64,000 nt of DNA from Candidatus Hydrogenedentota bacterium (GTDB lineage: Bacteria > Hydrogenedentota > Hydrogenedentia > Hydrogenedentales > CAITNO01). This document shows positions 1 to 64,000 of this stretch, one piece after another; within the stretch, counting starts at the first letter, position 1, and each line of letters begins with the position of its first letter. Under the pieces are notes generated by a model that was given only the letters and a program-made list of their open reading frames with translations, did no database searches and had not been told where the DNA came from. Both the position numbers and the translations under genes were made by a program. Where the stretch lies: the NCBI GenBank assembly GCA_903893795.1, contig CAITNO010000074.1, positions 25,966 to 89,965 on the forward strand, in the 5' to 3' direction.

Positions 1-84
1 TAGCATCCTGCCATGTCTGACAAGACCGTTTGCCCGGAGCTTGCGGCGTTTTCCGCCGACCGCTCCGGGTTTGGGAGAACATAA

Positions 85-1425
85 ATGATTATTTCTATGC
101 TTCGCTGGCCTTTTGCCGTCGGCATTTTGCTCTGTTTGGCCCGTTTGGCCCCGGCGCAGGCGCCCGATTTGGACAAGATGGACATTGTGGAGCGATCCAC
201 ACCCAACGGCCCCGTCGCGTTTGTGGACGGTGTTGCCGTGAGCCGCGAGGAGTTCATCGAAACCTACAAACGGCACGTGAACGAGGTGGCGATGCTCGCG
301 CATGACAACAAGCCGAGTGACGAGTTTCGCGTGCGCGCCGGGCTGACCACGCTGGGCGAACTGATCCGCCGCCAAATCCTGGTGGCCGAGGCGGCCAAGC
401 GGGGCGTCACGGTTGGCGAGGCGGAGGTGGACACGGCCTATGCGGAAAAACTGAAACATTTCCAGCAGGACATGAAGAAGCCGGACGGCCCGGCACCCAC
501 CGAAGCGGAGGTGCTCAAGCTTGCGGGACAGACCCGCCAGGAGGCGCGGGAAAGCCTGCGCCGCCAATTGGTGGAGGAGAAGATGGGCTCGCAAATCGCC
601 AAGGACAAGGGCGCCAAGGTGTCGGACCAGGACGTTTCGGACTTCTACAACAAGAAACCGGAGCTGTTCAAGAGGACCGGACAGGTCCACCTGAACCAGA
701 TACTGGTTCCGCCCAAGGGCGGCCCAAAAGCGGACGAGGCCTCCTGGAAAGCAGCCGAGGAAACAGCCAAGAAGGCGCGGGCGCGCATTCTCGCCGGGGA
801 GACCTTTGACGTGGTCGCCCGCGACATGTCGCAGTCGCCCGACGCCGCCAAGGGCGGCGACATGGGCATGCTCCCCACGGAGCAGTTACCCCCGTTCTTC
901 GTGGACATTGCCAAGGCGATGAAGCCCGGCGACGTGAGCGACGCTTTCCGCAGCCCCTACGGGGTGCATGTGATCCGCCTCGTGGAAACGGCGCAGAGCA
1001 AGGATGTCACGCTTGCCGAGGCCAAACCGAAGATCCGCGCCATGCTGGAGCAGATGCGCCGCGATGAGGCGGTGGACAAGTTCATTGAGCCGGTGGTGAA
1101 CGATTCTAAACGCACGCAGATGTTCCTCCAGTTGGAGCGCACCCTGGGCGCGCTTACCTTTGACCCCAAGGCGCCGAAACCGTCCATCATGCAGGATGAG
1201 GCCGCGGCCGCGACCTCCCAGGCGACGGCCGCCCCGGCTGCCGCCCCGGAAAAGTCGCAGGCACCGGCGAAAAAGGCCGCCGCAAAGGCCGACACGTCCA
1301 GCACCAAGAAATCCGCCACCACAACGGATGCCCCCCCGAAGAAGAAATCCACGGACGCGACCAAGTCGAAAAAGAAATCCGCGACGGACGCCAGCACCGA
1401 TGCCCCGAAGAAAAAGGCCCAGTAA
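85..1425 (+). CDS. SurA/PrsA-like parvulin peptidylprolyl isomerase with Lys/Ala-rich C-terminal tail
   Basis: Signal peptide; SurA-like N-terminus; rotamase core (VHLNQILVPPKGG...GGDMGMLPTEQLPPFF...SPYGVHVIRLVE); low-complexity KKKSATDA tail. Confidence 0.9.
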   Translation: MIISMLRWPFAVGILLCLARLAPAQAPDLDKMDIVERSTPNGPVAFVDGVAVSREEFIETYKRHVNEVAMLAHDNKPSDEFRVRAGLTTLGELIRRQILVAEAAKRGVTVGEAEVDTAYAEKLKHFQQDMKKPDGPAPTEAEVLKLAGQTRQEARESLRRQLVEEKMGSQIAKDKGAKVSDQDVSDFYNKKPELFKRTGQVHLNQILVPPKGGPKADEASWKAAEETAKKARARILAGETFDVVARDMSQSPDAAKGGDMGMLPTEQLPPFFVDIAKAMKPGDVSDAFRSPYGVHVIRLVETAQSKDVTLAEAKPKIRAMLEQMRRDEAVDKFIEPVVNDSKRTQMFLQLERTLGALTFDPKAPKPSIMQDEAAAATSQATAAPAAAPEKSQAPAKKAAAKADTSSTKKSATTTDAPPKKKSTDATKSKKKSATDASTDAPKKKAQ

Positions 1426-1429
1426 CGGT

Positions 1430-3424
1430 GTGAACGCGCCGGGGTATCCCTGGTGCCGCGCCGCGATCCTTGGCGGTGCGTTGTGGATGATCGCCGCGGT
1501 CGGTGTTGCGGCAAAAGACAGCGCCGCCTATCTGTGGCCTTTTGATCGTACTCCCGATCTGTCCTCCAGTTTCGGAGAATACCGTGCCGGGCGTTTCCAC
1601 ATGGGGGTGGACCTCTCCACCAATGGGGCCATTGGAGTGCCCGTCCGCGCTGCGGCCGACGGCCACATTTCGCGCCTGCGCTGCTCGCCCTGGGGCTATG
1701 GCAAAGCCGTCTACCTCACCTTCAACGACGGTTACACGGCCGTGTACGGCCACCTCTCGGGTTTCCGCGACGAACTGCGCGACTACGTGCGCCGTGAGCA
1801 GCACAAGCGCGAATCGTACACGCTGGAATTGGAAATCGGCCCGGGGCAGTTTCCCGTGAAGCGGGGCGAAATCATCGCCTTCAGCGGCGACACCGGGATA
1901 GGTCCGGCGCACCTGCATTTTGAACTGCGAGACAAGGACAACCGCGCCGTCAGCCCGCGCCTGCTCGGCATGAACTGGCCCGATACGGAACCGCCCGTTT
2001 TCAAATCCGTGATGGTGGCCCCGCGTGTTCCGGCCTCGCGTGTGGAGGGTGATGTGCTGCCGCTGGTGCGGAAAGCGGAACACATCCCCCTCAATCCCCC
2101 TTCAAAGGGGGACTTGAGGAAAGGGGAGCCCAAGGGGAAAGCGGCGTGGTCCTGCGCTCCCGTGCATGTGCAGGGCGAATTTGCCGTGGCCGTGGACCTG
2201 GTGGACCCGACACCGGCCGGAAACAAACTGGGCATTCATGATGCAAAGCTCATTGCCCCCGACGGCAGCACCGTGTTCGAGGTGCGCCATGACACCATAC
2301 CCTACGACGAGCACGGCGCCGCCTTTGCCTATCATCCCGCCTTTAACGACGAGGGGCACTTCCTGCTGCTGTGGCGCTGGCCAGGAAATGCCGCCACGAG
2401 CGATGCGGTCAGTAAGGGTGACGGTTGGTGCAGTGCCCCCGAAAAGGAGCTCCGTTACCGCATCGAAGTGGTGGACTTCATGGGCAATGCCGCAACGCTG
2501 GAACTGCCCATCCTCCCAGGCATGGACAAAAAGCCCGAGACAAAACCCAAGACCGAAAAGGCGGTTGAAGACAAGAGCGACGGAAGTTTGACCGTGGATG
2601 CGCCCGGCACCTTTCTGGTGGCAACGGCAAGCTTTCCCACGGCGGAGACACGGGCACCCGAACTGGTCATCGACGGCAAGCCCGCCGTTGACACACCTTT
2701 CTTCGCGGTGGACAAACGCAGCTTCCGCGCGGCATGGCAACCGACACCGGGAAAACGAATCACGGTTGGCGCGACCCATCCTCGGCTTGCCGCAGAGCCG
2801 ATTGTCTTGGAAACGGTCGCCTCCGGCGCGGCCCGCACACTCCAATGGGAAAAGGGTCCAAAACTGGAGATCCCCGCCGGCGCGGCCTGCGGACCGCTCT
2901 TCCTCCGCGCTGAATCCCTTGACGGGGGAGCGTGGCGCCTCTGGCCCGACACCGCCCCGTTGGCCGCCGCGGCCGAAATCTCACTGCCCCTGCCCGAGGG
3001 TCTGCGCGATCCCGCACATGCCGCCGTCGCGCGGCGCGGCGGAAGCGGATGGAACTGGCTGAAATCGGCGCGGCATGGCGATCTGCTGACGGCGCACACG
3101 GAGCATCTCGGCGATTTCCGAATCATTGAAGACAACCAGCCGCCGCGGGAAAAGGAATTCACCGCAGGCGGCGCGGCACAGGGTGCGTCGTCCCGACCGC
3201 GCATCCACGCCTCGGTTGCCGATGCGGACAGCGGCATTGCCGCCTGGGCGCTGCGCTGTGACGGGCGCTGGCTGCTCGCCTCCTATGACCCCGAAGCCGG
3301 GACAATTGACTGGGAACGAGACGAGGACCTGGCCCCCGGCACGCATGAAATAACCCTCACGCTGACCGACAACGCGGGCAACAGTGCCGCGTCGAAACAT
3401 GCCGTCATCCTTCCGAAGAAATAG
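1430..3424 (+). CDS. M23-family peptidoglycan endopeptidase with C-terminal beta-rich region
   Basis: HMGVDLS...GPAHLHFELRDKDN LytM/M23 motifs; GTG start at 1430 just after the upstream stop, followed by a signal peptide; the longer ORF start at 1160 overlaps the PPIase out of frame. Confidence 0.85.
   Translation: MNAPGYPWCRAAILGGALWMIAAVGVAAKDSAAYLWPFDRTPDLSSSFGEYRAGRFHMGVDLSTNGAIGVPVRAAADGHISRLRCSPWGYGKAVYLTFNDGYTAVYGHLSGFRDELRDYVRREQHKRESYTLELEIGPGQFPVKRGEIIAFSGDTGIGPAHLHFELRDKDNRAVSPRLLGMNWPDTEPPVFKSVMVAPRVPASRVEGDVLPLVRKAEHIPLNPPSKGDLRKGEPKGKAAWSCAPVHVQGEFAVAVDLVDPTPAGNKLGIHDAKLIAPDGSTVFEVRHDTIPYDEHGAAFAYHPAFNDEGHFLLLWRWPGNAATSDAVSKGDGWCSAPEKELRYRIEVVDFMGNAATLELPILPGMDKKPETKPKTEKAVEDKSDGSLTVDAPGTFLVATASFPTAETRAPELVIDGKPAVDTPFFAVDKRSFRAAWQPTPGKRITVGATHPRLAAEPIVLETVASGAARTLQWEKGPKLEIPAGAACGPLFLRAESLDGGAWRLWPDTAPLAAAAEISLPLPEGLRDPAHAAVARRGGSGWNWLKSARHGDLLTAHTEHLGDFRIIEDNQPPREKEFTAGGAAQGASSRPRIHASVADADSGIAAWALRCDGRWLLASYDPEAGTIDWERDEDLAPGTHEITLTLTDNAGNSAASKHAVILPKK
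2082..2114. repeat. Interspersed palindromic element, family A, copy 1, inside the M23 CDS
   Basis: acatccccctcaatcccccttcaaagggggact; equals the reverse complement of 33548-33580 with one mismatch. Confidence 0.85.
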
Positions 3425-3458
3425 GACCGTCATCCGCCGATGGGAGGGAACTGCGCTT

Positions 3459-5129
3459 ATGCACCTCTTTCGCTGTGTGTGCCTTCTTGCGTGCATCGCC
3501 GCCGCTGGTGCCCGGGCCGAAGAAACGCGGCTGCTCTTTCCGCCCGCATCGCCGCCTGCGGCTATGGTGGATGTGGTGGATCTGCGCGATGCCGCGCCGG
3601 AGCTGCGTCTGGCGGCCACGACGCTTCAGGGGGTCATAAATGCGGGCGATGAGGCGTCGCTCTTTCTGCTGCTGTCGCAGTCCGATCTGTTCTGGCGCGA
3701 CCGCATGCTGGAACGGGGCCACCTGCGCGGCGTGCGCACGCTGACGGCCGACGAATTCTTCACGTCCCGCGCGGCGGCCTTTGACCGCGTCTATGTCTAT
3801 GACCCCGCGCTGCCCGCCACCATCAACATCGGCACCATGCTCGCCTCGCTGCGCCGCGGCATCGTGACCACCGCGGAACTGGCGCCCCGGCTGGCGCCGG
3901 GCAAACCGGTGGAAGACCTGCGCGGATGGTGGAAATGCGCCGCCGAGGCCTATGAATGGGCCTTCGCGGAACTCTGGCCGAAAATGAATCCGCGCGTGCT
4001 TGCCTGCCTCTATCCCGATCCGAAGATGAGCGGACTGCGCGATTATCTTGTCCGCCAGCGCGTCTTTACTTTCTGGATTACCGACAAGGAGAAGGATGCC
4101 ACCGCAGCCGAACGCGAGCGCGTCTTGGCCGAAAAAGTCATGGCCGCCGCGCCGCCCAATGTGCCCGTGCTCGGGTTCTGGTACAGCGGTCCCGATTCGG
4201 GCATCAACGAATACGACGGTGTCGGCCTCGCCGGCGAATACGGCAAGATCACCGTCGTGTCCGACTGGGTCTCCAACTGTTCGCTGTTGTCCGGCGTGAA
4301 GGTGGACTTCGCGCCGCTGGCAAAAGCGCAACGCGCGCGCAGTGAAACGCCCCCGCCCGACCTTGATCCGGCGCGTGTCTACATTGCCTTCAACGTGGTC
4401 GAATCGGGCGACGCCCCGTCCTACCTGGAAACCCGCCAGACCGAAGTGTGGGCCGACCCAAAGCGCGGCAGCGTCCCCATCGGCTGGGGGCTGGGATTGT
4501 GCGCGGCCGAACTCATGCCGCCGGTGGTGGAGTATTACCTGCAAAGCGCCACGTCCAATGACCGCCTCTTCGCCGCCATCTCGGGCGCGGGCTACACCCA
4601 CCCCTTCCGCAATTTCATGGCGCGCACACCCAACCCGGACGCCGCGTGGAAAGACTATCTGCATGTCACTGCGGGGCTGATGGACCGGCTCGATTTCGCC
4701 GAACTGGGTCTCTACACCGACTCATGGAAACCCCACGACCGCGCCGCGCGCGAACCGGTGCTGCGCCGTTTTGCCGAAGAAATTCCCCAGGCAGCGCTGC
4801 TCATGCCGGGCATGGGCCGTGACGATGAACTGACCGCAGCCAACGCCACCTACCCGCTCGGCGGCACACGGGACACGATGGTCTCACACATCCTCACCCG
4901 CTGGCCCACCGACTATGCCGCCCTTACGAAAGAGAAACAGATTGACTGGCTCGTTAAAGAGATTCAGGAGAACACCCCCCCGGAGCGCCCCGCATTCCTC
5001 CAGGCCATGGCGCTGAGTTGGGCCTACGGCCCGTCGGACATCGCCGAAGTGGCACGGCAACTCGGCCATGACTATGTGCCGGTTTCCCTGCCGCAATACG
5101 CCGCGCTGTGGCGAAAGGCCCGCAAGTAG
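3459..5129 (+). CDS. GxGYxYP-domain secreted protein (putative glycoside hydrolase-like)
   Basis: Signal peptide MHLFRCVCLLACIAAAGARA; AAISGAGYTHPF motif and overall pattern of GxGYxYP family. Confidence 0.65.
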   Translation: MHLFRCVCLLACIAAAGARAEETRLLFPPASPPAAMVDVVDLRDAAPELRLAATTLQGVINAGDEASLFLLLSQSDLFWRDRMLERGHLRGVRTLTADEFFTSRAAAFDRVYVYDPALPATINIGTMLASLRRGIVTTAELAPRLAPGKPVEDLRGWWKCAAEAYEWAFAELWPKMNPRVLACLYPDPKMSGLRDYLVRQRVFTFWITDKEKDATAAERERVLAEKVMAAAPPNVPVLGFWYSGPDSGINEYDGVGLAGEYGKITVVSDWVSNCSLLSGVKVDFAPLAKAQRARSETPPPDLDPARVYIAFNVVESGDAPSYLETRQTEVWADPKRGSVPIGWGLGLCAAELMPPVVEYYLQSATSNDRLFAAISGAGYTHPFRNFMARTPNPDAAWKDYLHVTAGLMDRLDFAELGLYTDSWKPHDRAAREPVLRRFAEEIPQAALLMPGMGRDDELTAANATYPLGGTRDTMVSHILTRWPTDYAALTKEKQIDWLVKEIQENTPPERPAFLQAMALSWAYGPSDIAEVARQLGHDYVPVSLPQYAALWRKARK

Positions 5130-5156
5130 GTACCTCAGCCCAAGGGACAAAGCGAA

Positions 5157-7040
5157 TTACCTGCGGAAAGTGTAGGCCGTGGCGCCAAGGAGCGCGGCTA
5201 GAAAACAAGCCAATTCTTCCAGCCACCGCACAGGCCCCGACCCTTCCGGCGGGCAGGAGCCTTGACAGCCGCTTCCCGTGTCCACGGGTTCGCCCTCGTG
5301 AGCTTCTCCCTCATAAGGCGCCTCGCCTTCCCCCTCGCCATGTGCCTCTCCTTCACCTTCGTTATGCGCCTCACCTTCGCCCTCGCTGTGCGCCTCACCC
5401 TCGCCTTCGTTATGCGCTTCGCCTTCCCCCTCCACGACAACGGGCGGCAACTCGACAAAGCGGGCAACAATCGTCTTGCAGTCAGGAAGTTCCACAGAGA
5501 GTCGTTCATTGGCCGAGGCTTCCGGAAGCCCTTCCCAATGGTCGAGTTTCCAGCCCTGCGCGGGACGGGCACGCAGCGAGGCAACGTAACCGCGCGGCAG
5601 GGTGTGCTCGCCTGGTGCCGGGTCCAGCGAGCCCTGGCCCTCCACCCCCAGCGTCAGCAGAATGTTGTCACAGGGCCCGGTTACATGAAGCCGCAGTCCC
5701 TGGGCCTCATAGTGGGGAACGGTTCCGCAGTTGAAGGATTCCGTCACCGGATTCCCTTCCCAATGGACGGTCATGTCGGCACCGGTTGCCTGCCACAGGG
5801 ACAGAACAGGCCCGATATCCGGCAGATTGTTGTCCCGCAGGTCCAGTTCCCGCAGCGCGGTGCACTGCTCCAGCCCGGCCAGTGACCGGATCCTCGGAAG
5901 GCGGTCCGCCCATTCCAGACGGGTTAGCGCGGCCGCATCGTCTTTGCCAAGCGCATCCTGCCACTTTCCCAGCGCCATGCGGGCCGCACACTCGAGGGCG
6001 GCATCTGGAAAGAACCGGTTCGGCTCCAGTGGAAGGGTTCCATTCCGAATCAATTCCACATACTCCGCCGGAAGAATGAAGGTCCCGCCATCCTCCCCGA
6101 TGCGGTCGATAATCGTTTTGAAATCGCTCCACCCGTCCCAAAACGGCGCGAGATAGGGGTGGTGCTGCAACAGCACCACCTGTCGGGCTGGATCATGGGT
6201 GGACAGGTATTCGGCAAGGGAGGGCACGCCATTGGCGTCCTCGATTTCACCCCCGCCCCGGGGCAGGTTGAAACACTCCGATTTCGCCGAACCAAACATC
6301 CAGATGTCGATCTGACCGAGCGCGTGCAGGGCCTGGACCGTGTTCTCGTCCCACTTGTTGAACGGCGCGCCGAAGGAGCGCATCTGCACGCCGTAATTGT
6401 CGCGGATGATCTGCTGCGTCCGCTGCAGGTGGTCCAGTTGCTCCTCATAGGGGCGGCCCTGAAACTCGTAGGTGGTGCCCGCTGGCAGGGTGGCTTTGTC
6501 CGGAGGGGGCGGATAGGAGGCGTGGTCATAGCCGTGGTTGAACAGTTCCAGCAGGTCCGTGGCCTGCCACGCCTTGACCCGGGCGCGAATCTCTTCCGTG
6601 GGCTGGCTCATGCGGTTCCCAATGGCGCCCGCGGCGACTTTCACCGCCCGGTGCACCACCATTTCATCCATATAGGTGACCCAGCGGGTCCAGCCCTCAT
6701 CGGGCACATGGACGAGGTCGTCGGCCTTGAGAATCACAAACTGCCTGTACACCAGCACCGGCGCCGCACTTTCGGCCCACACTCCTGACGGCGTCACAAC
6801 CGACAGGTGGACAAAGGCGCGACCGGGGGTGTCGGAAGGGGCAAAGGCATAGGTGCCCGGGTCGGTCTCACGAACCTCGCCGACACTGCAGGTCCACTGC
6901 AACCGGGCACCCGTTGGGATTTCAGCCATCCATTGCACCTGAATGGGTGCGGTTTCACCAACACGAACCATGGGCATGCTGAAGGTTATTTGCACCGGTG
7001 CCGCCAGCAGCGACACCATCAATGTCAGTGCGCCAAACAT
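5157..7040 (-). CDS. Secreted polysaccharide-deacetylase-like protein with LRR-like and divergent InlB-repeat segments, EGEGEAHN repeats and C-terminal membrane anchor
   Basis: VILKADD...FNHGYDH...SFGAPFNKWD; IRSLAGLEQCTALRELDLRDNNL; GSLDPAPGEHTLPRGYVASLRARPAQGWKLDHWEG; 8-aa EGEGEAHx repeats; C-terminal hydrophobic stretch followed by RR. Confidence 0.7.
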   Translation of the reverse strand: MFGALTLMVSLLAAPVQITFSMPMVRVGETAPIQVQWMAEIPTGARLQWTCSVGEVRETDPGTYAFAPSDTPGRAFVHLSVVTPSGVWAESAAPVLVYRQFVILKADDLVHVPDEGWTRWVTYMDEMVVHRAVKVAAGAIGNRMSQPTEEIRARVKAWQATDLLELFNHGYDHASYPPPPDKATLPAGTTYEFQGRPYEEQLDHLQRTQQIIRDNYGVQMRSFGAPFNKWDENTVQALHALGQIDIWMFGSAKSECFNLPRGGGEIEDANGVPSLAEYLSTHDPARQVVLLQHHPYLAPFWDGWSDFKTIIDRIGEDGGTFILPAEYVELIRNGTLPLEPNRFFPDAALECAARMALGKWQDALGKDDAAALTRLEWADRLPRIRSLAGLEQCTALRELDLRDNNLPDIGPVLSLWQATGADMTVHWEGNPVTESFNCGTVPHYEAQGLRLHVTGPCDNILLTLGVEGQGSLDPAPGEHTLPRGYVASLRARPAQGWKLDHWEGLPEASANERLSVELPDCKTIVARFVELPPVVVEGEGEAHNEGEGEAHSEGEGEAHNEGEGEAHGEGEGEAPYEGEAHEGEPVDTGSGCQGSCPPEGSGPVRWLEELACFLAALLGATAYTFRR

Positions 7041-7273
7041 TTACGCGCTTGTCTCCCGGGTGGTTTCAGCACCATTCCTTGTCCGACACACATCATACCG
7101 CCCATCCAAGCCTAGAATTATAGGTTAGTTCCGTGTGTTCTGCAACGGCAATACAGGCTATTCAACACCCCTGCGTCCGCCTTTTCTTCCATTCCCGATG
7201 TCACAAAAGCGCGTGCGGCGGATGTCGGACAGCAAACGCCGCCTCCCAGCGGTATGTTTCAGCATGCCATCGT

Positions 7274-9223
7274 TCAGACGCGGGATCTGCGTCCGCTGAG
7301 CGCAACCAGCACCAGAAGGGCGAGCCCGGTGGGAAAGAGATCGGCCAAACGGCCTTTGAATCCAGCCAGCGTGAAATCGGCCTTGCCGCAGGTGCATCCG
7401 CCGGGGTTCAGGAACTGGTTGAGTTCGGCCTGGGTGAGCTGCCCATCCCCGTTGGCATCCATCTGGTTGAACTGGTCCTGGGTGAGTCCCGGAATCGCCG
7501 CCGCGGCTTCGGTGAAGCTCAGCCCGCCGCTGTGGTCGGCATCGGCGGCGGCAAATCCATTGAGAAGCTGCTGCGCGGCGGTGGTGACACTGGCGGGCGC
7601 GAAAACCGCTCCCACCGTCTTGGCCGTATCAACAACGAGCGTTGCCGGATTGGTCGTCGTTCCGGCCAGGTCTCCCGTCCAGCGGTTGAACACGTAACCC
7701 GCGGCGGGCGTTGCCTTCACGCTCACGGGCGAGTTCCTGGGTTCGACGTGGTCTCCCACGGACGGGTCCAGCGTGCCCAGGCCGACCACCGCAAGCCTCA
7801 ACCGCACATTGTCGCATGGCCCGGTAAAGTCAATGTGCAGGCCGTCCGCGTCCAAGAGGGGAATCTGGTTGCAGGTAAAATCATCGGAAAGGGGGTTGTT
7901 CTGCAATTGGGCGGTGATCTCGGCACCGACGCCGTGCCAGAAGTCCACAAGGGGCGTAGCGTCGGATATCTCGTTGCCCCGGAAGTCAAAATGGCGCACA
8001 CCGGACAGCGCGCCAAGGCCCATGAGGCTTTTTATGTGCGGAAGCTGGCCTGTGTATTGGAGCGATGTGAGCCCGGCCGCCGCCGCCGGGTCCACCGGCC
8101 CGGTCCATTGATTGAGCGCGAACCGCACGGCGCATTCCAGTCCCGGGTCGGGGAGTAACGCGTTCGGGTCTTTGGGCACGACCTCCATGGTGGTCAAATC
8201 AACGTATTCGCCGGGGAGGATAAAGGTTCCTTTGTCCGATTCAATCTTGTCTATGATTCCCGAGAACTCGCTCCAGTTTGCCTGGAAGGTGGTGAACGCG
8301 GGATGGTCCTGCAGTACAAGAAGCGGGCGCGCACTGTTGTAAGTCGCGAGAAATCTGCTCAGGCTGGGCATGCCTGTCCCGTTCTCAATTTCACCCCCGC
8401 CCCGCTCAAGCACATGCAGCGTTTTCTCTTCAGAAGGTCCGAACAGCCACGTATCGACCTGGTTGAGCGCGTGAAGCGCTGGCGCCGTGCTGGCGTCGAA
8501 CTTGTTATAGGGGGCGCCAAACGCGCGCATCCTGATTCCATAGGTGTCCAGAATAATCTGCTGGGCGCGCGTCAGGTGGTCCAACTGCTCCGCGTAGGGG
8601 CGCCCCTGAAACTCGAAGGTGGTTCCCGGAGGATAGGTGGTGTCTTCACCGCCGGTCGATTTGTCAAAGGATTCCTTGGCACCGGCCGGCAAATAGTGGG
8701 CATGGTCATAGCCGTGGTTCCAGAACTCGACAAAGCCGCCCCGCGCCAGGCCGACCACCTTGTCGTGCATCTCTGTGCCGGGGTTCTGGCACTGGTCGGC
8801 AATCATGCCCACCGATGTTTTTACACCGCGTGCGATGAGAGCGTTAATATAGGTCAGGAAAAGGCCAAGCTGGTCCGGCACGGAAACCCGAAAGTCGTCC
8901 GCTTTGAGGATCACGAACTGCCGGTACACCTGGACGGGTGCCGCGCCTTCCGCCCAAAGTGCACCGCCCGAGTTCACAGCCAGATGGATGAACGCCCGAC
9001 CGGGATCGGCAGGCGCGACATATTCGTATCCAGCCTTCTGGTTGCCCTGTACGCTCCCCGCAGTCGTGGACCATTGCAGCGTTGCGTCCGACGGCAACGG
9101 CTGTGAAAAGGTGATTCCGATGCCCGTCGTCGCGCCGGTGCGCACCGCCGCCGGATGGACGGCAACATGCACCGGGGACGCAAACACCGAGGCCACCACT
9201 GCCATTGCCAACATGTAAGCCAT
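7274..9223 (-). CDS. Paralogous secreted polysaccharide-deacetylase/LRR/InlB-repeat protein with EF-hand pair and C-terminal anchor
   Basis: Same core as 5157-7040; DADHSGGLSFTEA...DANGDGQLTQAEL EF-hands; GGCTCG then hydrophobic stretch then GRRSRV. Confidence 0.7.
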   Translation of the reverse strand: MAYMLAMAVVASVFASPVHVAVHPAAVRTGATTGIGITFSQPLPSDATLQWSTTAGSVQGNQKAGYEYVAPADPGRAFIHLAVNSGGALWAEGAAPVQVYRQFVILKADDFRVSVPDQLGLFLTYINALIARGVKTSVGMIADQCQNPGTEMHDKVVGLARGGFVEFWNHGYDHAHYLPAGAKESFDKSTGGEDTTYPPGTTFEFQGRPYAEQLDHLTRAQQIILDTYGIRMRAFGAPYNKFDASTAPALHALNQVDTWLFGPSEEKTLHVLERGGGEIENGTGMPSLSRFLATYNSARPLLVLQDHPAFTTFQANWSEFSGIIDKIESDKGTFILPGEYVDLTTMEVVPKDPNALLPDPGLECAVRFALNQWTGPVDPAAAAGLTSLQYTGQLPHIKSLMGLGALSGVRHFDFRGNEISDATPLVDFWHGVGAEITAQLQNNPLSDDFTCNQIPLLDADGLHIDFTGPCDNVRLRLAVVGLGTLDPSVGDHVEPRNSPVSVKATPAAGYVFNRWTGDLAGTTTNPATLVVDTAKTVGAVFAPASVTTAAQQLLNGFAAADADHSGGLSFTEAAAAIPGLTQDQFNQMDANGDGQLTQAELNQFLNPGGCTCGKADFTLAGFKGRLADLFPTGLALLVLVALSGRRSRV

Positions 9224-9669
9224 AATAAACCAACCTTTTCTGGCCGCTGATCTGCGGGCAGCGGCTTGAGTAACCCAAACCAGGCAACCCTGAATCTTGC
9301 CCGTGTTACGCGCATCTTGGCGCGATGGAAAGACCTGGCTGAAAGAACACATTCCGCGCCAGTCTGTGCCAAAATCCTGCGGCCTGCCGGCGCAATGGCC
9401 GACAGTCACCATTCACCGTCGTCGTCTCTCTGCCGCTCTTTCAAAGGCAACGTTTACAGCTATACCGTGGGCGACATGCCCAGAGAGTTGTATGCTGATA
9501 AACGGCTGAACCCTCCCCTCGCATGTTCACTTTTCGGCTGGTTCCTGCATTATAATCCCAGCTTCAGGTGAAAGGGAACCCACTTGCGGACGATGCGGGG
9601 CCTGCGTGCAGCGCCAAAGAGCTTGCGGTTGCTGTTCCATCCCGGACCGTCCCTGAAAGCGAAGCGCCC

Positions 9670-11241
9670 ATGCAGTCAAACGGCCCTGTTTCATTATCCG
9701 CAAGAGAAAGGCGCTCGCTTGTCCTGATGGCCCTGGCAGGCAGTTTCCTGGTGCTGCTGTCCACCAACCGCCATGGCGCCATGCTGTCGCCTGATTCCGT
9801 CGGCTATCTGGGCATGGCGCGCAACATGGCCGCCGGTGCGGGATTCCTTTCCTACAATGGCACCCCCGTAACGGTGCAACCCCCTCTCTATCCGGCACTC
9901 CTGGCGCTTGTGGGAAAAATGGGCGGGGTGGACCCCTTTTCCTTCGCGCACCTGTTGAATGCGGCACTCTTTGGGTTGATCGTGTATCTGGGAGGACTGC
10001 TCACCCTCAGGCATCTGTCGTCTTTTCCCGCATTCGCCCTCACGGGGACGCTGGCAACAACCTTTTCCTATCCCCTACTCCAGGTTTCGGTTTGCGCCTG
10101 GTCGGAACCGCTCTTCATCTTCTTCATGCTTCTTGGCTTCCTGTTTGCCCAGTCGTACATGGAGAAGAGAGACGCCGCATCCCTGCTGCTTTTCGCGGTG
10201 TCCGTGGCTCTGGCCTCCCTGACGCGCTACATTGGGATCACGCTGATGGTTTGGGGGATGTTTGTCGTCCTCGTCTCCAATCGCGACCGTCCGTCAAAAG
10301 GGGCTGCCCACCTGTTGCTGTACGTGCTTGTGGCGGCCGGCCCGCTTGGATGGTGGCTGTTCAGGAACTACTCCACCTCGGGAACGGTCTTCGGTCCCCG
10401 TCCCTCGGCGGTGTATACGCTGTCCCAATGCCTCAACGCCGCCTTCGGTACCCTTGCGAACTGGTATGTTCCGTCCGGAATCACTGGACCGCTGCCGCCC
10501 TCCTATGGACATTACGCCGTCTATGTGATTGGGGCGGCGGCGTGTATTGGCGCTGGGCTTTTCCTCCGGCGCGCGGGTTGGCGGAACGCCGTGGCCAAGG
10601 CGCGGACGATCAGCCCCATGGCCTCTTTCGTCGCCGGGTACGCCGCTTTCCTTGTCCTCACGTCAACGATGGCCACCTATGACCGCATCAATGATCGACT
10701 GCTCTCCCCCATCTATGTGCCGTTGACACTGCTCCTGCTGGTTATGGTAGGGACGCTGGCGCATTCCATCGGGAAACGCTTTTCACGAAAGTCGGTGAAT
10801 TCTTTTCTGCTGGCCGCCTTCGCGGTTTGGTTGACGCACCCGGTCACACTCACGCTGGCCAGGGCCACCGAACTGGTCTGCAAGGGTGGAGGATACAGCG
10901 GGAAAGCGTGGCGGGAAAGCGGCACGGTTCAGTATCTTCTTCAGCCGGAGACTGCGGAAACAGAGCGGGCGGTGTACACCAACAACATGGAGGCCGCGTA
11001 CATTCTGGCCCACCTGCCAACCCGAATGAGCCCCGCCAGGCCGATGGACGCCGACCAGGACCATCCCAACCTCTCCAAACTCAAAGGCCGCTGGCCCTAC
11101 GAAGGCAGTGCCCGGCTTGTGTGGTTCGATGAGGGCAGCCGGACCAATCTACTGGCCTTTCGCGATTTGCAGGCCGTCGCGAAAGTCGAACTCGTTGCCC
11201 GCCTGAACGATGGTGGTGTCTATTCCGTATCCAGGAAATGA
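9670..11241 (+). CDS. Integral membrane glycosyltransferase-like protein (GT39/ArnT-like)
   Basis: SPDSVGYLGMARNMAAGAGFLSYNGTPVTVQPPLYPALLAL motif; multiple TM segments. Confidence 0.65.
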   Translation: MQSNGPVSLSARERRSLVLMALAGSFLVLLSTNRHGAMLSPDSVGYLGMARNMAAGAGFLSYNGTPVTVQPPLYPALLALVGKMGGVDPFSFAHLLNAALFGLIVYLGGLLTLRHLSSFPAFALTGTLATTFSYPLLQVSVCAWSEPLFIFFMLLGFLFAQSYMEKRDAASLLLFAVSVALASLTRYIGITLMVWGMFVVLVSNRDRPSKGAAHLLLYVLVAAGPLGWWLFRNYSTSGTVFGPRPSAVYTLSQCLNAAFGTLANWYVPSGITGPLPPSYGHYAVYVIGAAACIGAGLFLRRAGWRNAVAKARTISPMASFVAGYAAFLVLTSTMATYDRINDRLLSPIYVPLTLLLLVMVGTLAHSIGKRFSRKSVNSFLLAAFAVWLTHPVTLTLARATELVCKGGGYSGKAWRESGTVQYLLQPETAETERAVYTNNMEAAYILAHLPTRMSPARPMDADQDHPNLSKLKGRWPYEGSARLVWFDEGSRTNLLAFRDLQAVAKVELVARLNDGGVYSVSRK

Positions 11242-11269
11242 CGCGGTCACGACCGCCGTGCATGGACGC

Positions 11270-13006
11270 TCATTTCCCCCTAGTCCCTGCCCCGGCAGGA
11301 CTAATGGGAGCGGCCGCCGACAGCGGAACAAAACGCGCCGTGATTACGCAATACCCCGGCAGCAGCACGTCGGCTTCCTCTTTGCCTTCCTGCCCCGGCG
11401 CACCATCCCACGCGGCGATCTTCCATCCCTGGGCCGGCCGTGCATGCAGGCTCATCATGGTTCCCCTGGGTCGGATGTAATCGCCAGGCTTGGGGTCAAC
11501 GGTTCCCTCGCCCTCGACGCGCAGGGTGAACAGGACATTGTCGCAGGAGCCGGAGCTGTGGATGCGCAGTCCCTGCGCCTCCAGTTTGGGCACCTGCTCG
11601 CACACAAAATCGCTGGGCAGGGGATTGCCCTGCATGGCCACATCAAGTTCCTGGTTGCCGGATTCCCAAAGCTCCGTTATCGGCTTGATGTCCGCAATGG
11701 CGTTGCCGCGCAGATCCGCCTCGCGCATATTCTTGAACTGCTGCAGGCCGGCGACCGAACGGATGCGGGACTCGCGCCGTCCCCATTCCAGGGTCTTGAC
11801 TTCCAGCAACTCCTCTTTCGTCAGCGGTCCGTTCCACTTGTCCAGCGCCATGCGCACGGCGCATTCGAGCACCGGGTCGGGAATCAGCGCGCGCGGCTCC
11901 AGGGGCAGCACACCCGTGCGGCACATATCGGCGTATTCGCCGGCCAGGATGAACACGCCGCCGCCCGCGGTCACGCGGTCGAGAATATCGAGAAAGGGGT
12001 CCCAGCCCTTCATGAACGGCTCGAGCGGCGGATGCACCTGCAGTATGACCATTTTTTGCGCGGGGTCGTGGCTTTTCAGGTAGCAGTCCACGCTGGGCAC
12101 ACCGTCCGAACCCTCTATTTCACCGCCGCCGCGGGGAATGACAAAAAGCCCCGAATTGCCCCATCCGGAAAACCAGACGTCGATGTCCTGCCCCACGTCG
12201 CGCAGCGCGGTGATGGTGGTCTTGTCCCACTTGTTGAAAGGCGCGCCGAAAGTGCGCATGCGGATGCCAAACACATCATGCACGATCTGCTGGCTCCGCG
12301 CGAGATGGGCAAGCTGCTCCTCCAGCGGCGTGCCCTGAAATTCATAGACCGTGCCGGGCGGCAGGCCGTTTCTGCCCTGGGCCATTTCGGGCGTCATCAT
12401 GTTCCACACGACCTTGGAGAGCGGGTCGTTGGGCAGCGTGCGCGCGTGGTCGCAGCCATGATTGAAGAACTCGACCAGTCCGCTGGCCTGCCAGGTGCCC
12501 ACCCAGCGCCGGAATTCTGCGCCCGCATCGGCCACCTGGTCTGCAATGATACCCACGGAGGTCTTGATGCCCCGGTGCACGACCACCTCGTTTATATAGC
12601 GCCTCCAGCGCTCCGCGCGGTCTGCCGGCGTGGCGCAAAAATCGTCCGCCTTCAGCAGCACCAGTTGGCGGTACACCAGCACGGGTGCCGCGGTTTCCGT
12701 CCAAACCCTGTCGCCCTCCCGAACAACGAAGTGGACAAAGGCACGGCCCGCCCTGTCCGACGGGGTGAACAGGTAGCCGCCGTCGGCCTCGCGCAGCGAC
12801 CCTGCCGAGGCGGTGCATTCGACCTTGGCGCCTTCCGGCATGGCGTCGGTCCAGGTCACGTCAATGCGTGCGGTCTCGCCGATGCGCACATAGGGGGGAT
12901 GCACGGCAATCTGCACGGGCGACGCCGCGCAGAGCGACGCCGTCAGCAACCCAACGGCCGCCGCCACCAGCGTGACGGCGGGTCGTGGGCTGTACGAACG
13001 TGTCAT
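11270..13006 (-). CDS. Third paralogous secreted polysaccharide-deacetylase/LRR/InlB-repeat protein, lacking the C-terminal anchor
   Basis: Aligns through the full core with 5157-7040 and 7274-9223; signal peptide at MTRSYSPRPAVTLVAAAVGLLTASLCA; ends shortly after the InlB-like repeat. Confidence 0.7.
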   Translation of the reverse strand: MTRSYSPRPAVTLVAAAVGLLTASLCAASPVQIAVHPPYVRIGETARIDVTWTDAMPEGAKVECTASAGSLREADGGYLFTPSDRAGRAFVHFVVREGDRVWTETAAPVLVYRQLVLLKADDFCATPADRAERWRRYINEVVVHRGIKTSVGIIADQVADAGAEFRRWVGTWQASGLVEFFNHGCDHARTLPNDPLSKVVWNMMTPEMAQGRNGLPPGTVYEFQGTPLEEQLAHLARSQQIVHDVFGIRMRTFGAPFNKWDKTTITALRDVGQDIDVWFSGWGNSGLFVIPRGGGEIEGSDGVPSVDCYLKSHDPAQKMVILQVHPPLEPFMKGWDPFLDILDRVTAGGGVFILAGEYADMCRTGVLPLEPRALIPDPVLECAVRMALDKWNGPLTKEELLEVKTLEWGRRESRIRSVAGLQQFKNMREADLRGNAIADIKPITELWESGNQELDVAMQGNPLPSDFVCEQVPKLEAQGLRIHSSGSCDNVLFTLRVEGEGTVDPKPGDYIRPRGTMMSLHARPAQGWKIAAWDGAPGQEGKEEADVLLPGYCVITARFVPLSAAAPISPAGAGTRGK

Positions 13007-13013
13007 GCGCGTC

Positions 13014-16000
13014 TCAGTCTGTTGAGAAGCGATAAATGGTCTTCTGTGCATAGGTTTCGCCGGGGCGCAGGATGCCGGTGGGCCAACCCTCTTTGCCCTG
13101 CTTGTTGGCCGAATCGGGGAAATGCTGGGTTTCCAGGCAGAAACCGTTGCGGTAGTTGTACACCGCGCCGCTCTTGCCCACGTTGGTGCCGTCCAGGAAA
13201 TTGCCGCAGTAGAACTGCATCCCCGGCTGGGTGGTCCAGACCTCCATGACGCGTCCGCTCTCCGCCTCATGCACCTTTGCGGCCAGTGTAAGCTCGCCGG
13301 GCTTGGCCTTGTCGAGCACCCAGTTGTGGTCGTATCCCAGGCCGAACTTGATCTGTTCGTCGTCCGCGTCGTTCACCCGCGCGCCGATGGTTTCGGGCTT
13401 GGTGAAGTCCATCGGGGTGCCCGCCACCGGCCGTAGTTCGCCCGTCGGGATGAGCGTTTCGTCCACGGGGGTGAACCGCGACGCGTTGATCATGATCTCG
13501 TGCCCCAGTATGTCACCGGCATCGTGACCGCGCAGGTTGAAATAGGCGTGGTTGGTGAGGTTGATCGGCGTCGCCTTGTCCGTTGTCGCCTTGTAGTCCA
13601 GTTCAAACTCGTTGTTGTTGGTCAGCCAGTAGGTCACTTCGGCGTTCAGATTGCCGGGGTACCCCTCCTCGCCGTCGGGGCTGCGGCGGGAAAAGCGCAC
13701 GCCCACGGCGTCGCCGCGGCGCACCGCCTCGGCGTCCCACAGCACCTTGTCGAAACCCTTGAGGCCGCCGTGCAGGTGGTTGAGGTCGTTGTTCACGGCC
13801 AGCGTGTATTCTTTCCCGTCCAGGTTGAACTTGCCCCGGGCGATCCGGTTGCCGACACGCCCGACGAGCGCTCCGAAGTAAGGCGTTTTCTCGATATAGG
13901 CGGGAAGCGAATCATATCCCAGGGTGATATCGGCCAGTTGTCCGTCCTTGCCCGGCACCCAAAGCTCGGTCACGATGCAGCCGTAGTCGGTGACGGACAT
14001 CTTCATGCCTTGGGTGTTAATCAGGGTGTAAAGGGTGGCCGTTCGGCCGTCGGGCAGTTTTCCAAAAGCCTTCTTTTTCACGGTCATCTCCTTGCGCGGT
14101 TCAGGCGTGGCATTTTCAGCGGTCAGCAGCGACATGTCGATGTATTGTCCACCCGATTCCTGGTGGCAGTGGACGGCGATGACATTGTCGCCCTCCTTGA
14201 GCAGTTGCCGCGCCTTTTCGGTCACGTCAAACGCCTGGTACGTGTCGTTCCAGTCCCCGGCGGCCCAAAGTTCCTCGCCGTTCAGAAAGACTTCGGCGCC
14301 GTTGTCGTGGTGGATAATCAGTTCGGCGCGGTCAAAGGCGGCCGTCTCACAGGTGAAGGACTGGCGCAGCCAAATGTCCGAATCGCGCCACACCGTGCGC
14401 GTCCGCCGTTCCCATCCCTCTTTGCGGCCGAAACCACCCTTCCCCTCTTTCCAGTGCCCGTCGTCAAAATCGGGCTGCTGCCAACCCTCGCCCGGATTCT
14501 CCTTGACATGCTTCCAGGGCTTTGCTGCCTCGCCGTCGGGGTTGGCGCCCACCAGCACCCTCCAGTTGATCTCGGCGAATCCGCCGCCCAGCGGCGGCGT
14601 CAATTCATAGGCCGCGGCGCGGGCGTTGGCCGCGCGGATGCGCGCCGTGTCAAATTTGGGCTTGCGGTCGAAGGTGTAGATGCCGTTCTGTTCCTGTTCC
14701 ACGTTGGTCAGTTGCGTGTAGCAGAAGCCGAACATGTACCGGTTGTCCAGCAGCGCGTCGGTCAGCCCTTTGTACCGCTCATAATACTCGTCCAGCGTCT
14801 TCGGGCTGTTGCCGTAACCCCAACCCTTCGCGTCTTCGGTCCAGCCGATGCCGCCGTATTCACTCACGAAGAACGGCACGGGCTTGGACGCGCCGCCGGT
14901 GTAGCGCTCGGGCAGCAGCGTGTCGCCGCACTGCGAATCCCAGCGCGCCTTGAGTGATGCCGGGTTTTGGTCATAATCGTGCGCGTCCAGCACGTCCGGG
15001 TCGGGGTGGCCGTGGTGGTAGCCGCTCGACTCGATCACCGGCCGTGTCGGGTCAATCGCGTGGGTCAGGTCCACGATGACATTCTGAAGTCTCTCGGCCT
15101 CGGGTGGCGTCTCGTTGAAGGGGCACCAACCGATGATGGCCGGGTGGCTGTAGTCGCGCTCCAGGATTTCGCGCCACTCGTTCACCACGGGCAGTTCGCA
15201 GGCCGGGTTCTTGTAATCCAGCCCCCAGTTGGGGAACTCGCCCCATACCAGGTAGCCCAGCTTGTCGGCCCAGTACAGGAAGCGCGGCTCAAACACCTTC
15301 TGGTGCAGGCGTGCGCCGTTGAATCCCGCTTCCATGGACAGTTCAATGTCGTGCTTGAGGGCCTCGTCGTTGGGTGCCGTCCACACGCCGTCGGGATAGA
15401 AGCCCTGGTCCAGCACGGTCCGCTGAAACACGGGCTGCTTGTTGATCAGCAGTGCCCGGCCCTCGATGGTGACCGTGCGCATGCCGAAATAGCTGTCCAG
15501 CCCGTCCACCGCCGCGCCGTCGGCCGCGGACAGGGTGAGGCGCAAATCGTAAAGCTGGGGCGATCCGGGATGCCACAGCCGCATTTCCGACAGGGGAAGC
15601 TCGAGCACCGCATTGCCCCCGGCCACGGCCGTTTCGGCCTTGCCCACGTCGCGGCCGTCGATCTTGGCCACGGCCCGCAGCATCATGCCGGACGAAAAGC
15701 CCTCCACATGCACCCAAAGCCGCGCGCGGGCGCGGTCCGGGTCGGGCGTCACGCGGAAGTTTTCAATGTAGGAAGTGCCCACGGCCTCGAGCCATACGGT
15801 CTGCCAGATGCCCGTGGTGCGCGTGTACATGCAGCCGAAGCTTTCGTTCTTGGGCGACTGCTTGCCCCCGGCCTGCACACCCGAACGCACATCGTCAAAG
15901 GCATGAATGACCACGGTGTTTTCGCCGGACTTGAGCAGGGGTGTGATGTCGAAGGCGAAGGCCGCGCTGCCGCCGGTGTGCGTGCCGGCCGCCTTGCCGT

Positions 16001-16370
16001 TCACCCATGCCGTGGTTTTCCAGTCGCAGGCGCCCACATGCAGCATCACACGCTTGCCCGACCAGCCGCCCGGCACGTCCACGCTGCGGCGGTACCAGAC
16101 GTTGCGCACAAAACCCTTGCGCGCCAGGCCGGACAGCTCGCTCTCACGGCAGAAGGGCACGATGATCTTGTCCGGATATTCCGCGTCAGGGGCCAGTAAG
16201 GACGCATCGTTGTCATCCGTCTCGGCGAATTCCCATTCCCCGTTCAGGTTCATCCACTGGGCGCGCACCATGTCCGGCCGGGGATGTTCGGGCCGGGGAA
16301 TATCCACCGCACCGGCCATGCCGGACGTCAACAGGGTCGCACACACGCACGCCGCAAAATACCGTGCCAT
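13014..16370 (-). CDS. GH2 beta-glycosidase fused to C-terminal aldose 1-epimerase (GalM-like)
   Basis: GH2 sugar-binding/Ig/TIM segments (NLNGEWEFAETDD..., SGYHHGHPDPDVLDAHDY), then GalM segment MTVKKKAFGKLPDGR...LVGRVGNRIARGKFNLDGKEYTLAVNNDLNHLHGG, in one frame. Confidence 0.85.
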   Translation of the reverse strand: MARYFAACVCATLLTSGMAGAVDIPRPEHPRPDMVRAQWMNLNGEWEFAETDDNDASLLAPDAEYPDKIIVPFCRESELSGLARKGFVRNVWYRRSVDVPGGWSGKRVMLHVGACDWKTTAWVNGKAAGTHTGGSAAFAFDITPLLKSGENTVVIHAFDDVRSGVQAGGKQSPKNESFGCMYTRTTGIWQTVWLEAVGTSYIENFRVTPDPDRARARLWVHVEGFSSGMMLRAVAKIDGRDVGKAETAVAGGNAVLELPLSEMRLWHPGSPQLYDLRLTLSAADGAAVDGLDSYFGMRTVTIEGRALLINKQPVFQRTVLDQGFYPDGVWTAPNDEALKHDIELSMEAGFNGARLHQKVFEPRFLYWADKLGYLVWGEFPNWGLDYKNPACELPVVNEWREILERDYSHPAIIGWCPFNETPPEAERLQNVIVDLTHAIDPTRPVIESSGYHHGHPDPDVLDAHDYDQNPASLKARWDSQCGDTLLPERYTGGASKPVPFFVSEYGGIGWTEDAKGWGYGNSPKTLDEYYERYKGLTDALLDNRYMFGFCYTQLTNVEQEQNGIYTFDRKPKFDTARIRAANARAAAYELTPPLGGGFAEINWRVLVGANPDGEAAKPWKHVKENPGEGWQQPDFDDGHWKEGKGGFGRKEGWERRTRTVWRDSDIWLRQSFTCETAAFDRAELIIHHDNGAEVFLNGEELWAAGDWNDTYQAFDVTEKARQLLKEGDNVIAVHCHQESGGQYIDMSLLTAENATPEPRKEMTVKKKAFGKLPDGRTATLYTLINTQGMKMSVTDYGCIVTELWVPGKDGQLADITLGYDSLPAYIEKTPYFGALVGRVGNRIARGKFNLDGKEYTLAVNNDLNHLHGGLKGFDKVLWDAEAVRRGDAVGVRFSRRSPDGEEGYPGNLNAEVTYWLTNNNEFELDYKATTDKATPINLTNHAYFNLRGHDAGDILGHEIMINASRFTPVDETLIPTGELRPVAGTPMDFTKPETIGARVNDADDEQIKFGLGYDHNWVLDKAKPGELTLAAKVHEAESGRVMEVWTTQPGMQFYCGNFLDGTNVGKSGAVYNYRNGFCLETQHFPDSANKQGKEGWPTGILRPGETYAQKTIYRFSTD

Positions 16371-16410
16371 AGATCTGTTCTCCATTGTTCGGGGTTCAGC
16401 AATTTCACGA

Positions 16411-16530
16411 GTCGTGGACGGCGTGGACATGGCGGACTTTGTGGACGCAGTGGACGAAAACGGAACAGACGCGCTGTGTCCTGTTGTCCGCCTCGTCCAC
16501 AGAGTCCACCCGGTCCACAACGTCCACAGG
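16411..16530. repeat. Inverted array of 9-bp-phased GGAC / GTCC units
   Basis: GGAC at 16416, 16425, 16434, 16443, 16452; GTCC at 16486, 16495, 16504, 16513, 16522. Confidence 0.85.
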
Positions 16531-16541
16531 TGATGAGCCAC

Positions 16542-18965
16542 TTATTCTACTTCTTTCAGCTTCCACTCCAGTATGCCGCCGGAGAATCCCTCCTGCAGAC
16601 GCACCTGAAGACGCAGGGCGGAGGTTTTCACAGGTTTGAAGGAAACGTCACTCCAATGGTCTTTGTTGACCGCATATTCGCCGTCTGCGTCCACTTTTCG
16701 CCAGTTTTCGCCTTCTTTGCGGAGGACCTGCCACTTTGCGGGGACGCGGCATCCGCCGTTGGGCCCGTCGTCATACCAGTAGACACTGCAACCCGACACG
16801 GTGGTTTCACCGGGGAAGTCGTATTGCACCCATTCCGTGCTGCCCTTCTTGTCCCACCAGGTGAAACGCGGAATGGACTGGTCACGGGAGTCTTTCGGTT
16901 CGCGACCGTCGGAAAGGGCCGCAACGGTGTCGGCCTGGAAGGTGTGGGAGGCCGTGGCGGTGCTCTTGGACATAAGGGTCACCGGCGGCGCGGGCTGGGC
17001 CTTGTCGGCCGTGGAGGCCATCCACACCGCCATGTCGCCGGTGCCTCGGTGTCCCCAGGCGTAATTGGGAATGGCCACCATCGGCCACTCCACATCGTTT
17101 ACCGCATTATTCTCGCCGCGTTGCAGTGCGCGGGCCATGCCCGTGATCACCTGCACACCGTGGAGCAGGTCGGCGCGGAATTCGGTTGCCAATGGGGCGT
17201 TGTCGGGCAGATAGAGGCTGAGCGCGTGGCCGCCGTTGTCGATGCCCTCGGTGCAGAAGACAATCGGGCCGCGCTCCAACGCCACCCGGCCGCGGTCATC
17301 CTCGACCGCTTCGTGGGCCAGCACGCGCCGGACCGGCATGTCGAGTGTCAGTTCCACCTTGTCGCCCGCCTTCCACGCGCGGTGGATAACCGCATAGCCC
17401 TTTTCAATTTGCAGGGCGAGTGGTTTGCCATTGATGGACAGTTGGGGACTGGCGGCATTGGCGTCCATGTAGCGGTAGAGGTCGGACGGCACGGGCCTGC
17501 CCTGCGCCCAACCGGGGATGCGCAGACACAGGCCGAAGGTCCCGGCCTTGTCCGGCGTTACCGTCAACGCCACGGTCCCGTCCCAGGGATAATTCGTCTC
17601 CTGCCCAATCTTCACCGTGCCGAAGGGGGCTTCCACCTCAGCCTCGCCGCCCATGTAGAGGCTCACGTAAATTCGGTCTTTCTCCACGGCATAGGCCGCG
17701 CCGGGCAGTGAAGGGACAAAGCGCACATCGTTGGTGGGACAGCAGGAGCAGCCGAACCAGGGCGAGCGCTTGTAGGAGCCCTCAACAATGAGCGGATTGG
17801 GATAGAAAAAGGTGTCGCCTTCCATGGACAGGCCGGAGAGGAAGCCGTTGTAGATAATCCGCTCGAACACGTCCATGTACTTGCCGTCGCCGTGGAGCAG
17901 GAACATGCGCTGGTTCCACAGCGCGTTGGCGATGGCGGCGCAGGTCTCACAGTAGGCCGTTTTATTCGGCAGTTCGTAGTTTGCGCCAAAAGCCTCGCCC
18001 TCTTGTTTCGCCCCTACACCGCCGGTGAGGTACATCTTCTTCGAGACCATGTTCTCCCAAAGCCGGTCAATGGCGTCGATGTATTCGGGCTTTCCCGTGA
18101 GCGCCGCCACGTCGGCCACGCCGGAATAGAAATAGCCGGCGCGCACGGCATGGCCCACGACCTCGTCCATCTGGAGAATGGGCTTCTCGTCGGAACAATA
18201 GGGACCCCAGACCTCGCGGTGTTCTTTGTTGCCGTGCTGGTCCACGAAGAACTTCGCGAGGTTCAGGTATTTGGCGTCGCCGGTGGCGCGATAGAGTTTG
18301 GCCAGCGCCAGTTCGATTTCCGGATGGCCGCAGATGCCATATTTCTTGCCCTCGCCGAAGCTGCGATCCAGCAGGTCGCCGCATTTGATGGCCACCTCAA
18401 GGAACGTCCGCCGTCCCGTCGCCTGGTAATGCGCCACGGCGGCCTCGATCATGTGACCCATGCAGTACATCTCGTGGCAGTCTTTGAGGTTGGCCCAACG
18501 GAAGTCGCCGCAGTTGGCCGGATGTTCCGGATCAATCGTCCGCGCCGTGTAGAGGTACCCGTCCGGTTCCTGCGCCTCTGCGAAGAGCGTCACCAGGTTT
18601 TCCAGGTACTTGTCCAGCGCCGGGTCGGGCTGAATCGCCAGCGTGTAGGCCGCGCCCTCGCAGACCTTATATACGTCCGAATCGTCGAAGAAGATGCCCT
18701 TGTGCTTGCCCGGCTTGAGCTTGGCCGCCTTTTCGAAGTTTTCGATGCGGCCCGTCTCCTCGCACTTGCGCCAGTTGGCGGGCAGGGTGGACGTCCGGTT
18801 CGTCTCCAAACGCACCCCCCAGAATCCGCCGTTCACCTTCACCTTGTTGAACTTCACCGGCGTGATGGGATAGTCCTGCGGGGGAGCCCCCTGCGCCATT
18901 GCGGTCGCGCCCGAAAGAACCGGAATCAGTGCCATGCCCAGTATGATCCTCCAAAAAACCATCAC
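16542..18965 (-). CDS. GH127-family (DUF1680) beta-L-arabinofuranosidase-like secreted protein
   Basis: VKVNGGFWGVRLETNR...DSDVYKVCEGAAYTLAIQPDPALDKYLENLV...; FGCSCCPTN motif; signal peptide. Confidence 0.85.
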   Translation of the reverse strand: MMVFWRIILGMALIPVLSGATAMAQGAPPQDYPITPVKFNKVKVNGGFWGVRLETNRTSTLPANWRKCEETGRIENFEKAAKLKPGKHKGIFFDDSDVYKVCEGAAYTLAIQPDPALDKYLENLVTLFAEAQEPDGYLYTARTIDPEHPANCGDFRWANLKDCHEMYCMGHMIEAAVAHYQATGRRTFLEVAIKCGDLLDRSFGEGKKYGICGHPEIELALAKLYRATGDAKYLNLAKFFVDQHGNKEHREVWGPYCSDEKPILQMDEVVGHAVRAGYFYSGVADVAALTGKPEYIDAIDRLWENMVSKKMYLTGGVGAKQEGEAFGANYELPNKTAYCETCAAIANALWNQRMFLLHGDGKYMDVFERIIYNGFLSGLSMEGDTFFYPNPLIVEGSYKRSPWFGCSCCPTNDVRFVPSLPGAAYAVEKDRIYVSLYMGGEAEVEAPFGTVKIGQETNYPWDGTVALTVTPDKAGTFGLCLRIPGWAQGRPVPSDLYRYMDANAASPQLSINGKPLALQIEKGYAVIHRAWKAGDKVELTLDMPVRRVLAHEAVEDDRGRVALERGPIVFCTEGIDNGGHALSLYLPDNAPLATEFRADLLHGVQVITGMARALQRGENNAVNDVEWPMVAIPNYAWGHRGTGDMAVWMASTADKAQPAPPVTLMSKSTATASHTFQADTVAALSDGREPKDSRDQSIPRFTWWDKKGSTEWVQYDFPGETTVSGCSVYWYDDGPNGGCRVPAKWQVLRKEGENWRKVDADGEYAVNKDHWSDVSFKPVKTSALRLQVRLQEGFSGGILEWKLKEVE

Positions 18966-19095
18966 TGCGCCCTCCGTTGGGGGTTGGAATCACGGGCCCG
19001 GCGGAAGCGCCAGACCGGAACCTGACAATATACCGGGAATGGAGGGCAGGGGCAAACCGATAATTGAATTGCTGAAATTCCGTATGCGGGCGGCA

Positions 19096-20652
19096 TTAAC
19101 CGCCACCGTCCGGGCGGGTGTTGTCCAATCCCCCATAAGAGTTTTGCACGGCCTGTTCCAGGCGATCTATCTCTTCGTCGGAGAGGAAATCAAAGTCCTT
19201 GGTGCGTCTCCTTGGGGAAAGCCGCCCGTTGTTTTGCAGGCAGAAACGAATGAAGAGGTCGAGTCTTCGGTCAGGCAGGTCCACAACCTCTTGAATCGCC
19301 GACTTGGCCCGATCATAGTTGGCCAGGAACAGCAGCTCATCCGCAAGTTCCGTCTCAATGGTCCGTTTGATGAACTCAAAGAGGGATTCCGCCTGCGGCG
19401 TCATGTCCATATAACGGTACCAGACGTCTGTGTCGTTGAGAACCGTCATGCGGCCGTCTTCGTCCAGCGAATATCTAACGAGTGCCATGAGGGGCCGCGA
19501 AAACGCCTCAAGGGACGCATCGTAATCGTCCGCATTTTTCAGCATGGATGCGGACACGGGGAACATGACGCCCTTGGGGGTGAAACCGCGCCGGGCCAGA
19601 ATGTTGTGGATGAGAAACCGGTGAATCCGCCCGTTGCCGTCCTCGAAGGGATGCAGGAAGACGAATCCATAAGCGATGGCGGCGGCATGAATTACCGCGG
19701 ACACCATCCCCCCATCCATGCGCCGATGGGCGGCCACAAGACCTTCCGCCAAATCACTCAAATCTTCGGGCTTGGGCGGCACAAAATGTATTCGTTCCGA
19801 CTGCCACGCAACCGCCTCGCCGACGTAATTCTGAGTATGCCTATAGTCTGCATCCTTAAACCGTTCATCAACAATGCGGTTCTGCAGCGCAATCAGCCGC
19901 CCCTTTTCGCAGAAGTCCTCCTGCTCGGCCAATTCAAGAAGCGACACAAAACGTTCCACCCGGGTCGGATTGGGTGTGATGTGCTCGATCTCGAACGAAG
20001 ATTTTGTTTCTTTGGCGTAGAGGTAGCCCAACGCCCGCTTGATGATCTCGGGTGTGTAGTCGGACACCACCTGCCGGCAACGCCCGGGAAGGTCGGCCAA
20101 CTCGAAACCTTCAAGGACTTCCGTGCGGCGCACCAGGGGGCAGAACTGACGATTCCCCGGCAGATTGTCATTGACGCGCTGGCGGGCCGCCCGGCGGCCA
20201 GGAGTGACCGTGTGGTATTTGTCCGGTTCAAGCAGGTCCACATAATTGCCCTGCTTTAGGTCATCCAGCGGAAGCGTCTTACCCATCAACATTTCATACA
20301 GAAACCAAATGCGTCTCGCGTACTTGCCGCCCGGCTTGGACCGGATCAGTGCGAGAATTTCCTCTTCTTCCGCTCTTTGAAACAAAACAGCGAGAATGGC
20401 GAGATTGGTGCCGTCGTACTTGAGGGCAAATTCGAGATGCTCCCCCACCGAGTCACCCGACCAATATGAGGAAGGATAGGTTTCCTCAAGCACCTCACCG
20501 ACCCTGTCAACGCGGTGGATCGCGCCGGTGCCAATGATTGACCGATGCCAGTTTGGAATCACCTCAAGGTCGTACCGCTCGATGAGTGCGGCATATCCCG
20601 CGCGTTTGAGCGCTGCAGGATCGCGACTCTTTTCAACCATAACCGGCTCCAA
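19096..20652 (-). CDS. Fic-family protein (putative AMPylase)
   Basis: FLHPFEDGNGRIHRFL matches HPFx(D/E)GNGRxxR core. Confidence 0.9.
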   Translation of the reverse strand: MEPVMVEKSRDPAALKRAGYAALIERYDLEVIPNWHRSIIGTGAIHRVDRVGEVLEETYPSSYWSGDSVGEHLEFALKYDGTNLAILAVLFQRAEEEEILALIRSKPGGKYARRIWFLYEMLMGKTLPLDDLKQGNYVDLLEPDKYHTVTPGRRAARQRVNDNLPGNRQFCPLVRRTEVLEGFELADLPGRCRQVVSDYTPEIIKRALGYLYAKETKSSFEIEHITPNPTRVERFVSLLELAEQEDFCEKGRLIALQNRIVDERFKDADYRHTQNYVGEAVAWQSERIHFVPPKPEDLSDLAEGLVAAHRRMDGGMVSAVIHAAAIAYGFVFLHPFEDGNGRIHRFLIHNILARRGFTPKGVMFPVSASMLKNADDYDASLEAFSRPLMALVRYSLDEDGRMTVLNDTDVWYRYMDMTPQAESLFEFIKRTIETELADELLFLANYDRAKSAIQEVVDLPDRRLDLFIRFCLQNNGRLSPRRRTKDFDFLSDEEIDRLEQAVQNSYGGLDNTRPDGGG

Positions 20653-20678
20653 ATTTGTATATTCTCCCGCAACACCAC

Positions 20679-20745
20679 GAAAAAACGATTACAAATCTGA
20701 AAATACACTTACAAGACGGGACTTGTCAAGAAAAACGATTACAGA
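20679..20745 (-). promoter_or_regulatory. Putative operator/promoter of the fic gene: three helically phased TGTAA(T/G)...TTTTTC repeats
   Basis: gaaaaaacgattacaaa (20679), gaaaatacacttacaag (20699), gaaaaacgattacaga (20730); TTs exactly 20 and 30 bp apart; TTGACA on the minus strand between repeats. Confidence 0.45.
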
Positions 20746-20998
20746 ATTGGCAAATGCAGAAAAAACAGTTTGTCGCGCAAGTACTGGAATCCCGCAACAC
20801 TATTCCGTGAAATTCAGTAACGCGACACTTGCCCATGCAAAGAATAGGGCCGTGGACGTCATAATCACCGGGGTAAGCAGCATGACCAGCACGTCCTTTC
20901 TTCCCGGCCACCGCTTGGCAAGCCATGCGCAGACAAGCACCCATAGGCTGTCCAGAAAACCATGATACATCCCAGTTCGGCTTTCATATACACTCTCC

Positions 20999-22843
20999 CT
21001 ATTTTGTCGCGGTGTTTCCTGACTCCACTTCCACAAACCGTGTTTCGCCGGGCGGTATCTCCACGTTGATTGCCGGTTCGGTAGCCAATTCCTGTCCGGT
21101 GCGCCATTCGCGCACCCTGGTCACCGCCGTCTTGGGAACGATCTTTACCTTCGCCACCGCTGACGGGTCCACCACGGCGGGTTCTTTCGGTTTCTTGGCG
21201 ACGCCTGCATTGTTGATCAGTTCCACCACCCAGCCGCTTTGGGTGCGGTTGATCTGATATTCCACTGGGTCGCCCTCCAGCGAAAACGGCAGATACTCCG
21301 CCGCCAACCTAGCTAGCCGTTCGTTGGCAATCGCGGCGGGCCGCTCCGTGGCGGGATTGGTCCACAGATCCAGGACTTCCACCTTGCCCGCCTCCTGCAA
21401 CCGCTTCATGCGGTCGCCCAGCGTATCACGGTGACGCGGGTGCAGCAGCACCCGGCTCCCGTGTTTGAGCGCGCCGCAGAGCGCATCCACAAAGGCCGGG
21501 TCAAAGTCGATGTCGCCTGCGAGCAGCAGCACGGGGTAGGCGGACAACGTTTCCGCCTTGGCGGTGGACAGCAGCACATCCGCCAGTTCGCCGTAGGGCG
21601 TGGCGCGCAGGTAGCTGTCTTCGGGGTTGTCCGGGTTGGGCCGGTGATGGATGTGGTCCGACCCCGGATACAACTGCGAAACGAAGAGGTCGTTGATCTC
21701 GGTGTCGCCCGGCATGCTTTCCAGAATGCCCCAGGGATGGCCCATGTAACCGTTGTATCCGGCAAGGTGATCGAGCACGACGGCGACGGGTGTGAACGGA
21801 ATGCCGCGATCATGACTGCGCGTGAATGCGAAGAACTCCGCCGCGGCCTCGCCGTGCGCGGTGAGCTTGTCCGGCTTGGCCGAGTCCTCGAAGAAAATGG
21901 CGCTGCTGTTCTCCGGCGTGACCAGCGCCGCGCCGGCAAACCAGCCGTGCAGCCACATGCGCCGGTACAGGCTCAGCGAATGGCCCGCGTCGAGTCCGCG
22001 CGCGTCCTTGCCCTCGATGCGCAATGGGCCGTTGGTGGTGCAGGCGCCGGAAAACCACGGGCTCGCCTGCAGGGACCACGGCAGGCCCCACTGACGCGCC
22101 GCGCCGCGCGCAAAGGCAATTTTCGACTGGGTGAAGGCGATGTTCTCGCAGACTTCCAGCCCCACCACCCGCGCGCCCCATTCGGCGGCGTAGGCCTCGT
22201 AGTGCGAATGGCCGGTAACGCTCATGTTGCGCCCGCGCATCGCGCGCTGGCGGGTCGTGAAGTAGTCCTTCACGATGTCATAGCATTCCTGTTTGCTCTT
22301 GGGCCGCGTATCGTAGCCCGCCAGACCGGCCGGTTTCATGAACTGTTTCATCTTGTCAAACTCGGGGCCGTACACATCACGCCACCATGACTCGGCGCAG
22401 GACAGGTTGTGGAAGTAATAGCCCCATTCACCCAACTGGATGGCGCTGAAATCACCGGCCTGGTCGAGCACCTGCATGGCAGCCTCGTCGGCGTCGGAAA
22501 GGCACGCCTTGCCATCCTTGATCTGGAAATCGCCAAAGCCCGGATAGCAGATCATGGGCCAGTGGATGGAGGCGAGATATTCGAAGAGCGGCTTGGATGC
22601 GGCATTCGCCGTGGGACCCGGGTCAAAGCCGTTGCCCAGCCCCTTCTCCTGCATGACGCCCACCATTTCCTTCAGCTTGTCCAATTCCCCCGGACAACCG
22701 TACATGGTGAACACGAAACCGGGCTGCCCCGGCAGCAGCCTGACGCTCCAGGGTCCCTTCTCCGGCGCAGAATGGTCAGGAAATGCCGCCGCGGCAAGAG
22801 ATGAAATCAAGAACGCTGCGCCAAAATGATAATACTTTTTCAT
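20999..22843 (-). CDS. Secreted protein of unknown function, possibly a TIM-barrel glycoside hydrolase
   Basis: Signal peptide MKKYYHFGAAFLISSLAAAA; long open frame; aromatic/His/Asp-rich motifs suggestive of a GH-A-like fold. Confidence 0.5.
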   Translation of the reverse strand: MKKYYHFGAAFLISSLAAAAFPDHSAPEKGPWSVRLLPGQPGFVFTMYGCPGELDKLKEMVGVMQEKGLGNGFDPGPTANAASKPLFEYLASIHWPMICYPGFGDFQIKDGKACLSDADEAAMQVLDQAGDFSAIQLGEWGYYFHNLSCAESWWRDVYGPEFDKMKQFMKPAGLAGYDTRPKSKQECYDIVKDYFTTRQRAMRGRNMSVTGHSHYEAYAAEWGARVVGLEVCENIAFTQSKIAFARGAARQWGLPWSLQASPWFSGACTTNGPLRIEGKDARGLDAGHSLSLYRRMWLHGWFAGAALVTPENSSAIFFEDSAKPDKLTAHGEAAAEFFAFTRSHDRGIPFTPVAVVLDHLAGYNGYMGHPWGILESMPGDTEINDLFVSQLYPGSDHIHHRPNPDNPEDSYLRATPYGELADVLLSTAKAETLSAYPVLLLAGDIDFDPAFVDALCGALKHGSRVLLHPRHRDTLGDRMKRLQEAGKVEVLDLWTNPATERPAAIANERLARLAAEYLPFSLEGDPVEYQINRTQSGWVVELINNAGVAKKPKEPAVVDPSAVAKVKIVPKTAVTRVREWRTGQELATEPAINVEIPPGETRFVEVESGNTATK

Positions 22844-22950
22844 GACAATCCTCCGGGTACCCTACGAATGATGGTTTTGATTGGTCCGCTGATTTTCAGC
22901 CATTATGGTCACGGAAGTAAAGACTGCCATGAACTGAAGGGAGAACTGCG

Positions 22951-23139
22951 ATGGCAAAATGCCCATATTGCGAGAAGCCGGTCATCCTCAAAGGATTCGA
23001 TTCGGAAAAGAAGGACGAGGTGCGCCGGGAGGTTTATGGGTTCATCAAGAAGGAGGTCATGTATTCCTGTCCCCACTGCGAGCGGGTGCTGGGATTCGGT
23101 TCCTTCTTCGGCGGATTGATCACCGGCAGGCCGAGATAG
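22951..23139 (+). CDS. Small zinc-ribbon protein
   Basis: CPYC...CPHC pair in 62 aa; GGGAGAA upstream of ATG. Confidence 0.6.
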   Translation: MAKCPYCEKPVILKGFDSEKKDEVRREVYGFIKKEVMYSCPHCERVLGFGSFFGGLITGRPR

Positions 23140-23275
23140 ACCCTTTCGGGAGAAATGGCGTCGGGCAGCCACTTTTTCGTGAGGCGAAGCGCCTCCGAAC
23201 GAGTAGTTGCCCTTGGACCGGTGCGTTCCATTTTGCTTTGCAAAACTCCACGCACCCTACAGTTCCTCGCGCATC

Positions 23276-24397
23276 CTACGGTTGCTGCCGGACAGCACGC
23301 GCTTTGCGCGTCCTCACCGCCACCATGACCGCCGTCGCGGACAACAGCATCAGCGCATCACCGCCCGCACCGCCCCTGGGCGGCTTCGGCGTGGAATTGC
23401 CCAGGGTGGCCGCCGTGCCGACACAGCCCTGAAGCCACGAAGTCCCGCTTTCGCCTTCACCCTCCCCTTCCCCCTCGGCGGCGGGCTCGCCCTCGCCTTC
23501 GGGCTGCAATTCGCCTTCGCCTGGAAGCTCGCCCTCGGCCACGGCGTTGCCGAAAGCCGTCCACGCGGTGTCGATAAAGTCGTTCGCGCCCGTGGCAAAA
23601 ACGGCCGTCAGATGCGCGTTGGCGGCGTCATTGGGATGGGAGTCGTCCGTGGCGCCGCCATAGATGCTCTTGAGCCGGTTGGGATGGGAGACCCCGTCCC
23701 CGTTGGCCAGCTCGTTGAACAGGTCGAACACGGCCACGTTTTTCAATCCCGGATGGGCCGCGTTGTAGGCAGGCAGCCAGGTGCCCTTGAGCCAGTTGTT
23801 GAAAAGGCGGGCGCGGTGCGCCGCGTTGTTGTCCGTGGAACTGTTGTTCAGTGGCGGTGAAGTGACCGCGATGAAAAGCGTGTCCGGGTTGGCCGCGAAC
23901 ACGTCTTCCAGCGGATGGTAGAACTGGCCGTTGGCGCCGTAGCTGCGGCCTGCCCCGCCGGGGTGGCGGTACAGCGCCTTCAGGTTGGCCAGCGTCAGGT
24001 CGCCGAAGGGGTCGCCCGGTTCGGTGCCGTCGGAAGTGGTGTCGCTGTTGGGGAAACAGCTCTTGAACATGACGATGGTGTTGACGCTGCTGCTGGGGTA
24101 GGACTGGACATGGGTCTTATAGTCATTGAACCACAGCAGCCAGGTGTTCATGTCTGTGCTGTCGCCGGGCACCGCATCCAGCGACGCGGGACGCCCGGTG
24201 TCGGGAAGGACAACCGTCCCATAGGTGATTTCATTGACCTGGTCAATGTAGGCCTTGGCCTCCAGCGCGCCGCGAAGGCTGTGGTCGAGCCAGTTCTGGC
24301 CCACGGAATGGTGAATGAACACCAGATCATCGGCCTGAACAGAGATTCCGGAAAGAACCAAACAAACGAAAAGACCCACCCGCTCCAATGACTTCAT
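23276..24397 (-). CDS. Secreted SGNH-hydrolase-like protein with GEGE-rich linker and C-terminal anchor
   Basis: Signal peptide; DDLVFIHHSVGQNWLDHSL; GEGELPGEGELQPEGEGEPAAEGEGEGEGE, then GC, TM, RTRKAR. Confidence 0.55.
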   Translation of the reverse strand: MKSLERVGLFVCLVLSGISVQADDLVFIHHSVGQNWLDHSLRGALEAKAYIDQVNEITYGTVVLPDTGRPASLDAVPGDSTDMNTWLLWFNDYKTHVQSYPSSSVNTIVMFKSCFPNSDTTSDGTEPGDPFGDLTLANLKALYRHPGGAGRSYGANGQFYHPLEDVFAANPDTLFIAVTSPPLNNSSTDNNAAHRARLFNNWLKGTWLPAYNAAHPGLKNVAVFDLFNELANGDGVSHPNRLKSIYGGATDDSHPNDAANAHLTAVFATGANDFIDTAWTAFGNAVAEGELPGEGELQPEGEGEPAAEGEGEGEGESGTSWLQGCVGTAATLGNSTPKPPRGGAGGDALMLLSATAVMVAVRTRKARAVRQQP

Positions 24398-24510
24398 GCC
24401 TCACTTCTCCTTGTTTGCCCTGCTTGCGGTGCGCTCCCTTTGGGGCACCCTACCGTCACACCCCAATTATACCATCGCTTTGCCGCTACCTGCCGAGGGG
24501 GGCCACGGGC

Positions 24511-24547
24511 TATAATACCGGCCTGTAGGACAGCCCCCCGGCTGTCC
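24511..24547 (+). promoter_or_regulatory. Putative thiGH promoter -10 (TATAAT) and 5'UTR hairpin GGACAGCC-CCCC-GGCTGTCC
   Basis: TATAAT at 24511-24516; perfect 8-bp stem at 24528-24547; thiG starts at 24569. Confidence 0.4.
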
Positions 24548-24568
24548 CTTTGGTCATAAGGACACTCC

Positions 24569-25363
24569 ATGCAATCCATCCAAAAAGACGACGCGCTGGT
24601 TATTGCCGGGCGGCGCTTTGGTTCCCGGCTGATGATCGGCACGGGCAAATTCCCCTCGGCCCAGGCCCTGCGCGACGCCATCGAGCAGAGCGGCGCGGAA
24701 ATCGTGACCGTGGCGCTGCGCCGCGTGGATCTCTCCGCGCCGGAGGCGCAGGGAATCATGTCGGCCATCGACCCGAAACGCCAGTTGATCCTGCCGAACA
24801 CGAGCGGCGCGCGCGATGCCGACGAGGCGGTGCGGCTGGCGCGGCTGGCCCGCGCGGCGGGCATGGAACCCTGGATCAAGCTGGAACTCACCCCCGAGCC
24901 GCGCTACCTGCTGCCCGACCCGGTGGAAACGCTGCGCGCCGCCGAAATCCTGGTGAAGGACGGGTTTGTGGTGCTGCCCTACATCCAGGCAGACCCCATG
25001 CTGGCCAAACGGCTGGAAGAAATCGGCACGGCCACCGTGATGCCGCTGGGCGCGCCCATCGGCAGCAACCGCGGCCTGCGCACCCGCGACATGATCCGCA
25101 TCATCATTGAACAGTCCAATGTGCCCGTCGTCGTGGACGCCGGACTGGGCGCGCCATCGCACGCGGCCGAGTCTATGGAACTGGGCGCCGACGCGGTGCT
25201 GGTGAACACGGCCCTGGCCGACGCCCGCGATGCGGGTACGATGGCCAAAGCCTTCGCCATGGCCGTCGAGGCGGGACGCATGGCCTGGCGGGCCGGGCTC
25301 GGTCCCGAGCGCGGCGAGGCCGAGGCGTCGTCCCCGCTGACCGGCTTCCTCGTTGAAAAGTGA
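24569..25363 (+). CDS. thiG: Thiazole synthase ThiG
   Basis: [80 protein letters not shown]. Confidence 0.95.
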
Positions 25364-25370
25364 TGCTGCC

Positions 25371-26492
25371 ATGAGCTTTGTGGACGAACTTGACGCCTGG
25401 CCGCGCGAACGCGTGGCCGCCCTGTATGATAATGTGACCGAGACCGAGGTGCTCTCCGCCATCGGCCGCGAGGAGCGCACCCTGCGCGACCTGGCCGCGC
25501 TGCTCTCCCCCGCCGCGCGGCCCCACTTGGAGCGGATGGCCCGCGAGGCGCAGCGCCTGACGCGCTGGCATTTCGGCCGCACCATCGGCCTTTACGCGCC
25601 CATCTACTTTTCCAACCTCTGCGCCGCCGACTGCCTTTACTGCGGCTTTGCCGTGTGCTCCGGCGTAAAGGACGAGCGCGTTACGCTGACGGACGATCAG
25701 ATCGAGGCGGAATGCACCGCCCTGAAAAACATGGGCTACGACAGTGTGCTGCTGCTCACCGGCGAGGCGCCCAAGGTCGTGCCGCCGGCGCACATTGCGC
25801 GGGCCGTCGCGATATCCCGCCGCCATTTCTCCAGCGTCTCCGTCGAGGTCTATTCGATGGATGAGGCCGACTACACACTCCTATGCGAAAGCGGGCTGGA
25901 AGGTGTCACGCTCTATCAAGAAACCTATGACCGCGAGCTGTACAGCGAGGTGCACCCGCGCGGACTGAAACGCGACTACGCCTACCGTGTGGACACGCTG
26001 GAACGGGCTGGAAAGGCCGGGGTGCGCAAGCTCACCCTAGGCGCGCTGCTGGGGCTTTTCGACTGGCGGCTCGACCTAATCTGGACCGCCATGCACGCAC
26101 GCTATCTGCAAAAGCACTGCTGGCGCAGTTCCGTGGCCGTCTCGTTTCCGCGCCTGCGCCACACGCCGCCGCGCTTCCGCGTCGATTTCCCCATGTCCGA
26201 CGCCGAACTCGTGCAGGCCATCCTGGCCATGCGCCTCTTCCTTCCCGAGGCCGGATTCAACCTGTCCACCCGCGAATGCGGTGACTTCCGCGACCGCGTC
26301 ATGTCGCTCGGCATCACCTCCATGAGTGCCGGTTCCAGCACCCGCCCCGGCGGCTACGTTACCAAGGGCGAGGAGGTCCTCGAACAGTTCGAGGTCGAGG
26401 ACACGCGCAGTCCGGAAGAGGTGGTCGCCATGATCCGCCGCGCCGGCTACGACCCCGTATGGAAAGACTTCGACCGCGCATTTCACGGGTAA
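25371..26492 (+). CDS. thiH: 2-iminoacetate synthase ThiH (radical SAM)
   Basis: [49 protein letters not shown]; adjacent to thiG. Confidence 0.95.
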
Positions 26493-26529
26493 TTCCCAAT
26501 CCAAGAAGAAACCGGGACCACGAAGGTCA

Positions 26530-26572
26530 CCAATTTGGAGTGCGGCGGCAGCGCCGCCGCACTCCAAATTGG
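26530..26572. repeat. Perfect 20-bp-stem inverted repeat
   Basis: ccaatttggagtgcggcggc-agc-gccgccgcactccaaattgg. Confidence 0.9.
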
Positions 26573-26605
26573 GAGGGTCGCGCTGTGTCAAGAGGAGGAA
26601 GAACG

Positions 26606-27445
26606 ATGCGTGTAAAACAGGTTCGGAAAGTGCGGCGCCAGCGCCGCCCCGGCTATCCCACGCGGCCGGAAGTGGCGCGGGACCCGGAACTGCTCCGCCG
26701 TCATGTGCCGTCGGCGTGGAAGAAGTCGGCGCAGGTGACCGCTGCGCTGTCCATTGTGCTTGCGTCGGCCTATGCACAGGATGCACCTTCGAAAGCAAAG
26801 GGATTTAAGGTGGCCCCCATCTTCGAGCATGGCGAAGGTCGGGGCGCAACGGGCTGCGTTGTGATGACCCCGCCGCAGTTCTTGGCTGAAGATGACGCGC
26901 TCAGAATAATCATCCAGGAAATGGAGAAGGCCGGAATCCCAACCCCCGATAGGGGCAAGAGCTTTCGTGACATCACCTATGGCGAGAACATATTTCCTCC
27001 TCCTCCGGATAAGGACGGCACCGGGCCGTGGACTCCGGATCTATTGGAGGGGGACAGAAAACCGATTGTCTTTGATTTGTACGAGCCCCTCGAAGGCATT
27101 GTCATTGAGTATGTATCAAGCACTGGCAGGCAATTTGCGGTGACCGACCAGGACAAGTTTCTGTCTCGATTTAGCTCAGTGGTATCGTATGATTTGCTGG
27201 ACGCGGCCAAACGCCTGAGAAGAAACCTTGAGAGGAACAGGTCACATCGGAATCTCTACTGTGGCGTCTTCTATGACCCTGGTTATTCTCACAAGACGGT
27301 AGATTCCGCGAAGATTTCCCTTGGCCCCGATAATGATGCGAAGAGGAAAGACGCTGTAGAATCGTTGAATCCAAGTCCAGCCGACCTGCTCCGCGCCCAA
27401 GTGAAAGACTTCATCGAATGGCTCAAGGGCCAGGGTGCGATATGA
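26606..27445 (+). CDS. Secreted-type protein of unknown family, paralogue 1 (partner or substrate candidate of the downstream rSAM/SPASM enzyme)
   Basis: AGGAGGAAG SD then ATG; MRVKQVRKVRRQRRPGYPTRPEVARDPELLRRHVPSAWKKSAQVTAALSIVLASAYAQD; C-terminus LLRAQVKDFIEWLKGQGAI shared with paralogue 2. Confidence 0.8.
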   Translation: MRVKQVRKVRRQRRPGYPTRPEVARDPELLRRHVPSAWKKSAQVTAALSIVLASAYAQDAPSKAKGFKVAPIFEHGEGRGATGCVVMTPPQFLAEDDALRIIIQEMEKAGIPTPDRGKSFRDITYGENIFPPPPDKDGTGPWTPDLLEGDRKPIVFDLYEPLEGIVIEYVSSTGRQFAVTDQDKFLSRFSSVVSYDLLDAAKRLRRNLERNRSHRNLYCGVFYDPGYSHKTVDSAKISLGPDNDAKRKDAVESLNPSPADLLRAQVKDFIEWLKGQGAI

Positions 27446-27508
27446 AACCGGAAGGGTTCCTGTCGGCGTCAAAATGCCGGTATGCACCTTGCGCAGTGTG
27501 TTCCAAAG

Positions 27509-27598
27509 CTCTGCGCGTCTCTGCGTCCTTTGCGCCTCTGCGTTCAGATGTTATTGTCTTTCAACGCAGAGACGCGGAGGACGCAAAGTCGCGCAGAG
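27509..27598. repeat. Imperfect 36-bp inverted repeat of CTCTGCGTCTCTGCGTT type
   Basis: 27509-27544 pairs with 27563-27598, 5 mismatches by eye, 18-nt loop. Confidence 0.85.
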
Positions 27599-27641
27599 AA
27601 GACGGAGAAACCGTAATATGTTCAGAACTGGAGGGAGTCCA

Positions 27642-28490
27642 TTGAACGTAAACACAGTCCGCAAGGTGCGGCGTCAGCGCCGCCCCGGCTATCCCACGCG
27701 GCCGGAAGTGGCGCGGGACCCGGAACTGCTCCGCCGCCATGTGCCGTCGGCATGGAAGAAGTCCGCGCAGGTGACGGCTGCACTGTCCATCATGCTTGTA
27801 TCGGCCTATGCGCAGGAGTCACCCGTGAAAGGAAAGGCGCTGAAAATTGCCCCCGTCTTTGAGCATGGTGAGGGCTACGGTTCCGAGGGATGCATCATCA
27901 TGAATCCCCCCCGATTCCTGGCCGAGGAGGAAGCACAGCGAATCATCACACAGGAACTGGAGAAAGCCGGAATCCCCGCGCCGGAACGGAACAAGACGCT
28001 GCCCGGTCTTGAGGTGGCCAAGTTGGAGTTTGGCAGCGTGGAAGTGCCGGATCCCAAAGATGGAAGCGTATGGTTCAGATTTCAGGGTGTGGAGAAGGAG
28101 CGGATTCCATTGGTTCTGGACTTCTTCGAGTCAACAAAACATATCGCCCTCGTGTATGTGTCCAAGGAAGATCAGGGCTTCGCCTTGAGCGGCGACATAA
28201 AAGACTTTGGCGCTATGAGTTCCGTCAAAGAACGCCTGTTTGTGAAAGCGTCACAATGGGTGCGCGAAGAGATTCGGAAGAACGATTCCGCCCCGGATTT
28301 GTTCTACGGAGTTCTCTATGATCCTTGCCCTGAATACCGCGAAGCCGACTGGACAAAGATTCCTCCGGGTCCCGATCAGGTGAAGAAATGGAAAGAAGCG
28401 ACTGAGGCGTTGAATCCCGATCCGGCCGGCCTGCTCCGCGCGCAGGTGAAAGATTTCATCGAATGGCTCAAGGGCCAGGGCGCAATCTAA
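27642..28490 (+). CDS. Secreted-type protein of unknown family, paralogue 2
   Basis: TTG start at 27642 with GGAGGGAG SD aligns residue-for-residue with paralogue 1 (LNVNTVRKVRRQRRPGYPTRPEVARDPELLRRHVPSAWKKSAQVTAAL); conserved C-terminus. Confidence 0.8.
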   Translation: MNVNTVRKVRRQRRPGYPTRPEVARDPELLRRHVPSAWKKSAQVTAALSIMLVSAYAQESPVKGKALKIAPVFEHGEGYGSEGCIIMNPPRFLAEEEAQRIITQELEKAGIPAPERNKTLPGLEVAKLEFGSVEVPDPKDGSVWFRFQGVEKERIPLVLDFFESTKHIALVYVSKEDQGFALSGDIKDFGAMSSVKERLFVKASQWVREEIRKNDSAPDLFYGVLYDPCPEYREADWTKIPPGPDQVKKWKEATEALNPDPAGLLRAQVKDFIEWLKGQGAI

Positions 28491-28499
28491 GGAGTAACC

Positions 28500-29645
28500 A
28501 TGCATTTCACGCTGCACCTGTCCCAGCGCTGCAACATGCGCTGCTCCTATTGCTACGCGCCTCCCTGCGACGGCCCCATCATGTCCGAAACGGTGGGCCG
28601 GGCCGCGATAGACTTGGGCGCGCGCATGTCGGACGGTTCCTGCGGCATCATCTTTTTCGGCGGCGAGCCGCTGCTGCACCGCGACCTCATCGCCTCACTG
28701 ACGGACTATGCGGCGCGGCATCCGTCGGGCCGTTTGTTCCACCACAAGATCACCACCAACGGCACGCTGCTCGACGGGGAATTCCTCGATTTCGCCCTGC
28801 GCAGCCAGATGCTGGTGGCGATGAGTTTTGACGGTGTGCGCGAGGCGCACGACCGGCACCGGCGCGCGGCGTCGGGCGCGCCCACCTGGGACCTGCTGTT
28901 GCCGAACCTGAAAATGCTGCTGGAGGCGCGGCCCTATTCGAGCGTGTTCATGGTGGTCAACCCCGACACGGCGCAGTACCTCGACGCCTCGGCGCAGTTC
29001 CTCATCGAGGACATCGGCGTCCGCTATCTCATCGTCTCGCTCAACTACGCCGCCGACTGGACCGAGGACGATTTCGAGGTGCTGCGCAAGCAGTACGAGA
29101 AACTGGGCGACCGTTACATCCGCTGGACCCGCGCCGGGCGCAAGTTCTATTTCAGCCCCTTCGAGGTGAAAATCTCGTCCCACGTCAACCGCGACTGCTA
29201 CCAGAAGGAGCGTTGCGAACTGGCCCAGCGCCAGGTCTCCGTCGGGCCCGACGGCACGCTTTATCCCTGCGTGCAGTTCACCCATGCCGGACCGGACAGC
29301 GACTGGCGCGTGGGCCATGTGGACAGCGGCCTCGACGAGGCCGCCCGTGCGCGGCTCGGCCGGGAATCGAGCGCCGACAAGCCCGAGTGCGACGGCTGCG
29401 CCATTCAACAGCGCTGCAACAACACCTGCGGCTGCCTGAATTGGCAGACCACCGGCGGCATCAACACCGTCTCGCCCGTGCTCTGCCGCCACGAGCAAAC
29501 CGTGCTGCCCGTCGCCGACCGCGTGGCCGGCACGCTCTACCGCGAACGCCAGTCGCTCTTTCTGCACAAGCACTACAACGAGGCCTACCCCTTCCTCTCT
29601 CTCATTGAGGACAGCGAGAAACCATCCCGCGTCCCCAAGACCTGA
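28500..29645 (+). CDS. Radical SAM/SPASM-domain peptide/protein maturase-like enzyme
   Basis: CNMRCSYC (CxxxCxxC); FFGGEPLLHRDL; ITTNGT; SPASM cysteines C...C...C-x2-C-x5-C-x3-C-x-C...C; 9 nt after the upstream stop. Confidence 0.9.
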   Translation: MHFTLHLSQRCNMRCSYCYAPPCDGPIMSETVGRAAIDLGARMSDGSCGIIFFGGEPLLHRDLIASLTDYAARHPSGRLFHHKITTNGTLLDGEFLDFALRSQMLVAMSFDGVREAHDRHRRAASGAPTWDLLLPNLKMLLEARPYSSVFMVVNPDTAQYLDASAQFLIEDIGVRYLIVSLNYAADWTEDDFEVLRKQYEKLGDRYIRWTRAGRKFYFSPFEVKISSHVNRDCYQKERCELAQRQVSVGPDGTLYPCVQFTHAGPDSDWRVGHVDSGLDEAARARLGRESSADKPECDGCAIQQRCNNTCGCLNWQTTGGINTVSPVLCRHEQTVLPVADRVAGTLYRERQSLFLHKHYNEAYPFLSLIEDSEKPSRVPKT

Positions 29646-29860
29646 TTCTGGCCTGGCGTCTCTTCCGTCAATGGACCGCCCCGCAATCCTCGCGTTTCCA
29701 ATCCTGTCTTTTGGCAGGAAATGCAACGAACGGTGCCTATCTTATAAGAGTGGGCCTTGGCGGCATGGGACGGTCCCGCCTTGTTCTGCTTACTGAAAAC
29801 CGCCATCCGCAACCTATCGACTCATAAACATGCGCCCTTCACCATGTGAGCGGATTCCTA

Positions 29861-30116
29861 TATCCCGAAGGGATTACGGAGCAAAGCCCGGGGTTGGCGT
29901 GAGGCATTACCCCGTAATGCCGAACGCCTACCCCGGGTCAATGTGCATCTCCTCAGACGGCGCCACGCTGAAAGCGTCGCGCCGCTTCGGGTGTACAACC
30001 CTGTCAGGGTTGCCGGGATGAAGCGCAGGCCCTTTACCCGGGGTAGACCTTTTCACGCCATCGGCGTGACATTGGTCAACCCCGGGCTTTGCTCCATAGC
30101 CCCGTTGGGGCATTGG
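29861..30116. repeat. Multi-hairpin composite inverted-repeat element
   Basis: Perfect 19-bp inverted repeat 29878-29896/30077-30095; 11-bp pair 29928-29938/30036-30046; local hairpins GGCATTAC-CCC-GTAATGCC (29903-29921), AACCCTG-T-CAGGGTT (29997-30011), TCACGCC-ATC-GGCGTGA (30053-30069), GCCCC-GTT-GGGGC (30099-30111). Confidence 0.85.
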
Positions 30117-30292
30117 CAGAATCGGGACGAATATGGCCCCCCCGGGAGGCTGCCGCAGACAAAACGCCCCCGGGCGGGAGCGTAGCACCACAAGGTGACT
30201 CTTTTATCCCACATGCTGTATCCAGCCGAGGCTACACCATGATAGAGCCGCAAAAGAGTTCCCTCTTCGGCGATTGGTTCACGAGAAAACTA

Positions 30293-30321
30293 TAGACAAA
30301 CACCACAACATATGGTATTCT
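30293..30321 (+). promoter_or_regulatory. Putative sigma70-type promoter TAGACA-17-TATTCT
   Basis: Exact 17-bp spacing; expected start about 30328, the ATG itself. Confidence 0.45.
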
Positions 30322-30327
30322 GCGTCC

Positions 30328-30792
30328 ATGGAAATCCATAGGTTGCGTATTTTCGTTCCGCTCTTGCTGGTGGCGGCCCTCGCCGTGACCGGTTGCGCCA
30401 CCCGTCCCAAGCCCAATGGGCGGGACTTCCGCAAGGGATTTCAGCGGACCATGGAGGTCAGCGCCTACGATTCCTGCAAGAAATGCACCAACTGGAAGCG
30501 CAACTGGCTGTTCCGGCCCGTGGTGGCCAAGGGTCCCGAAAAGGGAAGACCCAAGAAAGTGGGTGTTACCGCCAGCGGCACCAAGGCCGAAGAGGGCACC
30601 ATCGCGGCGGACACGTCACGATATCCCTTCGGGACGGTAATGTACGTACCGGGATACGGATATGGCCGGGTCGAGGACCGTGGCAAGTCGATCAAGGGAG
30701 ATTCCAAAATCGACATTTACTTCGACAAGCACAAGGAGGCCCTGCACTGGGGTCGCCGCAACGTCCCCGTAAAGGTGTGGCTCCCCAAATGA
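30328..30792 (+). CDS. 3D-domain lipoprotein
   Basis: Lipobox AVTGCA; SGTKAEEGTIAADTSRYPFGTVMYVPGYGYGRVEDRGKSIKGDSKIDIYFDKHKEAL. Confidence 0.85.
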   Translation: MEIHRLRIFVPLLLVAALAVTGCATRPKPNGRDFRKGFQRTMEVSAYDSCKKCTNWKRNWLFRPVVAKGPEKGRPKKVGVTASGTKAEEGTIAADTSRYPFGTVMYVPGYGYGRVEDRGKSIKGDSKIDIYFDKHKEALHWGRRNVPVKVWLPK

Positions 30793-31003
30793 TACCCTTC
30801 CTTTGTTTTTGTCTGATTATGCGCAGTTGGCGCAACATGCGCGCACGCCAAGCCTGAGTAACATTTCCCTCTCCTGACCCGCGCCAATCACCCAAGCCAT
30901 TTCCAGCCATATTGCATCCCGTATTCTGTTCTTCTTCTTGCCTTATATTCCTCATTCCTAATTACCTCGTCCTTCCACCACCGCAAAAGGGGGAGCCCTG
31001 CCC

Positions 31004-32479
31004 ATGAATCTCAACCGCCTCCGCCGCCGTCTGCGCGACCGCGGCGTCCCTCCCGAAGGTCTCGACCACTGGCTGGCCATGGCCAGCCGCGAGGAATTCA
31101 CCCGTCAGCACTTCGCCACGTCCGGCAGCGCCCCCTGGCAGGTGCGCGACTACCAGCGCGAGTCGCTGGAATCGCGGGCCCCGCGCAAGGTGCACTGCGA
31201 CGGCCGCGACGTGGGCAAGACCACCGAAATCGAAATCACCGTCTGCTGGGCCGCGCTGGCCTGTCCCGGCAGGGAAATGCTGGTGGCCACCCAGTGCGAA
31301 AACCATCTCTACCCGCTCATGCACCGCATCTGCCGCCGCTTCGAGACCATTCCCCTCATCGCCTCGTCCATGATCGAGATGCGCCGCACCCCCTCCTGGC
31401 ATTTCCGCTTTGCCAACGGGTTCACCCTGTGGGGCCGCATCGCGGGGCCGCGCGGCGTCAATTTCCAGGGCATGCACGTCGACTGGCAGGTCGTCGACGA
31501 GGCGCAGGAACTGACCGAGACCGCCTGGGGCGAACTGCTCCAGGCGCTCAACGCGGGCGGCCGCCGCTGGGTCTACGGCGTGCCCAACGGCCTGCGCAAC
31601 AGCTTCCACCGCATGACGCAGGACCGCAGCGCCGTGCAGTTCAACTGGCCCTCGACCATTCATCCCGACTACAGCCCCGAAAAGGACGCCGAATTGGTCC
31701 GGCTCTACGGCGGCAAAGATTCGCCCGGCTACATCCACCGCGTGCTGGGCCTGCACGGCGAGCCCGCCCGCGGCGTCTTCTTGCTCGACGATTACCAGGC
31801 CTGCATCGACCCCGCGCTGCCCGTGGCCTCGCTCGTGCTGCGCGGCGACGACCCCTTCGACCCGCCGTTGCCCGAACAGCCCGGCCGTTACTATCTCGGC
31901 TGCGACCTCGGCTATGCCCGCGACCCCTCCGAATTCGTCGTTTACCGCGATGCGCCCCCGCACCTGGTCAATGTGCTCCGGGTGCGCCTTGAGGGCGTAA
32001 ACTACGCCCGGCAGGAGGACATCATCGTCGCCCTCGACCGTGCCTGGGGTTTCACCGCCATCGGCATCGACGCGGGCAACAACGGCCGCGCTGTCACCCA
32101 CCGGCTTATGACGCGCGGCGAGGCGTGGTGCGCAAAAGTGCATGCCTTTGAGTTCGGCAGCGTCATCGACGCTGGCATCCTGCCCGACGGCACCCCCGCC
32201 CGCCGCCGGACCAAGGAGTTCATGACCGACCTGCTTCGCACCCGTATGGCCGAGCGCACCCTGGTCTTTCCCGCGCTACCCGACCGCGAGGCCGAATACG
32301 CCTCGCACACCTGCACCACCGACGCCCAGGGCCGTGTCCGCTACGACAAAGGCGATGACCACCTCATCGACGCCGACCGCTGCGCCCTGCTGGTGCAGTA
32401 TCTGGACAGCGCCGAATTGGCCCCCGGCCCCGCCGTGATGCCGCCGCTGGTGCTGCCCTTCCGCATGCCGGGGGGATGA
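31004..32479 (+). CDS. Terminase large subunit-like protein (ATPase plus RNase H-like nuclease)
   Basis: Walker A-like CDGRDVGKTTEIE; Walker B WQVVDEAQEL; YYLGCDLGYARDPSEFVVY; DDHLIDADRCALLV. Confidence 0.7.
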   Translation: MNLNRLRRRLRDRGVPPEGLDHWLAMASREEFTRQHFATSGSAPWQVRDYQRESLESRAPRKVHCDGRDVGKTTEIEITVCWAALACPGREMLVATQCENHLYPLMHRICRRFETIPLIASSMIEMRRTPSWHFRFANGFTLWGRIAGPRGVNFQGMHVDWQVVDEAQELTETAWGELLQALNAGGRRWVYGVPNGLRNSFHRMTQDRSAVQFNWPSTIHPDYSPEKDAELVRLYGGKDSPGYIHRVLGLHGEPARGVFLLDDYQACIDPALPVASLVLRGDDPFDPPLPEQPGRYYLGCDLGYARDPSEFVVYRDAPPHLVNVLRVRLEGVNYARQEDIIVALDRAWGFTAIGIDAGNNGRAVTHRLMTRGEAWCAKVHAFEFGSVIDAGILPDGTPARRRTKEFMTDLLRTRMAERTLVFPALPDREAEYASHTCTTDAQGRVRYDKGDDHLIDADRCALLVQYLDSAELAPGPAVMPPLVLPFRMPGG

Positions 32480-32672
32480 CCGGACTATCCGCCGTAACGA
32501 CCGCATAAAGGAAGATGCTTCCAGCCTCTTTCCTGCAATGACGCACATTGGTGCGGGAAGAACGCGGCAAGATGCCGCGTCTACGTTGAGCCCACATCCC
32601 CGCAGATGCGCGCAACAGGCCGGGGCGTGTAGAATATGGACGTAACCAACCCCCTTGGAAAGAGACCGTTCT

Positions 32673-33449
32673 ATGTTAGCCAAGCGAATTATCCCCTGCC
32701 TGGACGTGGCCGACGGCCGCGTGGTGAAGGGCGTGAAGTTTCTGGGACTGCGCGACGCGGGCGACCCGGTGGAGATCGCCAAGCGCTATGACGAGGAGCG
32801 CGCCGACGAACTGGTGTTCCTCGACATTCGCGCCTCGACGGACAACCGCGACACCATGCTGGACGTGGTGCGCCGCACGGCGGAGCAGGTGTTCATGCCG
32901 CTGTGCGTGGGCGGCGGCATCCGCACGATTGAGGACATCCGCAAGATGCTCAACGCGGGCGCCGACAAGGTGTCGGTGAACACGCCGGCCATCGAGAACC
33001 CCGAATTCATCACCCGGGCCGCGGGCCGTTTCGGCGCGCAGTGCATCGTGGTGGCCATCGACGCGAAGAAGCGCCCGCCCGAAGAGGGTGGCGGCTATTA
33101 CGTGAAGAGCCACGGCGGCCGCGACGGCGGCCGGGCCACCGAACTGGAACCGGTGGAGTGGGCCATTGAGGCCGAGCGCCGCGGCGCGGGCGAAATTCTC
33201 CTGACCTGCATGGACTGCGACGGCACCAAGGACGGCTACGACATCGAGCTGACGCGCAAGATTGCCGACAGCGTGAGCATCCCCGTCATTGCGAGCGGCG
33301 GTGCGGGCAATCTGGACCACCTGCGGGCCGCCCTGCAGGAAGGCGGTGCCGACGCGGCCCTGGCCGCCTCCATCTTCCACTTCCAGGAAACGACCATCCG
33401 CGAGGCGAAAGAGTATCTGGCGGCCCACGGAGTGCCGGTGCGGTTTTGA
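32673..33449 (+). CDS. hisF: Imidazole glycerol phosphate synthase subunit HisF
   Basis: [62 protein letters not shown]. Confidence 0.97.
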
Positions 33450-33547
33450 AGCGTCGGGCGGAAATGCCTGCCGGGGATACCGATAACTGGTCGAAGCCTG
33501 TCGCAGGCAATTGAATACGGCATAAGCGAAGGCAGCGAAATGCTTTA

Positions 33548-33580
33548 AGTCCCCCTTTGAAGGGGGATTTAGGGGGATGT
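33548..33580. repeat. Interspersed palindromic element, family A, copy 2
   Basis: agtccccctttgaagggggatttagggggatgt; inverted copy of 2082-2114. Confidence 0.85.
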
Positions 33581-33655
33581 CGGCCTTGCGCAGTGCGCAA
33601 TATCTTGCATCGCACGGCGTTCCTGTGCGATTCTAATGACAGTTTGGTTTGCCTT

Positions 33656-33703
33656 GGGGCATACACCCCCCGGCCCTTCGGGCCACCCCCCTCAAGGGGG
33701 GAC
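33656..33703. repeat. Interspersed palindromic element, family B, copy 1
   Basis: ggggcatacaccccccggcccttcgggccacccccctcaaggggggac; near-identical to 45448-45493. Confidence 0.8.
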
Positions 33704-33913
33704 TGGCCGGAGGCCTTGGTGAACGCCCAAAGTTCGACAGGCGAGGGCGCCTGTCCCACACTCTCTGTGCAGGAGACACGATGTTCCCTATCGATCAACA
33801 GGTCTGGCGATGGCGCGGCGCAGCCGCTAACGCATAAGCTCCGCCTGATTTCCCCTTTTTCTGTTGACTCGATTTGGCCGCCCATGGCGGCATGACCATA
33901 AAGGAACATCCCC

Positions 33914-35400
33914 ATGATTTATCCCAGCCTCGATGAATTCCGCAAGATCGCCCGGCCCAATGCCGTCGTGCCGGTCTACAAGGAAATTCTCGCCGATCTT
34001 GAAACGCCGGTCACGGCCTATCTCAAAATATCGCGCAGCCAGCAGTTCGCATTCCTCCTTGAAAGCGTCGAAAAGGCCGAGGTTATCGGCCAGTACTCCT
34101 TCCTCGGCGCCAACCCCTCCATCGTGTTCCGGTCCAAGGGCCGCCACGGCGCCATCATCCGCAACGGTGTGGAGGAAAGCTTCGAGTCCGACAACCCGCT
34201 CCGCGAACTGCGTGCGCTCATGGCGCAGTATGAGCCCATCAAACTGCCGGGCCTGCCCGCGTTCCACGGCGGCGCCGTGGGTTACCTGTCCTATGACCAG
34301 GTGCGCTTCTTCGAGAAGCTGCCCGACACCAACCCCGACCCGCTCAACCTGCCCGACCTCTACTTCATGATCACCGACACCATTGTCGTATTCGATCATG
34401 TGAAGAACAAAATACAGATTGTGTCCAACGCCCACTGCAACGACAACGCCGACGCGGTGTACAACGAGGCGGCCCGAAAGATTTACGAGATAGAGCAGAA
34501 ACTGCGCGGCCCGCTGGTGGTCAGCACCGAGCGCCTGCACAACGCGCCCGAAGAGGACGTGACCCCCGAGTCGAACTTCACCCGCGAGGCGTTCTGCCAG
34601 GCCGTCAGCAAGGCGAAGGAGTACATTAGCGCCGGCGACATCTTCCAGGTGGTGCTATCGCAGCGCTTCCGCCGCAACGTGGGGGCCAGCCCGGCCAACC
34701 TGTACCGCGCGCTGCGCTGCATCAACCCGTCTCCCTATATGCTGCTGGTCCAGTTCCCCGAGTTTGCCCTGGTCGGCTCCAGCCCCGAGGTGATGACCCA
34801 GGTGAAGCAGGGCACCTGCATGGAGCGGCCCATCGCGGGCACGCGCAAGCGCGGCGCGACGCCGGAGGAGGACCTGGCCCTCGAAAAGGACCTCATGGCC
34901 GACGAAAAGGAAATCGCCGAGCACATCATGCTCGTCGATCTCGGCCGCAACGATGTGGGCCGCATCAGCCAGCCCGGCACGGTGGCGCCGGTGCCCGGCA
35001 AACTGATGGTCGTGGAGCGCTACTCCCATGTAATGCACATCGTCAGCGAGGTGGCGGGCAAAATGAAGCCCGACTGCGACGCCTTTGACGCCATCGAGGC
35101 GACCTTCCCGATGGGCACCGTCAGCGGCGCCCCCAAAATCCGGGCCATGCAGATTATCGACGAACTGGAGCCCGAACGGCGCGGCCCCTATTCGGGCGGC
35201 TGCGGCTATATCAGCTACGACGGAGACATGGACACCTGCATCCTCATCCGCACGATGGTGGTGAAGGACGGCATGGCCTACCTGCAGGCAGGCGCGGGCA
35301 TCGTCTACGACAGTGACCCGGACCGCGAATACGAGGAAACCGTCAACAAGGCCAAGGCGCTGTTCAAGGCCGTGGACTTTGCCGAGAAGGGGCTCGAATC

Positions 35401-35404
<4 letters not shown>
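33914..35404 (+). CDS. trpE: Anthranilate synthase component I
   Basis: [87 protein letters not shown]. Confidence 0.96.
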
Positions 35405-35976
<572 letters not shown>

Positions 35977-36152
35977 TTCACCCCCGACACCGGGCCATTT
36001 TTGCCGTCAATCCGAAAGCGGTAAAATATGCGTAAAACCGCAACGGCCAAAAACTTACCGTCCATGGCGTTTGACATGGCACAGGACGTGTGCTAAAGTA
36101 GCCCTGTTTGGCTCAAGGGTCTTTATCTCGTCCACAGGAGCGTTTTCTTACC

Positions 36153-36752
36153 ATGGCTCTGAACAAAAAACAGCTTAAGATTGTCGAGCAACTGGAGCGC
36201 CGGACTGAACTAACCAGGGAGTTCATGAACGACTGGCTGTTGTTCAATCAGGTCCTCACTTCCTACCCCAATCCGGGCGTGAACAAGGCCCAGTTGGAGC
36301 AGCAGTTTCTCAAGATAAAGAGCAAGCTGGCGCGCGAGCACCGGGTGCTCAAGGATACGCTGGCGAACGACTACACACTTGACGGCAACACGATGAACAT
36401 CGTGAGTGGCGCCACAAGCCTTGAGGCCATCTACGCCCAGTCGGAAGTGGCCCTCAAAAAGCTGCAAACCGAATGGCATCGCGCGTTCATCTCCATCAAC
36501 GAGACCCTGGGCGTGATCGAGGACAAGAAGTCCCGCGCCGAGCGCGGCGAGCGCGTCTTCCTGGCCACCAACGATATGATGGGTGGCGGCGGTGGCGGTG
36601 GTGGCGGCGGTGGAATGAGCTCCAACACCAAGACGTTCCTGATCATTGGGGCGGTGATAGCGGCTCTTGCCATTGTCATCTTTTTCGACATTGGTGGAAT
36701 CGGCACCATGTACAAGAGTGCGCTCGGGATGGGCACCACCATTCCCAGGTAG
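36153..36752 (+). CDS. Coiled-coil protein with poly-Gly linker and near-C-terminal TM segment, function unknown
   Basis: Charged helical N-terminus, MMGGGGGGGGGGGM, TFLIIGAVIAALAIVIFF. Confidence 0.65.
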   Translation: MALNKKQLKIVEQLERRTELTREFMNDWLLFNQVLTSYPNPGVNKAQLEQQFLKIKSKLAREHRVLKDTLANDYTLDGNTMNIVSGATSLEAIYAQSEVALKKLQTEWHRAFISINETLGVIEDKKSRAERGERVFLATNDMMGGGGGGGGGGGMSSNTKTFLIIGAVIAALAIVIFFDIGGIGTMYKSALGMGTTIPR

Positions 36753-36833
36753 CCGTCATCTGAGGCTGTGCGCCCTTCCGCCCTGTTTCCCGGGAGGCGT
36801 CTTTGGATTGCATTCAGTCGTGAGGAACTTGCG

Positions 36834-37145
36834 TTGACCAAGCGTGAACTTGTGATAGATGTCGCCGAACGGCTGGGCTTCACCCAGAATGAGGTGGCGG
36901 GCGTGGTGCAGACCACGCTGGACAGCATTCTCGAGGCGCTGGCGCGCGGTGACCGGCTGGAAATCCGCAATTTCGGCGTGTTCGAGACAAAGAAGAGAAA
37001 CGCGCGCACCGGACGGAACCCGCGCACGGGCGATGCCGTGCCCATCCAGCGCAAGCGGGTGGTTTCCTTCAAGCCCGGCAAGGCAATCAAGGAGATGGTC
37101 GACGGAAACGGTGAAACTGCCTTGTCAGGAGAGCAGTCAGACTGA
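36834..37145 (+). CDS. HU/IHF-family DNA-binding protein
   Basis: TKRELVIDVAERLGFTQNEV...GDRLEIRNFGVFETKKRNARTGRNPRTGDAVPIQRKRVVSFKPGKAIKE; TTG start with TGAGGAA upstream. Confidence 0.92.
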   Translation: MTKRELVIDVAERLGFTQNEVAGVVQTTLDSILEALARGDRLEIRNFGVFETKKRNARTGRNPRTGDAVPIQRKRVVSFKPGKAIKEMVDGNGETALSGEQSD

Positions 37146-37260
37146 CTGCCGTGCCGCAAGCCGGGCGCCTGCCGCTCCAGCCGCGCGGATGCGGGGAAAA
37201 CGCCGGGGCTTGGGTTCTTTTTCCGACCCAATTTGACCACACCCAACAGGACGCGGGTTT

Positions 37261-38097
37261 ATGACCGAAGAAGAAGCAAGGATGACCTTTACCGAGCATC
37301 TCGGTGAACTGCGCGACCGCCTGATTAGATCCATGATTGCGGTGGTGGTCGCGGTCATTGCCTGCTACATCTTCTCGGACCGCATATTGGACGTGCTCAA
37401 GCGGCCCCTCGATCCGGTCCTTTCCGGGGCTCTGGCGCCGGGAAACGCCCTTGCAACCCCCGCGTCCAAAACTGGGCCGACCCCGCCATCCTCTGATAGC
37501 GCCTCAAAAGCCCGCCCGTTCAGTTGGACCATCATGAATCCCTTCGAGTCGATTCAGGTGAAGCTGAAGATCGCCTCCTATGGCGGGTTGGTCTTTGCAT
37601 TTCCCTTCATCCTCTGGCAGTTGTGCGCCTTCATTTTTCCGGGGCTCAAGCCCGGCGAGCGGAAACTCGTCAAGGTACTCCTGTTAGGGTGTGCCGGATT
37701 GGGCTTTCTGGGCGTGTCGGTGGCCTATTTTGGCGTGTTTCCGCTGGTCCTCCCGTACCTGCTTGAGTGGACCCCCCTGTGGGTGAACGTGCAGCTTCGG
37801 CTCGACGAGACGCTGACGATCATCGTCAAGTGCCTGGCCGCCTTCGCGCTGGCATTCCAGTTCCCGATGGTCGTGCTGGTGCTGGTCTACATGGACCTGC
37901 TGACGCCGCAGTCGCTGCGAAACTACCGCAAAATTGTGATCGTTTCCCTGTCGGTGGTGGCCGCCGTGCTCACGCCGCCCGACCCGCTGTCCATGACGAT
38001 CATGCTGGTTCCGCTTGTGTTGTTGTACGAGGCAAGCATTTGGATGTCCTACGTCGTGGTGCGGCGCAGGAACCGCACCACTGAATTGCAGCCGTAA
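37261..38097 (+). CDS. tatC: Sec-independent protein translocase TatC
   Basis: MTFTEHLGELRDRLIRSMIAVVV; NPFESIQVKLKIASYGGLVFAFPFILWQLCAFIFPGLKPGERK. Confidence 0.95.
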   Translation: MTEEEARMTFTEHLGELRDRLIRSMIAVVVAVIACYIFSDRILDVLKRPLDPVLSGALAPGNALATPASKTGPTPPSSDSASKARPFSWTIMNPFESIQVKLKIASYGGLVFAFPFILWQLCAFIFPGLKPGERKLVKVLLLGCAGLGFLGVSVAYFGVFPLVLPYLLEWTPLWVNVQLRLDETLTIIVKCLAAFALAFQFPMVVLVLVYMDLLTPQSLRNYRKIVIVSLSVVAAVLTPPDPLSMTIMLVPLVLLYEASIWMSYVVVRRRNRTTELQP

Positions 38098-38110
38098 GGA
38101 AAACGCCAGG

Positions 38111-38635
38111 ATGTTCGAGAGTATCGGCTTTAGCGAGATGCTGCTCATTGCGGTCATAGCACTGATTGTGCTTGGCCCGGAGAAGTTTCCCGAATATGCC
38201 AAGATTTTCCTGCGCGCCACGCGCGACCTGCAGGGCTATATCCAGGGAATCCGCGAAGACCTGGCCAAGGAAGTGAACCCGCTCAAGGGCGAATTCGACA
38301 AGCTCAAGCGCCAGGACCCCGAGAAACTGCTCGATGCGCTCATGAAAACCGGCGACAAGGAAGAGAAGAAGCCCGAGCAGAAGAACGACGGCTCCAACGA
38401 ACTTGTGGCCGGCGGCGGTTATGGGTCCGGGTCCGACACCCCCCAGAGCGACGCCGACAGCCACCCCTACACAGAGTCGTCATCCGCCACCGCAACAGAG
38501 GCAAAGCCCGAGCCGCCCGCCGAGTCTGCAGCAAACCCGAATGGTCCGGGCGCCGAAGCGGTGCCTGCGGGCGACAGCGCCACTTCCGCCAAGAACCCCG
38601 ATTTCCACTACGCGCCGCCCGAGCGGATGGATTAG
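38111..38635 (+). CDS. TatA/TatB-family translocase component with long acidic/Pro tail
   Basis: MFESIGFSEMLLIAVIALIVLGPEKFPEYAKIFLRATRDLQGYIQGIREDL. Confidence 0.9.
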   Translation: MFESIGFSEMLLIAVIALIVLGPEKFPEYAKIFLRATRDLQGYIQGIREDLAKEVNPLKGEFDKLKRQDPEKLLDALMKTGDKEEKKPEQKNDGSNELVAGGGYGSGSDTPQSDADSHPYTESSSATATEAKPEPPAESAANPNGPGAEAVPAGDSATSAKNPDFHYAPPERMD

Positions 38636-38669
38636 ATTTCAAGAGGGCCAAACCGGCAAGGGAACCGTC

Positions 38670-39659
38670 ATGCAGGAAATGATGGAGCTGATGGGGCAGG
38701 TCAACACGATTGCCAACGCCTACAAGCGGTCCCAAATCCTCTTCACCGCCCTCGACGGAAACGTTTTCACCCTCCTTGAACAGCCCGTCACCGCCTCTTT
38801 TGTCGCCGAAAAAACCGCTTGGGACTTGCGCGGCACCACCATGCTGCTCGACGGGCTCGTAGCCCTGCAGTTGGTGGCCAAGAAGGACGGCGCCTATCAA
38901 AACGGGAAAGCCGCCTCCGCCTGTCTCGTGCCCGGCGCCCCCGCGTGGCAGGGCGACATTCTGCGCCACACCCAGGCAAGCTGGCCCGCATGGGCCGAGC
39001 TTTCCCAGTGCGTGGCCACGGGAAACTGCAGCAACATCCGCGAGCATGAACTTTCCGGCGTGGCCCTCCGCAATTTCATTCTCGGCATGGACAATGTGGC
39101 CTCGTTCAGCGCGCCCGAAGTGCTGCGCAGTCTGGACCTCTCCCGCTACACCAATATGCTCGACCTGGCGGGCGGCCCGGCCACCTACTCGATTGCCTTT
39201 CTGAAGGCGCATCCGCAGATGCGTGCAACACTCTTTGACCGCGCTGCGGTCATCGCCCTTGCGCGGGAAAAGGTGGCGGCGGCCGGCCAGCAGGACCGCT
39301 TTTCCTACATCGCCGGCGACTGCCTGGCGGAGGCTTACGGAGGACCCTACGACATGGTCTTCCTGTCGAACATCATCCACAGCTTCAGTCCGCAGCAGAA
39401 CGTGGCCGTGTTCCGCAGGGCCTATGAGGCCCTGGCACCCGGCGGCTCCATCATCATAAAAGACTTTCTAGTGGAAAATGACCATTCCGGCCCGCCCTTC
39501 AGCCTCATCTTCTCGCTTCACATGCTGGTGCACACGCCGGGCGGGGGCACCTATTCCTTTGAAGAGGTGGGGGAGTGGACAGACCGGGCCGGATTCCTGC
39601 CCGGCCGCGCCCTCTCCGTCACCCAGCAGACGAGGCTTTGGATCGCCGACAAGGGATAA
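38670..39659 (+). CDS. SAM-dependent O-methyltransferase-like protein
   Basis: MLDLAGGPATYSIAFLKAHPQMRATLFDRAAVI; YDMVFLSNIIHSFSPQQNVAVFRRAYEALAPGGSIIIKDF; N-terminal dimerisation-like helical domain. Confidence 0.85.
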   Translation: MQEMMELMGQVNTIANAYKRSQILFTALDGNVFTLLEQPVTASFVAEKTAWDLRGTTMLLDGLVALQLVAKKDGAYQNGKAASACLVPGAPAWQGDILRHTQASWPAWAELSQCVATGNCSNIREHELSGVALRNFILGMDNVASFSAPEVLRSLDLSRYTNMLDLAGGPATYSIAFLKAHPQMRATLFDRAAVIALAREKVAAAGQQDRFSYIAGDCLAEAYGGPYDMVFLSNIIHSFSPQQNVAVFRRAYEALAPGGSIIIKDFLVENDHSGPPFSLIFSLHMLVHTPGGGTYSFEEVGEWTDRAGFLPGRALSVTQQTRLWIADKG

Positions 39660-39679
39660 ACAACCAGGAGGACCCTGAC

Positions 39680-40936
39680 ATGCCGAACGAAACCACACGC
39701 CGTGACTTCCTGCGCGCAGCCACCGTGGCCGGCGCCGCCACCGCCATGTCCATGAGCGCGTCCAGCTATGCCCGCGTTCTGGGCGCCAACGACCGGATCG
39801 GCGTCGGCATGATCGGCTGCGGCGACCGCGGCCGCGGCGCCCACATGCCCGGCCTGCACCGCTACGACAAAGCGCAGAACGCGCAGTTTACCGCGGTCTG
39901 CGACGTGTGGACCCCCGTCCGCGAGGAAGCCGCCAAGATGACCAAGGACTGGTACGGGGAGGAGGCCAAGAAGTACACCAGCTTCCGCGAACTGATCGCC
40001 GACAGGAATGTGGACGCGGTCATGATCGCCGCGCCCGACCACCTGCACACCGCCTGCCTCAGCGCCGCGGCGGAGGCCAAGAAGGACGCCTACTGCGAAA
40101 AGCCGCTGGCCCACAGCATGGCGGCGCTGACCTCCACCGTGGACGCGGTCAAGGCGAGCGGCATTGTGGTGCAGGTGGGCACGCAGCTCCGCAGCATGCC
40201 GACCATGGCAGGCGCGCGCGAACTCTACAAGACCGGCGTGCTGGGCAGGGTCGCCCGCATCGAGCAGCAGCGCAACGGCACCCGCCCCTTCTGGTACAGC
40301 AGGCTCAAGGACGCCAAAGCCGCGGACGTGGACTGGAAGGAGTTTCTGGGCTGGGTCCCCGACGAACCCTTCTCCTCCGACCGCTACAGCGGGTGGTACG
40401 GCTACCGCAGCTTTTGCAACGGGCTCATTCCCCAGTTCGGCAGCCACTACATCGACCTGGTCCACTACATCACCGGCGCGGGCTTCCCGCTGAACGCCGT
40501 GTCGCTGGGCGGCACCTTCACCTGGAAGGACGAGCACAACTTCGACGTGCAGGATCAGACGCAGTGCCTGTGGACCTATCCCGAGGGTTTCATGGTCACC
40601 TACTCCACCTATTTCGGCAACGGCAACGGCAGCACCTTCAAGATTTTCGGCGATCAGGCCACCATGGACCTGCTGGAATGGGAGCATCCGTTCATCACCG
40701 ACGAGGGGGCGGGCAAGCCCGACGGGCGCGTGAAGGACAAGAAAATGATCGAGGAGGTGCCCATGCCCGACCACATGCTGGACTGGATCCAGTGCGTCCG
40801 CACCCGCAAAACGCCCAACGCCTCCATCGACGCGGGGTACCAGCATGCCGTGGCTTGTCTCATGGGCGTCATGGCCTGCGACACCGGCAAACGCATGATT
40901 TACGACGCCGAAAAGCGCGAGATCCGCGAAGGCTGA
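39680..40936 (+). CDS. Gfo/Idh/MocA-family oxidoreductase with Tat signal
   Basis: TTRRDFLRAATVAGAATAMSM; RIGVGMIGCGDRGRGAHMPGL; YCEKPLAHSM. Confidence 0.92.
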   Translation: MPNETTRRDFLRAATVAGAATAMSMSASSYARVLGANDRIGVGMIGCGDRGRGAHMPGLHRYDKAQNAQFTAVCDVWTPVREEAAKMTKDWYGEEAKKYTSFRELIADRNVDAVMIAAPDHLHTACLSAAAEAKKDAYCEKPLAHSMAALTSTVDAVKASGIVVQVGTQLRSMPTMAGARELYKTGVLGRVARIEQQRNGTRPFWYSRLKDAKAADVDWKEFLGWVPDEPFSSDRYSGWYGYRSFCNGLIPQFGSHYIDLVHYITGAGFPLNAVSLGGTFTWKDEHNFDVQDQTQCLWTYPEGFMVTYSTYFGNGNGSTFKIFGDQATMDLLEWEHPFITDEGAGKPDGRVKDKKMIEEVPMPDHMLDWIQCVRTRKTPNASIDAGYQHAVACLMGVMACDTGKRMIYDAEKREIREG

Positions 40937-40991
40937 GCCCGAAATTCGGGACCGGCGTTCCCGCTTGTCACCGTTGAGAGTTTCCCCATGG

Positions 40992-41017
40992 CGCCCGCCC
41001 TCGTGGCGGGCGTTTTT
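40992..41017 (+). terminator. Rho-independent terminator after the oxidoreductase gene
   Basis: cgcccgcc-ctcgt-ggcgggcg followed by ttttt. Confidence 0.8.
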
Positions 41018-41107
41018 CTGCACGTTATTCCGCCAATCCCCAAGAGTTCCCTTCGTTTTTCACTGACAGAATGAAACAGGAAGCCTCGATGCGGTTGCAT
41101 CAAAAAG

Positions 41108-41140
41108 AAATCCCCCCGCGCTGTTCGCGCGGGGGGATTT
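41108..41140 (-). terminator. Rho-independent terminator of rny
   Basis: Perfect 14-bp stem aaatccccccgcgc-tgttc-gcgcggggggattt; minus-strand transcript ends ATTTCTTTTTG. Confidence 0.8.
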
Positions 41141-41162
41141 CGGCTTGCAAGACTGTTTTGGG

Positions 41163-42731
41163 TTACTTCGCGATTTCGACGGCGCGGGTCTCGCGCACGA
41201 CGGTCACACGGATCTGGCCGGGATAGGTCATCTCGGCTTCGACTTTGCGGGCGATGTCGTGGGAAAGCTGCAGGGCCTCGGCGTCGCTCACCCGGTCCGG
41301 CTGGACCACGATGCGCACTTCGCGGCCCGCCTGAATGGCGAAGGCCCGGTCCACGCCGGGAAAGTCGATGGCAATCTGCTCCAACTGCTCCAGGCGCTTG
41401 ATGTAGTTCTGCAGCATCTCGCTGCGCGCGCCGGGCCGCGACGCCGACATGGCGTCGGCCGCCTGCACGAGCACGGCCGTGAGCGTGTTCATGGGCATTT
41501 CGCCGTGGTGCGCGCCCACCGCATTGGCAATCGCCTCGGGCTCGCCGTAGCGTTTGCACAGGTCGTGGCCCAGCACGGCGTGGGAGCCCTCGACCTCGTG
41601 GGTGAGGGCCTTGCCCAAATCGTGGATGAGTCCGGCGCGCTTGGCCTCGTGGATGTTGCAGCCCAGTTCGGCGGCCATCAGGCCGGCGATGTGGCACACT
41701 TCCAGCGAGTGGCGCAGCACATTCTGGCCGTAGGAGGTGCGGTAACTCAGGCGGCCCAGCAGCTTGATGATTTCCGGGTGCAGCCCGTGCACGTCGGCCT
41801 CCATGCAGGCTTCCTCGCCGCGCTCTTTCATCGTCCGCGCCAGCTCCTCGGTCACCTTCTCGACCACTTCCTCGATGCGGGCCGGGTGGATGCGGCCGTC
41901 CTGGATCAGCCGTTCCAGCGTGATGCGGGCGGTTTCGCGGCGGACCGGGTCAAACCCGGACAGCACCACCGCCTCGGGCGTGTCGTCGATGATGACGTTC
42001 ACGCCGGTGGCGTTTTCCAGGGCGCGGATGTTGCGGCCTTCACGGCCGATGATGCGTCCCTTCATGTCGTCGCTGGGCAGGGCCACCACGGAGACTGTCG
42101 TTTCGGCGGTGTGGTCGGAGGCGCAGCGCTGGATGGCCTCGCCAACGATCCAGCGGGCCTTCTTGTCGGCGTTTTCGCGCAACTCGTCCTCGATGCGCTT
42201 GAGTTCGAGGGCGCAGTCGCGCTTGACCTCGTTTTCAAGACGGGCGAAGAGGTCCCTGCGGGCCTGTTCGGCCGTGAGTCCGGCAATGGCCTCCAGCTTG
42301 CTTGTCTGCTCGGCGATGAGGCCGTTCAGGCGCTCGCGCTCCTTTTCGTTGGCCTTTTCCTTGGCGACCAGGTTGCGCTCCTGGGTGGTCATTTCGGCCG
42401 TGGTCTTGTCAAGCGCCGCAGCGCGGGCGTCAAGGCCCTGTTCCTTGGTCACGAGGCGCTTTTCGACCTCGCCCATTTCACGGCGGGCTTCCCGCTTTTC
42501 CCCTTCCAGTTTTTCGCGCAGATTGATTTCGAGTTCTTTGGCGGCGTTCTTGCCGTCCCGGACGATTCCCGACGCGTTGCGTTCGGCCTCGCTGATGAGT
42601 TGGGCCGCCTCCCGTTTGGCCTTGCTGACGGCACTGTTGCCGCGGAATTGGGAAAGGACCATCGCAATGATAATCCCCACCACCAGCCCGCCCACAGCGG
42701 CGGCCACTGGAATGACTATGCTAATCGGCAT
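41163..42731 (-). CDS. rny: Ribonuclease Y
   Basis: N-terminal TM; coiled coil; KH motif MKGRIIGREGRNIRALENATGVNVIIDDTPE; HD domain GLIHDLGKALTHEVEGSHAVLGHDL. Confidence 0.96.
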   Translation of the reverse strand: MPISIVIPVAAAVGGLVVGIIIAMVLSQFRGNSAVSKAKREAAQLISEAERNASGIVRDGKNAAKELEINLREKLEGEKREARREMGEVEKRLVTKEQGLDARAAALDKTTAEMTTQERNLVAKEKANEKERERLNGLIAEQTSKLEAIAGLTAEQARRDLFARLENEVKRDCALELKRIEDELRENADKKARWIVGEAIQRCASDHTAETTVSVVALPSDDMKGRIIGREGRNIRALENATGVNVIIDDTPEAVVLSGFDPVRRETARITLERLIQDGRIHPARIEEVVEKVTEELARTMKERGEEACMEADVHGLHPEIIKLLGRLSYRTSYGQNVLRHSLEVCHIAGLMAAELGCNIHEAKRAGLIHDLGKALTHEVEGSHAVLGHDLCKRYGEPEAIANAVGAHHGEMPMNTLTAVLVQAADAMSASRPGARSEMLQNYIKRLEQLEQIAIDFPGVDRAFAIQAGREVRIVVQPDRVSDAEALQLSHDIARKVEAEMTYPGQIRVTVVRETRAVEIAK

Positions 42732-43596
42732 GCACCCTACCTCCTGGTTCCGTTAAGGAACACGTGGTTATGGTTCGTCGGGCAGGAGGAGCGCAGTCGG
42801 ACGGACGCAATCTAAATCAACCGTACAGTCGGTGCCTTTGGGGCACCCACATGGGCTTGCCAACATTTGCCGTCGCGTGTGTCATGGCGAGAATACCCGA
42901 ACCGCCCTCGGGGGCGCGTATATGCCTGTGGTCCGAATGACTGCCGACCTCAACCTACCGGAAGTTCCTATTATAAAAAGCCTTAGCGTTCTTCTGCCAT
43001 TATATGCAGGCCGGGTGGCATCTGTCAATGAATTAGAAACGACACATTTTACTAATATGCGCGCGACAGAGCATGGCGGGCAACAGGTTGCACAAGGTGA
43101 ACACTCTGCACTTCACGACCATCGCGTTTTAGCGAACAGGCGCGATCATTCGCAGGCCGATCTGACGGGACCGCCAAGAGAAGTGCCCGCACACTCGTAT
43201 TCTTAAGTATTAGGCGAGACCCTCCCAACTGCTATAAATACGCATTGAATGTTTTTGTTGACAAAGCCTACAGCCTCTGATAGGTTAATGGACGCATCAG
43301 GCAGTGGGTGATGTAACCGAACTTTCAGGGGTGACGCCCGCGCGCGGGAATTCTTGCCGCAGGGGAAACCAAGAGGCTGGCGGAGAGGGTACACTAACAT
43401 GAAAAAGGGAATGACGGCGGTTCTGCCACATGCGGGGGCGGTGCGGGAGGGTTCTCTTTGCGGGGACCTTGTGCCCGCACGGACACACTGTATAAAAGGC
43501 GAAAGTGTCCTGCAATTCACATCGGGATCGGACCGTGGAAGGATGCTAAACAGTGGCCTGACCCAGAATTGCCCAGGGGCAAAGGATATCTAACAG

Positions 43597-44208
43597 GTGA
43601 CTGTCCCCAATAATCCCAAAAAGGCGGGCCTTTCGGATGCTATTACGCAAATTGGTTGCCTCGGCGCGTTTATCTTCATGGCATTGGGTTTTCTTGTTAC
43701 AACGCTGTACTGCCTTGGCATGGCCGGCTACATAATCGTTGATGGATGGCGAAGCACGGGTTGGGAGTCGGCGCGCGGCACAGTGACGGAAGCCTTCGTA
43801 AGAACAAGTAAATCGCATGGCTCGGGCCGATACGGCGGCGGCGGGTCAACGACGGTGTTTTATGAACCCGTCGTCAGGTACACCTATGAAGTCGGGATGA
43901 AGCAGCACCACGGCAACCATATCTATCTTGTTTCGGGCGAAAACTCAGTGGACCGAAAATGGGCGTATGAGACGATAGATCGATACACGAAAGACAAGTC
44001 CGTTTCAGTCCATTACAACCCTGCGAAACCGGCAGAATCTGCCCTGGAAGTGGGCGTATCGTGGTTGCGAGTACGGCAGATGTGCAGCGGCGCACTGCTC
44101 TGGGGCGTGTGCAGCGCGATTTCGTTTTGGATATTGTATATGTTCATACTCTTTACACTTGAGAAACGAGGGAAACGTCCGCAATTGGATGTAGAGAAGA
44201 CTGGGTAA
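43597..44208 (+). CDS. DUF3592-like membrane protein
   Basis: Two TM segments flanking VFYEPVVRYTYEVGMKQHHG...VSVHYNPAKPAESALEVGVSW; GTG start. Confidence 0.65.
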   Translation: MTVPNNPKKAGLSDAITQIGCLGAFIFMALGFLVTTLYCLGMAGYIIVDGWRSTGWESARGTVTEAFVRTSKSHGSGRYGGGGSTTVFYEPVVRYTYEVGMKQHHGNHIYLVSGENSVDRKWAYETIDRYTKDKSVSVHYNPAKPAESALEVGVSWLRVRQMCSGALLWGVCSAISFWILYMFILFTLEKRGKRPQLDVEKTG

Positions 44209-44422
44209 GCAAGGCCTCTCGCAAAACGCCGCTATAAGCCAAAACCTCATACAAGAAGTACACGTAATAAAAACCGCCAGGAAAGCTAGGGCCGCATCCC
44301 CGAACAAGCATGAATCATGAATAATGCGCTTGTCGGAGCGGTGGAAATTGCGAATCCGCAATTACGAACGGGGCGCTGGAATGCCTTCGCGGGCAGGCCC
44401 GGGAGCGCGCGACTGTGGAGGA

Positions 44423-45130
44423 TCACGGGACTGCCGTTGACGGGTGTGGGGCAAACGCGGAAAGCCCTTTCAGCAGCGCAGTGACCGAGGGGGAGTCCCA
44501 CTTGGCCGAACCCTTGTGCTTGAGCACCACATCGCCCGAGGGGCTGAGGATGACGGTGACGGGGGTGCCGCCCTGATAGAGCGCGGGCAGGGCCTTTTTG
44601 TAGGAATAGAGCGGGAATCCGACGCCGTATTGCTTCGCCACAGCGGGCAGGTCGTCAAAGCCGGCAATGGCCACGGCCACGAAGGCCACATCGGACCTGG
44701 CCAGGGACTGGTGCAGTTTGTTGAGCCCGGCCAGTTCGGGCAGGCAGTTGATGCAGGCGGGACTCCAGAAATGGAGAAAGACGGTCTTTCCCTTGAGGCT
44801 TTCCAGGTCGAGGGGCGCGCCGTCCGCCTGTTCCAGCTTGAGGGAATAGTCGCCGGGGAGGCCGGAACCGGGGGCGATGGTTTTGAGCTGCTCCCGTTTC
44901 TTGGCCACCCAGTAGTCCTGCACGGGCTTGAGGTAGCTCAGCGCCACGAGGCCCGCCATCAGGAGGACGAGGCCAAGAACGGTTGCCAGGACGCCCGTGG
45001 CGCAGCCCCAGAGAAAGGGTTTGCGCCGGGAAGGGATAGAAGGGTGAAGGGGAAGGGGTGAAGGGTGAAGAGGGGCGGGAGGCATCTGGTCGGGACTCGA
45101 TGGGGACTGTGTTTCAGGGGACTCGGTCAT
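44423..45130 (-). CDS. Membrane-anchored TlpA/AhpC-like thioredoxin-fold protein
   Basis: LESLKGKTVFLHFWSPACINCLPELAGLNKLH (CxxC); PVTVILSPSGDVVLKHKG; GGAGGAA SD upstream. Confidence 0.85.
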   Translation of the reverse strand: MTESPETQSPSSPDQMPPAPLHPSPLPLHPSIPSRRKPFLWGCATGVLATVLGLVLLMAGLVALSYLKPVQDYWVAKKREQLKTIAPGSGLPGDYSLKLEQADGAPLDLESLKGKTVFLHFWSPACINCLPELAGLNKLHQSLARSDVAFVAVAIAGFDDLPAVAKQYGVGFPLYSYKKALPALYQGGTPVTVILSPSGDVVLKHKGSAKWDSPSVTALLKGLSAFAPHPSTAVP

Positions 45131-45168
45131 GGAATCGGTTCCTCCATTCATGCCGGAAAGACAATTGA

Positions 45169-45377
45169 ACATGGATATACAGGATGCACAGGATTAAGAA
45201 CGTGTTGCCGTTTGTGCCGCGCTTTCAGCGCTCCGAACGCCGGGTGGAAACTGTCCACTTGCCATGGCCACCGGTTTCTGTGTTCCATTCTGAATTCTGA
45301 ATTCTGGATTCTATATTCTTCTGCTGGGCCCAACGGCCGCAGCACGCTTTAATCCTGTGCATCCTGTTCATCCATGT
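45169..45377. repeat. 29-bp imperfect inverted repeat flanking a 151-bp spacer
   Basis: acatggatatacaggatgcacaggattaa (45169-45197) pairs with 45349-45377, 2 mismatches; spacer contains attctgaattctgaattctggattc. Confidence 0.85.
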
Positions 45378-45447
45378 AAAATTCTCTTATGCCTTGTTCC
45401 GTACTACTATGTCCAAAAATGTTCGCAGAACACGACGATTCCTGTCT

Positions 45448-45493
45448 GGGGCATACACCCCCGGCCCTTCGGGCCACCCCCCTCCAGGGGGGA
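45448..45493. repeat. Interspersed palindromic element, family B, copy 2
   Basis: ggggcatacacccccggcccttcgggccacccccctccaggggggatc; cf. 33656-33703. Confidence 0.8.
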
Positions 45494-45625
45494 TCAGAGG
45501 CAGCACGACTCCGAACCCTATTGGCTGCGGCTCTGCTGCTCCATAATATTCCGTGGTTCAGCTCTTTTCTATGCCTTGGATGCGGCTATCGGCTGTGCCA
45601 GGTTGTCTCATCCTGTCCATTCATG

Positions 45626-46963
45626 TCAAAGGGATTCTTCCTGTTCGGCGTCGCGGCGGTCCAGTTCGGCGAGATATTCCCGGATGCGGGTCTCGTGGCC
45701 CTGCTCCTTGGGGTGATAGTAGGTGCCCCGGGGCACGCCGTATTCCTGGGGCACGTATCCTCCCTCGTAGTCGTGGGCGTAGCGGTAGTCCTCCCCCCGG
45801 CCCAGGCGCTTGGCGCCCTTGTAATGGGTGTCCTGCAGGTGGGCGGGCACCTCGACGGTCTTCTTTTCGCGCACATCCTTGAGCGCGGCGTCGATGGCGA
45901 GGTAGGCGGCGTTGCTCTTGGGGGCGGAGGCGACGTAGGTGGCGGCCTGGGCGAGGATGATGCGCGCCTCGGGCATGCCGATGAACTCGCTGGCCTGGGC
46001 GGCGGCGGTGGCCAACACCAGGGCCATGGGGTCGGCGTTGCCCACGTCCTCGGAGGCCAGGATGCAGATGCGCCGGGCGATAAAGCGGGGCGTTTCGCCG
46101 GACTCGATCATGCGGGCCATCCAGTAGACGGCCGAATCGGGGTTGCTGCCGCGCATGCTTTTGATGAAGGCCGAGGCGGCGTCATAATGCTCGTCGCCCG
46201 AGCCGTCGTAATGGAGCATCTTGCGCTGAATCGACTCGGCGGCCACGTCGGCGGTGATGTGGATGCGGTCCGCCTCGGGCGGGGTGGTGAGCAGGGCGAT
46301 TTCGAGCGCGTTCAGCGCGCGCCGGGCGTCACCCTCGGCATAGCGGGCGATGTGGGCCAGCGCCTCCGGGTCGGCCGCCACCTCCAACTCGGGGAAGCCC
46401 CGTTCCGGGTGGGCCAGCGCCCGCTCCATCAGGGTGACCAGCGCGCCATCGTCCAAACGGCGGAATTCAAATATTTGCGAGCGCGACAGCAGCGGCGCCA
46501 CCACGGAGAAGAAGGGGTTTTCCGTGGTCGCGCCGATAAGCGTGATTTTTCCATTTTCCACGTCCGGCAGCAGCGCGTCCTGCTGGGCCCGGTTGAAGCG
46601 GTGGATTTCGTCCACAAAGACAATAGTCTTGCGGCTGTCATGGATGCGCCGTTCATGGGCGGCGGCGATGAGTTCGCGCAGGTCCTTGACCCCGGCGGTG
46701 ACGGCGTTGAGCGGGGCGAAGACCGAACTGGTGCGCATGGCGATAAGCCGGGCGAGGGCGGTTTTCCCCGAACCGGGCGGGCCGTAGAGGATCAGCGAGG
46801 TGACCCGGTCGGCCTCGATAGCCCGGCGGAGAATCTTGCCCGGACCCAGGATATGCTCCTGGCCGACGATGTCGTCCAGCGTGCGCGGCGCCACGCGCCG
46901 GGCCAGCGGCGCCTCGCGGCGGATGCGGTCGGCGGCGGCATGTTCAAAGAGATTGTCCGTCAT
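45626..46963 (-). CDS. rarA: Replication-associated recombination AAA+ ATPase RarA/MgsA
   Basis: LARRVAPRTLDDIVGQEHILGPGKILRRAIEADRVTSLILYGPPGSGKTALARLIA; FVDEIHRFNRAQQDALLPDVE; GATTENPFFSV. Confidence 0.93.
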   Translation of the reverse strand: MTDNLFEHAAADRIRREAPLARRVAPRTLDDIVGQEHILGPGKILRRAIEADRVTSLILYGPPGSGKTALARLIAMRTSSVFAPLNAVTAGVKDLRELIAAAHERRIHDSRKTIVFVDEIHRFNRAQQDALLPDVENGKITLIGATTENPFFSVVAPLLSRSQIFEFRRLDDGALVTLMERALAHPERGFPELEVAADPEALAHIARYAEGDARRALNALEIALLTTPPEADRIHITADVAAESIQRKMLHYDGSGDEHYDAASAFIKSMRGSNPDSAVYWMARMIESGETPRFIARRICILASEDVGNADPMALVLATAAAQASEFIGMPEARIILAQAATYVASAPKSNAAYLAIDAALKDVREKKTVEVPAHLQDTHYKGAKRLGRGEDYRYAHDYEGGYVPQEYGVPRGTYYHPKEQGHETRIREYLAELDRRDAEQEESL

Positions 46964-47194
46964 GGGGAGGATTGTAGTCGCGCAGGGTTCGGCGCGGCAA
47001 GGTAAAGATGGGACGGAGGGGGTCAGCGGCGAAACGGGTAATGGGGCGGGCATCAGGGGGGCGGCCAATCGGGAGAGACCCTGTGCCCGGGAAAGGGCGC
47101 CCGCTGCGTTGCCTCGGATGCCCTGAAATGGCCATCGGCAGGGCACTCTCCCGCCGATTTTTTCCCCGCACGGCCGATGGAGTACAATCGGCCC

Positions 47195-48163
47195 ATGCAG
47201 GTAGTCTTCGTCATACCGGTCTTCAACGAGCAGGAAACCATCGCGCCGCTTGCCGAGGGCATCATCGCGCAGATGGGCGCGCGTTCGCACCGCATCATCT
47301 TTGTGAATGACGGCAGCACCGACGACTCGTGGGCGCGCATTGTCAAACTGCGCGAGAAGCACCCCAACATCGACGCCATACGGCTGCGCCGCAATTTCGG
47401 CAAGACCATCGCGCTCACCGTGGGTTTTGCCCACGCCCAGGGCGGCATCATCGTCACGATGGACGCCGACCTGCAGGATGATCCCCGCGAGATCCCGCGC
47501 ATGCTGGTCCCCATCGAGGAGGGCGGCTACGACGTGGTCTGCGGCTGGAAACACCGGCGCCACGACCCCTGGCACAAGACCATTCCGTCGCGCATCTACA
47601 ACGCCTGGATCGCGCGCACCTTCAAGCTGCCGATCCACGATGTGAACACCGGTTTCAAGGCCATGCGCAACACGGCCGTGTGCGGCATGCCTCTCTACGG
47701 CGACATGCACCGGCTTATCCCCGTCTTTGCGGCGAGCCTCGGGTTCCGCGTCACCGAGATCCCCGTGGCGCACCAGCCCCGGCGTTTCGGCAAGTCCAAA
47801 TACGGCTTTGACCGCTTTGGACGGGGCGCGCTGGACACCATCACCGCGGCCTTTCTGACCAAGTACGGCGACGCGCCGGGACAGTATTTCGGCCGCATGA
47901 TTCTCTTTTGCGGGGCCATGATTGTGGCCGTGCTGCTTGCGGCCGTGGTCGCCTCCCTGCTCGTTACCTTCTTCCTCAGCAGCGCCAACTACGGCGAACA
48001 GCTCGCCATGACCGCCATCATTCTGCTCATGATGCTCATGAGCCTCGTCATCGTCTGCGTCGGCACTGTCGGCGTTGGTCTCGGCTTTGTCGCCGAACTG
48101 CTCCTGCGCCGCACCCCCGCCCCCGACCCCAACCGCTACATCGCCGAAAAGCACGTCGGGTAG
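47195..48163 (+). CDS. Family 2 glycosyltransferase (DPM/ArnC-like)
   Basis: MQVVFVIPVFNEQETIAPL; VNDGSTDDSW; VTMDADLQDDPREIPRML; VAHQPRRFGKSKYGFDRFGRGALD; C-terminal TMs. Confidence 0.92.
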   Translation: MQVVFVIPVFNEQETIAPLAEGIIAQMGARSHRIIFVNDGSTDDSWARIVKLREKHPNIDAIRLRRNFGKTIALTVGFAHAQGGIIVTMDADLQDDPREIPRMLVPIEEGGYDVVCGWKHRRHDPWHKTIPSRIYNAWIARTFKLPIHDVNTGFKAMRNTAVCGMPLYGDMHRLIPVFAASLGFRVTEIPVAHQPRRFGKSKYGFDRFGRGALDTITAAFLTKYGDAPGQYFGRMILFCGAMIVAVLLAAVVASLLVTFFLSSANYGEQLAMTAIILLMMLMSLVIVCVGTVGVGLGFVAELLLRRTPAPDPNRYIAEKHVG

Positions 48164-48324
48164 GCAACCCCCTTGCAGTCACTTTGGCGGGTAGGTGTAT
48201 TCTTTTTCGACGGCGGCCACCCTGCCGCGGCACTTGCTCCCACGACCGAAGACAGATCCCTTGTCGGAAGCCGTGCTTTCGCATCCGAGGCGACGGCGAG
48301 GAAAAGGGTAGACGCCAAGGATAA

Positions 48325-49737
48325 CTACGGCGTCAGCACCACACGAAAACCATATTGGCCGTCAGTCACGTCCGGCGCGGGATTGACACGGTCTGCAGAG
48401 CGGGCCCACGTGTAAAGTTGGTACCAGGAGCCGCCACGGGCTGTTCGGTTCGAACCCCTGGGCGTATCCACCCAGGCTTGCCCTCCCGTGGGGGCGCCGG
48501 TATAGTCCGGATGATAGTCATCTTCACACCATTCGAACACATTTCCGCTCATGTCATACAGGCCCCAGGCATTTGGAAGCTTCTGGCCCACAATGTGCGC
48601 GTATTGCTCGCCTGCCGACCATGCGTTATCCGCATACCATGCGTAATCGCCGATCATGGAGCCGTTCGGGTCGTCGCCCCAATAGAACCGTGTCGTCGTC
48701 CCCGCCCGGGCCGCATATTCCCGCTCCGCCTCCGAGGGCAGCCGAAATGTCTTGCCAGTATCGCTGTTTACCGCGGTCAAGAACGCCTTCGCGTCGTTCC
48801 AGGACACGAGCGAGGCCGGGCTGCTCCCGTTGGCAAGCTCAAAAGCCTGGCCCGTCCATGGCGAGGTCCCCATCACCGCTTTCCACTGCGATTTGGTGAT
48901 CGAATACTTACCCATCCAGAACCCGGGCAGCGTCACCAGGTGCTGCGGCTGTTCATTGGCGACCCGACCCTGCTCGTTGTCCGGGCTGCCCATGGTAAAC
49001 TCCCCGCTCGGAATCCACTTCAACACCAGCGACACATTGCCCGGCAGCAGCACGGTCTGCGACGCGCCTGCGGAGGGCTCCGCCAGCTTGATGTAGTCAC
49101 TGTACACGGCGGAGTTGTTGCCGGCGCCGTCAAGGTACTGCGCGCGAACGGTGTGATTGCCAAGGCCTGCCGGCAGCGTGTAAGGGCGCGTGGCCTGGGG
49201 CGCTTCCCAGGCGGTCCAGTGCGCGCCGTCATCACTGAAACGCACGCGCGACACGCCCGAACCCGAGCCGTCCGCCCAGGTCAGTCCCAGCGTGACGGAT
49301 CGGCTGTTCGTGGTCGCGGCACCGCTGTTAATGGTGATGCCGCCCGTGGGAGGCGCGGTATCCAGCAGGATGTAGTCGCTGCACACCGCGGAACTGTTGT
49401 TTGCCTTGTCCAGGAACTGGACCCGCACCGTCCTGTGGCCGTCCGGTCCCACCGGCAGGGCGTAGGTGTCAGACGCGGCAAGCGCCTGCCACGCCGTCCA
49501 ATGCGCGCCGTCATCGCTGAAACGCATCCGCGACACGCCCGAGCCCCCGACGCCGTCGCTCCAGGTGAGCGCCAGGAGGACGTTGAGTGTGTTGGTGGCG
49601 CTGCGGTTGTTGTTGATGACGATGGTGCCTGTCGGGGGCGTGGTATCCACGGCGCGGGCGCCCGACGGGGCAAACCCTGCAAGCGCCGCCAACATTAATG
49701 TATAAACAATCCCTTGAGCCTTTAACGTGCTTTTCAT
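48325..49737 (-). CDS. Secreted protein: two Ig-like repeats plus C-terminal FGE-sulfatase (SUMF1/CLec-fold) domain, paralogue 1
   Basis: TPPTGTIVINNNRSATNTLNVLLALTWSDGVGGSGVSRMRFSDDGAHW repeats; FTMGSPDNEQGRVANEQPQHLVTLPGFWMGKYSITKSQWKAVMG...RTARGGSWYQLYTWARSADR...YGFRVVL. Confidence 0.88.
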   Translation of the reverse strand: MKSTLKAQGIVYTLMLAALAGFAPSGARAVDTTPPTGTIVINNNRSATNTLNVLLALTWSDGVGGSGVSRMRFSDDGAHWTAWQALAASDTYALPVGPDGHRTVRVQFLDKANNSSAVCSDYILLDTAPPTGGITINSGAATTNSRSVTLGLTWADGSGSGVSRVRFSDDGAHWTAWEAPQATRPYTLPAGLGNHTVRAQYLDGAGNNSAVYSDYIKLAEPSAGASQTVLLPGNVSLVLKWIPSGEFTMGSPDNEQGRVANEQPQHLVTLPGFWMGKYSITKSQWKAVMGTSPWTGQAFELANGSSPASLVSWNDAKAFLTAVNSDTGKTFRLPSEAEREYAARAGTTTRFYWGDDPNGSMIGDYAWYADNAWSAGEQYAHIVGQKLPNAWGLYDMSGNVFEWCEDDYHPDYTGAPTGGQAWVDTPRGSNRTARGGSWYQLYTWARSADRVNPAPDVTDGQYGFRVVLTP

Positions 49738-50102
49738 GGTATCCACTCCATTGTGCGGCATTCATGCCCGCGTTCACATTCGCCTGACCCGATGACCTGT
49801 AACGGTCGCTCCGTGCGGACTTGTTGCATGAATGTTATACAGATGGTGGGGCGCAAACATCCGTGGAAAGTACGTTCCCTGCTGGATCCCTGCGAAAAAG
49901 ATGCAAAAGGCTCTCGAATGTTTCCCCCGGGAATGCCAATCTTTTTGTTGGGGTCCTGAATCACGGGGCGTATATTTTCGAGAGCGCCAATCAGGAGCAT
50001 TGGTTTTCCCAGGCAAAAAGAAGTTCGCCCGCCGGAAGGCGGGCGAACGAAGGTCAAGAGATGTCCCGTTGCGCCCGCTCGGGACGCAACGGCGAAAAGC
50101 GG

Positions 50103-51512
50103 CTACGGAATCCGCACGACGCGCATGCCGATGGACCAGCCATTGGCTAATGGTCCATACTTAGTGCGGTTTGCAGACCGGAAGGCCCCCACGAGGTCAG
50201 ACAACCCGTAATCATGAGATGCCCGCCGTTCAGCCCTCGGAGAGTCCACCCAGGCACTGCCGTCCGTCGGCGCCCCGCTGTAACTGGAATGCCAGTCGTC
50301 TTCACACCACTCCGCAACGTTGCCGGCCATGTCGTACAGGCCCCACGCATTGGGTTTCTTCTGGCCCACCAAATGCGCGTAATTCTCGCCGACGTCCATC
50401 GTGTTTCCCTTCCACCAGGCATATTGACTTCCCGTCGCATCGCTTCCATCATCACCCCAGTAGTATTGCGTGGTCGTTCCCGCGCGGAGGGCGTATTGGA
50501 ACTGCGCCTCCGAGGGCAGCCGGAAAGTCTTACCGGTACAGGTGTTCAGTGCCGTCAGGATGGTGTGCGCGTCATTCCAATTGATAAACACTGCGGGCGC
50601 ATTCGCGACACCGAGCTCGTTCGGATTCGTGTTCGGCTCATACCCCGTCAGCGCCTGCCTTTGGGCGTTGGTCAGTTCATACTTGCCCATCCAGAAGCCG
50701 CTCAGCGTCACCGTGTGCTGCGGCCATTCCCAGTTCATCGCGTTCGGGTCCGTATCCGGACTGCCCATGACGAAACTCCCCGCCGGGATCCACCTCATCA
50801 CCAGCGGCACACTGCCCGGGAGCATGATCGTCTCCTCGTTCGGGTCCGCCACGAGCTTGATGTAGTCGTTGTACACCGGTGAATAGTTGTTCGCGGCGTC
50901 CAGATATTGCACCCGCACCGTCTGGTAGCCGAGCGTCGCTTTCGGCAGCTTGTAGGCTTTCGTGGCGGTGGGGTACATCCAGTTGGTCCAGGTCGAACCA
51001 TTGTCGCTGAAGCGCATGCGGACCACGCCCGAACCGCCCGCATTGTCGGCAAAGGTCAACCCGAGCGTGACCGACTGCTTCGTCGTGGTCAGGTCGCCCT
51101 TGTTGATGATGATGGCGCCCGTCGGCGCCACCGTGTCCAGCCGGATATAGTCGCTGTAGGTTATGGAGCGGTTGTTGGCCAGGTCGATGAACTGAACCCT
51201 CACCGTCTTGTATCCGTCCCCGGCAGGAAGCTGGTAGGACCGCGACGGTGTCAGGCTCTCATAGGCCGTCCAGGTCGAGCCGTCATTGCTGAAGCGCATC
51301 CGCGCCACGCCCGAGCCGCCCGCATTGTCGGCCCAGGTCATTGCGATGGTCACATTGCGCGAGTTCGTGCACGATTGGTTGCCGTTGATGACAATCGTGC
51401 CCGTCGGGGGCGTCGTGTCTGTCACCGCACGCGCCGCCGGCTGCGGCAGCACCGCAAGCGCCAGCAGCACGGCCGCCAGTGTGAGTCCAAAACCCAAAGA
51501 CTTCTTGTTCAT
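50103..51512 (-). CDS. Secreted Ig-like/FGE-sulfatase protein, paralogue 2
   Basis: Same architecture; FVMGSPDTDPNAMNWEWPQHTVTLSGFWMGKYELTNAQ; C-terminus SIGMRVVRIP. Confidence 0.88.
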   Translation of the reverse strand: MNKKSLGFGLTLAAVLLALAVLPQPAARAVTDTTPPTGTIVINGNQSCTNSRNVTIAMTWADNAGGSGVARMRFSNDGSTWTAYESLTPSRSYQLPAGDGYKTVRVQFIDLANNRSITYSDYIRLDTVAPTGAIIINKGDLTTTKQSVTLGLTFADNAGGSGVVRMRFSDNGSTWTNWMYPTATKAYKLPKATLGYQTVRVQYLDAANNYSPVYNDYIKLVADPNEETIMLPGSVPLVMRWIPAGSFVMGSPDTDPNAMNWEWPQHTVTLSGFWMGKYELTNAQRQALTGYEPNTNPNELGVANAPAVFINWNDAHTILTALNTCTGKTFRLPSEAQFQYALRAGTTTQYYWGDDGSDATGSQYAWWKGNTMDVGENYAHLVGQKKPNAWGLYDMAGNVAEWCEDDWHSSYSGAPTDGSAWVDSPRAERRASHDYGLSDLVGAFRSANRTKYGPLANGWSIGMRVVRIP

Positions 51513-51561
51513 CGCATACACTCCGTTGTGATTGGCACCGCGCATCATCCCATTCGGCAAA

Positions 51562-51590
51562 GCCACCCCCCGGACAGTTCCGGGGGCGGC
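51562..51590 (-). terminator. GC-rich hairpin downstream of FGE paralogue 3
   Basis: gccaccccccgga-cagt-tccgggggcggc then cactaaattc. Confidence 0.5.
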
Positions 51591-51618
51591 ACTAAATTCA
51601 TACTTCAGTCTTCAACAA

Positions 51619-53022
51619 CTACCTGACGAGGCGGAAACCGAAGAAGTAGTGACCGCCGGTATTATTACTGCGGTGCGCAGAACGGGCATAGGTCCAGTCA
51701 CCCGCAAAGCAACCACCATGCAACACGTGGTAACTGCCTGCGGGAGCAGACATCCACGCACTGCCATCGGTCGGCGCGCCCGTGTAGCTGTCATGATAAT
51801 AGTCCTGGCAGTATTCCAGCACATTTCCGCACATGTCGTAGAAGCCCCAGGCATTCGGAAGCTTCAGTCCCACCACATGCGCATACTGGTCGTTTAGACA
51901 ATCATTATAGTACCAGGCGTTGGCGTCAATGATGGAATAGCTCGGGTCGTCGCCCCACCAGAACCGGGTCGTCGTGCCCGCACGGGCGGTGTATTCCGAT
52001 TGCGCCTCGGAGGGCAGGTGAAAGGTTTTGCCTGTCAACGCGTTCAGCGCCGTGACAAAGGACTGTATATCATCCCAGGAAACGCCCACCGCGGGAGAGT
52101 CCAGGTCGGAAGACACGTGGGTATAACTGGTCCAGGGCGTGGTGCCCATGACCGCGTACCACTGCCGCTTGGTCACCTGGAATTTGCCCATCCAGAAGCC
52201 GCTGGCGAACGTCACGGAGTGCTGCGGACCCTCATCGGCGCCGCGCAGAGACTCCGTGACAGGACTGCCCATGGCGAAAGTCCCTGCCGATACCCACTTC
52301 ATCACCAGCGGCACACTGCCCGGGAGCAGGGTAGTCTCCTCGGTGCCGGCGGCGGGTTCTACCAGCTTGATGTAGTCGTTGTACACGGGCGAGTAGTTGT
52401 TCGCGGCGTCCAGGTACTGCACCCGCACGGTCTGGTAGCCGAGGTCGGCTTTCGGCAACTTGTAGGCTTTTGTGGCGGTGGGGTACATCCAGTTGGTCCA
52501 GGTGGAGCCGTTGTCGCTGAAGCGCATGCGCGCCACGCCCGAACCGCCCGCATTGTCGGCATAGGTCAGCCCCAGCGTCACCGACTGCTTCGTCGTGGTC
52601 AAATCACCCTTGTTGATGATGATGGTGCCCGTCGGCGCCACCGTGTCCAGCCGGATGTAATCGCTGTAGGTGATCGAGCGGTTGTTCGCCAGGTCGATAA
52701 ACTGCACCCGCACCGTCTTGTAGCCGTCCCCGGCAGGAAGCTGGTACGACCGCGACGCCGTCAGGCTTTCATAGGCCGTCCAGGTCGAGCCGTCATTGCT
52801 GAAGCGCATGCGGGCCACGCCTGAACCGCCCACCTCGTCGGCCCAAGTCATCGCGATCGTCACATTGCGCGAGTTCGTGCACGATTGGTTGCCGTTGATG
52901 ACAATCGTGCCCGTCGGGGCCGTCGTGTCCGTCACCGCACCCGCGACCGGCTGCGGCATCACCCCAAGCGCCAGCAGCACCGCCGCCAGCATGAGCCCAA
53001 GTCCCAATGATGTCTTTTTCAT
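51619..53022 (-). CDS. Secreted Ig-like/FGE-sulfatase protein, paralogue 3
   Basis: N-terminal two thirds almost identical to paralogue 2; FAMGSPVTESLRGADEGPQHSVTFASGFWMGKFQVTKRQW; VLHGGCFAGDWTYARSAHR. Confidence 0.88.
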   Translation of the reverse strand: MKKTSLGLGLMLAAVLLALGVMPQPVAGAVTDTTAPTGTIVINGNQSCTNSRNVTIAMTWADEVGGSGVARMRFSNDGSTWTAYESLTASRSYQLPAGDGYKTVRVQFIDLANNRSITYSDYIRLDTVAPTGTIIINKGDLTTTKQSVTLGLTYADNAGGSGVARMRFSDNGSTWTNWMYPTATKAYKLPKADLGYQTVRVQYLDAANNYSPVYNDYIKLVEPAAGTEETTLLPGSVPLVMKWVSAGTFAMGSPVTESLRGADEGPQHSVTFASGFWMGKFQVTKRQWYAVMGTTPWTSYTHVSSDLDSPAVGVSWDDIQSFVTALNALTGKTFHLPSEAQSEYTARAGTTTRFWWGDDPSYSIIDANAWYYNDCLNDQYAHVVGLKLPNAWGFYDMCGNVLEYCQDYYHDSYTGAPTDGSAWMSAPAGSYHVLHGGCFAGDWTYARSAHRSNNTGGHYFFGFRLVR

Positions 53023-53175
53023 AGCGCATACTCCATTGTGTTTTGGCACCGCACGTCATTCGGCGAACTGACGAGGTCCAACCTCTGTGAGGAGTATATA
53101 GGGCAAAGGCGGGAAGGGAAATTGGTGGTATCACCAAGAAAAGGGAGGGACAAACACCTAGGTAATTCTACCCGG

Positions 53176-53838
53176 TTAGGCCTGCGCGAGCCCGTTGCGG
53201 ATGGCGTAGCGGACCAGTTCGCCGACCGAATGCAGGTCCAGTTTGTTCATGATGTTGGCGCGATGCGCCTCGACCGTCTTGGGTTTGACGCCGAGGATTT
53301 GACCGATTTCCTTGCTGGGCTTGCCGGCAGCGACGAGTTGAATGATCTCGCGCTCGCGCGGCGTAAGCCGCTCTTTGGCGGCCGGCCCGTCCTTGGCCTG
53401 CTGTCCGGGATTCAGAAAATGGTCCAGCAACAACCCCGACAGCCCCTCGGAAAAGTAGGTTTTGCGCGCGGCCAGCGCCTGCACGGCCGCCACCAGATGC
53501 CGCCGGGCATCGGTCTTGAGCACCATGCCGCGCGCTCCCGCGGTGAGCACCTCGCGCGCCAACTGCTCGGAGTCGTGCATGGTGATGACAAGCACGTGGG
53601 TTTCGGGAAGGGCCTTCAGAATCTGCCGCGTGGCGTCGGCGCCGTTCAATTCGGGCATGCTGAAATCAAGCACCGCAATGTCAGGCTTGTGCCGCAACGC
53701 CAGTGACACAGCTTCGCGTCCCGTTGCGGCCTCGCCGCAAACGGACCAACCTGCCTGCGACAGGATCAGCGCCCGCAACCCTTCCCGCACGATGTCATGA
53801 TCATCGGCTATAAGTATCCGTAAAAGCTTGAGTTCCAC
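53176..53838 (-). CDS. NarL/FixJ-family response regulator
   Basis: RILIADDHDIVREGLRALI; VLDFSMPELNG; LTPREREIIQLVAAGKPSKEIGQILGVKPKTVEAHRANIMNKL. Confidence 0.94.
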   Translation of the reverse strand: MELKLLRILIADDHDIVREGLRALILSQAGWSVCGEAATGREAVSLALRHKPDIAVLDFSMPELNGADATRQILKALPETHVLVITMHDSEQLAREVLTAGARGMVLKTDARRHLVAAVQALAARKTYFSEGLSGLLLDHFLNPGQQAKDGPAAKERLTPREREIIQLVAAGKPSKEIGQILGVKPKTVEAHRANIMNKLDLHSVGELVRYAIRNGLAQA

Positions 53839-54044
53839 AGTTTGTCACCTACGGGAATATTAGCACAAACTACGGTCCATGTTGCACCAAATTTGCGCCG
53901 ACCGCATGGCCGCAAGAAGCGGGACTGGAGGAACACTTTGCATATACGCGTCAACACTCGCATCATATACAGTGTGGGTGCCGCATATTGGCGGCGCCAC
54001 CTGTGTGCTTCTTGACCGTAGAAAGGCGGAAAGGGGAAAGGTTC

Positions 54045-56045
54045 ATGCCCAGAAGAACGGTGCGCACAACCGTGTGCAGCGGCATGCGGCTCGCCGTTCT
54101 GGCGGTGTTTGCCTGCGCGGCGGCGTGGAACGCGGCCGGTGAAACCCGCGGCAGTGTAACCATAACAAGTCAGGCGCTGGATATCTCCGGGCCGGAGGGC
54201 ATCCTCGTCAAACCGGCGCCCATCCGCTGCCGCCTGGGGGACGATCCGCAGTGGAAGGAACCCGGTTTCAACGATGAGGACTGGGACAGGGCGGACATTT
54301 TCAAATATCCGCTGGACAATCCCCGGGCTGTGCCTCCCTTTCCGCCCGTCTGGTTCCGGTTTGACCTCCATTTTTCCCCGGACCTCATTGGCCGACCGGT
54401 CGCGTTCACCTCACTCTCCTCCCATGAGCCGGACACACAGGTCTTTTTGAACGGAACCCGGGTGGCAAACCTGCAGTTCATTGACCCAACAACAGGGGAA
54501 ACGCCACGGTGCATCGTGCCGTTTCAGGCGGACTGCCTGGTCGCAGTGCGCTGGAATCCTGAAAAGTGGCGCCTGGAGCGTGCGCTGGGCCGGGAGAAGG
54601 AAGAGGCACGGTTCATTTTTTCCATCCGGGATTATGAGGCGGCGCTTCAGAAACAGGAGCGCCTGGCCGTCAATGACCATGCGTATGCCCTGCACAGGAT
54701 CGTCCTGATAGGCGTGTTCATCGTGTTTTTTCTGTTCCACTTTGCCCTGTACGCGCATTACCCCCTGCGACGCGAAAACATCTACTACGGCATGACGGCC
54801 CTGCTTTGCATATTGGCCCTGACATCGCTCCATGTCTCCGAAGTCTACCGCTATAGCGGACCCATCTGGTACTGGTCCTACGCGGTGTTCTTCCTTGGGA
54901 TTATGCCGTTCAGCATGATCAGCGGGGCCGCCCTGCTCCAACTGCTTCTCACTGGACGCGCTGGGCGTACTTTGCCCCTGTACCTGACCGCCGGTGTCCT
55001 GATGCAAATTGCCCATATCCAGACGCCCTGGGTCAGCAACACGGCGATGCAATGCTTTCCCTTGGTGGTTGTTCCGGAACTCGCATGGCGCGTATGGTTG
55101 AGACACCGCCGGGGGGGCCTGCCGTTCAGTTGGATGGTGGTCGGCGCACTGCTCCTCGTCTGCGTCATCTTGAGCGCCCTCGGCTCCGCCCTCGGTCTTG
55201 ACAGCGACTCGGGTTTCATACGCTATGCCGCATGGTATTTCTTTGCGTTCTTCCTGCAGATTGTCGCCGTTGCGTTTGCGCGTGAATATGCCCGAGACAA
55301 AAAGCACCTGGAGGCGCGGACGGTCGAGCTCGCCGCGGAGATTGCCGAGCGCGAGCGTGCGGAAGAGGCGTTTCAGGGCATTTCACGCCGCCTGCTGGAC
55401 GTGCGCGACGAGGAACAGCGCCGCATGGCGCGGGAACTGCACGATTCGGTGGCCCAGGACCTCGCCGCCATGGTCATGATGATTGGGCAAATCGAGGACG
55501 ACCTGCCCGAGAAAAGCCCGGAACAGGCGAAGATTCTTGAGGGCACCCTCGATCTCGCCAACAAATGCGCGCAGGAGGTGCGGACACTGTCCTATCTGCT
55601 CCACCCGCCGCTGCTGGACCAGCTTGGACTGATTCCGGCGCTGCGCGCGTACGTGGACGGATTCACCAAACGAAGCGGCATCCGCGTTACCGTGGAGGTG
55701 AAGCCCGATTTCGCGAGGATGCCGGCCGATGTTGAACTGACCCTTTTCCGAATCGTGCAGGAGTGCCTCGGCAACATACACCGCCATTCGCACAGCGTCA
55801 CCGCCCGCGTCACACTCGGGCAAAGCGCCGGCACGGTCCTTCTTAAAGTGCGGGACGAAGGCAGGGGAATCCCCGAGGCTACGCTCGCGGCCATACAACA
55901 GCACCGTTCGTGCGGGGGCGGGGGCGTGGGCGTGGCAGGCATGCAGGAGAGGCTTCATCTCCTGAAAGGAACCTTCCACATTGAATCCGGCCCGGGCGGG
56001 ACCACGGTTCACGCCGCCGTTCCTCTTGGAAACAACAATAGCTAA
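54045..56045 (+). CDS. Membrane sensor histidine kinase, HisKA_3/NarX-type, with 7TM-like sensor region
   Basis: EQRRMARELHDSVAQDLAAMVMMIGQIEDD; VRDEGRGIPEATL; GVGVAGMQERLHLLKGTFHIESGPGGTTVHAAVPL; about seven TMs; divergent from response regulator. Confidence 0.92.
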   Translation: MPRRTVRTTVCSGMRLAVLAVFACAAAWNAAGETRGSVTITSQALDISGPEGILVKPAPIRCRLGDDPQWKEPGFNDEDWDRADIFKYPLDNPRAVPPFPPVWFRFDLHFSPDLIGRPVAFTSLSSHEPDTQVFLNGTRVANLQFIDPTTGETPRCIVPFQADCLVAVRWNPEKWRLERALGREKEEARFIFSIRDYEAALQKQERLAVNDHAYALHRIVLIGVFIVFFLFHFALYAHYPLRRENIYYGMTALLCILALTSLHVSEVYRYSGPIWYWSYAVFFLGIMPFSMISGAALLQLLLTGRAGRTLPLYLTAGVLMQIAHIQTPWVSNTAMQCFPLVVVPELAWRVWLRHRRGGLPFSWMVVGALLLVCVILSALGSALGLDSDSGFIRYAAWYFFAFFLQIVAVAFAREYARDKKHLEARTVELAAEIAERERAEEAFQGISRRLLDVRDEEQRRMARELHDSVAQDLAAMVMMIGQIEDDLPEKSPEQAKILEGTLDLANKCAQEVRTLSYLLHPPLLDQLGLIPALRAYVDGFTKRSGIRVTVEVKPDFARMPADVELTLFRIVQECLGNIHRHSHSVTARVTLGQSAGTVLLKVRDEGRGIPEATLAAIQQHRSCGGGGVGVAGMQERLHLLKGTFHIESGPGGTTVHAAVPLGNNNS

Positions 56046-56053
56046 ATGCCCCG

Positions 56054-56480
56054 TTGGGGCGCTGTCTCCACAGGCTGGACGACACCCAAGCCTGCATGGT
56101 GGTCGACAGCGCCACGGTCCGGGATATCTTCCGCGAGTACATGCGCGAGGTGCTGGTCCCGGCCCTGCGCCCGGCCGACATCGTTATTCTGGAAAATCTG
56201 TCCGCCCATGACAACGGGGAAACCAGACAGCTTGTCGAATCTGTCCCGGCACGTTTGCTGTCCCTGCCCCCTTCAGTCCCGATCTCAACCCCATGGAGAA
56301 GATGTGGAGCAAGGTGAAGGCGTTCTTGCGCAACGCCAAGGCGCGAACGCAAGGGGGACTCTACAATGCCATTGCTGCGGATTTGGAAACGGTCACACAT
56401 CAATACGCGGCAGGCTGGTTTTCTTCGTGCGGCTATACCGCATCTCAACATTACAACACTCTAGTTCTGCTGGGTATAGG
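56054..56480 (+). pseudogene. IS630-family transposase C-terminal remnant (frameshifted, N-terminus missing)
   Basis: PADIVILENLSAHDN then, in another frame, FSPDLNPMEKMWSKVKAFLRNAKARTQGGLYNAI...GWFSSCGY (DDE of IS630). Confidence 0.85.
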
Positions 56481-56601
56481 GAGAAGCGCTCCTTTGCCGG
56501 TGAAATCCAGGACTTTGGAGGCTCCCAGCAAGGCGAGTGCCCTTCAGGGCGTATCTGCCGTGCCGCAGTTGCCATCTGCACCGGACCGGCAGCATGAACA
56601 A

Positions 56602-56631
56602 GCCGCCCCCCGGAAAACTCCGGGGGGCGGC
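56602..56631 (-). terminator. Perfect 13-bp GC-rich hairpin downstream of transketolase
   Basis: gccgccccccgga-aaac-tccggggggcggc then cactaacttc. Confidence 0.6.
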
Positions 56632-56652
56632 ACTAACTTCGTCCTTTATCCT

Positions 56653-58551
56653 TTAGCCAGCCATGGACCTAATCTTCGCGAGGATGCTGTCGGGGTCGAT
56701 GCCCTGGTGGAACATGTGCTCGCTCAGGCCGCCCTTGCCGGGCTTGGCCACGCCGAGGTGGGCGTACTTGGGCGCGAAGCCGCGCTCGAGCAGCCAGGTG
56801 CCGAAGCGTGAGCCGAGGCCGGTCTTGATGTTCTGGCTCTCGACCACCAGCACAAAGGGCGCTGCGCCCAGCTTCTTGAGCATGTCCTCGTCGGCCACGT
56901 TGAGTGTCGGCTTGTTGATCAGGCCCACGTCGATGCCGGCCTCGCGGGCGCGCTCGACGGCGTCGAGCGCACGGCAGAGCATGTCGCCGTAGGCGACCAC
57001 GTAGCCCGCCGTGCCCTCGCGCACAACCTCGTCCTTGCCCGGCACGAACTTGTAGTCGCCGCCGTAAAGCTTTTCGCCCTTGCTGTCGAGGATGTAGGGG
57101 ACCACGCTGCGGAGCGTGAACACGAAACGCACGCCCGGGTCATTCCAGATCGTCTCCACGGCGCTCTTAAGCTGGAGCGCGTCGCCGGGGAAGTAGAGTC
57201 GCGTGTGGTCGCCCTCGGCGATGCCGCAGTCGGCCAGCATCACGTTGATGCCGTAGTGGCAGGTATTGTCGGCCATGTCGTCGATGCCCGCGTGCGAGAA
57301 GTGGCAGATGGCGTTGGCCTCATTCAGCCGCGCCATGGTCAGCTCGGAAATGATCATTTCCAGGAAGGCCGAGAAGGTGCTGAAGATGCCCTGCTTGCCG
57401 TGCTTGAAGCCGAAGCCCGCTGCGGCGGAGAAATTGCCGCGCTCCTGCACGCCGCCGTTGATGCACACCTCGGGATGCTTGACCCGGATGCCCTTCAGGC
57501 CCGTCGAACCTTCGAGATCGGAGTCGACCACGAGCAGGCTTTCGATGCCGGCCGCCTCGCCGATGCGGTCGAGGATGCCGTTGACGATGTTGCCGAATTC
57601 GGTGCGGTTGCTGGCGGTCTCTGTCGTGCAGCCGCGGTAGCTGCCGCCGCTGGAAACTTTCTTCACGCCTTCAAGATAGGTGACGGCCTCGGTGTGGCCC
57701 TTTTCGCGCAGATAGGCCAGGGCCAGTTCCTTGTTAATCACGTCGTGGCCGGCATGGCTGCCTTCGAGGCCCGCAATGCCGGGGGCCATTTTGCGTTTGT
57801 TGATCAGCGCCACCGGTCCGGCCATGCGCACGGCGTCGAGCATGCGCGTGTAGAGCGCCTCGACGTTCTCGCCGTTGCCCGTGTCCACGTGCAGGCCGTG
57901 GCCCTTGAGCGTCTTGCCGATGTCGTAGCCCGGCAGGTACTGCGAGGGATGGCCTGAGATCGTGACGTCGTTGTCGTCCACGATCACTTTCACGTTCACG
58001 TTGTGCGCCACGGCAAAACGCGCCGCCTCGGCGTCGTCGCCCTCCATCTGCGAACCGTCGGAGCCGAACACAAAGACCACCTTGCCGGGATTGGCCAGCG
58101 CCACGCCGTTGACAAAGGGCCACATGTGGCCGAGACGGCCCGAGGCGAATTTCACGCCCAGCGCGGCATCGGGCTCGGGGTGGCCGTAGAGACCCTCGTT
58201 CGCCACGCGATACTGAAGCAGCTTCTCAAAGGGCATCTCGCTGTTGAAGGCCGACATGGCATACTGAATCGCCACGCGGTGGCCGCCCTCGTCGAAATAG
58301 ACGGGATAGACCTTGTCGCTGCCCTTCATGAACGCGTCGGCGATGAGCACCTCGGGCACGATGCTGTATGCGCCGCCGGTGTGGCCGCCCAGGCCTTTCG
58401 CGCCGCCGATGGCCGTGAAGAACACAATGGTGTCGCGCACCACCTGGATGTTGGTGAGCAGTTGCGCCCACTGTTCCGGCGTGGCTTCGCCGCCTGCAAA
58501 CGGATCAATGGCGACGGGCTTGTACTTGCTGACGTCCAGCGGAAAACTCAT
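56653..58551 (-). CDS. Transketolase-family thiamine-diphosphate enzyme
   Basis: GGHTGGAYSIVPEVLIADAF; GRLGHMWPFVNGVALANPGKVVFVFGSDGSQMEGDDAEAARFA; ICHFSHAGIDDMADNTCHYGINV. Confidence 0.88.
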   Translation of the reverse strand: MSFPLDVSKYKPVAIDPFAGGEATPEQWAQLLTNIQVVRDTIVFFTAIGGAKGLGGHTGGAYSIVPEVLIADAFMKGSDKVYPVYFDEGGHRVAIQYAMSAFNSEMPFEKLLQYRVANEGLYGHPEPDAALGVKFASGRLGHMWPFVNGVALANPGKVVFVFGSDGSQMEGDDAEAARFAVAHNVNVKVIVDDNDVTISGHPSQYLPGYDIGKTLKGHGLHVDTGNGENVEALYTRMLDAVRMAGPVALINKRKMAPGIAGLEGSHAGHDVINKELALAYLREKGHTEAVTYLEGVKKVSSGGSYRGCTTETASNRTEFGNIVNGILDRIGEAAGIESLLVVDSDLEGSTGLKGIRVKHPEVCINGGVQERGNFSAAAGFGFKHGKQGIFSTFSAFLEMIISELTMARLNEANAICHFSHAGIDDMADNTCHYGINVMLADCGIAEGDHTRLYFPGDALQLKSAVETIWNDPGVRFVFTLRSVVPYILDSKGEKLYGGDYKFVPGKDEVVREGTAGYVVAYGDMLCRALDAVERAREAGIDVGLINKPTLNVADEDMLKKLGAAPFVLVVESQNIKTGLGSRFGTWLLERGFAPKYAHLGVAKPGKGGLSEHMFHQGIDPDSILAKIRSMAG

Positions 58552-58825
58552 GGAAGGCTCCCTTTCGATTGGACTGACTGGTAAGTTCTTACGGACCGCC
58601 CCGCAGCATCGGCGGGGAAACATACGGAAGTGGACGGGCGCGCCGCCACACTGCGAAACACGCCCCCCTAAACCTGCGAAAGTATAGCATGGCCCGAACC
58701 GGCGTTGCCATGCACGGAAACCCGGAAAGACGCAGTAGGGGGTGCCGTCCGGGGGGGCCATGACTAAGGGGTGCCAATGGCGGCGCGAACAATCTTAAAT
58801 CATTGCACTTCCTGTATTTACCCGA

Positions 58826-58853
58826 TTGACACATCCGCGCTTTGCCGTATATG
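58826..58853 (+). promoter_or_regulatory. Putative promoter TTGACA-16-TATATG upstream of the LRR gene
   Basis: Consensus -35, near-consensus -10 at acceptable spacing; about 230 bp before the LRR start. Confidence 0.4.
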
Positions 58854-59081
58854 CTGGTCTCCGCCATGGGTTCGTGCGGGAGAGTGGCCATTCCGCGCGC
58901 CCCTGTGGAGCGCGGCGGCAACGATCCCGCTTTGGCTGTATTCTTTCGCCCTTAGCTGTGCCGTCCCGGCGCCGCCCTGTTTGGGTGATGCCTGAGCTGG
59001 CAGTTTCTGGGCGGGGCGGGTTGTCGCCAGAAACGCGGCAGACACGCCTGCCACCAGAACGCTAATACGAAAAGGTCAACC

Positions 59082-60521
59082 ATGGACCAGAATGAAGCAC
59101 TCTACCGAAAAAGAGTGGCGCAGAAGATCGAGGAAGTGCGCACGAGCGGCGGGGCAGAACTGCATCTTCCCTTTTACGCGCTGACGTCGCTTCCGGAGTC
59201 ACTGGGCCAACTCACGCAGTTGCAGGTCCTCGACCTTTCCAACGGCGGCCTAACGTCGCTTCCGGAGTCACTGGGGCAGCTCACGCAGTTGCAGGTCCTC
59301 GACCTTTCCAACAACAACCTGACGGTGCTCCCGGAATCGCTGGGCCAACTCGCGCAGTTGAAGACACTCAATATTCGTGGCAACGCCTTGACATCGCTTC
59401 CGGAGTCGCTGAGCCAACTTACGCTGTTGAGCTGGCTCGACCTCAGTGGCAACCCCCTGACAGTAATTCCGGAGTCATTGGGTCGGCTCACGCAGTTGTA
59501 CGGACTGGGTCTCGACGGCAAACAGACGCTTCCCGGCCTGGCAGCGTCACAAGCAACCGTTGTCTTTGAGATTTCCCTTGATCAACTGGATAAGGAGGCA
59601 CAGCGACTTGCGGAACAGGCGATTGAGGATGCGCGGAGAAGCGACGGGACCGGGTTAGACCTCTCCTTCAGCCGCTTGACCTCGCTTCCAGAGTCACTGG
59701 GCCGGCTCACGCAGTTGGGGAAACTCGACCTTCGCGGCAACCGTCTGATGCCGCTTCCGCAGTCGCTCAGCCAACTCACGCAGTTGAGCTATCTCGACCT
59801 TTCTTTCAATCTGTTGAAAGAGCTTCCGGAGTGGCTGTGCCAGCTCAAGCAGCTGCAGGTCCTCGACCTTTCCCAGAACCTCCTGATGGCGCTTCCCAAG
59901 TCGTTGGGCCAACTCACGCGGTTAAGAGAATTACGTCTTTCTGACAACGCCCTGACGGCGCTTCCAGAGTCACTGGGCCAGCTCACACAGTTGGAGCGGC
60001 TCGACCTCGGCAGCAACGCCCTGGTGACACTTCCGGAGTCGCTGGGCCAGCTTGCACAGTTGGCCGTGCTCCGTCTTTCCTTCAATGACCTGACGTCGCT
60101 GCCGGAGTCGTTGGGCCAACTCGCACAGTTGACCCATCTCAACCTTTTCCGCAATGACCTGAAGTCGCTTCCGGAGTCGCTGGGCCGACTCACACAACTG
60201 AAGGTCCTCGAACTTGCCAATAACGGCCTGAAGTCGCTTCCGGAGTCGCTGGGCCAACTCACGCAGTTGAGTTATCTCGACCTTTCTTTCAACCATCTGA
60301 AGTCGCTTCCGGAGTCGCTGGGTCAGCTCATGCAGTTGAAGACACTCAATATTTGCGGCAACGCCTTGACGTCGCTGCCGGAGTCACTGGGTCGGCTCAC
60401 GCAGTTGCCGGAGTTATATCTCGACGACAACCCGCTGCATCCGGATCTGGCCGAGGCGTACAAGAAGGGTACTGCGGCGGTCTTGGCCTACTTGCGGGAA
60501 CTTCCGCCAGAGCGGTCATAG
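59082..60521 (+). CDS. Leucine-rich repeat protein (23-residue LRRs, two repeat blocks)
   Basis: LTSLPESLGQLTQLQVLDLSNN-type repeats; internal second cap EAQRLAEQAIEDARRSDGTGLDLSFSRLTSLPESLG; C-terminus NPLHPDLAEAYKKGTAAVLAYLREL. Confidence 0.9.
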   Translation: MDQNEALYRKRVAQKIEEVRTSGGAELHLPFYALTSLPESLGQLTQLQVLDLSNGGLTSLPESLGQLTQLQVLDLSNNNLTVLPESLGQLAQLKTLNIRGNALTSLPESLSQLTLLSWLDLSGNPLTVIPESLGRLTQLYGLGLDGKQTLPGLAASQATVVFEISLDQLDKEAQRLAEQAIEDARRSDGTGLDLSFSRLTSLPESLGRLTQLGKLDLRGNRLMPLPQSLSQLTQLSYLDLSFNLLKELPEWLCQLKQLQVLDLSQNLLMALPKSLGQLTRLRELRLSDNALTALPESLGQLTQLERLDLGSNALVTLPESLGQLAQLAVLRLSFNDLTSLPESLGQLAQLTHLNLFRNDLKSLPESLGRLTQLKVLELANNGLKSLPESLGQLTQLSYLDLSFNHLKSLPESLGQLMQLKTLNICGNALTSLPESLGRLTQLPELYLDDNPLHPDLAEAYKKGTAAVLAYLRELPPERS

Positions 60522-60529
60522 CGGCAGGC

Positions 60530-60835
60530 GCGTCCGGACCGTTGTCGGAGGCGTTCATCTCCTACGCGAACGGCGCAGGATACCATTTGGAAGCCTTGGA
60601 TGCCTACGGCGCCCTCCTTCAAGAGGCGGGGTTTCAAGAGGTGCAGGACAGGACCGCCACCTTCATAGACATCCTGCAGCGGGAAACGGACAGCATTCGT
60701 GCAAGTGCGGAAGACCCGGAATGCGACCTCGACCAGGAGGACAGGGATTACCTGCTGGAACGTTGGGAGCGCAAGGTCAAGTACTGCAACGATGGTGATA
60801 TGCGGTGGGTGCATTTGCACGCACTGCGTCCCTGA
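60530..60835 (+). pseudogene. C-terminal remnant resembling phosphoethanolamine N-methyltransferase-type methyltransferase
   Basis: AFISYANGAGYHLEALDAYGALLQEAGFQEVQDRTATFIDILQRETDSI...LDQEDRDYLLERWERKVKYCNDGDMRWVHLHALRP; no SAM-binding half. Confidence 0.55.
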
Positions 60836-61066
60836 ACAGCACGGCCGCAGCCAAGACCGAATTGCAACGTGCCTTAGAAAGATTTGGGGTCCCGGAGGGA
60901 CCAATGTGAGTGGCCGGAGGTGACCGTAGGGAAGCTCCGGAAAACAAGTCGATCCGGCCAACACCGAATGGGGTTGAATGTGAAAGCCCCTTGTCCCGGC
61001 TCGCACCCCGGACGCATTCAATCCCATTCAAGGTTGAGCATGTCCTTGTTCCTTCGGAAGTTTCGC

Positions 61067-61095
61067 TTGTCCGTTTTTATCGTTTTGTGTACAAT
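61067..61095 (+). promoter_or_regulatory. Putative sigma70 promoter TTGTCC-17-TACAAT
   Basis: 17-bp spacing, 39 bp before the HTH gene start. Confidence 0.5.
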
Positions 61096-61133
61096 GCGCT
61101 AAACGGCCCGATTTTGGGCTTGGAGGACGCCGA

Positions 61134-61697
61134 TTGGATACGATGCTTACGGTGGAAGAGGTTGCCGCGATTCTCAAGGTGCAGCCGTTGACCGTCCGCC
61201 AGATGTTCCGGGAAGGCCGCATCCGCGGATTCAAGATTGGCAAAGCCTGGCGCACCACCATGCCCATCCTCGAACAGGACATTTCCTGCATGAGCCGAGG
61301 CGAGGCACCGCCCCGGCTTGAACAGGCCGCTTCGGCGGCCGGCGTATCGGCGCATCATGAGGACGCGACGCCGACACGCAAGCGGCGCCTCAAGCCTGTG
61401 ACTGAGGCGGCCGAAGTTGCCGAAGCGGTTGCACCCGAGCCGACTGCGGTCGCGGCGCCCCCTGCACCCCCTGCACCTGCGGAAGTCCCCGCTCCCATCG
61501 TCGTGGAGCCGGAGGAAGCGCCCATGGCAGCGGAGATTCCGGTGACCGTGGACGAGCCTGCGGCGACCGAGCTTCCTGCGGCGGAGGACAGCCCCACCGA
61601 GACGGAGACCCCTCCGGCGGAAGACGCCGCGCCCGGCGGCAAGCGCAAACGCAAACCGGCCGCTGAAGAGAACACGGACCAGGGACTGCTCTTTTGA
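61134..61697 (+). CDS. Excisionase/BldC-like HTH protein with Pro/Ala/Glu-rich tail
   Basis: MLTVEEVAAILKVQPLTVRQMFREGRIRGFKIGKAWR; TTG start with GGAGGA SD (alternative ATG at 61143). Confidence 0.8.
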   Translation: MDTMLTVEEVAAILKVQPLTVRQMFREGRIRGFKIGKAWRTTMPILEQDISCMSRGEAPPRLEQAASAAGVSAHHEDATPTRKRRLKPVTEAAEVAEAVAPEPTAVAAPPAPPAPAEVPAPIVVEPEEAPMAAEIPVTVDEPAATELPAAEDSPTETETPPAEDAAPGGKRKRKPAAEENTDQGLLF

Positions 61698-61881
61698 GGG
61701 TTGAGCAAAGGGCCTCCCTCTCCCAGGCGTGGTCAGGCTAGACTCGCGCAGCGCCTTTTCGCCTGTCCCTTAGCGGGAATTCTTTGACCCCGTCCCCGGG
61801 TATCATGCTAGAATTCCGGCCCGTCCCGCATACCCCGATAAATGGGATGTCCACGAATACACCGCAAACAAAGGATCGTCG

Positions 61882-62487
61882 ATGAAGACTCGCGTATTCA
61901 CCACCGGTGAAGTGGCCGCCATCTGCGGCGTGTCGGCGGACACGGTATCCCGCTGGTTTGACCTGGGCCAGATTGACGGATACCGGCTGGGCCCCGGCGG
62001 CGACCGCCGCATTCCCTACCTGAGCCTGCGCAAGTTCATGCTCAGCCACGGCATCCCGCTGGAACGGCTGGAAGAGGGCGAACGGCGGGTGATGGTGATC
62101 GACGACGACCCCTACTATCTTGACCTCATCCCGTCGCTGCTATCGCAGGAGGAGGCCTACGCGGTGATCACCGCCTCGACTGGATTCGAGGCGGGCATCA
62201 TGATCGTTGAGCACAATCCGCAGGTGATCCTGCTGGATGTGAACCTGGCCGACATGGACGGCCGCATGGTGTGCGAACGCATCAAGTCGCGCCCCGAAAC
62301 GCGCAACGCGCGCATTCTGGCGATGTCGGGATTCATCAGCGACGAGGAAGTCAAGGAATTGAGCGATTACGGGTTTGACGATTTCATCCGCAAGCCCTTT
62401 ACCCTGGACGATCTGGGCGGCCGCGTCACCGCACTCTTCGACCTGCCCAACACCCGCGTGAACCATCCCCGCAATCCGCATCTGTAA
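61882..62487 (+). CDS. N-terminal MerR/excisionase-type HTH fused to C-terminal receiver domain
   Basis: FTTGEVAAICGVSADTVSRWFDLGQIDGYRLGPGGDRRI; VMVIDDDPYYLDLIPSLL...VILLDVNLADMDGRMVCERIK...FIRKPFTLDDL. Confidence 0.9.
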   Translation: MKTRVFTTGEVAAICGVSADTVSRWFDLGQIDGYRLGPGGDRRIPYLSLRKFMLSHGIPLERLEEGERRVMVIDDDPYYLDLIPSLLSQEEAYAVITASTGFEAGIMIVEHNPQVILLDVNLADMDGRMVCERIKSRPETRNARILAMSGFISDEEVKELSDYGFDDFIRKPFTLDDLGGRVTALFDLPNTRVNHPRNPHL

Positions 62488-62737
62488 GCATTGAAGCGCA
62501 CCCGTGCCGACCTCGGAAAACCGGAACCGGGCACAAAAGTAGGATCCCCGGAGCCAAAGAGCGCGCATAATTGACGCGGTTCGGTCAAAGAACTGCACCA
62601 ATGTGCACTTCGTCCGGCAGAACGCTTTCTTGGAAGGTCCCGAAATCGGGAATCACGGAAGATGCCGTGCTGCTGGAAGAGCAACGGATAAGGCGCGCTC
62701 CGTATAGCTGCCCAAGACTTCGTACACCCCACTCTAC

Positions 62738-63121
62738 CTACCGGTGCCTTCGCGGTCCCCGGCTTCCGGCGCCGGGGCGCTTGCGGCGGGACGGGTTGCG
62801 GCGGGGATCGTCTTCATCGTTGTGTGGTTCGACGGGCGGCGGGTGGGCCTCCACAAAGCGCTCCTTTTCCCGCGCGACGACGCGGTCCTGGGCCTCTTCG
62901 ATGATGTTGATGCTGTTGCAGCGGGGGCATTTGGAATGGAGGCCCGCGCTTTCGTCAAGATAGACGTAGCCGCAGTAGGCGCAGCGCCAGAGGTTCTGCT
63001 TTTCGAGCACGCGCAGTGTGCGGCGCGATCCCAGTTCGCCAAAGAGCCAGAGCGTTGCCGCGCCGAGGAGGATGAGTCCCGCATAGAGGATGACCGCCGT
63101 GGTGAGGCTGATGGTGATCAT
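62738..63121 (-). CDS. Membrane-anchored zinc-ribbon protein
   Basis: N-terminal TM; CAYCGYVY...CPRCNS; Arg-rich tail; ATGA overlap with upstream gene. Confidence 0.65.
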   Translation of the reverse strand: MITISLTTAVILYAGLILLGAATLWLFGELGSRRTLRVLEKQNLWRCAYCGYVYLDESAGLHSKCPRCNSINIIEEAQDRVVAREKERFVEAHPPPVEPHNDEDDPRRNPSRRKRPGAGSRGPRRHR

Positions 63122-64000
63122 GGCTGTTCTTCCGCGGGCCGGATGAACAGGGTGCCCATTTGTTTGCCTGCGGCGGCGCTTTCCCCGCCCGCGTCGGCGG
63201 GCAGGGGGGCAAAGCGATATTTTAGGGCGGCGATCTGGATCGCCTCTATGACGCCCGCCTCGTCCACGGCGGCGCACCACACGTTGACGACGCGCCCGGC
63301 AGGATTGACGGTCAGCACCATCTCGATGGGCCAGCGCAGTTTGGCATTGGCCGTGTTGGCCAGCGCGCTGACGGGCGGCGAGAAGAGCAGTTCGCGGTCG
63401 CGCGGCTCGGTATCCCAGACGACCTCGCCGTTGTAACCGGGGGCGGGATGATGTTTGGCGGCCGCCCGCTTTACCTTCTCGTCAGCGGCCGGTGCGACGG
63501 GGAAAGCCAGTTCGCGCAGCGACTGGCCAATGTTTTGCAGGCCGCCTGCAAACCTGGCCCAACTGTCGGTGGGGCCGAAGACGCGGTCCAGGGCGGCCGG
63601 GTCGGTGCCGGCTTCGCTGCGCACGCGCAGGCGGTCCAGTTCGGCGAAGTCCACGGTGGGCAACTCGACCCGCGTTTCGGGGGCCTGGGCCAGCAGGAGG
63701 GGTCGGCGCAGGACCAGTTCGCCGCCACCAGCCCGCACGGGCGTGCCTGCATCCGGCGTGGGGGGCGCTTCAGAGAAGATCTGGAGCTGGCAGTACTTGG
63801 CTTTGGTTTCAGGAAAAACGACCACGATGCGGAAGACCGTCACCATGGACAGGTGGAACAGCGTGGCGATGAGGAGTGCCGCAGCCAGCCGGGGTGGAAA
63901 GGGCCAGCGCGTACCGCAGGCGTCCCGCCTGCCACGGGACCACCATCTGGGGCGTGGCGTGTCAGGCGGGACGCCTGCGGTACCAACCTCGGCAGGCGGG
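63118..64000 (-). CDS. TonB-C-like/energy-transducer-like protein (5' end uncertain; frame open to window edge)
   Basis: MVLTVNPAGRVVNVWCAAVDEAGVIEAIQIAALKYRFAPL; TM segment LAAALLIATLFHLSM upstream of the first in-window ATG at 63846; no stop before the edge. Confidence 0.55.
   Translation of the reverse strand, partial: PPAEVGTAGVPPDTPRPRWWSRGRRDACGTRWPFPPRLAAALLIATLFHLSMVTVFRIVVVFPETKAKYCQLQIFSEAPPTPDAGTPVRAGGGELVLRRPLLLAQAPETRVELPTVDFAELDRLRVRSEAGTDPAALDRVFGPTDSWARFAGGLQNIGQSLRELAFPVAPAADEKVKRAAAKHHPAPGYNGEVVWDTEPRDRELLFSPPVSALANTANAKLRWPIEMVLTVNPAGRVVNVWCAAVDEAGVIEAIQIAALKYRFAPLPADAGGESAAAGKQMGTLFIRPAEEQP
63911..63983. repeat. Perfect 21-bp inverted repeat (gtaccgcaggcgtcccgcctg), plus a further partial copy at the window edge
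   Basis: 63911-63931 and 63963-63983 are exact reverse complements; ggcaggcggg starts again at 63991. Confidence 0.9.

Follow-up and report, generated by a model that had tools for sequence, protein, structure and literature searches.

How does a short palindromic repeat come to lie within the reading frame of a peptidase gene, and does it matter to the encoded protein? This question is raised by a stretch of 64,000 nucleotides (hereafter the window; positions 25966-89965 of contig C74 in the source genome, G000), in which a block within an M23 peptidase gene recurs in the hisF-trpE spacer. The original prediction described this block as 33 nt long, inverted in the spacer with one mismatch, translated in the peptidase gene without a break of frame, and comparable to the palindromic elements of Rickettsia. 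According to the analysis presented here, the block very probably belongs to a family of short, non-coding palindromic repeats, REP/MITE-like and mobile in appearance, of which one copy was inserted into the M23 gene within the genus.

Repeat elements in the window

The dispersed, palindromic repeat, in the form referred to here as type A, has a 34-nt consensus, ACATCCCCCTAAATCCCCCTTCRAAGGGGGACTT. This consensus is present without any change behind hisF and reads ACATCCCCCTCAATCCCCCTTCAAAGGGGGACTT in the M23 gene (Table 1). The two copies are inverted relative to each other and identical at 33 of 34 positions (97%); the predicted inverted match with a single mismatch was recovered, its length being 34 and not 33 nt. 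The mismatch, CTA to CTC, is the sole departure of the M23 copy from the consensus and is synonymous in the M23 frame. A 20-nt core, searched with up to three mismatches, matched the window four times compared to no match in 100 shuffles, and nhmmer detected the two type A copies with E-values of 1.6e-12 and 5.6e-14 using a model built from genome loci that include both of them. A search of the window against Rfam gave no match.

Type A has the layout ACATCCCCC-TAAAT-CCCCCTTCRAAGGGGG-ACTT(AAG). A second form, type B, has a short hairpin of variable and exchangeable sequence in place of the TAAAT linker, and the unit measures 41-50 nt. One such element, which the original prediction did not include, faces the type A copy behind hisF in inverted orientation, and the spacer thus carries an A/B inverted pair. 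Perfect stems of 5 bp or more were found in 93% of 43 distinct type B linkers, compared to 4% in shuffles, and the linkers comprised 16 different stems; in the 41-nt class, 11 cells were changed on both sides of the pair, a value reached in none of 500 shuffles. Judging from these sequences, the inner stems of type B pair by compensatory changes. Folding as single strands gave one hairpin for type A and two for type B. Copies of the two types frequently form inverted pairs 50-100 nt apart, and many other copies are single.

Table 1 Features of the M23 peptidase gene and of the palindromic repeat in the window.
Feature	Position	Strand	Description and evidence
M23 (LytM) peptidase	1430..3424	+	664 aa with beta-rich C-terminal region; ORF, Pfam, structure model and fold match
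Left flank of M23 copy	2068..2081	+	GCGGAAAGCGGAAC; half of an imperfect direct repeat (11/14), possible target duplication
Type A element	2082..2115	+	Within M23 peptidase gene; translated in frame, (H)IPLNPPSKGDL
Right flank of M23 copy	2116..2129	+	GAGGAAAGGGGAGC; second half of the imperfect 14-nt direct repeat
Type A element	33547..33580	-	Exact consensus; intergenic, after hisF
Type B element	33663..33705	+	Palindrome with C-run and inner hairpin GGCCC-TTC-GGGCC; nhmmer type B E=2.1e-5 for 33663-33703
Degenerate type B-like element	45455..45494	+	CACCCCCGGCCCTTCGGGCCACCCCCCTCCAGGGGGG; same layout, weak match (nhmmer E=0.032)

The window contains other repeats as well. Inverted pairs with 40-nt arms are located at 45158-45197/45349-45388 (88% complementary, GGATATACAGGATGCACAGGATTAA-like, 151 nt apart) and at 29857-29896/30077-30116 (80% complementary, 180-nt spacer), the latter seemingly a different dispersed palindrome, and the near-perfect 26-nt inverted repeat at 63911-63936/63958-63983 (GTACCGCAGGCGTCCCGCCTGCCACG) has a 21-nt spacer. 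An array of 69-nt (23-codon) repeats, 60-74% alike and with one interruption, occupies 59084-60499, and a block of about 1.5 kb is present in three diverged tandem copies at 48456-52879.

The copy in the M23 peptidase gene

The M23 protein matches Pfam Peptidase_M23 with E=2.7e-14, and its nearest named relatives are from Candidatus Hydrogenedentes MAGs. Its ORF starts with GTG and is free of stops through the repeat up to its end, in line with the prediction of an unbroken frame, and from this maintained frame we infer that the copy is translated. The peptide derived from it is HIPLNPPSKGDL. In an alignment of orthologues, HIPLNPPSKGDL together with a few residues formed an insertion that is present in G000 and its congener G002, i.e. 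in two of the three species of the genus, and for which the site is empty in the third species, G001, as it is in 31 orthologues from other genera. The insertion is limited to the genus, and the segment was not conserved in orthologues from genomes lacking the repeat. The G002 copy is the exact 34-nt consensus at the same site. The net gain in length is a multiple of three in both species, amounting to 48 nt for G000 and 33 nt for G002. Beyond what had been predicted, the translated insertion in G000 exceeds the length of the repeat, and 34 plus 14 nt add up to the 48-nt difference from the empty orthologue. At this site, a loss in G001 may have taken place instead of a gain in G000 and G002.

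The protein was modelled with AlphaFold using an alignment of 16 sequences, from which one locus with a stop was left out, resulting in a mean pLDDT of 85. Foldseek assigned a LytM fold to the peptidase part. The residues of the insert, 196-207, form a loop with pLDDT<50 between the beta strands 189-191 and 210-213 and are one of two long stretches of very low confidence. In this model, the insert occupies a disordered loop between strands.

In-frame copies in other proteins

In-frame copies were found in seven proteins, the M23 peptidase and six others identified by Pfam: an FGE-sulfatase/HZS_alpha protein (FGE) with an insert between Pfam domains, an NPCBM/HZS_alpha protein (NPCBM) with two inserts, one of them within a domain, a HlyD_D23/HMBD metal-efflux adaptor (CusB-type) with an insert between Pfam domains, a PMT_2/TPR membrane protein (glycosyltransferase; orthologues at loci L032 and L243), an alpha-L-arabinofuranosidase and a rhamnosidase-like protein. 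The position of the insert is a loop, linker or surface in M23, FGE and the CusB-type adaptor. A copy in a GH20 protein is close to the N-terminus and may be upstream of the real start. The copies in other genes are in phase: when the type A copies of three species were scanned for coding potential, seven had clear coding on the same strand on both sides, all seven being in frame, and no copy that clearly breaks a frame was detected. At least 9 of 82 type A copies (~11%) are located in genes, the glycosyltransferase copies included.

Relatives with an empty site were found for five of the six further proteins (arabinofuranosidase, rhamnosidase-like protein, NPCBM at both sites, FGE and glycosyltransferase), i.e. 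for six of the seven host proteins if M23 is counted; for the metal-efflux adaptor, no orthologue spanning the insert site was recovered. The rhamnosidase copy adds 45 nt and has flanks with 8/9 identity. As the MAG of G001 has 7% contamination and its two rhamnosidase alleles are on different contigs, these alleles may stem from two strains. The loop of the glycosyltransferase contains four tandem elements in G000, all translated and comprising ~100 residues, fewer elements in G001 and none in G015. At the FGE site (L286, L287), a type A element in G000 and a type B element in G001 are in the same place, and a similar A/B difference between species was seen at an intergenic site (L009 vs L251/L208). 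By their sequences, the elements at the FGE and L009 sites look as if A and B had been exchanged in place.

The consensus is free of stops in four of the six frames, and all four are used in host proteins. The IPLNPPSKGDL frame is found in M23, the adaptor, the rhamnosidase and, in degenerate form, at site 1 of NPCBM; the HPPKSPFEGGL frame at site 2 of NPCBM and in GH20; the KSPFEGGFRGM frame in FGE, the arabinofuranosidase and the glycosyltransferase of G001; and the GPPSKGDLGGC frame, also of SPPLKGDLGGC type, in the glycosyltransferase of G000. The peptides, ~12 residues in length, have a high content of Pro, Gly and Lys and are unrelated between frames. Since four frames are open, in-frame landings are easily tolerated.

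Copy number and distribution

Copies were counted genome-wide by pattern matching together with the loci around them. In G000 (7.0 Mb, 159 contigs), 67 occurrences of the palindromic core CCCCCTTYRAAGGGGG were counted compared to one of a reversed control pattern; the core counts were 142 for G001 and 55 for G002, with controls at 0-1. Several family members have no core copies; G025 has 34. The exact 26-nt core was found in 9 of 68 genomes and 6 of 44 genera of the phylum, and in none of 20 genomes of other phyla.

Words of the repeat are also present in cyanobacterial, Acinetobacter and about 30 enterococcal plasmids. In pAM373 (L306 601-641), CCCCCTAAATCCCCC-loop-GGGGGACTTAAG or a close form is located between the genes for TraM recognition and replication relaxation (MOBC), possibly as part of a transfer origin, and the same words are found in the same gene spacer of pTEF1 (L307 2501-2541) and of a Carnobacterium plasmid (L308 2501-2541). 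In the plasmid pGLO7428.01 of Gloeocapsa PCC 7428 (L311 601-634), a related palindrome lies in open frame within a non-ribosomal peptide synthetase gene (SPLNPPLVGDLERL). We regard it as rather improbable that the hairpin word CCCCCTAAATCCCCC-loop-GGGGGACTTRAG is a recognition site common, across phyla, to the repeats of Hydrogenedentota and cyanobacteria and to the transfer regions of enterococcal plasmids, which some nuclease or transposase would copy round genomes and which would build protein loops serially in the source genus. If this were true, the four elements in one glycosyltransferase would represent a new protein loop built serially.

Origin and maintenance of the repeat

The reading that we favour, a REP/MITE-like repeat family, would work as follows. 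From the dispersal of the element and its presence or absence among congeners, we infer both its mobility and an enzyme that copies it in trans. The majority of the copies would persist between genes, copies that break genes would be lost, and those landing in a loop or linker without disturbing the frame would survive. With regard to MITE features, inverted pairs occur, and direct repeats resembling target duplications were seen at the M23 and rhamnosidase copies only. At these two copies, a target-site duplication looks convincing but is no more than a hint: 58 solo copies gave no family-wide signal, their mean score of 1.40 being barely above the 1.10 obtained for shuffled flank pairings. 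An insertion-sequence reading of a 2.2-kb element pair (L027/L255) was rejected, as the copies enclose a host iron-sulfur oxidoreductase-like gene and the enclosed DNA is syntenic between species.

It is possible, if doubtful, that the element is an untagged variant of REPs or REPINs which is mobilised by a RAYT-type Y1 transposase of the same genome. It resembles REPINs in its size, its palindrome, its intergenic bias and the short spacer of its inverted pairs (PMC3116915, PMC3733652), and Y1_Tnp genes are present in G000, G001 and G002. However, the ends of the consensus, ACATCCCCC and GGGGGACTTAAG, carry neither a GTAG nor a CGTC tag, the palindrome (up to two mismatches) was found in none of the 36 Y1_Tnp loci examined, and G025 gave no Y1_Tnp match despite its copies.

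Another reading, which we consider unlikely, takes the in-frame peptides as adaptive, i.e. as flexible linkers or protein-diversifying modules kept by selection on the peptide. It would account for the near-constancy of the M23 element, which differs between G000 and G002 at 1 of 36 positions compared to 17.5% over 200 flanking codons and is matched in similarity by only one of the 344 windows of twelve codons in the remainder of the gene, for the arabinofuranosidase and FGE sites, each filled in two species, and for the serial accretion of elements in one glycosyltransferase loop. But orthologous copies between genes show equally little change, with flanks that differ by 15-35%, and therefore coding is not the cause of the constancy; the nucleotide sequence is maintained both within and outside genes. 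On the reading favoured above, hairpin-level constraint or homogenisation among copies would explain this, and independent insertion at one site may be a source of similarity. In addition, G001 lacks the inserts in M23, NPCBM and the arabinofuranosidase. Because unrelated peptides are used across the four frames, the peptide is probably not what is selected; most likely, it is a neutral filler.

According to a further notion, which we consider very unlikely, a protein of MOBC/Replic_Relax type spreads the hairpin as a transfer-origin-like site; it draws on the location of the hairpin words in the Enterococcus and Carnobacterium plasmids described above. Replic_Relax is absent from 22 of the 23 genomes searched, G000-G002 included, and present only in G020; the similarity amounts to 83% over 37 nt (E=0.009), and the cyanobacterial and Acinetobacter matches are without such neighbour genes. 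Finally, a chance or low-complexity resemblance, that is a coincidence of G/C runs in a peptidase with a Pro/Gly-rich loop, is refuted by the counts: runs of C and G are matched more easily than random DNA, but the exact 34-nt consensus is present at the same site in G002 and in dozens of other places, and the shuffles and reversed-pattern controls gave values of zero or near zero.

Comparison with known palindromic repeats

Within the REP/MITE-like reading, the repeat extends protein-coding palindromes, which are best known in Rickettsia, to an environmental phylum. Filled and empty sites are clear among the congeners, and the sites with no, one and four copies provide a natural series for testing the neutrality of such peptides. 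For annotation, caution is advised, as repeat DNA in translation may be the source of NPPSKGDL, SPFEGGF or PPLKGDLGG where these are seen in proteins or as short gene predictions. Within the literature searched, no open full text contained the exact words of the DNA or the peptide NPPSKGDL, and no report of the repeat was found there. The repeat is a new sequence family among the known in-frame palindromes, with unusually clear empty-site evidence.

In-frame palindromes are known in Rickettsia (PMC10969869, PMC3733652), where the elements are ~150 bp in length, encode a conserved peptide and are located inside ORFs in nearly half of the cases (PMC10969869). The predicted likeness to these elements holds for the way of working: in both cases, dispersed palindromes are in frame in unrelated functional genes. 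It does not hold for identity, as the repeat is not itself one of them. The Hydrogenedentes unit is of 34 nt (41-50 nt for type B), uses four frames with unrelated peptides, has ~11% of type A copies in genes and lacks the CGTC end tag of the Rickettsia elements; this comparison is one of descriptions.

In the REP superfamilies, one hairpin end carries the tetranucleotide GTAG or CGTC, and CGTC-tagged REPs, some Rickettsia elements included, are without a dedicated transposase (PMC3733652). Intragenic REPs are known from several phyla, with clusters encoding 43-82 residues (PMC3733652). Intragenic tagged REPs, among them those of Opitutus terrae, Thauera and Rickettsia conorii (PMC3733652), share with the Hydrogenedentes repeat that they are palindromes of 20-40 bp, often form inverted dimers and are mostly intergenic, some being in frame in genes and some clusters encoding tens of residues. 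In contrast, the Hydrogenedentes repeat has neither tag nor adjoining RAYT, and the second hairpin of its type B is exchangeable. The REPINs of Pseudomonas fluorescens (PMC3116915) likewise consist of two inverted palindromes around a short spacer that are dispersed as a unit, whereas the Hydrogenedentes copies number from tens to ~140, many of them solo, and no link to a RAYT was found. The QMITEs of Coxiella burnetii (PMC5896051), also short repeats, lengthen ORFs or run into them, in some cases in frame; they are MITEs and often change gene ends, whereas the Hydrogenedentes elements are inserted in the middle of proteins, as checked against empty orthologues.
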